Below are positions 1 to 64,000 of a stretch of 64,000 nt of DNA, piece by piece. Each line of letters starts with the position of its first letter. Position 1 is the first letter of the stretch. The position numbers and the translations under genes were made by a program. Source of the DNA: Glandiceps talaboti (lineage: Eukaryota > Hemichordata > Enteropneusta > Spengelidae); assembly GCF_964340395.1 (NCBI RefSeq), contig NC_135558.1:19738871-19802870 (forward strand). The letters are read 5' to 3'. The notes beneath the pieces are model-generated. The model worked only from the letters and a program-made list of their open reading frames with translations, ran no database searches and had not been told where the DNA came from.

Positions 1-27
1 CATACATACATACATACATACATACAG
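1..27. repeat. (CATA)n microsatellite, cut by the window edge
   Basis: Pure CATA tetranucleotide run at the left edge. The same motif recurs at about 17.96, 18.12 and 40.85 kb. Confidence 0.9.
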
Positions 28-209
28 ATAGACATCCCATACCATCCCTTAAATATAACATTTCCTTACATGAGGTAACATTATTATTGTAGTAAAGGGG
101 TTTATTATTCCCATAATTCATACTTTTATCTTATTTTTTGTTGAGGTTATCAAATAGCACCCTTGCCCCCCTTTACCGCTTATAAAGGAATGTTGTGTTA
201 TGATTTTGG

Positions 210-210
210 C

Positions 211-246
<36 letters not shown>
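210..246. repeat. (GTCT)n microsatellite
   Basis: About eight GTCT units, one of them mutated. It lies in what is probably the last intron of the gene ending at 1140. Confidence 0.85.
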
Positions 247-969
247 AGTATGTGTGTGTCCCCAAACAAACTACAGCCTCGATTCTGATGAAACCAAATA
301 TCTTCAATTATGCTAATTACAAGAACTGATAAGAGTTTACGAAAAATCCAATTAAGATTAATTAGTTATGTATATACACAATGGTTTATTGGTAATGGAA
401 CAATATCTTGAGAATTAATTCTTGAAATTGCTTGTATTATAACTGAACACATACATTAATGAAGAGTAAACTCTAACGTTTTGCTGTTTTCATTATCCCA
501 TGCATACTATTGATATATGTTGATGGATATTATGTTCGATTAGCTTTCATAATAATTATCGAAAGAGGACATATTATTTTTTCACAAACTGTAAAATTAT
601 GCGATAAAGCCCATAAAATCGCATTAAGTAGTGGGCGTACTGCATAATGAACTGAGGTATTGTACAATATATTTTTACTTGTTGGCCAAAATCATCAGTA
701 AAGTTCAATCATGCAAATATGTACTGTTATGGAAAGTCAAATTTCATATTTTGTTTTCATATTAAGGGCCCAATGTGATGACCACATATGACACCATTGA
801 TACAATGTACCTATTTTAGGAAGATTTATAGGTCAGAATTTGCCATGTGTCAACATTGTGTTTACGAACAAGAAATCTATAGATTTTTTTACCCTCACCT
901 TCTGTGTACATGTAATCTTGGTTTACTTTGTATATCAATTTGAATAAATCTCTCTTTATGTACCTAAAG

Positions 970-1140
970 GGCACTGGACAAGCAACTATATGCTTGGGGA
1001 ATACTGTGTATTTTGCCACAAAAGAAGCCATTCGAGCAGCTCGCAGTGACATTGGTCTGGAACAAATATTTGATCTTGACACCCCAGCAATACCAAGGCG
1101 TGTCCTTCTTGCATGTGGAGACCAGTACACAAAGAAGTGA
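970..1140 (+). CDS. Xanthine dehydrogenase / aldehyde oxidase family, last coding exon (partial gene)
   Basis: The reading frame from about 970 to the TGA at 1138-1140 matches the extreme C-terminus of molybdo-flavoenzymes of the xanthine dehydrogenase/aldehyde oxidase family. A KGTGQ segment is followed by LGNTVYFATKEAIRAAR, then by a short LDTPAIPRRV segment and a final ACGDQYT before the stop. These correspond to the conserved C-terminal end of the molybdopterin domain. An AG acceptor at 968-969 after a short pyrimidine tract is the likely exon start; an upstream ATG at 928 is intronic under this model. The enzyme family oxidises purines or aldehydes using Moco, 2Fe-2S and FAD, none of which bind in this exon. 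The rest of the gene would lie left of the window. I cannot separate XDH from AO on 56 residues. Confidence 0.72.
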   Translation, partial: GTGQATICLGNTVYFATKEAIRAARSDIGLEQIFDLDTPAIPRRVLLACGDQYTKK

Positions 1141-3640
1141 TTCGGAACTCCGATACAGAGGAACTAACATAGCATTTATGTTTTCTTTTCGACTCGTCTC
1201 ATTTATCTGCTCCATGTAATGCATTTACTATAACATATTGTTAATGGACTTAATATTATGAACTTAAAGTTTCACATGAACTATCTTCCTAAGATCAATA
1301 CGTCGAAACTTTAATGTGTACACAAATTCAAGACAGTTTGATTACCCTTTTGTAAGTGACACTTGTTGTTTATTTAGTTTTTGCACCCCCTTTTAATCAG
1401 GGCTCACTAAGCATGTTGGAAGCAGCACTAACATAAAATTATTAAAGCACTGAAAATACTGCTGGGTATCTCGTAATGAAATGTTGAAATTATATGCCAA
1501 GTCTGTATTTGTACCCACCCTAAAATTAGCACATGAGAGGCAGACAAATATGAGGTATGAATGAAGGAAGTCACATTAAAAGTCTACCTTGTGGTTGGCT
1601 CACACTTGTGCAGTATTTCTCTTGTCAAGTTAAATAAGTGCTAATTTGCATAATGTGCATTGTTAATGAATATAACTCGGGTTATGCATCCAAAAGTGCT
1701 TTATCAAACTTTTGTCAAACTTGCCACATATATTGATTATAAAAAGATATGATGGTTCTTTATGAAATTTAGAAATTGCCCGTTTGCATAATTAAGGAAC
1801 TTTAGCTATTAGGGCCTATACCAAGAAAGACTGAAACAAATTTGATGACCCTTGCTAAAGATATTGAACGAGCAAAGATATGATGGTATCGAATTCAATT
1901 AATTTATAATTTGCACGTTTGATAAATTTTTGCAATGAGGGATAGAAAGGACTGTACCGAATTCGATTGAACTTGCTACAGATATAGATTACACAAAGGT
2001 ACGACAGTACAAAAAGACATTTCAAAGTCTCGTGTCAATTAATTGATCATTTGCATATTTAGCTAAGTTTTATAATTAAAATGTAACGTATCTCTGAACG
2101 GATGCATTTTCAGTTCATAGTTGATTGATTGTTGTTAAATGCCTCATGTTTGATCTATATCTGTGGTAACATTGAGTTTGTTTATGTGGGACCACATTGG
2201 AAATAAGTTTTTAAATTTTCTGTATTATTCCAGCACATTACTATTTATTTTGTCTATTGTAATTGTTTTCTGTATACTGATATTTAAATCAAATCAAATC
2301 AAATCAAATTTTTACTCTCGCCAGCATTGACATCAACGGCAAGTCAGCGTGGACGTGTAAACAGGAAGCAGGGGAAGTTTATTGGAGCGTGTGCGAACCC
2401 TCGCCGCGCCACACTGCCTGGACGCAAACTTCCCCGAACGATGATGCGTTGCAATTGTCTTTCAAACAATATTTACATGTACCACAATCACTAAAGAAGT
2501 TTCTGATGACTAGAAGCCCATAACCAGAGTCTCGTTGTCTTAAGAATAACTGCAAATGCCTTCTTTAATATTTAGAAAGGAACTTTATATTTTACCTCGT
2601 CATGGCCAGGTTGTCTGTGTCATGGCTACAAAAGTCCATGCTCAGAGGACGAAAAAAACATTCCAAAGTTCAACCACAATTTCATGGCTCCTCCTTAAGT
2701 ACGATACCCAGTGGACTTCCCGATCAAATATGGCAGCGTTTGTAAGGTGGGACATTTGAAATTAAAGTTGGGACATTTGAAATTAAAGTTGGAACTGGAA
2801 AAGTTCCGATTTCGACACTTTTTTGTGATCTTACCAGCTACTACTGTTGGCAAAGAGATGCAAAATGTGTACTTATTCGATCGGATGCTAACATTTGAGA
2901 GCTTTGTATGTAATTCTTTTGTTATTCGTCCGACAGCATCTTCCTTTCGTACTCGATACATGTGGGTTACGTTGCTTTGAGAAGATAGGTGTTGAGCGAA
3001 ACGCGTACACCGTCTACAAGCAGGACTACATGCCGTTAAGATAATTTAGTTTGCGTTATGAGTATGACCTTACTGGTCTACGGGAGTTTGAATACATGTA
3101 CTGGTTCGAACGTTCATGTTATTAGGGGATATGGAAGACTGATGCAGTCAGGAGGAAAACAATGCAATGCGCAGTGTAAAGTGTTTCTCACGTGACCCTT
3201 TCATGTTGGCAAAAAGTGACCAGAAATCAATAAACTCATACCTAGGTTGAACATATTGAAATTGAAATGCCTTTTGCAAGCCGATTATGTACGTAGGACA
3301 AGAGAGAGAGAGTGTTTTACGCTTCAAATGTTAGTAGTCATTATTTATAATAGACTCTAGTTAATAGTTCCATTATCAGTTACTGGTGATATTTTTGGGC
3401 AATACAATGCGATAAATCGTAATATATTTGATTATTACTATAAAGTTGCTATTGTTAACTATCTAACGTATTAAACATACAATATAGGGATTCACAGAAA
3501 TTGGAAATTATTGTGAAAATTAAACGAAGACCAAATTTTCACCAACATATAGATTCGATTTGTGTTTGTGTGCGTTTGTGTTAATATGTGTTGAACGGCA
3601 CTTCGTTACAGAGATACGCTCGAAATAAAGGGGACCGCCA
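1141..3640. other. Gene-free stretch
   Basis: I see no supported gene. The stretch holds an ATTAAA-type polyadenylation candidate near 1440, degenerate AT-rich repeat with recurring 'aaagatatgatgg' and 'tttgcat' motifs (about 1620-2060), a short (AAATC)n run near 2288-2310, a GC-richer island at about 2320-2450, a 22-bp sequence directly duplicated at about 2748-2790, and a short GA run at 3301-3314. Confidence 0.6.
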
Positions 3641-4450
3641 CTCAAAGAATGTGAAGACTTGTGTCACGTTCTGAGGCCTGGTTGCCCTCATGGAAATATC
3701 AGATTTAAACTGAATGCCTCCTGTAAGGGCAAAACCATAGACTTCTATTTGGGCCTGCACACATTATTGGAATGCAAACCCTAGCTACCATATGTGATGT
3801 ACGTACCACTTAATTCGAAAATTAACGATACGAAACAGTATGAAGTTTGAAGCTTACATAATTAACATATTGTCTAATTATATACAAAAATCATTATGAA
3901 AATTACCCATTAAAATTAAAAACTATACCAACAGAGGATATGTGTAATGTGCTTCCCCATGGTTATGTATGTGATAAATTATATGGAATTTGAAGCATGC
4001 ATTCCACATATAAAGCTCAATTGATGAAGATAGTTAATAATGCAAATTAATCATTAAACGTAAAAGCTTCATCAAGAAACCTCATGTGCGCATTTTTATG
4101 GTTGATATATTTACCAACATATGTGAAATCTGCAGTTTACATTCTTAAGCTAAAGCCTAATAACCGAAAATCACTAATTATGTTGATTACCCTATGCTAA
4201 CGGGCATAGTGTGCTTTCTTATCGTTAATGTAAGTACCATATTATATCGAATTTGAAGAGGGCATTATTAAGGTACAGTCTACATAAAATCATTAATTAT
4301 TCCAATTGTTCACGAAAACTAAACTATGTCAACATGGGTTAACGTATGTACTGAATTATATTGAAACTGAAGTATGCAGTCTTAAGATATAGCCTAAGTA
4401 CCGAAAATAATCAATTATGCAAATTATTCATTAACATTCGTCATTCGCCA
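3640..4450 (+). repeat. Long AT-rich dispersed repeat, copy 1
   Basis: It begins with a segment containing 'aatgcctcctgtaagg' and continues as three or four imperfect internal units of about 130-150 bp. Each unit carries an 'attcttaag' / 'gccta' / 'ccgaaaatcattaattatgcaaatta' / 'cattaaaa' / 'catatgtacc' series. A collinear copy lies at about 23.81-24.71 kb and shorter degenerate copies at about 30.29-30.59 and 32.33-32.72 kb. No open frame, terminal inverted repeat or A tail is evident, so I cannot assign a transposon class. Confidence 0.6.
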
Positions 4451-4679
4451 TTTTAATACCTCCCCATATGCGAGGTAAAAACAGCAACATGGAGAAACTG
4501 TTACAATGGAGGGATTGGGCTATTGACAAGATAAATCGTTATGAGTGACTTTACTATACATGCAATATATGTTAATGCCAATGTTACGGGCCTATTTTTA
4601 TGTGACATGGGAAACTGATTTGAAACTGACATTTACGTTAGCTTTTCGAAGCTTGGAAATATTTCCTCAAAGGCTATGA

Positions 4680-5560
4680 ATAACTTAAACATTGCCTTAA
4701 CAGAAGCAAACGTTCCAGATCTGCCAGGGGAAACCCCCAAGGCCTCCCTCGCCCCCATCAGAGGTCACTCATACATTCAACCCAAAATCAGATGCACCAA
4801 CGACCTTTTTACTGTCATAATGGTATTAAACTTTTCTTCAATATGTTCACCCTATTCTAATTTGAGATGGTATTGTCTTTTAAAGATGTGAAAAGTTCGC
4901 CAAGATAGTCAAAAATTGCCTTAAACTCCAAATATCCCCTACCAATGATACTAGCATTAGATGTGCTGACCTTTACTACATGTATATAATGATATCATTT
5001 AACTTTTTAAGAAAATATTTCAGCCCTATGTAAGTTATAAAGAATAGTTTCTGATACTTGATGGTGCTGTCTTGTAGAGCATGGATTGAGTTATTGCTTG
5101 AAATGTCTGAATAGCCTAAATATTGGCTTTAAAAGTAAATATCCTCCCGGGCTTCTAGAGGGAGACCCTTCGGACCCCCACATGAGTTGGACATATCCCA
5201 GTCTCAAGCTCTTCCCCTCTTACTGTCAAGATGCTGTCAAAGTATATTTCAAAAGTGTGTAAACCCTATGTAGCTGGGTTTTTTTTGGGTTTTTTTGCAT
5301 GTTAGTGCTGTCTTGTAAAGCTTGTCTGAATGGGTCTGAATAGTCTCAAAATTGACTTTTCAGAGTAATAAACCTCCAGGGCTTCTAGGAGACCCATATA
5401 GGACCCCCATTAGAGATGTACATATTCCCCTTTCAAGCTTTTTCCCTATTATTCACTGTCAAGATGCCATTAAACTCCGTTTGGAAGATATTTACCCTGT
5501 GTAGTCAATAACTATAATTATGATAGTGCTAACCCGGGATCTTATAAAGTAGTTGCAAGA
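4680..5560 (+). repeat. Imperfect tandem array, about 230-bp unit
   Basis: Three to four diverged units follow one another. Each has a 'gaatag.ct.aaattg.ctt' start, a 'cctccagggcttctag' segment, a purine-rich 'gagacccat..ggaccccca' segment, then 'tcaag.t.ttcccctatt' and 'ctgtcaagatgc.att'. The last two units (about 5100-5330 and 5330-5560) are most alike. The unit has no coding capacity I can see. Confidence 0.5.
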
Positions 5561-5793
5561 CAGTCAAGCAGTCCACACTGAGTCACGATCAAAAATACCT
5601 GTCGTGTAAATATTATATATATAAGGGGGGGGGGGTTCCATCATGTTTTAGAATTAAGTGATGGTCAGCCTGTTTTTGGTTTTACAGATAGGGGGTCTCA
5701 GTGACATTTTGACGGCCAGAATTAATAATCCACCCCCGACTGGAGAAACTGACTGGTTCCTTACTACAACTTGCATGGTTTACAACAATCATT

Positions 5794-5954
5794 CCAAAAT
5801 GCTTTCATTTCGCAATATGCCATCTTTTCACCGTTCCGACCGACAACTGGTTGTCACAGTAACATGCTGCATTTGATCCGCTTACAAGAGACCCATCTTT
5901 CATGAAACGTGTCTTACATCTAATTTTATCTGATTCGAAATGAATTCTCAGTAC
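5794..5954 (-). pseudogene. Paraoxonase last-exon relic
   Basis: The minus strand reads a degraded copy of exon 9 of the intact paraoxonase gene at 12.88-23.38 kb. Shared residues include VLRIH, a DGSLVSGSNAACY stretch and DNQLSVGTV. Nucleotide similarity continues past the stop position into the 3' flank (to about 5750). Compared with the intact exon it lacks about 18-20 bp, its tag stop is read as tgg, and small deletions before the KMAYCE motif shift the frame. No other paraoxonase exon is recognisable beside it. It is a dead partial duplicate or insertion. Confidence 0.75.
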
Positions 5955-6780
5955 ATTAGGAAAAACAAAACTAGGATTACCATTGTAAAGAACAAACGTT
6001 ATTATATTTGTCAAATATAACGCTATTATATTTGTCTAACACCACTGCTAGTATTATTGTAGGTAAAGTAGTCTGGGTTAGTATGATATTTAATGACTAT
6101 GTCGTGCAGTTTCAGTATTTATTGATAACAGAGGACGATTTGCAAAATCAAAATATACCATTGCAATATGTTTAGGACACGAATATACGAAAATCGTTTG
6201 GGTAAATAAGTGACAATTGCACGTTCAAGAACAAAACATCTTGGAATATTAGCCCAAGTGCTCATCCCCGAAGATAAGTTACGAGTTAGCAGGTGAGTCT
6301 GGTGACTCATTTTCATGACTGGAAAACTGTCAATCAATTTCAGAGAGTAAACCTTTGGCAGTTTGCAAAAGTTTATAAAAACATCGTGAAAATCAATGCC
6401 CTCACAATGTCCCTTTTCTTTGTTGAACAATTAATGAGATCCTAAATAAGAACAGCAACAAAGTGACATCACCGAGACAAATCATTGTAGGTGACAATTG
6501 ACAAACTCGCATTGCCCATTAAGGAAATTTGATATTGCTTAAACCTTCAACGATTTCTTCACTGACATCGGCCCCAATTTCGCCTTAAAAATCACTCCAA
6601 CAGTACATTATAGCCGTTATCTGAGTGGAAATTATTCTGACTGTATATTTTCTTTCGCCCAGTTGTTGAAATTGATATTACGGAGAAGATCAATCACATA
6701 TGGATCCTAGGAAAGCTATTGAATATGGCAACATTCATATCCTAAACTAATCATGGATGCAGCTTATTTCATCTTTGGCC
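5955..6780. other. Gene-free stretch
   Basis: I see no recognisable gene, RNA or transposon here. The open frames are short and have no family signature. Confidence 0.5.
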
Positions 6781-8210
6781 CATTAAGACATATGATTAAT
6801 TGCTCCCGTTCCCATGGTATATTCCAGGACGCCCTGAAATTTTGCAAAATCACTCCAATATATAAAACAAAGGATCAACCTTTGACGCCAGGAACTACAG
6901 ACCCATCTCAATTTTACCCGTCCTAAGCAAAATATTTTGAATCGGTTCCAAAGACCAACCTTTATCATCACTTGATACATTTGACATTCTACTTGGCACC
7001 CGATATGATTTCCGAAAATATTTCAGTACTAAACTTGCCCTTGATGACCATATATCTGACATTACAGACAAAATGGACAAAATTTTCGTCACCATCTGTA
7101 TTTTTATCGACCTTAAAAAAGAGCTCGATACAATCGACCACCACATTGCTAAGTTATCAAAAGTTTCCCTTAGAGGTGTTCTGGTCCTTTGGTTTCAAAA
7201 TTATCCTGAAAATAAACAACAGGTTATTAGTGTAGACGGTGGTAATTCTAATCCAAAACAAATTAATTGTGGTACTGTTACTTAGACTTATCCTCTTCCT
7301 GATCTATATTAACGATATAAGCAAATCTATTGATGCCATCAGTGTTTGTTTATTTGCAGACGACACTAAACCTTTTCAAATTCATGAAAACTAGTAATAT
7401 TAATTTCAATGTCATGACTGAACACTTTAAAAAAAGTTAACCAGTGGTGTAATACTAACAAACCAATAATTAACGTTGGGAAAAGTAACTATTTGATTAT
7501 TAAAACTCCTCACAGGATATCTGACATTGGTGGACATTTAGGTATTGGCGACACACCCATTACGTACGTGTGTCTCTTCGGCCACATATCTAAGTGTATC
7601 TATCGACCAATCTCTGTATTCGAAATCCCACATTAAAAATGTAAATCCAACTGAAAGTCGCAAGATCGGAATAATCTCTTTTATTCGTTATTATTGGGTT
7701 GGTTAAACCACTTGCCTCTTACCACTGCGGTCGGGGATCGAACTCCATTCTGGGTTCGATTAAATTTACCACGCTGTAAGTAAGAAGTTTGTCGTTCAGT
7801 TTGACTCTACCGAACAACGCAGGTTTTCCAGGTACTTCGGTTTCCTCCTGCATTAACACTGAACCCATGAGGGATGGCCCTCACTGGACGTCATGGGAGA
7901 CAAGTGTTTATATGCTTAAAGAACTATCCAGTATAAATAAAAATTAGGTCCATCATTATTCTACTTTACAACACTTTAATTCTTCCCCATCTTAGACACT
8001 GCATTGAAATGTGGGGCGACACCTATCGTCCATTACGTGAGACACTTTTGTTTTCTTACAAGAAACTTGTTCGAGTTATGTTTTTTTTTCAGTTTGTCAA
8101 ACACATTCTCTGCCCCTTTTTAATCAGCTCCGAAAACTGCGACTTACAAATAACCATACTCATAACCTTAAACACCTTATTAACCGTCTACCCCATAGCT
8201 ATCCTACCAC
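6780..8210 (+). mobile_element. Non-LTR retrotransposon (LINE) reverse transcriptase relic
   Basis: Plus-strand frames, broken by shifts, spell successive landmarks of a jockey/CR1/L2-type LINE reverse transcriptase: a 'RPISIL' block at about 6895, an 'IDLKKELDTIDHHI' block at about 7105, an NPKQINCGT block near 7255, 'YINDI' at about 7305 and the catalytic FADDT (YADD box) at about 7355. The C-terminal 'ILPHL..C.E.WGDTYR' block is at about 7975-8030. Several stops and frame changes show it is dead. A tRNA-derived SINE interrupts it at about 7695-7945. The clade cannot be fixed from these pieces. Confidence 0.75.
7695..7945 (+). mobile_element. tRNA-derived SINE nested in the LINE relic
   Basis: The 5' part looks like a tRNA head: an A-box-like segment (TTGGTTAAACCACTTG) followed about 30 bp on by a B-box-like GGGGATCGAACTCC. 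A central segment with CAGGTACTTCGGTTTCCTCC resembles the conserved core seen in many invertebrate SINEs (known type, exact domain name not assigned here). The 3' end is AT-rich ('agtataaataaaaatta'). The LINE frame resumes after it. ATTATT on both sides may be part of a target duplication. Confidence 0.6.
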
Positions 8211-8217
8211 ATCAGCA

Positions 8218-8315
8218 CAGACACACACACAGACACAGACACAGACTCACAGTCACACATTGACTCACACACAATCACACACACACACACAAACAAACAC
8301 ACACACACACACTCA
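8218..8315. repeat. Interrupted (CA)n microsatellite
   Basis: CA-rich run with AGACAC, ACTCAC and CAAACA interruptions, directly downstream of the LINE relic. Confidence 0.85.
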
Positions 8316-9890
8316 CTCACTCAGAACAAAATGTTGGTGGGCTGGGCAAAGCACGTGTTGTCACCACTGACAATTCTCGCGCTACTTAAGCCTTAAATTA
8401 CAGTGTTTAGGTTGAAAATCACCTTTTTCAATGACATTATCATTGGCTCTTTCAAACACCATGATTAGTCCTGAGATTGGAGAAAGCCACATAAAGATAC
8501 CTGAAAATAATAAAGAGCAAGATTAAGGTAAACATTTGACAGAAAAGTCAATTAATTAATTAATTAATTATATTAATAAATTAATCAGTCATTCAATCAA
8601 TCAATCAATAAACAACCAACCAACCAACTCAAAATTCACGTGATGTCAAAATCATATACGAAGTGATGTTCGATGACGCTGAAACAACATGGTCTTAATG
8701 TGGTTAAAATGTGGCCTCCACTTATAAGGTATGAGGTGTGAAATTCGAATTACGTCAACGACGCAACTTATGGCGCAGACTGAAACGGGCGCTCTTGTCA
8801 ACATTCGAACGCGAAACAAACCCGTGTTTGGAAGTGAAGTGAAGTGAAGTGAAGTGTTATATGTTTTTCGATCGCTATACGTACTCATGAATTGGAGATT
8901 TAGGGTCAACGGAAGGTAATTTCGTATGAGTTTCAGAAGTCCTTGCGAAGAAAATTAGTTTTACTACCATGATTTAAAGAACTGTCTCATAAACTGTCTT
9001 ATAAATTTCAGACTTGACGAAATGTATCAACAACCACACTCCCTATATTGCCGGTCAAGCAAAAACATTGACGTGCGAAACAGAAGCGTTGTCGGCCATA
9101 CAAAAAAGATAACACTACGTCCAATGTCTGACGCTAGACTTTCATCTCTCAATCTACTAAATGTCATCGTTTAAGGAGGGTTGGGGTAGCATGGTGGCGA
9201 TGCTAAGAGGTTACCAGAATAGAACACCAACAAGGGAAAAACCATTTAAAACATTGATGCGGAACTTCTAAACTACATCGAAGCCATAAAAATGGCTCAT
9301 TACACGAGTTTGCGAACTATTTCACGATTAACCGTAACGTCTGAATACATCCAAGACTTTCTACCTGAGATACGCCTAGGTCATAAATGTCTTCCCCTAC
9401 ACAAGTCATCCAAGTTGAGTACCCCCCCCCCCCACAAACAAGCAAACATAATTTCTTTTAATTTTCTCCTTAGTTGCTATGATTTCGACTGCTCGAAATG
9501 AAACTGACATGGCACTTGGAAACTTTAATTGCATTATTTCAAAGCTATGACTTGTGTGGTAGTCACATGAAATTTACATACTGACCATAATTCCATATCG
9601 CCATTAAATGAAATACTTTGTTTTGGGTTTTGCTTTGTTACTATGGTAACCAGATTTACTATACAGATTGATGCTATGTCGTTTTGGAAGCATATCGCTC
9701 GATAGGTCAGCAGTGTCACCAGAGCTAGGACGATTGATGGGGGTCAATTGATGGCGTTTTCTCAAACCACTGATGTCTTATCGATGCTAAAACCATGTTT
9801 GTCATTACAAGAAAAACAACAATGATAATTATTACAAACCGTACGACCGATCGAGGAGGAAAAAACTGAAAAAGCTACTTCTCGTATTTA
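8316..9890. other. Gene-free stretch
   Basis: No gene is recognised. It has an (AATT)n run at about 8552-8570, a (GTGAA)n run at about 8836-8857 and a C homopolymer at 9421-9433. Confidence 0.5.
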
Positions 9891-9899
9891 AAAAATGGG

Positions 9900-10140
9900 G
9901 CAAGACTGTATGACCAGTTGTGGAGAATCGACAGCGAAAAAAATACTTCTTCTTCACTGGGCCATGACCGTGCGACTGATCGTGGATCGTGGACAGTAGA
10001 CAGTGAAAAAAAAACTTCTTCACTGGGCCATGACCGTGCGACTGATCGTGGACAGTAGACAGTGAAAAAAAAATTCTTCACTGGGCTACGACCGTGCGAC
10101 TGGTCGTGGACAATAGACAGTGAAAAAAATACTTCTTTTT
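9900..10140 (+). repeat. Minisatellite, four units of about 57-65 bp
   Basis: Each unit reads roughly 'cttcactgggccatgaccgtgcgactgatcgtgga' in two parts, followed by 'cagtagacagtgaaaaaaa'. The first unit is the most diverged, and one unit has a duplicated 'atcgtgg'. Long antisense frames across it are repeat artefacts. Confidence 0.8.
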
Positions 10141-10184
10141 CACGACATACCACCTAGTGCACCGTATAATCAAGTTCTCACCAC

Positions 10185-10394
10185 TCATCTGAATGTACCG
10201 ATACAAACATCTTTGGTAATATCCCCATACTCCGCTAGTTTTTCCTTTAGTGCTCGGTATGTCATGGAAGACCTTTTCAAAGGTTCTATTAGTTCAATAT
10301 CGCCATCTTTCAGTTTGGGATATGAACCCCTTTTGCCTTTCACTGGTTTGCATGATACACGTTGTTGCCGTATGCGAGCGAAATGGTGCACCAT
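10185..10394 (-). pseudogene. Possible transposase helix-turn-helix fragment
   Basis: A 69-codon minus-strand frame begins after an AG that would suit a splice acceptor ('tgcttacag'). It contains GKRGSYPKLKDGDIELIEPL and SMTYRALKEKLAEYGDI. This order (basic linker, 'LIE.LK', 'SMTYRALKEKL') resembles the N-terminal helix-turn-helix of Tc1/IS630-like DDE transposases. No catalytic DDE segment follows before the minisatellite. Family assignment is inference from motif shape only. Confidence 0.35.
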
Positions 10395-10499
10395 CTGTAA
10401 GCAGGACTAGGGGACAAGGAGTTTCCGACACATGTATTCATTCCCAATGGGACCCCGGCCATTACACATCCCTGTATCAGTATAGTAAAGTCCTGCCAA

Positions 10500-11817
10500 T
10501 TTAAAATAACTGAATTTATAGTTTATTTTCAGTAGATGCATTCAACCAAAAGTAGATTATTTTTTCAGCTGTCTCGCCAACCATATTAGTATTATAGTAT
10601 CTATCACTAGTCACAATGACTGTATTGAGTGTTTTTTGTATCATAAAATTAAGCCTACAGTTCAAATTGCAACAGATTATACAAGTTGTATAAAAACTAT
10701 CTACATTTTCTCCCCATGAAAAAAGTACCCATGGTAACATTAATGATATTTCAACGAGGGGTTCTAAATATTGTACCCAAAATACATCTAGTAGCATAGC
10801 TTTTGGGCCTCACAGTGTGTGCACTGCTCGAAATGATGACAGTGTGCACTTTATCATGTGGCTAGGTACGTATACTGCATGCCTTGTTCAGTGGATCAAC
10901 AGGTGCTGATATGAGTTATTTCCTGTTTCATAGTAACCACACTCCGCAATACAACACTAGCAATTTCTTTACATGAAATCAACATTTATCTGTGTCAACA
11001 ATGCGAGAATGAGATACAAGGTGCGAGATCAATATATATTTCAAATCAATGTAGGATGAAAAATTAAATTCTTTTACTTTTGGGGGGTGTTTGTTTTAGT
11101 TGTCTCGTTCTCATCCTACAGAAACGATTTTACTTTTTAATGGGTCTGTTTGTACCCCTAAATATGCAATTATTATTTTTTTTTTTAAATAGCCCCCAAT
11201 TGAGAAATGGAAGAATTTTCACTATAGCACAGCACTAACATAAAGTGTCAACAAAAGAACTATTTTTCCTCACTACATACTGGCTTTGTATTCATAGTAC
11301 TACTACTACATACTGATTTGATATCGGGTGGACATTTTAAATTTTGACCAATTAAGTTAGGGGGAGGGGAACTAAATGTTTTTAGTGGGGTGATAATTAT
11401 GAATATTAAGACCACTTTGGCTTTGGGAGAAATACATAAACTCTACACATGAATAGTTCAGTTGATTTATCATACATATATATGAACTGACAGAAATATA
11501 CCTTGGTGCCTGTGTGTTCCAATATTATACAATGTCAAGTGATTTTTGTTCAAAATGTTGAAATTTAGATGGGGTGAGTGAGGGGGTCACATTTTTTACT
11601 GGCATTTTAAAGTTAGCATACACACAATGATTTTTGTTGTATAATTTTGAAGAGGCATTGGTACATTATACATATGTGCAAAGTTAAACAAGCTTATTTT
11701 AATTTTTGTCAAAATTCAACAATATTTCATAAAACATTTCTGTCAAAAGTGTTTAAATTTTGATGGGGTGTGGGGTTACAATTTCAATTCTAGAATTTAA
11801 AAGGATGTGGTGACCCA

Positions 11818-11818
<1 letters not shown>
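10500..11818. other. Gene-free stretch
   Basis: No gene is recognised. The sequence is AT-rich, with several short 'ggggtg' segments and homopolymer T runs. Confidence 0.5.

Positions 11819-11819
<1 letters not shown>

Positions 11820-11902
<83 letters not shown>
11820..11902. repeat. (TA)n microsatellite
   Basis: TA run with one TG interruption, followed by a TG/TC-rich tail to about 11960. Long 'YIYI' frames on both strands are artefacts of this run. Confidence 0.9.
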
Positions 11903-11904
<2 letters not shown>

Positions 11905-12192
11905 GTGTGTGTCGGTGTGTGTCTGTGTCTGTGTGTCTTATGTCTGTGTGTGTCTGTGCAAAAGTACATATTAGACATATTTCTCTAACACAAAATATTG
12001 TTAGGTCATTGGATACTGCGATACAACTCATTACGTGTTGCGCCGTACTAAATGCACTTGCACTCAAGATTCTTAATTTCGCTGATGATTAAATTGTGTA
12101 CCTATTAATTCAGAAAACGTTCCCATGATCCATTATAGTCATGTTTACCGTGTATTGTGCTTTAAATGTTTGTTTTAAAAGTTTTTTGTCAG

Positions 12193-12360
12193 ATCTGAGA
12201 CTACCTCTACATTGAGAATGACATTGTTTACATTTTTGGGGTGAATGATTTCATCACAATCAGAGGCTCAACGCTATGGTCGCCAGTTACTATAGTAACA
12301 AGGCGATGGTAAGAACAGTCCTCCATAAGATGGTGTTTTGCGAAATAAGTTCATTTGTCC
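12193..12360 (+). pseudogene. Second paraoxonase last-exon relic, upstream of the intact gene
   Basis: After an acceptor-like 'ttttttgtcag', plus-strand frames match the paraoxonase C-terminus in pieces: 'LRLPL', then 'DIVYIFGVNDFITIRGST', then 'MVASYYSNKAMVRTVLHKM' and 'FCEISSF'. The last two align with AACYYDNQLLVGTVLQKM and YCEIRAF of the intact gene. At least two single-base frame changes separate the pieces, so it is not translatable as it stands. It lies about 520 bp upstream of the intact gene on the same strand, which suggests a decayed tandem paralogue. I found no exon 8 or earlier exon for it. Confidence 0.65.
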
Positions 12361-12882
12361 AAAAGAATTTTTTCAGCATAGCAATTTTTGATATGATGCA
12401 TACGTAGTAGAAGGCTATATTATTGAAAAGTGTATATCATAAGTGCAACAGCAAGATATGGAATAACGAGCCAATATCATGTTTTTGAAAAAAAAAGTTG
12501 ATATTTATTTTTTTAAATCCATATAGTTAATTAACAAAGATAAAAGAGCTTCAAACACAATGATTTTGGTATCTATTCCAATGCACTGCTTAAAACGGCT
12601 CCAACATGTCCATTATCTTTCCTTTGTGGATTCTCTTATTTAGTTCATAATTTTTTGTTGTAAAAATTGTCTTTAGTCACGACATATTTGCATATAATTT
12701 GATAATAACCGTATGTTGCGACGTCGTAAACCACAGGCGCCTTTATGGCACCGTCCGAAACGTACCTGTCAAGATTATTATGTGTACTCCCCTTGCGAGA
12801 ATGGTATGTTCTTTGACCTTTTGACCGGACAGTGACGCCGATACTTACTCTGTCAACATTTGTTACGTTGTGCACTTACACG

Positions 12883-23383
<10,501 letters not shown>

Positions 23384-23809
23384 AATCATTGTTTTAACCA
23401 TGCATTCTGTAGTAAGCAAAACAAAACAATATTACAGGTTATTAAGTTTGAATCGCCCAGCATACTTCGTTTTGTACTCACCATGATTGTATCATTACTT
23501 TTATATCGTTTTTGATATGAAAATGCATTAAATTAAAAAAATAATCACTTGTCCATAGCTGAATCCCTTAATTTGAACAAATTCTTCATTTTGCTGTCGG
23601 TATACTAATTCCATTAAGCTACCTTAGAGTGGAGTTTCCCTTTATTTCACGCCTGTCTCTGATCTGTAGCAAAGTGCATATCAACACATATCAACACAGT
23701 CACACACATATATACACACACACGAACGAACGGACATACAGGCAGATGGACAGACACATACATACACGCATAACACACACACACGCACACAAACAAACAA
23801 ACACAGGTA

Positions 23810-24710
23810 CGTCATGCACAACCAGATTTAAAGTGAATGCCTCTCGTAAGGAAAAACATAGATTTCTGTGCTTATGCACACTGCTAGAATGCAAACTTCT
23901 AAACTATAGCTTTTATACATAATGTACTATTTAGGAAATTATATGAAACTATAAAATTTGAAACTTGCAGAGTTAACAAATTTCCTAATTATCAAAAAAT
24001 ATAATTATGCAAATTAACCATTAAGATTTTAAGTTACATCAACAAGCTTTAAACAACACACGCACATCTATACAAACAGGCTTTATAGGATATGTGTGCT
24101 TTGACATGGTTGGTATATGTGCCACATTATAGGGAATGTGAAGTGTGCATTCCAAAGATATAGCTTAATTGCTGAAGATCATCAATAATTTAAATTACCC
24201 ATTGAAAGTAAAAGCTACGTCAAGAACCCTCGTGTGCTCACCGTTATGTTTGACATATGTACAAAACTAGATGAAATTTGCAGTTTACATTCTTAAGACA
24301 AAGCCTAGTTAGTGAAAATCACTAGTTATGCAAATTACTTGTTTAAACTAAAAAGCTATGCTAACAATCTTTATTAGATAAGTGTGCTTTGTTATGGTTA
24401 ATTTGTGTGTATTTTCAACATACAGTTTAATTACCGAAAATCATGAATTTTTGAAATTAATCATTGAAACTACAAAGTTTATCAACATAATTCACAGGAC
24501 AAGTGCGTATTATCATATTTGATATATGTACCACATTATATGAAATTTAAAACTTGCATTCTTAAGATACAGTATAATTACCGAAAAGCATTAATTATTC
24601 AAATGTTTCTTGAAAACTTTGTTACGGTTAACGTTTGTACCAGATTATACTGAATTTGATACTTAATTATTCAAATTGCTCATTAAAAGTAACCACAAAA
24701 TGGCATATTA
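23810..24710 (+). repeat. Long AT-rich dispersed repeat, copy 2
   Basis: It is collinear with the copy at 3640-4450, from the 'aatgcctctcgtaagg' segment through the repeated 'gaaaatcat.aatta.gcaaatta' units. It lies about 430 bp beyond the paraoxonase stop. Confidence 0.6.
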
Positions 24711-27700
24711 CGACAATATGGTCAGCTTAGTGGTGTTATCATTGTGCACAGTTGTGCTTAAATAACGATGTACAATGAGTGAAGAGAATATATAATGAAA
24801 AAAAAATCATGTAACAAAATGCCAGCCCAAATCCTTTAAAAACAAAGTATCTTGGAACGAGCCTAAAAGGTAAGTTAATGTATTCTATTGTTTTGAAGAC
24901 ATTCGTGCGTTAGAGAGTCTGATAATTCGTCAGAAAGTAATATATGGCGAAAAACTTAAATGCTAGGATGGTCGAAGTACTTAGGACATATGAATATTTT
25001 TGAGGACGATGGTTCAAACTGAATCTATTTTAACAACTACGGTCATGAATGGTCAAGACAGTGAGAATCGAAAAAAAAAATGATGAGCCAACAGCCTGAT
25101 CCAGACACACTTTTTGAGTTGTTTGTATGCATGAGTATATATGGAAACAGAGTATTTCATTCCAAGAGTATACAGGCCATTATACATGTATATAGATAAG
25201 TATAATGAGTTCCAAATGATATTCCATTTACCCATGCATATTTGTTTGTTTGTAAAACAGTTCCTGGGCTCCCTATGATACAAAAAACTCCATGCAAGTG
25301 TCTTTCCCCATATTATCAGATGCGCGCTATCTTTGGAGACAGTGACCATTACAGTCAGAGCTAATTACCAAAATCAAGCCGATTCCTGCATATCACAGAC
25401 AAATTGCAGTGCTTACATATTGTCAATTTATTTAAATCATGTTTACAAGTAATAGGTGAAGTTGTACCCTGTTTGGGGGATCTTTGCTATGGGCCACAGT
25501 GCATCATGGGGGTCATCAGAAATTGTTATGCAATGATTGACCAATGAATATTCAGGACCCCAAGAGCTTATCACATATAAACGTGGTCTTTTTCTGAAAT
25601 TTTGCGTGCTGTAGGTGTTGTATGACTTCGAAATGACTCCAATACCCGAAGTTCATCAAAATGCCTTTATTTCCTGGATTCGTCGTCCCCCTCTTTTAAT
25701 CAATCAATCATAGCATATAAGCAAATTTTTCGATTGTTTCATTCATCTAAATCTTATTCATTACCGAATATAGCATCAAATAAACAAAATCATCCGATCC
25801 AAAAACATTTCCCAACATTATAGGCATATTTATGCAATATTCCAAGTAACAAACGAGCAATTCTTTTAACCATTATTATACAACGTCAGTGGGTGGAGGG
25901 TCTATGGATTAACTCATTCAACTAAACATACATTATGAAACTGAACATTCCCATCCTAGTCTTCTCACATAAATTCACATAACGCGATATTGAGTTTATC
26001 TTTATTATGCTTTATATCCATTTTATTTCACCAAAAAAGGGCCAACTATAGAAAAGTACATTTCTTTTATAGCTGAGATAATACACGGCACTTGAGCGAA
26101 TATTTTCAGGGATATTAGTTTGAAATAATTTAATGTATAATATTGACAACAAAATAGTTTCATCCTTAATCAATCTGATTGATTTCTTCGAATACATCCA
26201 TGGTGGTTTCCTCTAATCTCCCGGACTGTACTCTGGAACCATCACCTGCACTGTACTCTGGGAACCATCACCTGAACTTTACAAAGGGTCAGATATTCGG
26301 ATCGAGTCTTCATTTGAACAGTGACATAACGCCCTACCATTGGGTTTTGATTCATTAAAAGAGGAATAAATATGGCACACAAATAAAGGGAGACAGTCTT
26401 AAACAGTGTGGCTGTTACAAGTGTGGAAAAATGCTGAAGTTGAATCGGATATAATATAATGTATTACATATTTCATTGAAGGGGAGTTTATTTTACCAGA
26501 TCTAAAACATAAGAACATAACATAACACACTTAAATATATTATATATAATATCTAATAGCACAGTATTTACAATAAATGATATAATCGTGTAACATTTTT
26601 TATGTAAAAAAAAAGAACAGAAAACAGAAGTCAATTTTGTGAAATATGTGACCTAAGTTTTGTCTTGAAGGTATTTCATTTGTTTCTGTCTACTCTTTAA
26701 TGCAATGGGAGGGAATTCCAGTGTTTCACAGCAGCGTATTTAGGTTTGAATTGAATTGGCAAATAGTGTTGTTTACTTTCGGAAGTGGGTGGCTGATCTT
26801 TTTTTGATAGCTATGGGACAGATGATCAGGGGTGTAACAAGGCCAATAATAAATATACATGTATGAATTTATTTTTTTGTTCTTACATTTCTGAAGTTTA
26901 ATGAAAGAACGGGCGGAATGTTGGTGAAAGAATGAGCGGAATGAGAATAACAGTCAGAAAAGCTTATAAGCCGAACGATTTTCTTTTGGAAGAGTACGAG
27001 TGGTTCAAATGCGGGTAACATCCCCTCCCTCCAATGTCAATGCAGTAGTTTTGATGGAGGACACTTTGAAAGGTACATTCAAATATTTATACTTAATATG
27101 AGGAAAGAAGAACACCATACGTTGATGACAAAACCCATGAACAATTTGAATTTTACCGACAATGTCTAGGAAGTCAAAGTCATGGACACGGATGAATATA
27201 TTCATATAACAATAACAGCACGTGGCTATCACAAAACAAAGACAGACGAGAAGAAAATGTAGAAAGAAAAGTAAACCAACTGATATAAGGATGTATGAGA
27301 ACCAGACGTATCAATTGAGAAATACTAAACAACACGAAACTAAAGTACACAAAACCTGGTAAAAAATGAAGTATACAGCCACAAAAAGTATGTTCACTTA
27401 TAGGTGATTAAATATTGTTCGGGATGTACGATATTACGAGTAAGTTATTGTATCTAACAAAACATTTAAAAAAAAAAATACGTCAGGCGCAGCTAAGGTT
27501 TTTGAGAAATGGTTTGATACTGTGAGTTCTTCATACCTTAAAGACGTCGCGGAAATACCTTGTACGTCACCAAATGTACTATCAGCACCAGCAAATTACT
27601 CTGTTTAATGCAATCAGCGCTGATATCACTAATATCATTATACCAGAGAATGGTTTAATCTGGATTTTATGTAAGTCATTCACAAACTTAAATTAAAGAA

Positions 27701-28041
27701 CTGGTGAAGTAAGGTAATGCAGTAGAAATGTCTTACTAGGTTGGGTCACAGCATGAAGTCTGAGTCTAATAAATATGCCCAGAGATTGACAATGTATACA
27801 TTGATTTCTCATCCAGTCCAATTGCCATTTGATGTCTTGTGTTTACACACATTGTCATATTGATCCTATTCTCATCTATTGGAACGTTTGTTGTGATGAT
27901 TTGTTTAGATTCGTATGTGTTCATGTGTTCAAAACCAAGCTCTCAGCCAAGATTTAAGCTTGTCACTTTACCTCCTACGGATAATATTGACCACTAATTA
28001 ACAAATACAATACCCCTTTATACGTAACTGACCAATTATTA

Positions 28042-28044
<3 letters not shown>
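24711..28044. other. Gene-free stretch
   Basis: No gene is recognised. A segment at about 25380-25560 with 'ggatctttgctatggg' and 'gtgcatcatgggg' recurs in diverged form at about 41660-41700, so it belongs to a dispersed repeat. A 26-bp direct duplication ('ctgtactctgg.aaccatcacctg') lies near 26225-26275. Confidence 0.5.

Positions 28045-28101
<57 letters not shown>
28045..28101. repeat. (TA)n microsatellite
   Basis: Pure TA run in intergenic sequence. Confidence 0.95.
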
Positions 28102-28104
<3 letters not shown>

Positions 28105-28706
28105 AACTTGATGAAAATGTATAGTTAATGTTTATAGTTACTATCTTTATATATCAGCCACCAAAACAATAGTTAAACTATAAGAATGCTTTAATTCACT
28201 TTAAAATTGATAAACATAACCGTAAAAAATGACAATTGCATGAACCTCATATAAGCTACAGACATTGCCATTAACTAAAACTTTGACACGTGAGATTTTA
28301 AACCACGCGTCAACGCAATGGCTCATATAAGGGGCAGAGAACAGTTAGCCGGATGTAACTGACTGCCTACCATAGGAACAAAACGCATTTGATTAATTCT
28401 AATATTCCAGTATGCGATATTCTGATCTACCATGTATTCCAGAATTGTTAATTTTAGTGATATATTTCTTATTTGGTGTATTTCTTTTACATTCGTTAAC
28501 AACATGCATTTGGTAACATCAATGTACTCATCAAATCGTATTACAATTTCAAAGGTACATTTCTACGAGATTGCAACAATTCGAATTGGAGCATGCAGTC
28601 CTAGGATATCGTTACTTATCGAAAATATAATTATGTCATCGGATCATTACAATAAAAAGTTAATGTGCTATTTTAGACGATGTCCGTTCAGAGAAAATAA
28701 TGAGGC

Positions 28707-28711
28707 AGACT

Positions 28712-28777
<66 letters not shown>

Positions 28778-28781
28778 TAAA
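28707..28781. repeat. (GACA)n microsatellite
   Basis: GACA array with one CAAA interruption, followed by GGCA and CA units. Confidence 0.95.
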
Positions 28782-28799
28782 CAGGTAGGCAGGCAGACA

Positions 28800-31460
28800 C
28801 ACACATACACACACACGACAGAATCACAATTATACCCCTATCTTAGGCCATGGCTATAAGCACGCGAAGTGATATTTCCCTGTCCATTTTGATGCTGCCC
28901 TCGTCGATCATCAACACTACACCATCCACATATCAGGCAATAAACCGTTTTGTAACATGCCTACTACATTTTCTGTGTTGTGATTCGTCAATACGTGGTC
29001 ACGTGGTATGTAGAGGTTTTGCGCTGTTGACTGCAAATGACGTTTACTTGTCAACAGTTCTAGTGATGGCAACAGCAACAGCACTAGCAACTGTTGACTG
29101 ATGACGTCATACGTTGATGCGTACATGTTTTCACAACAATCGAACATGGCGTCTTCTGTATGTTGGCTCCGGGAGTCACATGACCATAGAAACTGAATCT
29201 TTTTTTTTTACAGATTTTTGAAGACAGATATGATAGCACCCTTGTGCCAGAATAGAATTCGGAATGAACACATTTGGTAATTAAGAGAAGTACGGTTTTC
29301 CATATTCCGGTGTGGTTTTCTGAATTATCGTCACTGTCGTCAGGTGTCAGAGCTAAAATGACGTTGCCTTGATGTTTCACTCATGCAACATGACATTTAA
29401 TACACATCCTTAGACAACTTCTAATGTAAAAGAAGCAATTACACAGGTGCCGTGCACAGTAGGGATGTAGAAGTAGTGAAGTTGAAATGTTGATAAACAA
29501 TTGCAGCCATTAAAATTATCAACTCTATGTAATGTTTTCATCAGAAGCCTGTTTTACTGCACTGTGATAGAATAGCAAGACTTATCAGTGTTCAATATGA
29601 CTGGGCAAAGGATTGTGCTGTACAGTGTTTATTGTGTCTCTGTTATTGTTAGTCTAAAGTTGAAATATGTCTATGTCAGTGTCAAAAACGTAATCATGTC
29701 CCATGAGTGAAACACCATGCCTACATCATTTTAGCTATATTGCCATATGGAACAGTAAATGTGTTGATAGAGTGAGAATGTAATAGGTGTGTTACAAAAC
29801 ACATATTGCCTGATCGTACAAGTGTAACATCCATCATGCGTCAGTTTTCTTCGGGACTGTGTGTCACCGGTCACCCCAACAATGACTCTTTCTCTCGAGG
29901 CTTCACCCTCGGGGAAACAGTCTGTGTTGGAGTGACCCACAGTCCCACAAGGAACCAGACGTTTGCTGTTGCCCTCGCGATCAGTCATCATGACATTGCG
30001 TATAATATTGCCCCCTACTATCATGTGCTATTACCGTGAGATACAGTTGGCGCTGCCTCTACTCGAATCACTCGGATAATAATTATCAAATGTTCTATTA
30101 CTTGAAATGATAACATCGTTCTATAGAGGATTCCAGCTTAGAACCAGCAAATGATAGAGAACTAATTATCAGTGTTTGTTTCAAGAATATAAATACTACA
30201 TACGAGGGGAAAGGGAATACAAAAAAATCTATACATTTACCTTCTTACCAAAGATAATGATATGGAAAAGATCCACTAATATTACAATCTACTTCAACAA
30301 GCTAACCAGGACACATGTAATTTGTCATTATCAACATATGTACGGAACTAGATGACATGTGAAGCTTGTAATCTAATCATGCTAATTACCTAATCAGAGA
30401 ACATAATTGTTTATACATATTACTCATTAACTGTTGAAATACACACCAAGTTTCAAGTTCCAAATTTAATAAGACACATGCTTCGTGTTCATAAATCTAT
30501 TCTACATGTTAAATGAAATTTGAAGCATGTATTAAGATATGGTTAAGTACTGCAATTCATTAATTATGAAAATGATTCATTAAAGGGAAATAAATGTAGG
30601 CTTATTTTAATTTAGTTGCATTATGTATACTAAGGGGGTAGATAAGTTCATATTTTAAAAAGAAAAACCTGCTTTGAGCAAACCTGTAAAATAGAATTAT
30701 AAGTATAAGGCAACTATATGAGTAGAAAGAAGTCCACAGTACGTACACTGGGCGGGGCACGGGAAGCAATCAGACAAACCGAGGAACGAACAATAAAACA
30801 CACAAACCATGAAGTGTGCTGACACGCTCACGGACAATTGCTAAATCATTTTCGAGTTTATTCCATTTACACCATTTAAGTAATTGAATTAAATATTTAA
30901 ACAAAAACTGTGCTTTAAGCTTGGGGTTATAGCAAAATAGTCGGATAAATACGTAACAAGTCTGGAGCTTGGGGATTGGCTGATGCCATATAGGAACTGG
31001 GAAAAACTAAGAAAATTGGAACAATATTAAAAAAAGAAGAAAAAAGGATAAAGGTTATAACAAACGTTAAAGGTAATGACATTTTTTGTTTAAATCTCCC
31101 AAAGGACTGATGCTTGTCTATAGTAAAGGGTACATTTCCAAACCCGTGAATATAGCGAATTTGCATTGCCAGGCTGGGCAGTTGGTAAGGCTAATGAAAA
31201 ATAAATGAGCAAGATCAAAAAGAATTTTGTTTTGATTTATTTTATTTGTCCACAAATGACGAAAGCACATTCACTCTAGATAAAGTAATATTAAAATAAG
31301 TAAGAACAACAGACAAGAAAAGTACGCAGTTCAGAAATGATTATGAAATTCACGACACAATGACCACTTGTATGTGCAATTTACATAAAGAACAGAATGA
31401 CCCCATATTTCCAATGTCCAAAATAAAAACGAATGCCCTCCCCCACATCAATACACCCCC
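28800..31460. other. Gene-free stretch with promoter-like motifs
   Basis: No gene is recognised. A palindromic TGACGTCA at about 29102 and an AACATGGCGTC motif at about 29143 are of the kind found in CpG-type promoters, but no coding exon follows. An imperfect inverted repeat is at 29853-29955 and a degenerate copy of the AT-rich dispersed repeat at about 30290-30590. Confidence 0.4.
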
Positions 31461-31461
31461 C

Positions 31462-31462
31462 T

Positions 31463-31493
<31 letters not shown>
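31462..31493. repeat. (CA)n microsatellite
   Basis: Short pure CA run. Confidence 0.9.
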
Positions 31494-31497
<4 letters not shown>

Positions 31498-34310
31498 TCT
31501 ATAAGTGTCCTTTGTGACAACACCCTTTGTTAACGTCACACAGAAACACAAAATGTGTTTTTAATAAAACTCTCCAATGGTTTATGACAGGAAATACCCA
31601 TATGTGTTGGTAGGACCTGTCTTTCTACAAATACAATAATATTACAATATTGTATATTGTTGAAGGTACTGCATGTTTAGAGTCCATTGTTCATTTGTAC
31701 TGTCTGTAAAGTTATTTGTATCGAAGAGTATTATATATTTATATATAACCATTTTCGCTTTTCTTTTAACATCTGCTAAATACCTAGCATATACCCCCCA
31801 GATCAAAACAAGTCTATCATAATGCTACAAAGAAAATGCAATTCCAGCCTTTAAAAAAAAAATTCTAGTCAGAAGAGTACTCTGACCAGCTGAAATAAAT
31901 CATCATCTGGAAGATTCAATTAACGTCCTAGTATGTATCTTTCTATTCCTCGGCAGGTGAGAAGGAAACTCATTAACCTTTAACCTTTCAACATTCACCC
32001 TGCCTGAAGTCGCCAACTTAGCAATCGGTTAACTGAATTAGACTGTAATGATTCTTTATATGTATGGTAACTCAGTTTGCATGGTTAAAATGAATTATCG
32101 ACGGTTTTTGCTATTCCTTGACTCATTTTGTGGCATACACATATATTTGAGTGAGTATACGTTGTAGTATGCATATTGCTGTGCGGATTTGGTGAAGTGA
32201 CCAGAGCTGGATAATATGTATTTTGAATGAAGTGGATAGTTATACATTATACAAACCTATATATCCAAAGCACAAGAGGTGAGATACTTTCAAGTTTAAC
32301 GTTAATGATCATTGCTACGAAATATACATATTAGATGCAAACTGAATGCCTTCAATATGAGCAAACCATTTGCACTTGATATGGCAATCAAACATTTATG
32401 TAAATTGGGAAATTAATTTAAAAAATATATATTTTAAAAGTGAAGCTTGCATACTTTGGATACTAAATATTGCCTTATAACCAAAAAATCAATAATTATG
32501 CAAATTAATCATTACAATTATAAGCTACACCTACAAGCTTTATAGGAGATGTGTAAGTTGTTATATGGAGTTTGAAATTTATATAGCCTAATGACTAAAA
32601 AATATCAATCAAACCTCAGCTAGCTGGCTCTGATTATGCAAATCACTCATTCCTATATCCCTATGATGTTTACCAAAACCTATCTTTACAATTAGCATAC
32701 GGATAATGTGTACCAAGTGCAATTGACGCAGTAGTTTGGGAGATAATAGAGAGGTTTAGATGCGCGTATTTACGTGTGTTCTATACTTGTAGCGTCATAG
32801 TCACGTGATTCGAAGCAACTTAGGCGTTCTGTATTAGACGACGCTACGTCAAAATGGCGGTGTATACGTCACTGTAAATACGTGTTCAGTTTTTTTGTCA
32901 TTTTCGTCTATTAAATGTCGTATTTTTATATCAAAGTTCTGAAGCATAACTTTAAACTAATTGTTTGGTGTTTGATTTGGGTAGTTGCAGGAAAAATGGC
33001 AAAAAATATGGACAAATTTAGAAATAAAAGACATGTGTCTGGCCTTCTGGACAGAAGATGTCAACGCGAGCGTTTACATTCCACTGTTTCTCACGTTTGT
33101 GTTAAGAACGCATAACTAAACACAATTTTGTACGCGTCATTACTTGTATGCCTGCACGATAATGCTCACGTAGGCGTACGCGTTCTAACGTGTATCTAAA
33201 CTTCTCTATTGTGTCCACAAACGGACGGACAGACACCCAGACAAACGGACAGAGAGGCAGACAGGCTGAGAGATAAAGGATCCTAGGAGTCCAGTGCAAA
33301 AGTAAAGAGTAAAACAGTCCTGATCAATAATTACAAACCCGATGTTTCAAATTAGTAATCTTTTACAAAGGATGAGGCAAAATAGATGTGTATTCAAAAC
33401 CTGACAAATACCTGTCACTTAATATATAGTAAGTTGAAATAAGCTGTAAAGTACCCAACAAATATAATATAAGAATCACGAGCAGCAAAAGTCACCCCCC
33501 CCCCCGAGAAGAATCCTTAATGCTGTTAGATGGTAGGGAATGACTTAAATAATTTATTCATTCCATTGGTTCCTAAGTCTTGAGTTCATCCTCCTTCAAC
33601 CTCAATTGATCTTCATTACCGGAAACCTTACATTTACATGAAATAGACATATCTGATATACTCTGATCAATGGTAATACATTATACAGATATATATGCAT
33701 GATAGTGCCTGTTCTTTTGTCTGAAGTGTTAATAGGGAAATGTCGTACACTGTGATCGCCAAGACGACGTACAGTCGAACATATATATTGAAAACCGTAT
33801 CTCTGACATAAGAATTTTGTAATATATCTAATTGATAAGTATGGAGTATATGGATAAATTCAACCCAAGTATGGTCTCCGAGTCCATACATATACTACTT
33901 CAGCTATGATTGAGGAACGGTCATACTGCAGGCCACGACCGCGGTGACTTCCCGTGAAACAAAACTACTGCCTTGACAACAGTACCCACCTATGGATAAT
34001 TAAATACCCCTAATAATCGCCTGTACACCGTGATAAAAAACACGGGTCCCCAACAAGTCGATGAGACCAACTTCTGTTCAGTACGAATGCAAGCCAGACA
34101 TGTGACAATACAACACAACAACGAAAACTATAAAACATTTACAAGTCACTCTCATATAGACAACAAAATTAGGCCGGCTGCATTTTTTGTCTCGCCAAGG
34201 TAGTCAAAAGCCTACACCACAAAACCATTGAACTTAAGTTTAGTAGCAATCAAAGTCTGGGACGGGAAACATATAGGCAATTGAAACATTATGTTTGGTT
34301 CGAATTATTA
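31494..34310. other. Gene-free stretch
   Basis: No gene is recognised. It holds a degenerate dispersed-repeat copy at about 32330-32720 and, at about 32820-32880, paired TACGTCA sites around AAAATGGCGG that look promoter-like. A weak inverted pair (GTTTAGAT near 32755 and its complement near 33200) may mark an old small element. Confidence 0.4.
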
Positions 34311-34319
34311 TTTTTTGAG

Positions 34320-34715
34320 TCAATACATTAAAGTATCATTAGAGGCATTTTGATATCGACTTGTAACGGTAGTTGAGCTCCTAGTTTTATCGAGGTCCGA
34401 TTCGGCAATAGAATTCGTGATCAACTTGAACCCGATATACTCACTAAAATCACTAGCATTTTCACTATTGTTGCCAATATTGTATGACACGTCACCTACA
34501 TAAATAGCCAAATCAATATATCGCACATGATATGGTACAATCATTTTTGAAAGAAGATTCATCACTCTCAGATAAATTTTGACGAGCAACTGGCATGAAA
34601 CCGTCCCCTCTATGATATCAAAAACAAACAAAAGGGGAACAATAGACAGTGTAACTGTAAATGCATGGCTGTTCGGGTCGCCGCTGATCGCCAGTTTCAA
34701 CTCTGTTTTTCTCAC
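34320..34715 (-). CDS. Unassigned coding fragment, extracellular-type (possibly integrin-alpha-like)
   Basis: A 131-codon minus-strand frame stands out in a region without other long frames. From about residue 4 it reads ELKLAISGDPNSHAFTVTLS, later EGTVSCQLL, YHVRYIDLAIYVGD and potential N-glycosylation sites (NNSE, NASD, NASN, NDT). The pattern of beta-strand-like segments around a single Cys, then 'sites in N-x-S/T', loosely resembles the leg domains of integrin alpha chains. A possible AG acceptor lies just before ELKL, which would make it one exon of a larger gene. No neighbouring exon was found, so it may be a relic. The integrin suggestion is weak inference. Confidence 0.25.
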   Translation of the reverse strand: MRKTELKLAISGDPNSHAFTVTLSIVPLLFVFDIIEGTVSCQLLVKIYLRVMNLLSKMIVPYHVRYIDLAIYVGDVSYNIGNNSENASDFSEYIGFKLITNSIAESDLDKTRSSTTVTSRYQNASNDTLMY

Positions 34716-35765
34716 TTATCATGCAATTGTGAATAGTTAGCCTTGCATGTACTAGTTAAAAGACATATATTAAAAGAACTTTTTTTCAAGGTTGTGGTAT
34801 AGGGCGGGAGGGAATAGTTAGATGACAAATGTTGGCTTACTTACCAGTGCCAGTACTTCTCCACTCTGCAGAACTCTATCAGAATATAGCGAATTTGGGA
34901 ATACTTAAAGAGTGTACACTTCCCAACATTCACCTTGCTTCATTAGCATATTATATGGCCGATTCATCATGTACCATTGGATAGCTGTCATAGAAGAACG
35001 CCTATCGATTTACGTCTAGTCAATATCTATTTGTTATCATCCAACTTGATAGAATGGAATAAAGCCTCTCCTACTTCACAAAATTAATTTGTTTCTACTA
35101 AAACAAGGGATTCATTATATTATTATTACTTTTTTCATCTAAGTAAAGCACTCACCATGGGAGAGAAAAGAAAGATTAGAACAGCGCGATTTGTGAATTT
35201 CTCTCTGCCGGAATAAAACCTAAATATCAGTTCTCATACCACCACTTTTTACTCCATCATACCACCACTTTTTACTCCAGTGTTCATTGTTTTGCTTCAG
35301 TACCAGTTTTTATTTCATTTTTCCTTTCATCATAAATATCAGAGGGCCATTTCAAACTGCTGCTTTGAAAGAACTACTATAATTCATTTCGGTTATCAAA
35401 AAAGAATACTAAAACTATTGTCTACGGCAGGTTACGAGTTTGAAAACGTTTTGATTTTATGGTAATTGTTTTGTAGAAGGGGCAGAAATGATAGTCGTAT
35501 TTGTTATCTCCTTTCAAATTTGTTATTTTTCTGATGTGTTCAGCGGGGACAGACTTTAGTCATTCAATAATTTATCTTCAAGCGTGGATTTAGAAAATAG
35601 TGGTGAGCATATTTTACTGTGTCGTTTGTACCTTTACATTCTGTCATGCCACCAGACAAACTCTTTTCGTCTATATATATTTATCTAATGTCTATCTCTA
35701 ATAAATTATCTCTTTGTTTATCTGTATATCCTTCTAACTCTGTCAATCTGTATCTGGCTTTGTTT

Positions 35766-35976
<211 letters not shown>

Positions 35977-36239
35977 TCTGTGTAACAGATAATTTCGTTT
36001 GAATCTCAAGGACCTTGAAAGGTTTCTTCCACCAATCAGCACGTTTTTTTTCAAAATCGGTCGGAGAGACGGCGCCGCCATCGACGGGCCGTACCGTCAA
36101 CACGATCCATCTCTGTACATTTCGTTGGTTGTTTTTTCCCAATTTCTCCAGTGTACATATCTGTCAATGTAAAACTCTTCCTGATTGGCTACTTAAAAGC
36201 GGGAGATTCAAATTAGATGTTCTATTACACTCTCAGATG

Positions 36240-36420
36240 TCGGAAGATGGCAATCACCCAGAACCTGTACATGTGTTGCAACCTGTGTTTAACCGAAAAA
36301 CTAACTATTATTAAAGCAGACAAAAGCTCCACACTAAACAAAAGAACTGAGTTGATATCCAAATGCCGACACGAGAATAAGTTTTATTTGTCCAACTTCA
36401 ATAGAGCATCTATCACCTAA
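36240..36420 (+). pseudogene. Retroelement C-terminal Cys/His fragment
   Basis: The plus-strand frame contains [13 protein letters not shown] followed by [20 protein letters not shown]. This 'CNLCL.EK ... [13 protein letters not shown]' arrangement is a recurrent C-terminal motif of reverse-transcriptase-bearing elements of the Penelope/DIRS sort. No reverse transcriptase core is recognisable upstream, where the CT microsatellite lies. The downstream sequence up to 36670 is probably its 3' untranslated region. Family placement is from memory of the motif and uncertain. Confidence 0.4.
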
Positions 36421-36622
36421 ACTAAACCCGCTAACTAACGGAACATCAAAGCCCAACATTTAACAACCCGCCAACACTTACTTGTCCGCACCCAATAACT
36501 CACACAATAACAACCAACACCTCCACACATACAACACCTACCCACCGACACAGACAATTAATAGTGATGGTATTTCTATTGTCTACACTCTATATATACA
36601 GCACACCCAGAGAGTAAGCCTC

Positions 36623-37058
<436 letters not shown>

Positions 37059-37102
37059 AAAATAGTGATTGTCAAAATCGGTACATACTCTTACTGTTTG
37101 TA

Positions 37103-37290
37103 TGTATATATTGCGTAACAAGATGGTCGGACTAAACTATTCTTTACGGGGGTTTACTTCTGTCGTTGGCGAGCGAGTATAGTATTTGCCTTCATGGCGA
37201 CATTTCGAGACCAGTTTGGATTTTTTTGTTCTGTAATATATTCTATTCAGCATTGATTATACAAAGTTTCTCACTTAAAGGCCCGTATCG
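37103..37290 (+). repeat. Left member of a distant inverted-repeat pair
   Basis: About 185 bp starting ACAAGATGGTCGGACTAAAC is repeated in inverted orientation at about 49150-49300 with an estimated 85% similarity and a small indel. The two copies bracket the Harbinger element and two minus-strand ORFs. No matching target duplication was found outside them, so they may be independent insertions rather than ends of one element. Confidence 0.6.
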
Positions 37291-37805
37291 ACTATAAAAG
37301 GAGGATTACAGTAGGGACGCTCATTTATGCAAAGCCTCTCGTACGCCTAACATCGCCTGGGTGCTCCAAGAAAGCTGTCAAAATCACGGCTATTTCCCGA
37401 GCATTTACTCTAAATGTATCCCAAAATGAATTATAAATATGTAGAAGAGGTGCCTGTGTGAATTGTTTTGTAAATTATGATGATCTGGGAGCGAAATTTG
37501 ATGTATGTTGTCATGTGGTATGTGGCGAAATGTTAGGTTAGAAGCGTCAAAACAGCTGTCACTCAAATTTTGTAAAATAACATTTATGAAAAATGTAACT
37601 TATGTAAGTATGGCATACTATCAATTTGGCAATCTTTTGTAGTTGTTACGATGTCACCCCCCCCCCCCACCAGTAGTTAATGTTACTTTTGTAATCTTAT
37701 GAAAATTCCAAGATATACTGACAATTGTAGTAAGTCATTTCTGTCTATAATTTTGGATTGATTGATGACAATTTATTAAAGTGTCAAATATGTTTTATTT
37801 TCAAG

Positions 37806-39331
37806 GATTCCAAGTGAAGACTGGATTCTACCAGCTAGCAGGTGCCGTTGATGGTTCCCACATCCCAATACTGCAACCTAGGGATTTCCAAAGTGATTAT
37901 TATAACAGAAAATGTTTTCACTCTGTCGTTTTACAGGCTGTGGTTGATCACCAATACAGGTACTCTATACACATGCAAATGCTTGTCAGAGATTTTGGTT
38001 TCGATCTTTGGTTTTTGATCTTACCTAAATTTTTTAATTCCAACACATAAATTGCACATACACACAGAATGTATAATTCGTACTTTTATAATTCATTGAT
38101 TGGTGTTTTGAGACTGAAATGTAAACTATTAACAGACATTGTATATGATATAGTTATAAGTAGCATGAAATATGTAATGTAAACAATTACAACAAACTGT
38201 ATATACATAGACTGGCAAATCATGTTTACCATAATCATTTCAATTCCCTTGATTTTTAGATTTATGGACATAAATGTTGGTTGGCCTGGACGAGTTCATG
38301 ATGCCAGGATACTAGCAAACTCAACTCTATACCAGAGAGGAAATGCTGGTGAACTTTTCCCTAATGTAAGTAGATTGATTCTTATTTAAGTGTAAGTGTA
38401 TAGGGGAGTGAGGATGGTGTTGACAGTACCATCGTCGCTATAAAAAAATCACATTTAGCCTGCCAGTTCTTGAAGTTGAATACACATACAAAGCTACACT
38501 CTCCATGTGTCATGTTGTTACAAAAAAATATTTGAGATTAAGGCCAGACTAAACAAAATAGCACCAATGGCATTGTAGCACAACTGTATTTGGCTGTTGC
38601 TCTAGGAGTGGTCTTGTTGCTAGCCATATATGCATACAATTTTTTAATCTTTATTCACATACTTACCAATCCCTGTTTTATCTTTAGTAATCTGTATCAT
38701 CATTTCACTGTTGCTAAGGGTGTGGTCTATTTTTTTGACCTAATTTGTTTATCACACACACACAAGAGGACAGACACAACAACATGCCTATAACACTACT
38801 GAAGTATAGCAGTTCAGTTGTGCTAAAAATAAGACATTTACATACACTCAGATTTTTATTCCCTGGCCTAATGCCTGAATATCCTCTCTCTGGCTACAGT
38901 GGACACAGCAAATACATGGTGTTCAAGTTCCAGTGTTTATCATAGGGGATCCAGCATATCCATTGCTACCATGGTTGATGAAGCCTTATCCTGAGATTGG
39001 TAACTTAGCTAGAGAGAAGAAAATCTTCAACTCAAAGTTAAGCAAAGCAAGATATGTTGTTGAGGATGCGTTTGGTCGTCTCAAAGGGCGCTGGCGGTGT
39101 CTTATGAAAAGAAATGATAGCTCACTGGTAAACTTACCTAACCACATTACTACCTGTTGCATTTTACACAATATTTGTGAAATCTATGGGGATAACTTTG
39201 ATGAGGTGTTACGTCCAAATAATGATGACAATATTGAAAACATTGACCTGTTAGACAAACCAAATAATAATGCATGCCAAGTGAGAAATGCATTAGCTCT
39301 GCAATTTGTTGAAGATAGAGATAGAGTATGA
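37806..39331 (+). CDS. PIF/Harbinger transposase (DDE_Tnp_4 type), N-terminus missing
   Basis: Three exons join in frame: 37806-37959, 38260-38365 and 38900-39331 (TGA stop), all with GT-AG boundaries. They encode the catalytic half of a Harbinger nuclease. First Asp is in LAGAVDGSHIPI, second Asp in VGWPGRVHDARI, third acidic residue in VVEDAFGRLKGRWRCL. The IIGDPAYPLLPWLMKPYPE and HNICE segments are also family hallmarks. The transposase cuts and pastes the element together with the Myb-like partner encoded at 44.19-46.35 kb. The usual 150-200 N-terminal residues are absent upstream of the first acceptor, where the distant inverted repeat and TA-rich block lie, so the gene is probably dead or chimeric. 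AATAAA near 39403 could end the transcript. Confidence 0.9.
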
Positions 39332-40364
39332 ATTCCTTGTTCTAGCCATGCTTATCTAAGGGAGTCTTCAGTAATAACAAGGATGGGTGTGGGGACAGTG
39401 GAAATAAAGCCCAATCAGTTGCATAAAATGTGACCCTCCCCTAGTCTGTTGTGTTAAAAGTGACCTTCCCTCAATTTCCTTTCTCTAAAAAATGACACCC
39501 CCCCCCCTCCCCCATACAAATATTTAAATGAAGTTTTTTTAAACACAGCCTCCTTATGGCACAGCTGTTGGAGCTCAATATTATTAGTCTGACAGGAGGT
39601 CCTGATTTACAATCCATCTAGAAACAGGGTATTTTTTTTAAATATCGCCTTCCTCCAAGGACAGATCAGTAAAAAGTGATTCACCCAATTTTCATGGCAC
39701 TATCTTCTCTGAGTAATTACTGAAGGCTCCCTGATGAAGATTATCTGAAGTTATCTGAAGAAGAATATGAGAGGCCTAAACAAAATTGTTTGGTTCAGTT
39801 ACCCGACCCCACCTATTTTTTCAAGCCAACCTCAAATTTTGTTACGTATTCCAAAAAAAGTAAATAAAGTTGTGAAGTCTCACAAGGAATGAATGTAGAG
39901 ACTGATATCAACTTAAAAAAGACAATATTATATAGAGGATATTGTAATAGGAAGTGTTTTACATCTTCTACATGTCATGTGTCACAACATTTACATATTT
40001 TTTTATTAACTGGTAGTTTGTGGTATCTGCCTCTTTCAATTTCCTGTCTGTGGTCACTTAATCTAAATTTACAAATTTAATCTCTGAGTTCAGAGTTATG
40101 TAGTTGTTCCAAATAGTGTTCTTTTTTAAATTCTGATTTGAATAGTTTAAACGTTCTTAGTTCTTTTTTCTTTTTTGTAAATTCAATTTTTTATTGTCAT
40201 CGTTTGTCATTTTTCAACTCAACAACAATGAAGTCGGTTTGTAGTTACTGACATGATGTACGTCATTGTTGGATACTCATGAGGTCACAAACGGGTACCA
40301 TTTAGTTTTGTTACGTAAATGCTTCCTTTAATAAAGTATTATTTGAATGCAGCAAGTGTATGGT
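39332..40364. other. Gene-free stretch inside the Harbinger element
   Basis: No gene beyond the transposase 3' flank is seen. Confidence 0.5.
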
Positions 40365-40640
40365 CTAATTAATTGCTTGTTTTTTGGAAAATATTTTGAG
40401 TGGAAATCTGCCCAAATCTCCATATATTCCTGTTTTTGTACATTTTCTCAAGACCCTAAATATGAGTTGACAAAAATTAAGATTTATGGTTTCTATTGGT
40501 GAGTCAATAATATACTCATCACTCCAGATATCACATCCATAAATCATTATTGGCCTGGTTAATTTATCAGATATATCTAGAGGTAGAGTTGGACCTAAAG
40601 TACATGGGTTGTCCGATGTTGTTAAAGGGTTGGGATGTAA
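40365..40640 (-). mobile_element. LINE C-terminal relic nested in the Harbinger element
   Basis: The minus-strand frame has LPLDISDKLTRPIMIYGCDI followed by 'WSDEYI', then 'LNFCQLIFRVLRKCTKTGIYGDLGRFPL'-type residues. This is the thumb/post-RT block of a LINE ('LF..LV.PIL.YG.EIWG ... FCK..LGV ... VYGELGR.PL'). No RT core is present nearby, so it is a short dead fragment. Confidence 0.65.
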
Positions 40641-40840
40641 GCATTTTGAGGGCTTATTCTGAGAGAAATATTCATTCATACTGGAAGACCATGTTATTGG
40701 AAAAACTTAAAATAGCCCTAAAAAATACACATTAGCATCCTTGATTGGGTAAACAAAACACACACACACAGGTTATACATACATGCATGACTACCTACCT
40801 ATCTACTTACCGACAGACACATATATACATAAATACATAT

Positions 40841-40858
40841 ATGTATACATACATATAT

Positions 40859-40895
<37 letters not shown>

Positions 40896-40962
40896 TACAT
40901 ACATACATACATACATACATACATACATACATACATACATACATACATACATACATACATAA
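40841..40962. repeat. (CATA)n microsatellite
   Basis: CATA array with a short internal CA run, ending about 20 bp before the 1733-bp duplication starts. Confidence 0.95.
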
Positions 40963-42057
40963 CAAAAAATGTTTTGAAGCATTTAGTAATAACACAACTC
41001 ACTGTCTGTCCTTTAATATGCGAGCAATGAAAGTGTGTCTTTACTTGTACTACTCTTACCTATGTGATGTTTATGAATGTGTATGAGTTTAAATCTGGCG
41101 GGATATTTAACCTATGTAAGTAGGCTTTGAATAGAAAAAAGGCACATGGATAAGGAAGACAAAGGAAAAACAGAAAAGAGCCATGACAATAGAAATTCAA
41201 GAAATACAGTCCTGATTTTTTATTGATTTATTTTACACTATAATTTACTGGTACCCAATTATACAGCCGGGTTGACTGAAGCACAATCACACTTCAAATC
41301 TTGGCAAAGGACTTTAGCCATTCAGATATAAACAGCAACAATGAGGCACAGACCTGTAACTTGCAGACTCCGAGCCAGCTATAATTAATCAACTATCAAA
41401 ATTCAACATATTTAGTAAATATTGAACAGATTTTTAGTAACAGCAACAGTAAAAATTATGTAATACTCTTGAAAACACTAATTATTTTTAATACTAAACA
41501 TGTAACAACTCACTCTCAAAGTTAAGGAGATTTAAGGGGAACACCACTCCAGGAAATAGTCTTCTTTTTAAAATGTGCATTGTGAAGAGTCATTTCATAA
41601 TGTATCATCAATTACAATTACTTGCAAATTCAGGGAAAACATAACGTTGATCTTGTGCCTTTATAGGGTATCTTTGCTATGATCTAGTGCATCATGAGAG
41701 ACAGATGATTAAGTTATTCAATGTTATTCAATGTTGACACACTGAACATTAATTAGTACAAAAATGACTATACACTGCAATGTAACACAACTGTCATGAG
41801 TATTCAGCATGTGACCATTGATTTTATTATTTCTACTGAGTTCTGTCACACAATAACACATGGCAAAGGGACCCTGTAAATGCACAATATCAACCTGCTG
41901 TTAATGTGCAAACACAAATAAATGTAGGTGATGTAAAATCATCAAATGACTCTCCAGAACACACAGTTTATGGAAAAATCTTTTGGAAAGACATTCCATT
42001 TAAAACTTACACATGCATTGTTGGGAAGCATCTATACCAATGTTATCAAACAAACAT

Positions 42058-42409
42058 TAAAGTGGCCATATGGATGTGAATTTGGTATTTATTTTGGATT
42101 TTTATTTGATAAAACAGCTTCACCATGTTTTTCTACTTGAAAAAATAATGCAAAAGAACATATACCAAGTCTATATTCATAACTCAATACATTGCAAAAA
42201 AATGCAAAAAGTGCAAAAAGTTTGTTATTGTACGCACAATAGCAAACATTTTACACATTGTTTAATGTTTTGCCGTTTATTGAGATGTGAACATGGACTT
42301 GGTATATGTTATTTCGTATTATTTTTTCAAGTAGAAAAACATGGTGAAGCTGTTTTATCAAATACAAATCCAAAATAAATACCAAATTCTCATCTATATG
42401 GCCACTTTA
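42058..42409. mobile_element. 348-bp palindromic MITE (copy 1) with TA target sites
   Basis: The element at 42060-42407 starts AAGTGGCCATAT and ends in the complement, with TA on both sides. Arms are long and nearly perfect: the segment with AACAGCTTCACCATGTTTTT occurs in both orientations. TA flanks suit a Tc1/mariner-type element. Confidence 0.8.
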
Positions 42410-43790
42410 AAAATATAAGAATCTAAATATTAGGAAGTACAAATAACATCACAAAAACTAGTAAGGGCCCATGTAATTGGACATTACTGCATAAGTTGAA
42501 CCTTCATCATCAATGGTACTGCTTTGATTTTGGGTGGACGATCCACTTAGTATGTTGCCAAGCATTGCCATCATTTGACGATCATGTGCCCTTTCTCTTT
42601 CTCTCTCTCTACGCTCCTCCTCTTTCCTCTCTCTCTCCATTTCAAGGAACATGGACTGGAAATCATTTAATTTCTCAGTTGACTTCTCCGTTATAGACAT
42701 CAGTGTCTTAGTTGCTTAGTAATAACACAACTCACTGTCTGTCCTTTAATATGCGAGCAATGAAAGTGTGTCTTTACTTGTACTACTCTTACCTATGTGA
42801 TGTTTATGAATGTGTATGAGTTTAAATCTGGCGGGATATTTAACCTATGTAAGTAGGCTTTGAATAGAAAAAAGGCACATGGATAAGGAAGACAAAGGAA
42901 AAACAGAAAAGAGCCATGACAATAGAAATTCAAGAAATACAGTCCTGATTTTTTATTGATTTATTTTACACTATAATTTACTGGTACCCAATTATACAGC
43001 CGGGTTGACTGAAGCACAATCACACTTCAAATCTTGGCAAAGGACTTTAGCCATTCAGATATAAACAGCAACAATGAGGCACAGACCTGTAACTTGCAGA
43101 CTCCGAGCCAGCTATAATTAATCAACTATCAAAATTCAACATATTTAGTAAATATTGAACAGATTTTTAGTAACAGCAACAGTAAAAATTATGTAATACT
43201 CTTGAAAACACTAATTATTTTTAATACTAAACATGTAACAACTCACTCTCAAAGTTAAGGAGATTTAAGGGGAACACCACTCCAGGAAATAGTCTTCTTT
43301 TTAAAATGTGCATTGTGAAGAGTCATTTCATAATGTATCATCAATTACAATTACTTGCAAATTCAGGGAAAACATAACGTTGATCTTGTGCCTTTATAGG
43401 GTATCTTTGCTATGATCTAGTGCATCATGAGAGACAGATGATTAAGTTATTCAATGTTATTCAATGTTGACACACTGAACATTAATTAGTACAAAAATGA
43501 CTATACACTGCAATGTAACACAACTGTCATGAGTATTCAGCATGTGACCATTGATTTTATTATTTCTACTGAGTTCTGTCACACAATAACACATGGCAAA
43601 GGGACCCTGTAAATGCACAATATCAACCTGCTGTTAATGTGCAAACACAAATAAATGTAGGTGATGTAAAATCATCAAATGACTCTCCAGAACACACAGT
43701 TTATGGAAAAATCTTTTGGAAAGACATTCCATTTAAAACTTACACATGCATTGTTGGGAAGCATCTATACCAATGTTATCAAACAAACAT

Positions 43791-44142
43791 TAAAGTGGCC
43801 ATATGGATGTGAATTTGGTATTTATTTTGGATTTTTATTTGATAAAACAGCTTCACCATGTTTTTCTACTTGAAAAAATAATGCAAAAGAACATATACCA
43901 AGTCTATATTCATAACTCAATACATTGCAAAAAAATGCAAAAAGTGCAAAAAGTTTGTTATTGTACGCACAATAGCAAACATTTTACACATTGTTTAATG
44001 TTTTGCCGTTTATTGAGATGTGAACATGGACTTGGTATATGTTATTTCGTATTATTTTTTCAAGTAGAAAAACATGGTGAAGCTGTTTTATCAAATACAA
44101 ATCCAAAATAAATACCAAATTCTCATCTATATGGCCACTTTA
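43791..44142. mobile_element. 348-bp palindromic MITE, duplicated copy
   Basis: Identical to the element at 42058-42409 because of the 1733-bp tandem duplication, not because of a second transposition. Confidence 0.8.
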
Positions 44143-44190
44143 AAAATATAAGAATCTAAATATTAGGAAGTACAAATAACATCACAAAAA

Positions 44191-46351
44191 CTAGTAAGGG
44201 CCCATGTAATTGGACATTACTGCATAAGTTGAACCTTCATCATCAATGGTACTGCTTTGATTTTGGGTGGACGATCCACTTAGTATGTTGCCAAGCATTG
44301 CCATCATTTGACGATCATGTGCCCTTTCTCTTTCTCTCTCTCTACGCTCCTCCTCTTTCCTCTCTCTCTCCATTTCAAGGAACATGGACTGGAAATCATT
44401 TAATTTCTCAGTTGACTTCTCCGTTATAGACATCAGTGTCTTAGTTGCTTCAGCCATGGCAGCCTTAAATTTATTTGGCTTACGCTGCTTGGTGACTGGT
44501 TTGTTTGCAGGTTCATCTGCTATCCTTTTTCTAATTGTAGCGTCATTTCCAACTTCTTTGCCTGTGTAAATATTTAATAAAGAAAATCTTTTAGCAGGCA
44601 TAAAGTATAACAATACAAATCATCATGGGTAAATACACACTACAGGAGAATTAAACTTGGTAGAGTTGGGTTGGTTGCTTTGTTAAGGTACATGCTCACT
44701 TGCTGTATCAGGCACGTTATTAGGATTATGATATTTCCAATGCAACGAGGTTCTCTCAAAACTGCACTAGTTGCAACTCGAACATTTTTAAAAACTACTT
44801 TGTTATATATAGCCTACCCATAATATTGCACAACCTGAATAATAGTGAATCAGTATCATGTACCAGTACATACATGTATAGTATGCTTCACAGTGTATCA
44901 AATCAAACTGTTTTTTGACATCAGGGTCCAAAGGAATCATGATTTCAACTTATTATTATACTACTCATAAATAGAATACACTTCTAATCGACATGTACAA
45001 AATGGTGTTCAATAAATTTACAATAGATGTTAAATTAAAAAAAAATAGGGGGGGGGGGGTCTGACAAACCAGCTACTACACAGCTGACCTGGCCATAGAG
45101 TGGCTGGTGGGGGATGGGTTTACTCTAGATTGGAAGCTATGGGTATATATTTTGGTTGTATAATTCAAAAAATTACATTAAATAGGGGCCCTTTAATTAG
45201 CACAAACACCCTCACCACTTGCCTGTCTAGTCTATAGGAATTGTCCTGATTAAAGTTAACATATATATCATGTACCTACCAGATATGTATATACAATGAA
45301 CAAACAAGTCACTATGTTATCTGCAGTGAAATTAATAATTCAATGTCAAATACAATAAATGTACAAATAACTATATATGGATGACATTTTGACAATGGGG
45401 TATTTTGGATAACTATTTACTTTTAAACATTATTCCTATTTTTTACATTGAAAAAATAATATGGAAAAAATTACCATTGCTAATCTCGACTTAGGAAAAC
45501 AATAAATTGCAAAAAAATACAAAGTGCGTAAAATGTTTGTTATTGAAATTTGTAGTACAACTGTTACATTTATTTAGCATCTCGGCAATTTTAATTGAAT
45601 TACCAACATCATCATGGACTTTATCTATGCTGTTTCATATTTAGTTTAATTTGGACAGACAGTAAATATAAGTACTTTCATAATTTAAAAATTAAATATA
45701 TACCTCTTTGTCATCCCTACTAAGGCCCTAGAGCTAAAAGTTAATTTGCGGAACATAAAAAAATAGGGCATGGTAGAAATGGTCAACAAGTGTATCTTGT
45801 GGACTTAACAGGAGAAAATATTTTATAATGGAAAGTACAAAGATGAAATGATAAAAAATAATACCTGTTTGCATGGGCGGCTGTTCAGCTTCTTCTTCAT
45901 CATCATCAGTATTAGTACTATTACTACTACTAGCACCATTACTACTCCTACTGCTGCTTCTGCTGTTGTTGTTGTTGCTATTTTTCCCATAACTAGAATT
46001 GACACTAGTGTCAATGACATGCACTGGGTCTATCTGTGGCCTTTTACACCATATGGTGTCAATGGCCTCTAAAAATTTAGGCCATTTATCTGGGCGACCA
46101 CTGCCAGACTTCCTGAGGACATCTTTAAATCGTTTATATGATTCTTTAAGGTGCCGTAGTTTCGTTGAGCATTGTTCACCGGTTCGATTTACGTCGTGCC
46201 TCTCTTTCAATAGATTGGAAATACGTTCATAAGTTCCCTTAGTACGAGAACTGTTCTCTAATTCAGCCTGTATCACGGCATCGCCCCATACAGCAATTAA
46301 CGCAGCTGTTTCCTCGTCTTCCCAAAAATCTCTACCAAAATTAGCTGCCAT
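44191..46351 (-). CDS. Harbinger Myb/SANT-like DNA-binding protein
   Basis: Two exons on the minus strand: 46351-45865 and 44561-44191, joined in frame with a GT-AG intron (about 285 residues). Exon 1 starts with MAANFGRDFW and carries a trihelix Myb/SANT-like domain (about residues 9-95) with conserved tryptophans in 'FWEDEETAALIAVWGD' and 'RPDKWPKFLEAID', then an acidic/Ser-Asn-rich linker. Exon 2 has a basic segment (KQRKPNKFKAAM) and a charged helix rich in ER/EE that looks like a coiled coil. Partner proteins of this type help the Harbinger transposase enter the nucleus and bind the transposon ends. The start is the ATG directly before the domain; an ORF extension upstream is unlikely to be used. 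The gene looks intact, unlike its transposase. Confidence 0.85.
45420..45665. mobile_element. Diverged relative of the 348-bp MITE
   Basis: Internal blocks match the MITE at 42.06 kb ('gaaaaaataat', 'attgcaaaaaaat.caaa.gtgc.aaa..tttgttattg'), with many changes. It lies in the intron of the Myb-like gene. Confidence 0.5.
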
Positions 46352-46894
46352 ATTTATTTGACATATCGTACACACAACAAATAGGAGTTTGTAAATAGTT
46401 CCAAATGTGCAACAAAGTAACAATTTCTACACAATTTTGGAAATTAACAATCATATGAAGTGTTGTTTAACTCATTTACAACAAAGCACACACATACATT
46501 TTGGGAGAAATTGTTTTTTAACTTGTTCATATGTACATCATTAAAACCATGGACGAAAAAATTCATAAATTTACGAACTTATATTAATAAATGTCGGTTT
46601 AGGTCTCGATTTCGCGCCAACTTGACAAACAATCGTTCATGAACACACACACACAACGTTCGAAAAATCAACACAAAACGCATTAATGTTATCGAGTTAT
46701 CATTATATTTTGCACCTATAGTAAATTTTACACAACAGAGAATTGAAATATGCCCAAAAATATACATCATTACTGACCTGAACGAAATTTTCAGTCATAA
46801 CACCTATGAACCTTTCGGTAGACGAACGAAACCGTAAAAACCCATGTTGTATCAGCTGATAACGTATCACCTGACATGCTCGTAGATCTACTTC

Positions 46895-47115
46895 CGGGGT
46901 CAGGAGGCTTTCAGGACGGAACGCGTCCACACAGCACATAGGACGAAGTCAGGAGGGTTTCAGCATGGAAGTATACTGGGTTATACTTCCATGGTTTCAG
47001 GAAACCTCTCAAAGGTGTCCTAAGTCAGGAGGGTTTCAGGACGCGTTTGCGTCTACACGGGCTTCAAACTATCCTGAATCCTACCTCAGGTAGGATTTTT
47101 AGTGCCGTGTAGACG
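46895..47115. promoter_or_regulatory. Harbinger right-end subterminal repeats / Myb-like gene upstream region
   Basis: Three copies of 'gtcaggagg.tttcag' lie at about 46902, 46950 and 47022, two of them followed by 'gacg.(g)aacgcgt' or 'gacgcgtttgcgtctacac'. The palindrome ATCCTACCTCAGGTAGGAT follows at about 47079. Repeated subterminal motifs of this sort commonly bind transposase or its Myb-like partner; that role is inferred. Confidence 0.45.
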
Positions 47116-47381
47116 GGGCTAGTACTGTGTAAACGTTTGCGTAACTCCCTGGGGGGTTGGTAGTATCTCGATAATCAATTCGCTAGATTATTTACCTCTA
47201 CCTACCATAATAACATAACGGTAATGATCAAATTCGAATAAAATTGCTAACAAATGACAACACCGACATACGCAAAACATGAACGTGTAGTTTAGGTAAG
47301 GTACACTCTTTTTGGAGGATGTGATGGCCCTGAAAAGGGCCGTTTGGTTTGTGGCTTTTCAGCCGTTCGGTTAGACCGAGC
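47116..47381. other. Short gene-free stretch
   Basis: No feature recognised between the Harbinger right end and the Cys-rich ORF. Confidence 0.4.
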
Positions 47382-47864
47382 TTACGCCCAGCTATGACCT
47401 CTGTACGGAACACCGGGTAAATTTGGATAAAGAGACCGTACCTGCGAAGTGACGCATTTAGGCATCACTTCCCTACGACTGATGGCAACATCATCAGCCT
47501 GCATTAGTTGCTGTTTCCTATGTAAGTAGCGTGGATCGTTCCACGCATTTCTTCGGTCGAGCATATTCCAATACTTTCGGTAGAGCCGATGGCGAACCAA
47601 AACATTTTCGTCACAAGGTTCCTGGCCCATACCAAGCCAGTCTTGTCGGTATGTTGTGACACACGGGTAGCAAAGGCAGTGCGGACATTCGTTTTGATGC
47701 AAAGCAATGTCGTTGTTTTAATCTTGCAGATCGTCCCCGATACCACTGTCATTGATGGCCGAGGCCTCGTCACCGATATCGATACCACTGTCGTTGCTGG
47801 CCGAGACCTCGTCAGTTGACTCAACAACGCCAGTGTTGTCAACACATATGACATTATTGCCCAT
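47382..47864 (-). pseudogene. Cys-rich protein with P2X7-C-like tail, one in-frame stop
   Basis: A single minus-strand frame runs from the ATG at 47864 (MGNNVICVDN) to the TAG/TGA end at 47382, about 160 codons, broken only by a TAA at 47718-47720. The first 48 residues are acidic, with two DSGI repeats. After the stop come ECPHCLCYPCV, RHRLYRKYWNML, then REVMPKCVTSQVRSLYPN and a final YRGHSW. The C-terminal 'LYR.. ... PxCV...VR..YP' order resembles the intracellular domain shared by P2X7-like and many uncharacterised invertebrate proteins. Function is unknown. The stop may be a real mutation, a polymorphism or a sequencing error; the rest of the frame shows no decay. Confidence 0.5.
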
Positions 47865-48244
47865 ATTTTAGCCGATTTCTCTTGTAATACTTTTTGGTGG
47901 AATCGAAACCCTTCTTTTACCTCATGTGTAAACCCGGAAATAATGACATCCTATTTTACGTGGTTTTGGCATTTGCATTGAAGGCTGAAAATCGGTACAC
48001 CCTGTTACACATACCGAGCGTGCCAAATCACACAATAAATTCAAACTCCCCCGAAATAATAACGAACCTGTAAATCTTTTTTTTTAAAGAAGTAAATTTT
48101 GGGTTTTTTTTCCGCCCATTATCTGCGTATTATTTTGAATTGATTACATGTAACAAAGCATTCTTTTTCACCATGTCGTTGGAAGTGGCAGTATGTCGAT
48201 CATCTCAATCTAAACTGAGCATGACGTCAACCCGACTTTCCGTG

Positions 48245-48712
48245 TTATGATACACATAGTACATGCTGCATCAACAGAAAATAATGTAACGCGTCTGGAC
48301 AAAAATATACAAGGAAAGAAGGCAGAATACTATTCAAAATGGTGCCGAAACAGATTTTTTGGATCATGAGTTTCAATTGCAAAAGTCGTGTAGCTGTAAG
48401 TGCAATTGTCTTCGGCTCCACCCTGCCACGTACGTACATCCCCGGCGTACAGCACACCCCGTTATATTCATACGCTGTCGTCCAAGCTCCATATTTTGAT
48501 TCACTGTACAGTGGTAAAGTTATAAAATTGGCCCGTTCAACCCTTTCGGGACATTGCAATGAACGATAAACAAAACAGCGATTTACTTCAGACAGTTCCT
48601 TTGCCATCGCTAGTGCATTGTTGTGTGATACGTCAACACAGCTGTCTCCCCGGTACATTTGTATTCCGATCTTTGAACAAACATACAAAAGGTTCTTTTT
48701 CGTGAAATTCAT
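48245..48712 (-). other. Unrecognised 155-codon ORF
   Basis: An ATG-started minus-strand frame of 155 codons with eight or nine Cys residues. I recognise no family. The C-terminal third (FLVYFCPDALHYFLLM) is hydrophobic. It lies between the P2X7-C-like ORF and the sulfotransferase, same strand. It could be one exon of a gene, or chance. Confidence 0.22.
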
Positions 48713-49149
48713 TCTTTTATTTATAAAACTATATGTGTTACATAATTATGACACATTACAATGAAACAAAATTACCACCTCTGTCGAGTCAAAAGTGTTA
48801 TGCAGTAGACAACTGCCATCCATTGTCTATGGTATAATACGCACACTGCACAGTCGCTGTATACTGTGTCGGCCGAACTTTCAAGCTCAATGTGTATATG
48901 GCCGTTTCGTTGCGAGCCTGTACATAATACAGTTCGAGTATCACAACGACTAGCAACGCAGTGAAATGATTCCGATGTCCGTTGTTACTATAAATGATTT
49001 TGGTTCAGGCAGAAACAGTGTCATAACAGGATTAGTAAATGTTTGATCGTTGTCATTGATATGTGGACACGGTGACGTGAGTGTTAATCCTCTCAGATAA
49101 GACGCTGTGTACTGGGTGGAGTAGTCCCTAATGCGGTGACCCGGGATTG

Positions 49150-49300
49150 AAATACGGGCCACTTAAACAATGCTGAAAAGAATACATTACAGAACAAAAA
49201 ATCTGAACTGGTCTCAAAATGTCGCCATGAAGGCAAATACTCGCTCGCCAACTACAGATGTAAACCCACGTAAGGAATAGTTTAGTCCGACCATCTTGTA
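49150..49300 (-). repeat. Right member of the distant inverted-repeat pair
   Basis: The reverse complement matches 37103-37290, including the ACAAGATGGTCGG start, a shared 'ttggcgagcgagta' block and the 'cagcattg' to 'ggcccgtat' end. Confidence 0.6.
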
Positions 49301-49634
49301 CGAGATATGATAACAGGGTTGATTAAGTTGGAGTTCTCATCACTAATTAAAATACGAAACACCACTTCTAACAAAGAAAATTGGGTATCAAAAAGAACAC
49401 AATTTATCCATCGCTGTTCTTTGATCACTGTTACCAACATACTGGTCGCATGGCCTTTTGGAAAAAAAATATAACACAATTATCGCTTTATCCATAGACA
49501 GTGGAGCTCCACTGTCTATGCTGTAACAAAGTTTGGTAACTATCCCTGTCCGATACCTGGTGTTTTCTGTGTATTACTAATAACTAATTACTTATAAAAG
49601 TCAGTCACCTCGACTTACACAGGTAAAGAAGACA

Positions 49635-50549
49635 TTATGGTTCATATTGTAAGTTAAGATCATTTTTACCAAGCTCCGCGAGTATTGTCTCATTAAACAA
49701 TTCATTTTGGGCAACAGTAAATTTCTGTTTCCAGCTTCCAACCTCACCTTTGCGTAGAAAACTGCCTTTCATATCCCAATATCCTTCAGACTGCGAACCC
49801 CACATACCACTTGGAACGTTGACTGCCTGCATCGACTTAAAGCTACACTGCTGGACAACTTTATTCATTTTATCGTCGGTCAAAGGGCGGTTTAAAAATG
49901 TCGCCACAGTGGAGAGACAGGATTTTAAATCGTTCCTCATGTCTTCGAAGTATAGGTGGAGGACGTTGTCTCGTAGACCATACTTATGCCACCCTAAGAC
50001 GTGTTGTAGCCAGGGCCCAAACCAAACTTTGCCTTCAATAAATGATGGTACCCATTCTTCCCAGGTAAGTTCCATTTTCGTATACTCCATGTTTTTCAGA
50101 TAAGAATAATAGGACACACACACGTCTTTCGGATTTCTGGTAACGTTTACGATTTTACATTGCTTCTCCCCGGCTTTCCAAACATTAGGATAGCACTGTG
50201 GTGGTAAGTGACACGCCATTAATCGTGGCGATGGTACGTCTTTCATTGATGTCTTGATAGACTTGACGTGTTGATGATAAAAACCAGTGAGGACGTCTAA
50301 ATTCTCGTTCACGACGCTTAACTCGGCACACCTTCCTGAGCCTGGTACCTTCCAGTTCAGGTCATCATACATTGACATGAGTGCATATGTCATCCACGTT
50401 GTTCCTGACTTGGGGAAGGTGGAAACGACTACGTCAGAATCTCGAACGTCCCAAATTGTGTCAATATGACGTTCACGAAGAGCCTTGACGTCCATAACAC
50501 TTTCTATATGATAGCAGCCTTCATATGACATCGCTAGCCATTCTGCCAT
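49635..50549 (-). CDS. SULT-like: Cytosolic sulfotransferase (SULT family), intronless
   Basis: Transfers the sulfuryl group from PAPS to hydroxyl or amine acceptors of small molecules. I chose the second ATG (50549, MAEWLAMSYEG), because it places the PAPS loop about 45 residues in and gives 304 residues, normal for the family; the frame is open back to an ATG at 50636 (333 residues). In order, numbered from that longer start: 5'-phosphosulfate loop STFPKSGTTW (72-81), a catalytic-type His in ACHLPP (H143), 3'-phosphate site VTRNPKDVCVSYY (165-177), and C-terminal RKGEVGSWKQKF (295-306). All key residues are present. The usual KTH before the His is ACH. The whole CDS is one exon. It lies divergent to the methyltransferase gene at 51.4 kb. 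The acceptor substrate cannot be inferred. Confidence 0.93.
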   Translation of the reverse strand: MAEWLAMSYEGCYHIESVMDVKALRERHIDTIWDVRDSDVVVSTFPKSGTTWMTYALMSMYDDLNWKVPGSGRCAELSVVNENLDVLTGFYHQHVKSIKTSMKDVPSPRLMACHLPPQCYPNVWKAGEKQCKIVNVTRNPKDVCVSYYSYLKNMEYTKMELTWEEWVPSFIEGKVWFGPWLQHVLGWHKYGLRDNVLHLYFEDMRNDLKSCLSTVATFLNRPLTDDKMNKVVQQCSFKSMQAVNVPSGMWGSQSEGYWDMKGSFLRKGEVGSWKQKFTVAQNELFNETILAELGKNDLNLQYEP

Positions 50550-51437
50550 ATTCAAGTTATCTCCCACTGCCACTCGAATGGTAGAACAATGCTCTAGCCT
50601 GCAATTTGCATATTCCGAGCAGACCACTCTTACCATTCAAAGTCCTGCCCTTTCGATGAACCCGCTCAACATTTGACCCACTTGCACGGAGTTATCGTAT
50701 TTTTAACAAAGACTGCTGTTCCACTATTCGATCACACTGCATGCACGCTGCGATCGAAGAATGAAAGCAGTTGTGACTTTTCGTCACAAATTGATTACAT
50801 GTTCCAATAAACTTGATTCGTATGGCAATGTTTATTCTTGACTCGAAATCGTCTGATGATTTTTTAACGTACGTCGCAGTTAACCAATTGTAACATTACT
50901 TGCAGTGAATTTATACGATCATATAAAACGAGTGTATTTTTACCCCTACCATAAACGTTTGGCTTATACACGTCTATATTATCGTTATTATCGCCATGTT
51001 ATTGTATTCTCATAGAACCATAGACAGTAACTTTTTACTGTCTAAAAACATCTTTGCATTGATGGAAGAAACCGAGGTTCCCGCGGGACCGACCAGAAAC
51101 AACGATCTGATTAATATTCAGGTACCCCATTCACACTGAATTCATTATGCCATGTCAAGCGGTAATGAGTTTCTCATGAATATGCACGGTAACAAAGCGG
51201 TAAAACCGCCGGCGGTACGGGAGGGTTTGGATTCCCGCGGGAACCGCCTACGGTACCGGCAACTTGAAATGGACTTCTTCCATTAAAGCCTGTTACAACG
51301 AGAAACAAAAATATATATTCATTTGTCGCCCATACAATTTCGAGTACAATAAACGCTTGACCAACCTCTGGTATGAACAAATACAACGATCAACGATCAA
51401 CGTTCAATGCTGTAAGTACGTTAAACGTCAACTTAAC
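50550..51437. promoter_or_regulatory. Divergent intergenic region between sulfotransferase and methyltransferase
   Basis: About 0.89 kb separate two genes pointing apart, so both promoters should lie here. Part of it is transposon-derived: 50930-51032 matches an arm of the hAT foldback element at 14.09-14.18 kb. The segment 51057-51295 has TCCCGCGGGA palindromes at both sides and 'atggaagaa'/'ttcttccat' in inverted orientation, so it is another small foldback. No TATA box is convincing. Confidence 0.4.
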
Positions 51438-51591
51438 ATGAACAGTGTTTATTGGAATAATTACTCACAGAATGGAGAATTACAACATAATATTGGTACC
51501 GAATTGCTGACATTGTTAGAAGATAACTGGACATTTGACGATGTTATTCTAGATGTTGGCTGTGGCACTGGAGAACGGACGAAGTTGATAG
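51438..51591 (+). pseudogene. SAM-dependent methyltransferase first coding exon, cut by the LTR element
   Basis: From the ATG at 51438 the frame reads MNSVYWNNYSQNGELQHNIG and then the methyltransferase motif I, ILDVGCGTGE, the glycine-rich SAM-binding loop. The N-terminus resembles juvenile-hormone-acid-methyltransferase-like proteins of invertebrates (small class I methyltransferases). After 51 codons plus one base the frame runs into the LTR and stops four codons on. The remaining exon and gene should continue past the right LTR, outside the window. On this chromosome copy the gene is disrupted; the free allele may exist in the population. Confidence 0.75.
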
Positions 51592-52305
51592 TGTTACGAG
51601 TCACAAAATAAACATTTAAGATTTGATAATTCCTCTGTTGACAAAAGACACAAGTGATAAGGTCACATTGATTAATGAGACAGAGCCGGGTCAAGTAATG
51701 TTATTCTATCCTAATGAGTAGAGGTCACATGTCATCTTAGAGTGATAAATTGTGTCCCAATTGAATCAACAGCTGTCTAGCTAGAATTATTTAGCACGGG
51801 TCAATAAACTGGCTATTGCTGAATTGAATTAATTATATTAATAAACATTTACTAAATAAGGTTAAGAGAGAATCTTTTGTTGTAAACAATTTGTTTGTTA
51901 ACCATATTTGTAATACGGAATGAACGATGTTTTAAATAAAAATGTTGATGACGTATGCGTTTGAAGTAGCTGTGGAATTCGCTATTCCGGAGACTAAGTC
52001 AGTTGGCGACTGAAGTGAAGAGCGATACCAGCGGGTTCTTGAGAAATTGTGAGCTGAGCTGAAATTACTTGAAAGAACTTTGACAATTAACTGTAATTGA
52101 CTGGAACTGAGGCGAATAGCTCCCTATGCTGCAAATCGTATAAGTCATTCAACACAAAAGTAATATTTGTGTCCTTGTGAGTTTCTTCTTTTTACAGAGC
52201 ACTGTTTCGTGAAATCGGTACCTCTCAGATTGCTATCCGGGCGAGTCCAAAGTTTACCGCTGAATACGGGTCAACGTTGCAGCTACCAAATTCAGCGTTG
52301 TAACA
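51592..52305 (+). repeat. 5' LTR, 714 bp
   Basis: It starts TGTTACGAG and ends GCGTTGTAACA, so the ends are a 5'-TGTTAC...GTAACA-3' imperfect inverted repeat with TG...CA termini. AATAAA is at 51803-51808, with further AATAAA copies at about 51839 and 51937 that could serve polyadenylation. A strong splice-acceptor-like 'tttcttctttttacag' ends at 52197. No TATA box is clear. The right boundary is set from the inverted terminus and the adjacent PBS. Confidence 0.92.
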
Positions 52306-52306
52306 C

Positions 52307-52324
52307 TGGTGTAAAATCCGGGCT
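52307..52324 (+). other. Primer binding site
   Basis: TGGTGTAAAATCCGGGCT begins one base after the LTR end. TGG pairs with the CCA tail of a tRNA, as expected for a PBS. I cannot name the tRNA without a search. Confidence 0.6.
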
Positions 52325-52370
52325 GGACAGTGCTATTCAAAGAATCAACAGGTAAAAAAGTACAATCGCA

Positions 52371-52380
52371 AAACGTAAGT
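52371..52380 (+). promoter_or_regulatory. Candidate leader splice donor
   Basis: AAAC/GTAAGT in the leader, 18 bp before the gag ATG, fits a strong 5' splice site. It would suit making spliced mRNAs for ORF3 and the envelope. Inferred only. Confidence 0.35.
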
Positions 52381-52397
52381 ACTTTATAAGACATTAT

Positions 52398-53639
52398 ATG
52401 CTACTACGATCGGGCCGTATACTGAGACAGCCAGACATACCACAAATTCCTCTTGCACAAATGGCAAACTTGGAGAACAATTTACAGATTGATCAAGACA
52501 TAATACCAATTGTACCAATTGATCACAACCTACAACCAAATATTCCAATTGCACAAAATTTGGAACAAAATAATCAAGCTGACCCTATTCATAACATTCA
52601 AAATCTAATACAAGATGTGAATAACAGAATAGGAAGAGTCCAGATAAGTGATGAGAAACCGCCTTACTATTATGGCAAAGAAGATGAATCACCAGAACGA
52701 TGGTTGAATAAATTTGATGCATTTGCTGTATTAAAGAACTTAAATGACGATCAAAAAGTTCAATACTTTATATTATTGATAAGAGATGTTGCTGAAAGAT
52801 GGTATGTAGACTTGGACGAAAATCAGGCACAAAATTGGAATGAATTGCGGCCTTTATTTATTGCAAGATTTCATCGTATTCAACCAAGATGGCTCGTTGA
52901 TCAGCAATTAAGTTTGATAAAACAACGACAAAATGAATCTGTGGATGACTATTCCAGCCGATTACGGGAAAAATGTGCTAAAGCAATGCGCACGGCCCCA
53001 GAAATTTTAAGTTTATTTTTACAGGGTTTGCGTCATGAAATCAAGATAGCAACTTTATCCCGGGAACCAAATGACTTTGAAAATGCGTTTTCAGCGGCCA
53101 AGACAGCAGAAATCATATCTCAACTACCAAACCACGACAGCCAGCTGACATCCAGAAACACAACATTGAAGTTGCCCAAGAACAGGATTGATCAAGAATT
53201 GCATGACGACATGGTGGAGCTCACTACACAATTACGACAAAAAAATGAATTGCTCACTCGTCGAAATGAAGAATTGCAACAACAGGTACAGTCTCAAACA
53301 TTTTCTGACAATCGGGCGGGATATTACCCTCAGACACAAAGAAATCTTCAATTTCGTCAAAATCAGGGCAATTATTTTGCAGTAGGCCGGCCAAATTTCA
53401 ATACAAACAGGCCTATGTATGACCGTCAAAATAATTTTGATAAAAATCGCCCAAGATATGGCGGAAGAGAAATTATGTCTGGCAGACAAATATGTAGAAA
53501 TTGTAATCGTTCAGGTCATATGGCCCCATCCTGCCCAGAAAGAAATAACAGAGGTTGTTATTCATGTGGTCAAATAGGTCACATAGCTAGAAATTGTCCA
53601 AGACCTACCTATAGTCGTTTTTATTCAAAAAACGATTAA
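52398..53639 (+). CDS. gag: gag polyprotein
   Basis: 413 codons from the first ATG after the leader (a second ATG, MANLENN, is 21 codons on). Residues about 90-230 form a retrotransposon capsid (gag) domain, with the WLNKFDAFA and AERWYVDLDE blocks and a QQLSLIKQRQNESVDDY block. Two CCHC zinc knuckles follow: C366 to C379 (CRNCNRSGHMAPSC) and C387 to C400 (CYSCGQIGHIARNC). They package the RNA genome. The region around 275-300 is a short charged coiled coil. The gag frame ends right after the slippery A AAA AAC, so pol is read by -1 frameshifting. Confidence 0.93.
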   Translation: MLLRSGRILRQPDIPQIPLAQMANLENNLQIDQDIIPIVPIDHNLQPNIPIAQNLEQNNQADPIHNIQNLIQDVNNRIGRVQISDEKPPYYYGKEDESPERWLNKFDAFAVLKNLNDDQKVQYFILLIRDVAERWYVDLDENQAQNWNELRPLFIARFHRIQPRWLVDQQLSLIKQRQNESVDDYSSRLREKCAKAMRTAPEILSLFLQGLRHEIKIATLSREPNDFENAFSAAKTAEIISQLPNHDSQLTSRNTTLKLPKNRIDQELHDDMVELTTQLRQKNELLTRRNEELQQQVQSQTFSDNRAGYYPQTQRNLQFRQNQGNYFAVGRPNFNTNRPMYDRQNNFDKNRPRYGGREIMSGRQICRNCNRSGHMAPSCPERNNRGCYSCGQIGHIARNCPRPTYSRFYSKND

Positions 53640-53685
53640 GGAGTGTGAGAAATATCAAATCCAAAGAGCCTAATATGTCTCACAC
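53627..53685 (+). promoter_or_regulatory. Programmed -1 ribosomal frameshift signal
   Basis: A AAA AAC (53627-53633) lies in the gag frame exactly as X XXY YYZ, one codon before the gag stop at 53637. A 9-nt spacer leads to GTGTGAGA (53643-53650), which pairs perfectly with TCTCACAC (53678-53685) around a 27-nt loop. The pol frame (the -1 frame) is open from 53615. Heptamer, spacer, stem and frame all fit the standard retroviral signal. A pseudoknot partner was not identified. Confidence 0.85.
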
Positions 53686-56600
53686 GCCCAAATTAAATTC
53701 TGTAAAATCTGCTGATTTAAAGGTACAATCTAACAATTTGATCACTATTAAAATTTTCAATACTGCAATTTCGGCTTTGATCGACTCTGGAGCTACAATA
53801 AACGTAGTTTCCACAAAACTATTTGAAAAAATTCCACAGCTAAAAAAGTTCAAAATTAAAAGACCTAAATACAAATGTATAGAATTACCAAACAATCAGC
53901 AGATTCCTATTCAAGGCTATGTAAAAATTCCAATACGTATTGAAAATCAACTAATCAATGTTCCAGTGCATTTGGTTAAGGACATAGATAGAGATTTGAT
54001 CTTAGGAATGGAATTTTTAGAGCAGCACAAAGCAATAATTGATTTTGCACACAAGAAATTATTCATCCATGCCAATGCAGTCTTGAGACCAGCTAAAAAA
54101 TATGTCATACCCCCTAGGTGTGAATGCATAATTTCGGCTAAGCTAAGGGGCTCATTTCCGAATGGACTAATAGGAACCACTACCAACATGACGTCACTAC
54201 ATTACTTAGGCATTCAAGTTGCACGAGTATTAGCATCTACTTATGAGGGTTCAGTTCCAATCAGGTTGATCAACACATCTAACAATGAGGCCATATTAGG
54301 TAGGCATATTCGATTGGGCACTTTCAGACCACTCCCAGACGGAACCACTTTACATGACTTTGACATGACGGACACATATTTAAATAATAAGACACACCCT
54401 TCTCAGACAAATCCCTCTTTAGAACGGGAAGAATTTCATTCATTATTTGACTTCACTGGGCAATGCTCTAACTTGACAAATAGCCAAATTAATGACTTAC
54501 AAGAAGTACTATGGAGAAATAGGCGAGCATTCGTAGATAATTCAAATACTTTGGGTTATTGTGATATTATTAAACATACTATTGATTTAGAACCTAATGC
54601 CAAAGTGAAACCAAAGGCACCCTATAGAGTATCCCCTGACAAGCGTGAGGAAATTTCGAGACAAACAAATGACCTTTTAAGACAAAATATAATTCGACGT
54701 AGCAAATCCCCATTTAGTGCACCTGTACTTTTGGTCAAAAAACCTTCAGGCTCATGGCGTCTTGTGATTGACTATCGTGAATTAAATAAGGTGACAATAA
54801 TTTACAATCATCCGCTCCCAAATATTTCAGATAGTTTAGAAATGATCGGGGCCCAAAGTCCCAAATATTTTTCTACACTTGATATGACTAGTGGATTTTG
54901 GCAAATTGCCCTTGATGAAAAAGATTCACATAAGACGGCATTTGTTACTCATGATGGAAAGTTTGAGTTCAAGACACTTCCACAAGGATTACGTAACTCA
55001 AGTAGTAGCTTTCAACGCAGTTTAGAATTTATTTTAAATCAATTACAATATAAAATTTGCATATCATATATAGACGATATATTAATATTTGCAACAACGT
55101 TTCGACAACACCTTCAAAACCTTGACATTGTTCTAGGTAGGTTAATAAATGCAAATTTGAAATTAAGCCCGCGAAAATGTATATTTGGAAAAAGGGAAGT
55201 TAAATTCCTAGGTCATATCTTGAACGAAAATGGCATCTCAACTGACCCAAAAAAGGTCGACGCAATATTAAAATTTCCCGTACCAACGAAAGTATCACAA
55301 CTTCAATCGTTCTTAGGTTGCGCAGGATATTACAGACGATTTATTCATAACTATTCAAAAATAGCAAATCCTCTACACAAATTGCTTGCAAAGAGTGCAA
55401 AATTCATATGGACTAATGACTGTCAACAGGCTTTTGATACGTTAAAAAAGGCGTTGACATCAAAACCAATATTGGCGTTCCCACGTTTTAATGAGGAATT
55501 TCTATTATATACGGACGCGTCAGCATACAGTGTAGGATTCATTTTAGCCCAAGTTCAAGATGGCATAGAAAGAGTCATTTCTTATGGTGGTCGTACTCTA
55601 AATCCAGCACAACGAAATTACACCTGTACAGAACGTGAAGGTCTCGCGGTAATACATGCATTAACACAATGTGATATTTACTTGAGAGGAAACAAATTCA
55701 CAATCATTACAGATCATGCAAATTTGATCTACCTATTCAAAATGAAAACTCCAAGCGGCAGGCTAGCCAGGTGGGTACTCAAAGTACAAGGTTACAATTA
55801 CGACATTCTTTTCAGACCTGGAGCAAAAATTCCACATGCGGACAGTTTGTCGCGCCGCGAATATCCACCTGAAAAATATCAAAACTCCGAAATTACACCG
55901 ACAGACACCGACAATACTAATTCAGATGACATAAATTATACACACAATCAGTCACAGCTAACTATGAATGAAATTTCTAACATTCCAGAGATAGCCAATT
56001 TACAACTCAACACGCAAGAAGATATCCTTACAGACATCAGACATCTATACGACTCGTCTGAAACTGATATCATGACTGACCAGCTGTGTAATGCATCCAC
56101 TCAATCAATCGACTCCAATGACACACTAACCGATCATAGTGAGATTGATAATACACATACTGGCATTAATAAACTCTACAATTTACAACGTCAGGACAAA
56201 CACTTATTACCAATGATTAATTATTTAACCAATGATGGCGAGTTACCTTCAGACTCAAAGCATGCACAGAAGATAATACAAAGCAGTGACAATTTTACCA
56301 TTTTGAATGGTATATTATATCATTACTGGTCCCCTACAGGTAAGTCAGCTAAAGCTCATAACTGTATTCGACAGTTAGTAATTCCGAAATCCTTACAACT
56401 ATACATATTAAGGAGGGTTCATGATGACGTCACAGCAGGACACTTGGGTACCTCACGAACGTTACAGGCTATCAGATTACGTTATTATTGGGACACCTTA
56501 ATCAAAGACGTGACAGTTTACGTGGCATCCTGTGTCTTCTGTCACTCACGGAAACGAGGTATTCGATATCGTCAAAAATTACTTCCTATACCAGTAAATG

Positions 56601-58006
56601 GTTTATTTGATAAGATAGGAATTGATTTTGTGGGAAAGTTGCCCACTACAAAATCTGGAAATAGTTATATTTTGGTAATCACAGAATACCTTACCAAATT
56701 TTGTTGGGCTTTCCCAACAGCAAATTGCAAAGCCGAAACAGTTTCTCGAATATTGTTCGAACACATCTTCTGTCAATTTGGATTTCCAAATTCATTGTTG
56801 TCAGACCAAGGTTCTTCCTTTATGTCTCAAATTGTAACGGAATTATGTCGATATTTTGATGTTATTAAGCAACGCAGCTCACCTTATATGCCTACTACGA
56901 ACGGAAGTGTGGAATGCTTAAACAAATCAATAATAAATATGCTTAGCATATATGTAAACTGTCAAAGTTCAGACTGGGACACATATCTCCAATCTGTTCT
57001 ATTTGCATATAGGGCAACCCCACATGAAGCAACTGGAATCACACCATTCTGTGCCCTATTTGGCACAGAACCACGATTACCAGTTGATGCTGAAATTTTG
57101 CCAAGATTGGGTAAATCACGCAATATTCAGTATCATTTAGATGAATTAGCTCATGCTAGAAATCTTGCAATATCACTCGCAAAACAAAATATCCAGAAAG
57201 CTCAACACAAAATGAAAACATATTTTGATGCAAAAAAAGCACATGATCACAGATTCAAAGTGGGTGATGTCGTATATCTACATCACCCAGCAGTCAAATT
57301 GGGTCGAACACCTAAATTTCACCACCCTTTTCGTGGGCCATTTCGAATAATCGAACAAGTTTCACCAGTAAATTTCAAGTTGGAATACATAACAGGTGAT
57401 AAGAAATATCCTAAGCTAATCCATGCAAATCGTTTAAAGCATGCACGCTTAAGACCTCCACAATTCCTAAGTGACAACAATAATACAACTACATTAACAG
57501 CCAGCGAAGCTCCTCTCAGGGATAATAGCAACTCTGCCACTAACAACAATAATATCACATCAAACACTGATAAAAATAATAGAAGACAAACAACTATGAC
57601 GGACTACCACATGAACTCAGAAACTGAATATTATTCGTGTTCGGAAACAACTTCAAATCAACACACCAACAGTCCTAGAGGACAATCGTGGAGAAAAAAT
57701 ATCCGCAATAGAGCTGAGTTAAGACGGGAAAAACGGTATACCCACCAAAATCAGACTGATGACAGTTCTGATGCAATTACAAATACATTAACCGCTGAAA
57801 ATGATCAAACGTTTTATAACGTTCAAAAAATCATCCGTGGTAGGTACAAAAATGGTAAACTACAGTATTTAATTAAATGGGAAGGTTATTCATCAGAGTT
57901 TAATAGTTGGGAACCTGTTGAAAACTTGAATCAATTAGCACTAAACATTCTCAAGGACCATCCTGTTTTTATATCAGGTTCACGAACTTATAAACGTCAT
58001 CTTTAA
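53645..58006 (+). CDS. pol: pol polyprotein: protease, RT, RNase H, integrase, chromodomain
   Basis: 1454 codons, counted here from 53645; the frame is open from 53615 and lacks an early ATG, in line with frameshift entry. Aspartic protease LIDSGATINVVS (D47). Reverse transcriptase from about 330: D413 in LDMTSGFWQI, FKTLPQGLRNS, and YIDD 475-478. RNase H D624 in LLYTDASA. Integrase zinc finger H926, H933, C963, C966, then D994, D1054 and E1090 with 35 residues between the last two (DD35E). A basic GPF/Y-like segment follows (FRGPFRII). The C-terminal chromodomain, about 1389-1440, has the aromatic positions in FYNVQKI, YLIKWEGY and NSWEP. Chromodomains in integrases usually steer insertion to methylated-histone chromatin. 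All catalytic residues are present and no stop interrupts it. Confidence 0.95.
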   Translation: MRNIKSKEPNMSHTPKLNSVKSADLKVQSNNLITIKIFNTAISALIDSGATINVVSTKLFEKIPQLKKFKIKRPKYKCIELPNNQQIPIQGYVKIPIRIENQLINVPVHLVKDIDRDLILGMEFLEQHKAIIDFAHKKLFIHANAVLRPAKKYVIPPRCECIISAKLRGSFPNGLIGTTTNMTSLHYLGIQVARVLASTYEGSVPIRLINTSNNEAILGRHIRLGTFRPLPDGTTLHDFDMTDTYLNNKTHPSQTNPSLEREEFHSLFDFTGQCSNLTNSQINDLQEVLWRNRRAFVDNSNTLGYCDIIKHTIDLEPNAKVKPKAPYRVSPDKREEISRQTNDLLRQNIIRRSKSPFSAPVLLVKKPSGSWRLVIDYRELNKVTIIYNHPLPNISDSLEMIGAQSPKYFSTLDMTSGFWQIALDEKDSHKTAFVTHDGKFEFKTLPQGLRNSSSSFQRSLEFILNQLQYKICISYIDDILIFATTFRQHLQNLDIVLGRLINANLKLSPRKCIFGKREVKFLGHILNENGISTDPKKVDAILKFPVPTKVSQLQSFLGCAGYYRRFIHNYSKIANPLHKLLAKSAKFIWTNDCQQAFDTLKKALTSKPILAFPRFNEEFLLYTDASAYSVGFILAQVQDGIERVISYGGRTLNPAQRNYTCTEREGLAVIHALTQCDIYLRGNKFTIITDHANLIYLFKMKTPSGRLARWVLKVQGYNYDILFRPGAKIPHADSLSRREYPPEKYQNSEITPTDTDNTNSDDINYTHNQSQLTMNEISNIPEIANLQLNTQEDILTDIRHLYDSSETDIMTDQLCNASTQSIDSNDTLTDHSEIDNTHTGINKLYNLQRQDKHLLPMINYLTNDGELPSDSKHAQKIIQSSDNFTILNGILYHYWSPTGKSAKAHNCIRQLVIPKSLQLYILRRVHDDVTAGHLGTSRTLQAIRLRYYWDTLIKDVTVYVASCVFCHSRKRGIRYRQKLLPIPVNGLFDKIGIDFVGKLPTTKSGNSYILVITEYLTKFCWAFPTANCKAETVSRILFEHIFCQFGFPNSLLSDQGSSFMSQIVTELCRYFDVIKQRSSPYMPTTNGSVECLNKSIINMLSIYVNCQSSDWDTYLQSVLFAYRATPHEATGITPFCALFGTEPRLPVDAEILPRLGKSRNIQYHLDELAHARNLAISLAKQNIQKAQHKMKTYFDAKKAHDHRFKVGDVVYLHHPAVKLGRTPKFHHPFRGPFRIIEQVSPVNFKLEYITGDKKYPKLIHANRLKHARLRPPQFLSDNNNTTTLTASEAPLRDNSNSATNNNNITSNTDKNNRRQTTMTDYHMNSETEYYSCSETTSNQHTNSPRGQSWRKNIRNRAELRREKRYTHQNQTDDSSDAITNTLTAENDQTFYNVQKIIRGRYKNGKLQYLIKWEGYSSEFNSWEPVENLNQLALNILKDHPVFISGSRTYKRHL

Positions 58007-58569
58007 GTATACACTTAAGGTCACTCAAAGACAATGACACAGTAAACCACCTGTTTGATCACTGCAATCCTTTACAACAAATATTACCATATAGCATGTA
58101 TAAATTTCTTATATTTGGTCATCAAATATCAAAAAATGTTTACCGTATGAGTCAATCACATTATTTAAAGTTCATGTTTAAGAGTGGTCATTTAGAAAAC
58201 CCTCATGATTGATTCTGCGAGTTATACCTAATAAGGAATTAGATATAAATACAGCTGTGATTGTGTGAATAATTGAACAGTCTGGCCAGACGATGTGTGT
58301 TAGGGGCCACAAGGGTACTTCTTAAGTGACCACTCAAAAAACAACTAGTTTTAATCACAAGAAATAGGTCCTCCAATTGTACTTTCTCATTTGTCACTGG
58401 TGTCACAAAACAATGTCACATTTCATTACCATATTGGGCTACAAATTTTTGACTAATGTACGGTAAATATTTTATACATGTCACTAGTGTTCCAACTTGC
58501 AATACACTTCCATTTCGATAACATTACTTTGAATGAACACTTCCTGTTTAAATATACTGAGGTTTCAAA
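58007..58569 (+). other. Non-coding spacer between pol and ORF3
   Basis: About 560 bp without a gene. It presumably holds the splice acceptor for a subgenomic mRNA; 'tttaaatatactgag' just before the ORF3 ATG is one weak candidate. Confidence 0.4.
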
Positions 58570-59655
58570 ATGACTATTTGGATTAACGAGGAACACGGAA
58601 TATGGGCAATGGAAGCTCTGGATTGTAATTGTCTTCTACGAGAGGATTCATTTTATGAAGCTTTACGTCAACATTGCGACCCAGCTGATTTAGAATTCTT
58701 ACGTTTACAACGTATAGCTGCAACTCCTGCAAATGAAGACTACACACCCATTTTCGAGGATAGTGTTGAAATCAGCCCACGGAATATTAAGTATCTTTAT
58801 AATATGGATAAAGTAACATATCAAGGTATTATCAATGACCACGCAAATTTAGTCGAATATGCTTTAAAAAATTATAATTTACATTTCCCTTCTAATCCTT
58901 ATCTTCATTGGAAGACATATGTCACCGCCACGGCTATAGAGCACTCCAAGCTAAATAGTTTGAAGGTTATCTTAGCCTATTTTTCAAAAAATAATACTCC
59001 TTGGCATTCGCTGAGAATTGACGTGCTTTGTTATGCATTATTCATGTGCTATAATTATCGAAGTTTAGGTACTTTTGAAAATCATGATGAAAAATTCCGT
59101 AAAGCACATGAAGTATTAATATATGTCATGTCATGTGTGCAGGCGCGCACAAAATTATCACAGGCTCTTTTCAATTCCATGCTTAAAGCTGAATCATTAC
59201 AATCATATTTTGAACCCCTAATTCCATATTTTAACCAACCAGATGACTTGTTTGCTTTATGTGTCTTTAAGATAAGAGACTGTATTTCTTTAGGAAGAAA
59301 TCCAAAGTTTTATGGAGGTACCATCAAATTGTCACAATCAAAACGTGACGCCGGCCGTCTTGTATCACAATTACCTCTCCCCAAAAGAATCCAACAAGCC
59401 ATATTAGATTCACATGATATTTTTACCGCTACAACTTTTCCTACAAATCCGGATGAACCACATCGTTACACTTATAAGTTCTACAATAGCCAATGTGGCA
59501 GATTCACTGAATATGAAAATTCTGAAGATCATGGTGAAAATTGTGATTGCTTAAATTTAACATCTTTGGACAACATATATGTTACACCATATTATAACGC
59601 ATATTTATTTCCACCAATTGATGACACATATTTATTTCCTCACAAAGGACAATAA
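58570..59655 (+). CDS. ORF3: unrecognised 361-residue protein of the retroelement
   Basis: I do not recognise this protein. It starts MTIWINEEHGIWAMEALDCN, is acidic-to-neutral, and has no signal peptide, clear transmembrane segment, zinc knuckle or catalytic motif. Residues about 85-150 alternate amphipathic helices (DHANLVEYALKNYN, ATAIEHSKLNSLKVILAYFS, 'VLCYALFMCYNY') with spacing that faintly recalls ankyrin-type repeats; this is a guess. The C-terminal third is rich in Tyr, Asn, Asp and Cys (a CGRFTEYENSEDHGENCDC segment). Codon use and AT content match gag, pol and env, and the frame is intact, so it is likely a real accessory gene of the element and not a chance frame. Possible roles are open: regulator, counter-defence factor or env partner. 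Confidence 0.75.
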   Translation: MTIWINEEHGIWAMEALDCNCLLREDSFYEALRQHCDPADLEFLRLQRIAATPANEDYTPIFEDSVEISPRNIKYLYNMDKVTYQGIINDHANLVEYALKNYNLHFPSNPYLHWKTYVTATAIEHSKLNSLKVILAYFSKNNTPWHSLRIDVLCYALFMCYNYRSLGTFENHDEKFRKAHEVLIYVMSCVQARTKLSQALFNSMLKAESLQSYFEPLIPYFNQPDDLFALCVFKIRDCISLGRNPKFYGGTIKLSQSKRDAGRLVSQLPLPKRIQQAILDSHDIFTATTFPTNPDEPHRYTYKFYNSQCGRFTEYENSEDHGENCDCLNLTSLDNIYVTPYYNAYLFPPIDDTYLFPHKGQ

Positions 59656-59872
59656 ACACTATTGACTAGAATTTCGAACATCTCTCAAATTCTTCGTATA
59701 CCTCACATAAATTGTTATCTCCATATCCGTCATGCTCTGACCTTATATGGTAAAATAACTTCTGACTATCCTCAGCCTCGCTTTCAAAATCACACAAGTA
59801 AATATTTCTTAAATATCTTACGTGGTCACATCATTAAATGATAACATTGATTAGCTCACTTCATCGATCACC
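59656..59872 (+). other. Spacer between ORF3 and env
   Basis: About 217 bp, non-coding. It ends in a strong Kozak context (CACCATGG) at the env start. Confidence 0.5.
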
Positions 59873-62425
59873 ATGGACCGGAGAACATTTCTGTTTACAA
59901 TGCTAAAGGCAACAGTCTTCTTCTATGTCATGCTTTTTCCATTATTATATGCAAAAAGTGACTCGGATTATGACTTCATGGCCACAGATGATGTACAACG
60001 TCTAAATTATGGTGTGATTTTCGAAAAGGTAGCAGTCATTGAAGCTTCTGCTAGCAGTTGGTCACTCACTATAGCGGTTCCATGGCTGGATATACACGAG
60101 ATTGTGAAAGTTACATCAACATTTCAGCATAAACAGGTGTGTCTTTTAAATATTACTGATGCTATGTGTGATGAATTCTCTGCTTCCATCAAGACGTTAA
60201 ACTATCGCATAAAGTACAAGCTGAAAGAGTTACGTCATTACTTAAATGAACTAGATCGACTTTCATCATTCAAGTATGGAAATAAGGGATTTGATAATGG
60301 TTATAATTCAGAACGAAAGACCAGGTCAATTTTGCCAATAATTGGGCAAATTTCTAAAACTCTATTTGGAACAGCAACAACGAAAGATGTCTCGATTTTA
60401 GCACGTCATATTTCATCAGTTGAACAAGAACTAGCAAATCAACGTACAGGATTACGTCATTTTAGTGCTGACCTGAGTTCCGTACTCAAGATTACAAATC
60501 GACGAATTGACAATTTGTGGTCTTCTGTCAATAACACTTTTTCAACGGTAGAACAATTGACTCTTGCAGTAGCAGACATTGAACGACTCCGATTACAAAC
60601 ACAGCGACAGGACCATAGTTATCATCTTTCAAATGATCAATTTCATCGTTATATGTTACTTTTAAATGCTCTGGATGATAGATCACGTACATTGGATGTT
60701 TTAATAGCCAAAGCTACAGAACGTTTAATTGGTATGCAAACCTTGCTGGAAGGCTATTTACCACCAGAATTTGTCTCTTCCAAACTTTTAGAAAATTCAC
60801 TGCAAAAGTTACAAGACAACTTTCAGAAAAAATATTCACAATATCATTTGTGTCACGAAACCGCATCATATTATCACCGTCAAAAAGGAGCTACTTTTTA
60901 TAGAAACGGCCACAATATTTACATCAATATTCCAGTACCTTTATGTCGTCATTCATTGATTTTCGATGTATTTAAGGTAATTCATTTGCCAATTCCTTCC
61001 TTTCCATCAGTAGCACAAAATACAAACGGAACTGCGATTTCACAATCTGTTACTGTCTTAAATAACTTGCCAAATTATTTTGCAATACAGCGAAATGGAG
61101 ATTATTTTCTAGAAATGTCAACAGCTGAATTTCAAACATGTCAAGGTTTATCCATTCTTATTTGTCAACCACTTACAATTTTGAAACCAGACTTACCATC
61201 ATGTGCTCGTGCAGTATTATTGAATCAACATTCTAAAGTCTTGAAATGGTGTAATCCTCAAATAATTGTTCGTCACACAGGCATTCAAAGAGCCCAGGTG
61301 CTGCGAAATTCGCAAGTATTAATTCAGGGTTATTCATCAGATTGGCATCTTTCTTGTAATGATGCAATATTGCAGAAAATTGAAAAGTGTCATTTTTGTG
61401 TGATCACGATACCTTGCGGTTGTTTACTATTCTCAAAAAAATACTACATAGATACCTTGGGAAATAGTTGCCAACAAGATCATGATATCGTATATAGTCA
61501 TACTTTGAATATTCCGGTTCTTATGTCTTTATATAGTACAGCCCTTCCTACTTTGAAATTATCTACCTTAAGCGACAATCCTACATCAGTTCAATTGCCA
61601 GATGTACAAATATTAGAGACTGAGTGGAAACAAACTTTAAGCACAGAAAACGATATCAAAATTGATTTGAATCGTGCTGCCACTATGCTTCGTGATAATT
61701 CCAAAGTCTTTCTTACTCCTATGGATCAATTTCGGCAGGAGAACATAAACTTTAATGATGATCCATCAGTATTTACAATGTTTCCAAATTCAATTTGGGT
61801 GACCCTAGCATTATCGTGTGTTAACTTGGCATTGTCCATATATCTGATGTGGAAAATGAGAAATTTTAGTATAGCGTTGCAAATCTTATTGGCCAAAAGA
61901 GTTGAAGCGCAGGAAATTTCTTGGTTCATATCTACAAACCCATCCCCTACAAAACCATTTGAACCTCCACATAACACCGATTATATTAAATATATTGTTG
62001 AGGCAATATGTATTTTTGCTCTCTGTATCATATTTATGATTACTTATAAGTACTGCCTACGTGCCATTAAACAATATTGGCACAAACTGATGGTTAAGAC
62101 AACGGCTTCTGAGGCCAGTCCAATTGATCATGAAATGCATGTCATCCCGATATTGCCTACTATTTCAGATCATCCTATGTGTGATTCTAGTAAGGACATG
62201 ACCTCTTTGCCTAGTTGCACAATTCATGACAACCCTTTACAGGGCCCCTTCATTCATGAAGATGCTAGACTCGTAAACAGTAGATTAAGTGGTGTGACGA
62301 CAGACATCCACGCTAGCAACGGTAACGACATTAGCCGACAGACTAGTGCAACTGCGACTCCACTTCAACCTCAAAACTCTATTCCGAAATGTGACCCCTT
62401 GAACTTGACATGGTTTACAATTTAA
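59873..62425 (+). CDS. env: Envelope-like membrane glycoprotein
   Basis: 850 residues from an ATG in CACCATGG context. A hydrophobic signal peptide occupies about residues 5-27. Furin-type RKTR at 148-151 is followed by a hydrophobic SILPIIGQISKTLFGTAT segment (152-169) and then a long heptad-rich region (about 172-260). This order (cleavage site, fusion-peptide-like segment, coiled coil) matches the F-like envelopes of errantiviruses and baculovirus F relatives. N-glycosylation sites (e.g. NITD at 93) and conserved Cys are in the ectodomain. Two membrane segments lie at 641-660 and 707-725, followed by a polar tail of about 125 residues; a single segment is usual for F-like envelopes. It would mediate membrane fusion if functional. 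Homology is inferred from layout, not from a search. Confidence 0.8.
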   Translation: MDRRTFLFTMLKATVFFYVMLFPLLYAKSDSDYDFMATDDVQRLNYGVIFEKVAVIEASASSWSLTIAVPWLDIHEIVKVTSTFQHKQVCLLNITDAMCDEFSASIKTLNYRIKYKLKELRHYLNELDRLSSFKYGNKGFDNGYNSERKTRSILPIIGQISKTLFGTATTKDVSILARHISSVEQELANQRTGLRHFSADLSSVLKITNRRIDNLWSSVNNTFSTVEQLTLAVADIERLRLQTQRQDHSYHLSNDQFHRYMLLLNALDDRSRTLDVLIAKATERLIGMQTLLEGYLPPEFVSSKLLENSLQKLQDNFQKKYSQYHLCHETASYYHRQKGATFYRNGHNIYINIPVPLCRHSLIFDVFKVIHLPIPSFPSVAQNTNGTAISQSVTVLNNLPNYFAIQRNGDYFLEMSTAEFQTCQGLSILICQPLTILKPDLPSCARAVLLNQHSKVLKWCNPQIIVRHTGIQRAQVLRNSQVLIQGYSSDWHLSCNDAILQKIEKCHFCVITIPCGCLLFSKKYYIDTLGNSCQQDHDIVYSHTLNIPVLMSLYSTALPTLKLSTLSDNPTSVQLPDVQILETEWKQTLSTENDIKIDLNRAATMLRDNSKVFLTPMDQFRQENINFNDDPSVFTMFPNSIWVTLALSCVNLALSIYLMWKMRNFSIALQILLAKRVEAQEISWFISTNPSPTKPFEPPHNTDYIKYIVEAICIFALCIIFMITYKYCLRAIKQYWHKLMVKTTASEASPIDHEMHVIPILPTISDHPMCDSSKDMTSLPSCTIHDNPLQGPFIHEDARLVNSRLSGVTTDIHASNGNDISRQTSATATPLQPQNSIPKCDPLNLTWFTI

Positions 62426-63056
62426 GGAACAATCGCTGGAATTTTGATGGTTAACAGTTATCAAATTTAATGAACAATTAATTGTTTTAATGGTACCTAT
62501 TTTATTTTGACGTCTAATTAGATTTAATTAAGGACTTTTAGTCTCTGAACATTGAGATAACTTTCACACTGAAAATTGAGAGACAGTTGTGATCTCAATA
62601 CTTTAACTTTTAAATGTCTTTAAGGAACAAAGTTGTTGAGCTACTTTCAACTTTCACGTCATCATATTGACGTTTCTTTTCAGTTCCTCAATATTATTAT
62701 ATGAAGACACAAACTTTTGAACTCTTAACATTTTCAACTCTAATTGTTGAAATGAATTTGAACTCTTAGACTCTCGGACAGTTTTGAACTTTTACAAGTT
62801 CACATGAAACATTTTGACGATTTAAATTTTCAATTAAGAACAATTTTGCAACTCTTTTTGCCTTTTATAATTAAGAATTATTTAAGATAATTAAGTTAAT
62901 TAAGCTAAATAAGTGAATTTTGTGAACAAATTTTGATCGATATTACAAAACCTTTGTCTCACGACATCTCAACAAACCCTTTTACCATTTCTTTGGCATT
63001 TAAGCTATCTTCACATTTCCGACTTTCCAAATTTTTACGGATTATCAGGTTTTTAC

Positions 63057-63103
<47 letters not shown>

Positions 63104-63310
63104 CCTTCTTTACTTTATATTTATCAAACTTTACTTGACTTGATGTATGATATAAACTATACGGGCTCGTCTGTCCTCAATAATCTCTTTGACAGTATGT
63201 GACCTTCATCTTTCGGTACCATCACTTTCGCTCTTCCCAATATTTTGTAACCTAAATTAGCTTCTCTTACAATTAGGCTGGTTACGTGTTTTGGGGACAA
63301 AACATATTTT
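62426..63310 (+). other. 3' non-coding region of the element with a 42-A tract
   Basis: About 880 bp without a gene, with many 'ttgaact', 'aattaag' and 'ttttgaac' motifs. A pure A run is at 63060-63101. It is long for a Ty3/Gypsy element and lies between env and the polypurine tract. Confidence 0.6.
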
Positions 63311-63324
63311 GACGGGGGGAATGG
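63311..63324 (+). other. Polypurine tract
   Basis: GACGGGGGGAATGG directly precedes the 3' LTR, as expected for plus-strand priming. Confidence 0.8.
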
Positions 63325-64000
63325 TGTTACGAGTCACAAAATAAACATTTAAGATTTGATAATTCCTCTGTTGACAAAAGACACAAGTGATAAGGTCACA
63401 TTGATTAATGAGACAGAGCCGGGTCAAGTAATGTTATTCTATCCTAATGAGTAGAGGTCACATGTCATCTTAGAGTGATAAATTGTGTCCCAATTGAATC
63501 AACAGCTGTCTAGCTAGAATTATTTAGCACGGGTCAATAAACTGGCTATTGCTGAATTGAATTAATTATATTAATAAACATTTACTAAATAAGGTTAAGA
63601 GAGAATCTTTTGTTGTAAACAATTTGTTTGTTAACCATATTTGTAATACGGAATGAACGATGTTTTAAATAAAAATGTTGATGACGTATGCGTTTGAAGT
63701 AGCTGTGGAATTCGCTATTCCGGAGACTAAGTCAGTTGGCGACTGAAGTGAAGAGCGATACCAGCGGGTTCTTGAGAAATTGTGAGCTGAGCTGAAATTA
63801 CTTGAAAGAACTTTGACAATTAACTGTAATTGACTGGAACTGAGGCGAATAGCTCCCTATGCTGCAAATCGTATAAGTCATTCAACACAAAAGTAATATT
63901 TGTGTCCTTGTGAGTTTCTTCTTTTTACAGAGCACTGTTTCGTGAAATCGGTACCTCTCAGATTGCTATCCGGGCGAGTCCAAAGTTTACCGCTGAATAC
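63325..64000 (+). repeat. 3' LTR, cut by the window end
   Basis: 676 bp, aligned base for base with 51592-52267 at a constant offset of 11733 with no difference that I see. Another 38 bp should lie beyond the window. Confidence 0.95.

What the first reader, a model, noticed from the sequence alone, without database searches (positions are those of the whole stretch)
51592..64000. Young Ty3/Gypsy element combining a chromodomain integrase, an envelope and an unknown ORF
Seen: intact gag, pol with a C-terminal chromodomain, a 361-codon ORF of unknown kind and an 850-codon envelope-like ORF between apparently identical LTRs. Known: chromodomain-bearing Ty3/Gypsy elements (chromoviruses) usually lack env, while env-bearing errantivirus-type elements usually lack a chromodomain. 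The combination suggests a separate, perhaps infectious-type lineage in an invertebrate.
Basis: partly seen in the sequence, partly recalled or inferred. Interest (0 to 1): 0.88.

Follow-up and report, generated by a model that had tools for sequence, protein, structure and literature searches.

The report
Acorn-worm retrovirus with chromodomain and envelope
A young, multi-copy virus-like jumping gene in the acorn worm Glandiceps talaboti carries both a chromatin-reading domain on its integrase and a virus-type envelope gene, plus an extra protein that may be a tag-for-destruction adaptor similar in idea to HIV Vif.

Summary
Window 51592-64000 is a Ty3/Gypsy provirus of the hemichordate Glandiceps talaboti: gag, pol (-1 frame), chromodomain, ORF3 and F-type envelope between LTRs identical over the 676 bases visible. 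It is no chance chimera: the order IN, chromodomain, ORF3, env stands in 20 of 20 loci fetched (19 besides this copy; two families). Of ten other copies, 9 show 4-base target duplications and 8 have identical 714-base LTRs. The RT-RH-IN tree puts it outside the chromovirus branch (AU p 3.9e-11), in an 11-row clade (95/99) where 6 of 11 proteins (4 of 9 outside Glandiceps) match a C-terminal chromodomain, against 0 of 9 other non-chromovirus rows scanned. In this genome five related families carry the chromodomain; env and ORF3 appear absent from two, sampled once each. ORF3 has no detected homologue, is under purifying selection, and weakly resembles a SOCS box (Pfam E 0.009-0.04, below threshold; hhalign P 6.6e-4, probability 27%), suggesting a Vif-like ubiquitin-ligase adaptor; that step is inference. 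A 2025 eLife paper on metazoan envelope-carrying elements could not be read, so novelty of the clade is uncertain.

The parts
51592..52305 (+). 5' LTR, 714 bases, TGTTAC...GTAACA
   Evidence: Identical to the 3' LTR over the 676 bases in the window; full length set by comparing LTR ends of ten other copies
52375..52380 (+). splice-donor-like GTAAGT upstream of gag (candidate donor for env/ORF3 mRNAs)
   Evidence: motif only; no transcript data
52398..53639 (+). gag: Retrotrans_gag and two CCHC zinc knuckles
   Evidence: Pfam
53627..53633 (+). A_AAA_AAC slippery heptamer in the gag frame; gag stop follows at 53637-53639
   Evidence: sequence and frames; RNA directly downstream folds as a stem-loop, z -2.30, 4 of 200 shuffles as stable
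53615..58006 (+). pol frame (-1 relative to gag): protease, RT, RNase H, integrase, chromodomain
   Evidence: Pfam; frame open from 53615
54734..55222 (+). reverse transcriptase RVT_1 (pol residues 364-526)
   Evidence: Pfam E 1.4e-33
57815..57934 (+). chromodomain (pol residues 1391-1430), HP1-like, aromatic cage positions Y/W/Y present
   Evidence: Pfam E 3.5e-11; 39 distinct solved sequences at E<=1e-6, best LHP1, then HP1/CBX; cage positions recalled
58570..59655 (+). ORF3, 361 codons, accessory protein
   Evidence: 41 matches in own genome, 14 of them open ~99-100% copies of 360-361 residues (this one included) and six rows of a 58% family; dN/dS 0.10-0.13 between families, with saturated dS
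59236..59412 (+). SOCS-box-like segment of ORF3 (residues 223-281): BC box 227-235, Cullin5 box 265-274
   Evidence: Pfam SOCS_box E 0.02, below gathering score and only over the Cullin5-box half; family B segment E 0.0091; hhalign to three ASB SOCS boxes P 6.6e-4, probability 27%, 37 columns
59873..62425 (+). env, F-type, 850 codons; basic cleavage-site-like RKTR at residues 148-151 before a hydrophobic stretch, two C-terminal hydrophobic helices
   Evidence: homologues incl. Haliotis and Mya, Baculo_F in homologues and a Glandiceps gene model, alignment, low-confidence model whose matches include baculovirus F and chuvirus glycoproteins
63311..63324 (+). polypurine tract
   Evidence: same 14 bases before the 3' LTR in 9 of 10 other copies, one extra G in the tenth
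63325..64000 (+). 3' LTR, first 676 of 714 bases; cut by the window end

Best explanation
This is a recently inserted, probably still mobile endogenous retrovirus of the Ty3/Gypsy (Metaviridae) kind in Glandiceps talaboti. Shown from sequence: gag; pol in the -1 frame with a slippery site and stem-loop; an integrase with an HP1-like chromodomain whose cage residues are present; an F-type envelope; and ORF3, a conserved extra gene between pol and env. Inferred: the chromodomain reads H3K9-methylated chromatin and steers integration there; the envelope lets particles pass between cells; ORF3 is an accessory protein that bridges an unknown host protein to Elongin B/C-Cullin5 through a SOCS box, a Vif-like way to remove a host defence (this step alone about 0.45). 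The chromodomain looks like a family trait of its clade, acquired or kept apart from the chromoviruses. Within this genome the envelope appears ancestral, and env plus ORF3 look lost in two multi-copy families.
For: Domains. Same layout in 20 of 20 loci, this copy included. LTR identity and 4-base duplications. Frameshift site and stem-loop. Tree: pol is separated at 100/100 from Ty3 and four chromodomain proteins that group near it; the same split has SH-aLRT 99 under the mixture model; AU rejects grouping window and P0012 with those four, p 3.9e-11. Chromo match in 6 of 11 clade rows against 0 of 9 other non-chromovirus rows scanned. HP1-like chromodomain, also read in families B, C, D, E. 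Env homology. In-genome topology (E,((A,B),(C,D))), nodes 100/100, 99/97, 100/100, 100/100, with env in A, B and E and none found in the sampled tails of C and D. ORF3 constraint. SOCS box.
Against: SOCS box: below Pfam's gathering score (14.6-16.7 against 23.5 bits), aligned only over its Cullin5-box half, and found in 1 of 6 full-length ORF3 proteins; hhalign probability only 27%; PDB searches with ORF3, its profile and its SOCS segment found nothing significant. Family B reaches only 54-56 of 5000 shuffles, the ASB8 box gives no signal (257 and 1337 of 5000), and among 131 control proteins the best score beats ORF3 for ASB8 and ASB9 and is below it only for family A with ASB7. Family B has LQLP, not LPLP, in the Cullin5 box. 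No G-to-A hypermutation trace. Clade: the 11-row clade is not resolved in the 116-row quick tree, and P0063 leaves it in the 32-row tree, where the group has 87/99. Two of the nine chromodomain-free control rows (P0033, P0035) end close to the integrase, so their lack means little; P0108, outside the clade rows tested, has a chromo-like motif by pattern. Families C and D were checked in one tail each; only 53 of 184 env candidates were scored. No RNA or protein data.
Confidence: 0.65

Rival explanations
1. A canonical chromovirus that recently captured an envelope and ORF3.
For: The chromodomain is HP1-like with cage residues present.
Against: The tree separates it from Ty3 and four chromodomain proteins at 100/100; AU p 3.9e-11. 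Env is shared by families A, B and the deeper family E, so capture was not recent.
Confidence: 0.05
2. An ordinary metazoan errantivirus-like element of an already described clade (Chary and Hayashi 2025), in which a C-terminal chromodomain is known but seldom mentioned; only ORF3 is new.
For: [quoted passage not shown] a chromodomain match recurs in the clade.
Against: No title or abstract start in the listings coupled chromodomain and env, but the key paper is not held.
Confidence: 0.4
3. ORF3 is not a SOCS-box protein but some other accessory or structural protein (for example a matrix, nuclear-export or silencing-suppressor protein).
For: No significant whole-protein match to Pfam, PHROGs or PDB; SOCS scores are weak and partial.
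Against: BC box and Cullin5-box-like motif stand in the right order in both families; the profile comparison spans 37 of 40 template columns with P 6.6e-4, against 0.25 and 0.043 for env and pol controls.
Confidence: 0.5
4. Chance chimera or assembly artefact in this one copy.
For: None found.
Against: 20 of 20 loci (19 others), on 10 contigs, share the layout; 15 family A and 6 family B env rows in the genome.
Confidence: 0.01

Closest known systems
Metazoan and insect errantiviruses (env-carrying Ty3/Gypsy)
   Same: gag-pol-env layout, F-type (Baculo_F) envelope, LTRs with TG...CA ends and 4-base duplications
   Different: Chromodomain on the integrase and an extra gene between pol and env; no named errantivirus reference was available for the tree. 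Errantivirus layout partly recalled; env-carrying gypsy in many metazoans is cited from passages of PMC12859917 and PMC13172572
Chromoviruses (chromodomain Ty3/Gypsy)
   Different: RT-RH-IN falls outside their branch; has env. PMC2774666 (passages read) puts chromoviruses in a separate branch and, on 2009 data, missing from basal deuterostomes. The four reference rows are called chromoviruses here because they carry a chromodomain and group near Ty3
Glandiceps families C and D (this work)
   Same: Close pol (62% and 57%), chromodomain, same genome
   Different: Longer gag-pol open frames (up to 1792 and 1772 codons); no env or ORF3 found in one sampled 3' tail each
P0018 (ENA contig, organism unknown)
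   Same: Same RT clade, weak Chromo match after the integrase (20.4 bits), env in the same polyprotein
   Different: Envelope gives a sub-threshold rhabdovirus-G fusion-domain match (19.4 against 22 bits) instead of Baculo_F
Lentiviral Vif and host ASB/SOCS proteins
   Same: ORF3 resembles their SOCS box (BC box and Cullin5 box), and Vif too is a retroviral accessory gene
   Different: Longer spacer between the boxes than in the ASB chains compared, about 80 residues after the box, no significant Pfam score, target unknown
Bdelloid rotifer LTR elements with ORF3 (PMC5408684, passages read)
   Same: Extra ORF downstream of pol
   Different: Their ORF3s are GDSL, DEDDy, env, coiled-coil or membrane proteins, and no chromodomain was found in any lineage

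Membership tests
Chromovirus | C-terminal chromodomain on integrase | tested here: met
   Pfam Chromo 43.3 bits
Chromovirus | RT-RH-IN inside the chromovirus branch | tested here: not met
   100/100 split from Ty3 and four chromodomain proteins; AU p 3.9e-11
Env-carrying Ty3/Gypsy (errantivirus type) | F-type envelope downstream of pol | tested here: met
   Baculo_F above gathering score in the Glandiceps gene model P0002 and in 5 of 7 further homologues; nine non-identical homologues at 4.8e-18 to 2.5e-46; full-length window env itself gave no Baculo_F match
Env-carrying Ty3/Gypsy (errantivirus type) | RT groups with described errantiviruses | not testable with these tools
   no named errantivirus sequences were to hand; it lies in the non-chromovirus branch
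Env-carrying Ty3/Gypsy (errantivirus type) | cell-to-cell infection | not testable with these tools
   needs experiments
Ty3/Gypsy LTR element | PR-RT-RH-IN order, LTRs, target duplications | tested here: met
   order and LTRs in this copy; duplications in 9 of 10 other copies, not readable for this copy
SOCS-box protein (ORF3) | Pfam SOCS_box at gathering score | tested here: not met
   15.6-16.7 bits in two segments, 14.6 in one of six full proteins, against 23.5
SOCS-box protein (ORF3) | BC box followed by Cullin5 box | tested here: inconclusive
   both motifs in order in family A, LQLP variant in B; hhalign P 6.6e-4, probability 27%; shuffles 3-4 of 5000 for ASB9/ASB7 in A, 54-56 in B, no signal for ASB8
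SOCS-box protein (ORF3) | binds Elongin B/C and Cullin5 | not testable with these tools
   needs binding assay

The most novel reading that the evidence does not exclude
A Ty3/Gypsy retrovirus lineage outside the lentiviruses encodes a SOCS-box adaptor that hijacks Elongin-Cullin5 to destroy a host defence protein, together with a heterochromatin-reading integrase and an envelope: a Vif-like strategy arisen independently in an acorn worm.
Probability: 0.4. Interest if true: 0.9.

Novelty: new variant of a known kind. Interest (0 to 1): 0.72.

Why it matters
It breaks the rule of thumb that chromodomain elements lack env and env elements lack chromodomains. It gives one genome in which env-bearing families and sister families with no env found can be compared for integration sites and spread. 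If the SOCS box is real, it would show that invertebrate retroelements evolved Vif-type counter-defence, and it would point to an unknown hemichordate restriction factor.

Tried and rejected
ORF3 exchange between families: Nei-Gojobori synonymous divergence looked higher in ORF3 (dS 2.6-3.1 against 0.86-1.05), but four-fold sites do not support it (33 of 58 against 277 of 620, Fisher p 0.097); dropped. G-to-A hypermutation: no excess in 13 loci compared with the window copy. Ankyrin repeats in ORF3: the plain ankyrin consensus is no better than shuffles; a second consensus did better, but I wrote it after seeing ORF3, so it is not counted. ORF3 structure: single-sequence model useless, pLDDT 35.1. 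Env structure: low confidence, 49.6; Foldseek hits are only supportive, TM-scores 0.16-0.28 by query length for the 26 best. Homologues of ORF3 among 5.8 billion proteins: none at E 0.01 of 684 candidates. Viral contigs: none for env or pol. Primer tRNA: not assigned, not searched. APOBEC-like deaminases in the host genome: not tested, every request did not complete. Rows dropped: 6 of 120 pol hits for short coverage before the first tree (one of them, P0013, was put back).

Full report
What is there. The window lies on contig C11 of a 590 Mb, 47-contig genome. The host is Glandiceps talaboti, an enteropneust hemichordate: an NCBI protein of that species matches 43% of env (its N-terminal part) at 100% and sits on a contig of 28,834,500 bases, the length of C7 in this genome. 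The element has 714-base LTRs, gag, pol, ORF3 and env. pol is in the -1 frame: A_AAA_AAC lies in the gag frame and ends three bases before the gag stop (read), and the 127 bases after it fold better than 196 of 200 shuffles (z -2.30).

Age and copies. The two LTRs are identical over 676 bases. LTR ends of ten of the 14 other family A copies were fetched. The two LTRs of a copy are identical over 714 of 714 bases in 8 of 10; one pair aligns 704 of 704 with its first bases different, and one differs by one base in 712. The same 4 bases flank both ends in 9 of 10; the tenth could not be read. In the own genome ORF3 gives 41 matches (some are pieces of one copy): 14 open ones of 360-361 residues at 99-100% (the window's included), one broken near-copy, six rows of a 58% family, and decayed pieces. 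Env gives 54 matches: 15 of family A (one with a stop, two short of full length), 6 of family B at 74-75%, the rest older or partial.

Not a chimera. In 20 of 20 fetched ORF3 loci (15 family A, the window's own included, and 5 family B) integrase C-terminus, chromodomain, ORF3 and the N-half of env follow in this order; some copies show frame breaks there. A third, decayed family has ORF3 at 38-39%, env at 61-83% and a recognisable chromodomain (pieces). Among older env loci with short flanks, several show no ORF3 match beside env (for example L065, L067, L072), but these are partial or decayed.

Place in the tree. With 49 rows (47 of the 120 hits listed, Ty3 from the PDB, and the window) the window pol falls outside Ty3 and four chromodomain proteins that I take as chromoviruses, at 100/100, inside an 11-row clade at 95/99 (LG+G4 without mixture). 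Holding window and P0012 with those four is rejected (p 3.9e-11); holding window, P0012 and P0020 together without P0020's nearest kin is also rejected (p 3.1e-5). A quick 116-row tree under a mixture model keeps the main split (SH-aLRT 99) but does not resolve the 11-row clade. In a 32-row tree the group, without P0063, has 87/99. A chromodomain match follows the integrase in 6 of 11 clade rows (window, P0012, P0018, P0020, P0023, P0028; the P0018, P0023 and P0028 scores are below the gathering score). P0012 proved to be a Glandiceps family, so outside Glandiceps it is 4 of 9. None of nine other non-chromovirus rows scanned has one (P0015, P0022, P0033, P0035, P0040, P0041, P0091, P0098, P0103), two of which end close to the integrase. 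P0108, a long-branch row not scanned, has a chromo-like motif by pattern. One origin with losses, or several gains, both remain possible. P0018 carries in one frame gag, pol, a weak chromodomain match and an envelope with a sub-threshold rhabdovirus-G fusion-domain match, so a different envelope seems to be paired with the same kind of pol.

Inside this genome. P0012 and P0013 are Glandiceps families E and C (100% and 99% to own loci). The topology is (E,((A,B),(C,D))): whole group 100/100, A-D 99/97, A+B 100/100, C+D 100/100. All five families have the chromodomain (Pfam for A and E; by alignment or reading for B, C, D); family C has F at two of the three cage positions. A and B have env and ORF3. 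E has env at 29-34% identity in two deletion copies, in which the ORF3 region is missing. C and D show no ORF3 or env match better than E 0.04 in the 2.8 and 2.7 kb downstream of pol in one copy each. By eye on the tables, none of the 54 env matches lies within 15 kb of the 26 C and D places. The simplest reading is that env was ancestral and lost in the C/D ancestor. Counts are lower bounds: 53 of 184 env and 48 of 864 pol candidates were scored.

Chromodomain. It matches LHP1 and HP1/CBX chains (39 distinct sequences at E 1e-6 or better). The positions that form the methyl-lysine cage in HP1 (recalled) are Y, W, Y here. Binding of methylated H3 is inferred.

Envelope. A conserved R-x-NYG-xx-F start, a basic cleavage-like site followed by a hydrophobic stretch and a cysteine-rich middle are shared with seven other proteins; two C-terminal hydrophobic helices are read from the window env and its model. 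Baculo_F reaches its gathering score in P0002 and in five of seven other homologues scanned, though the full-length window env gave no match. The low-confidence model still matches baculovirus F, chuvirus and RSV F models, with low TM-scores.

ORF3. It is constrained: between the window and five family B loci dN/dS is 0.10-0.13, with dS near saturation. It is the most diverged of the segments compared (58% against 67-83%). No homologue was found. Residues 223-281 resemble a SOCS box: P-x-x-L-x-x-L-C-x-x-K-I-R-x-C-I-x-L is identical at 10 of 18 positions to ASB7 of the PDB, followed after a spacer by V-S-Q-L-P-L-P-K-R-I. Pfam SOCS_box scores E 0.02 for the window segment, 0.0091 for a family B segment and 0.04 for one of six full-length proteins; these alignments cover only the Cullin5-box half, and none reaches the gathering score. 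A profile comparison with three ASB SOCS boxes aligns 37 columns with P 6.6e-4 but probability 27%; env and pol controls give P 0.25 and 0.043. Scores against shuffles and control proteins are mixed (see evidence against). The joint motif occurred in 6.5e-5 of 200,000 shuffles and in none of 131 control proteins, but the patterns were chosen after seeing ORF3. HIV-1 Vif uses a SOCS-box-like domain to recruit Elongin B/C-Cullin5 (PMC3843819, abstract start in a search listing). I propose a Vif-like adaptor as the likeliest single function, at about 0.45.

Literature. [quoted passage not shown] PMC2774666 (passages) places chromoviruses in their own branch and, on 2009 data, missing from basal deuterostomes. 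PMC5408684 (passages) found no chromodomain in bdelloid LTR elements. PMC12992720 (passages) puts the env-bearing lineages it studied in the gypsy/gypsy clade. PMC12440569 was read in its first part of five. The listings showed no title or abstract start describing a chromodomain plus env element or a SOCS-box retrotransposon gene, and one search found no paper with Glandiceps and retrotransposon; full texts were not checked one by one.

Confidence in the whole explanation went from 0.7 to 0.65, the rival on ORF3 from 0.45 to 0.5, and the novel case from 0.42 to 0.4, because the SOCS evidence is now told with its partial Pfam coverage and the 27% hhalign probability.

Verdict. A real, young, multi-copy element; a new variant of env-carrying Ty3/Gypsy elements; interesting mainly for the chromodomain-env pairing across a clade and for a candidate Vif-like ORF3.

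Noticed in passing
window 51264-51611: The 5' LTR interrupts an open frame ending in VILDVGCGTGERTKLI, which resembles motif I of SAM methyltransferases (recalled; Pfam Methyltransf_31 E 0.14 only); the insertion may split a host exon.
   Followed up: partly
window 49635-50636 (-): Sulfotransferase gene or exon, Pfam Sulfotransfer_1 E 2.5e-57.
   Followed up: no
P0002 / copy at G000:C7:8326059: An NCBI gene model fuses the N-terminal 43% of env to betaine-homocysteine S-methyltransferase; it may reflect splicing from the provirus into a host gene or a prediction error.
   Followed up: no
P0018: A single 2439-residue frame with gag, pol, a weak chromodomain match and an envelope with a sub-threshold rhabdovirus-G fusion-domain match; organism unknown.
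   Followed up: partly
L077, L078; Two further Glandiceps families (C, D) with chromodomain and no env found in the sampled tails, at least 14 and 12 copies.
   Followed up: partly
window 52307-52323: Primer-binding-site-like TGG sequence just after the 5' LTR that I could not assign to a tRNA.
   Followed up: no
P0001: A 3402-base ENA contig encodes a nearly identical full-length env (2 residues different by eye); it could be a transcript or another assembly of the same species.
   Followed up: no
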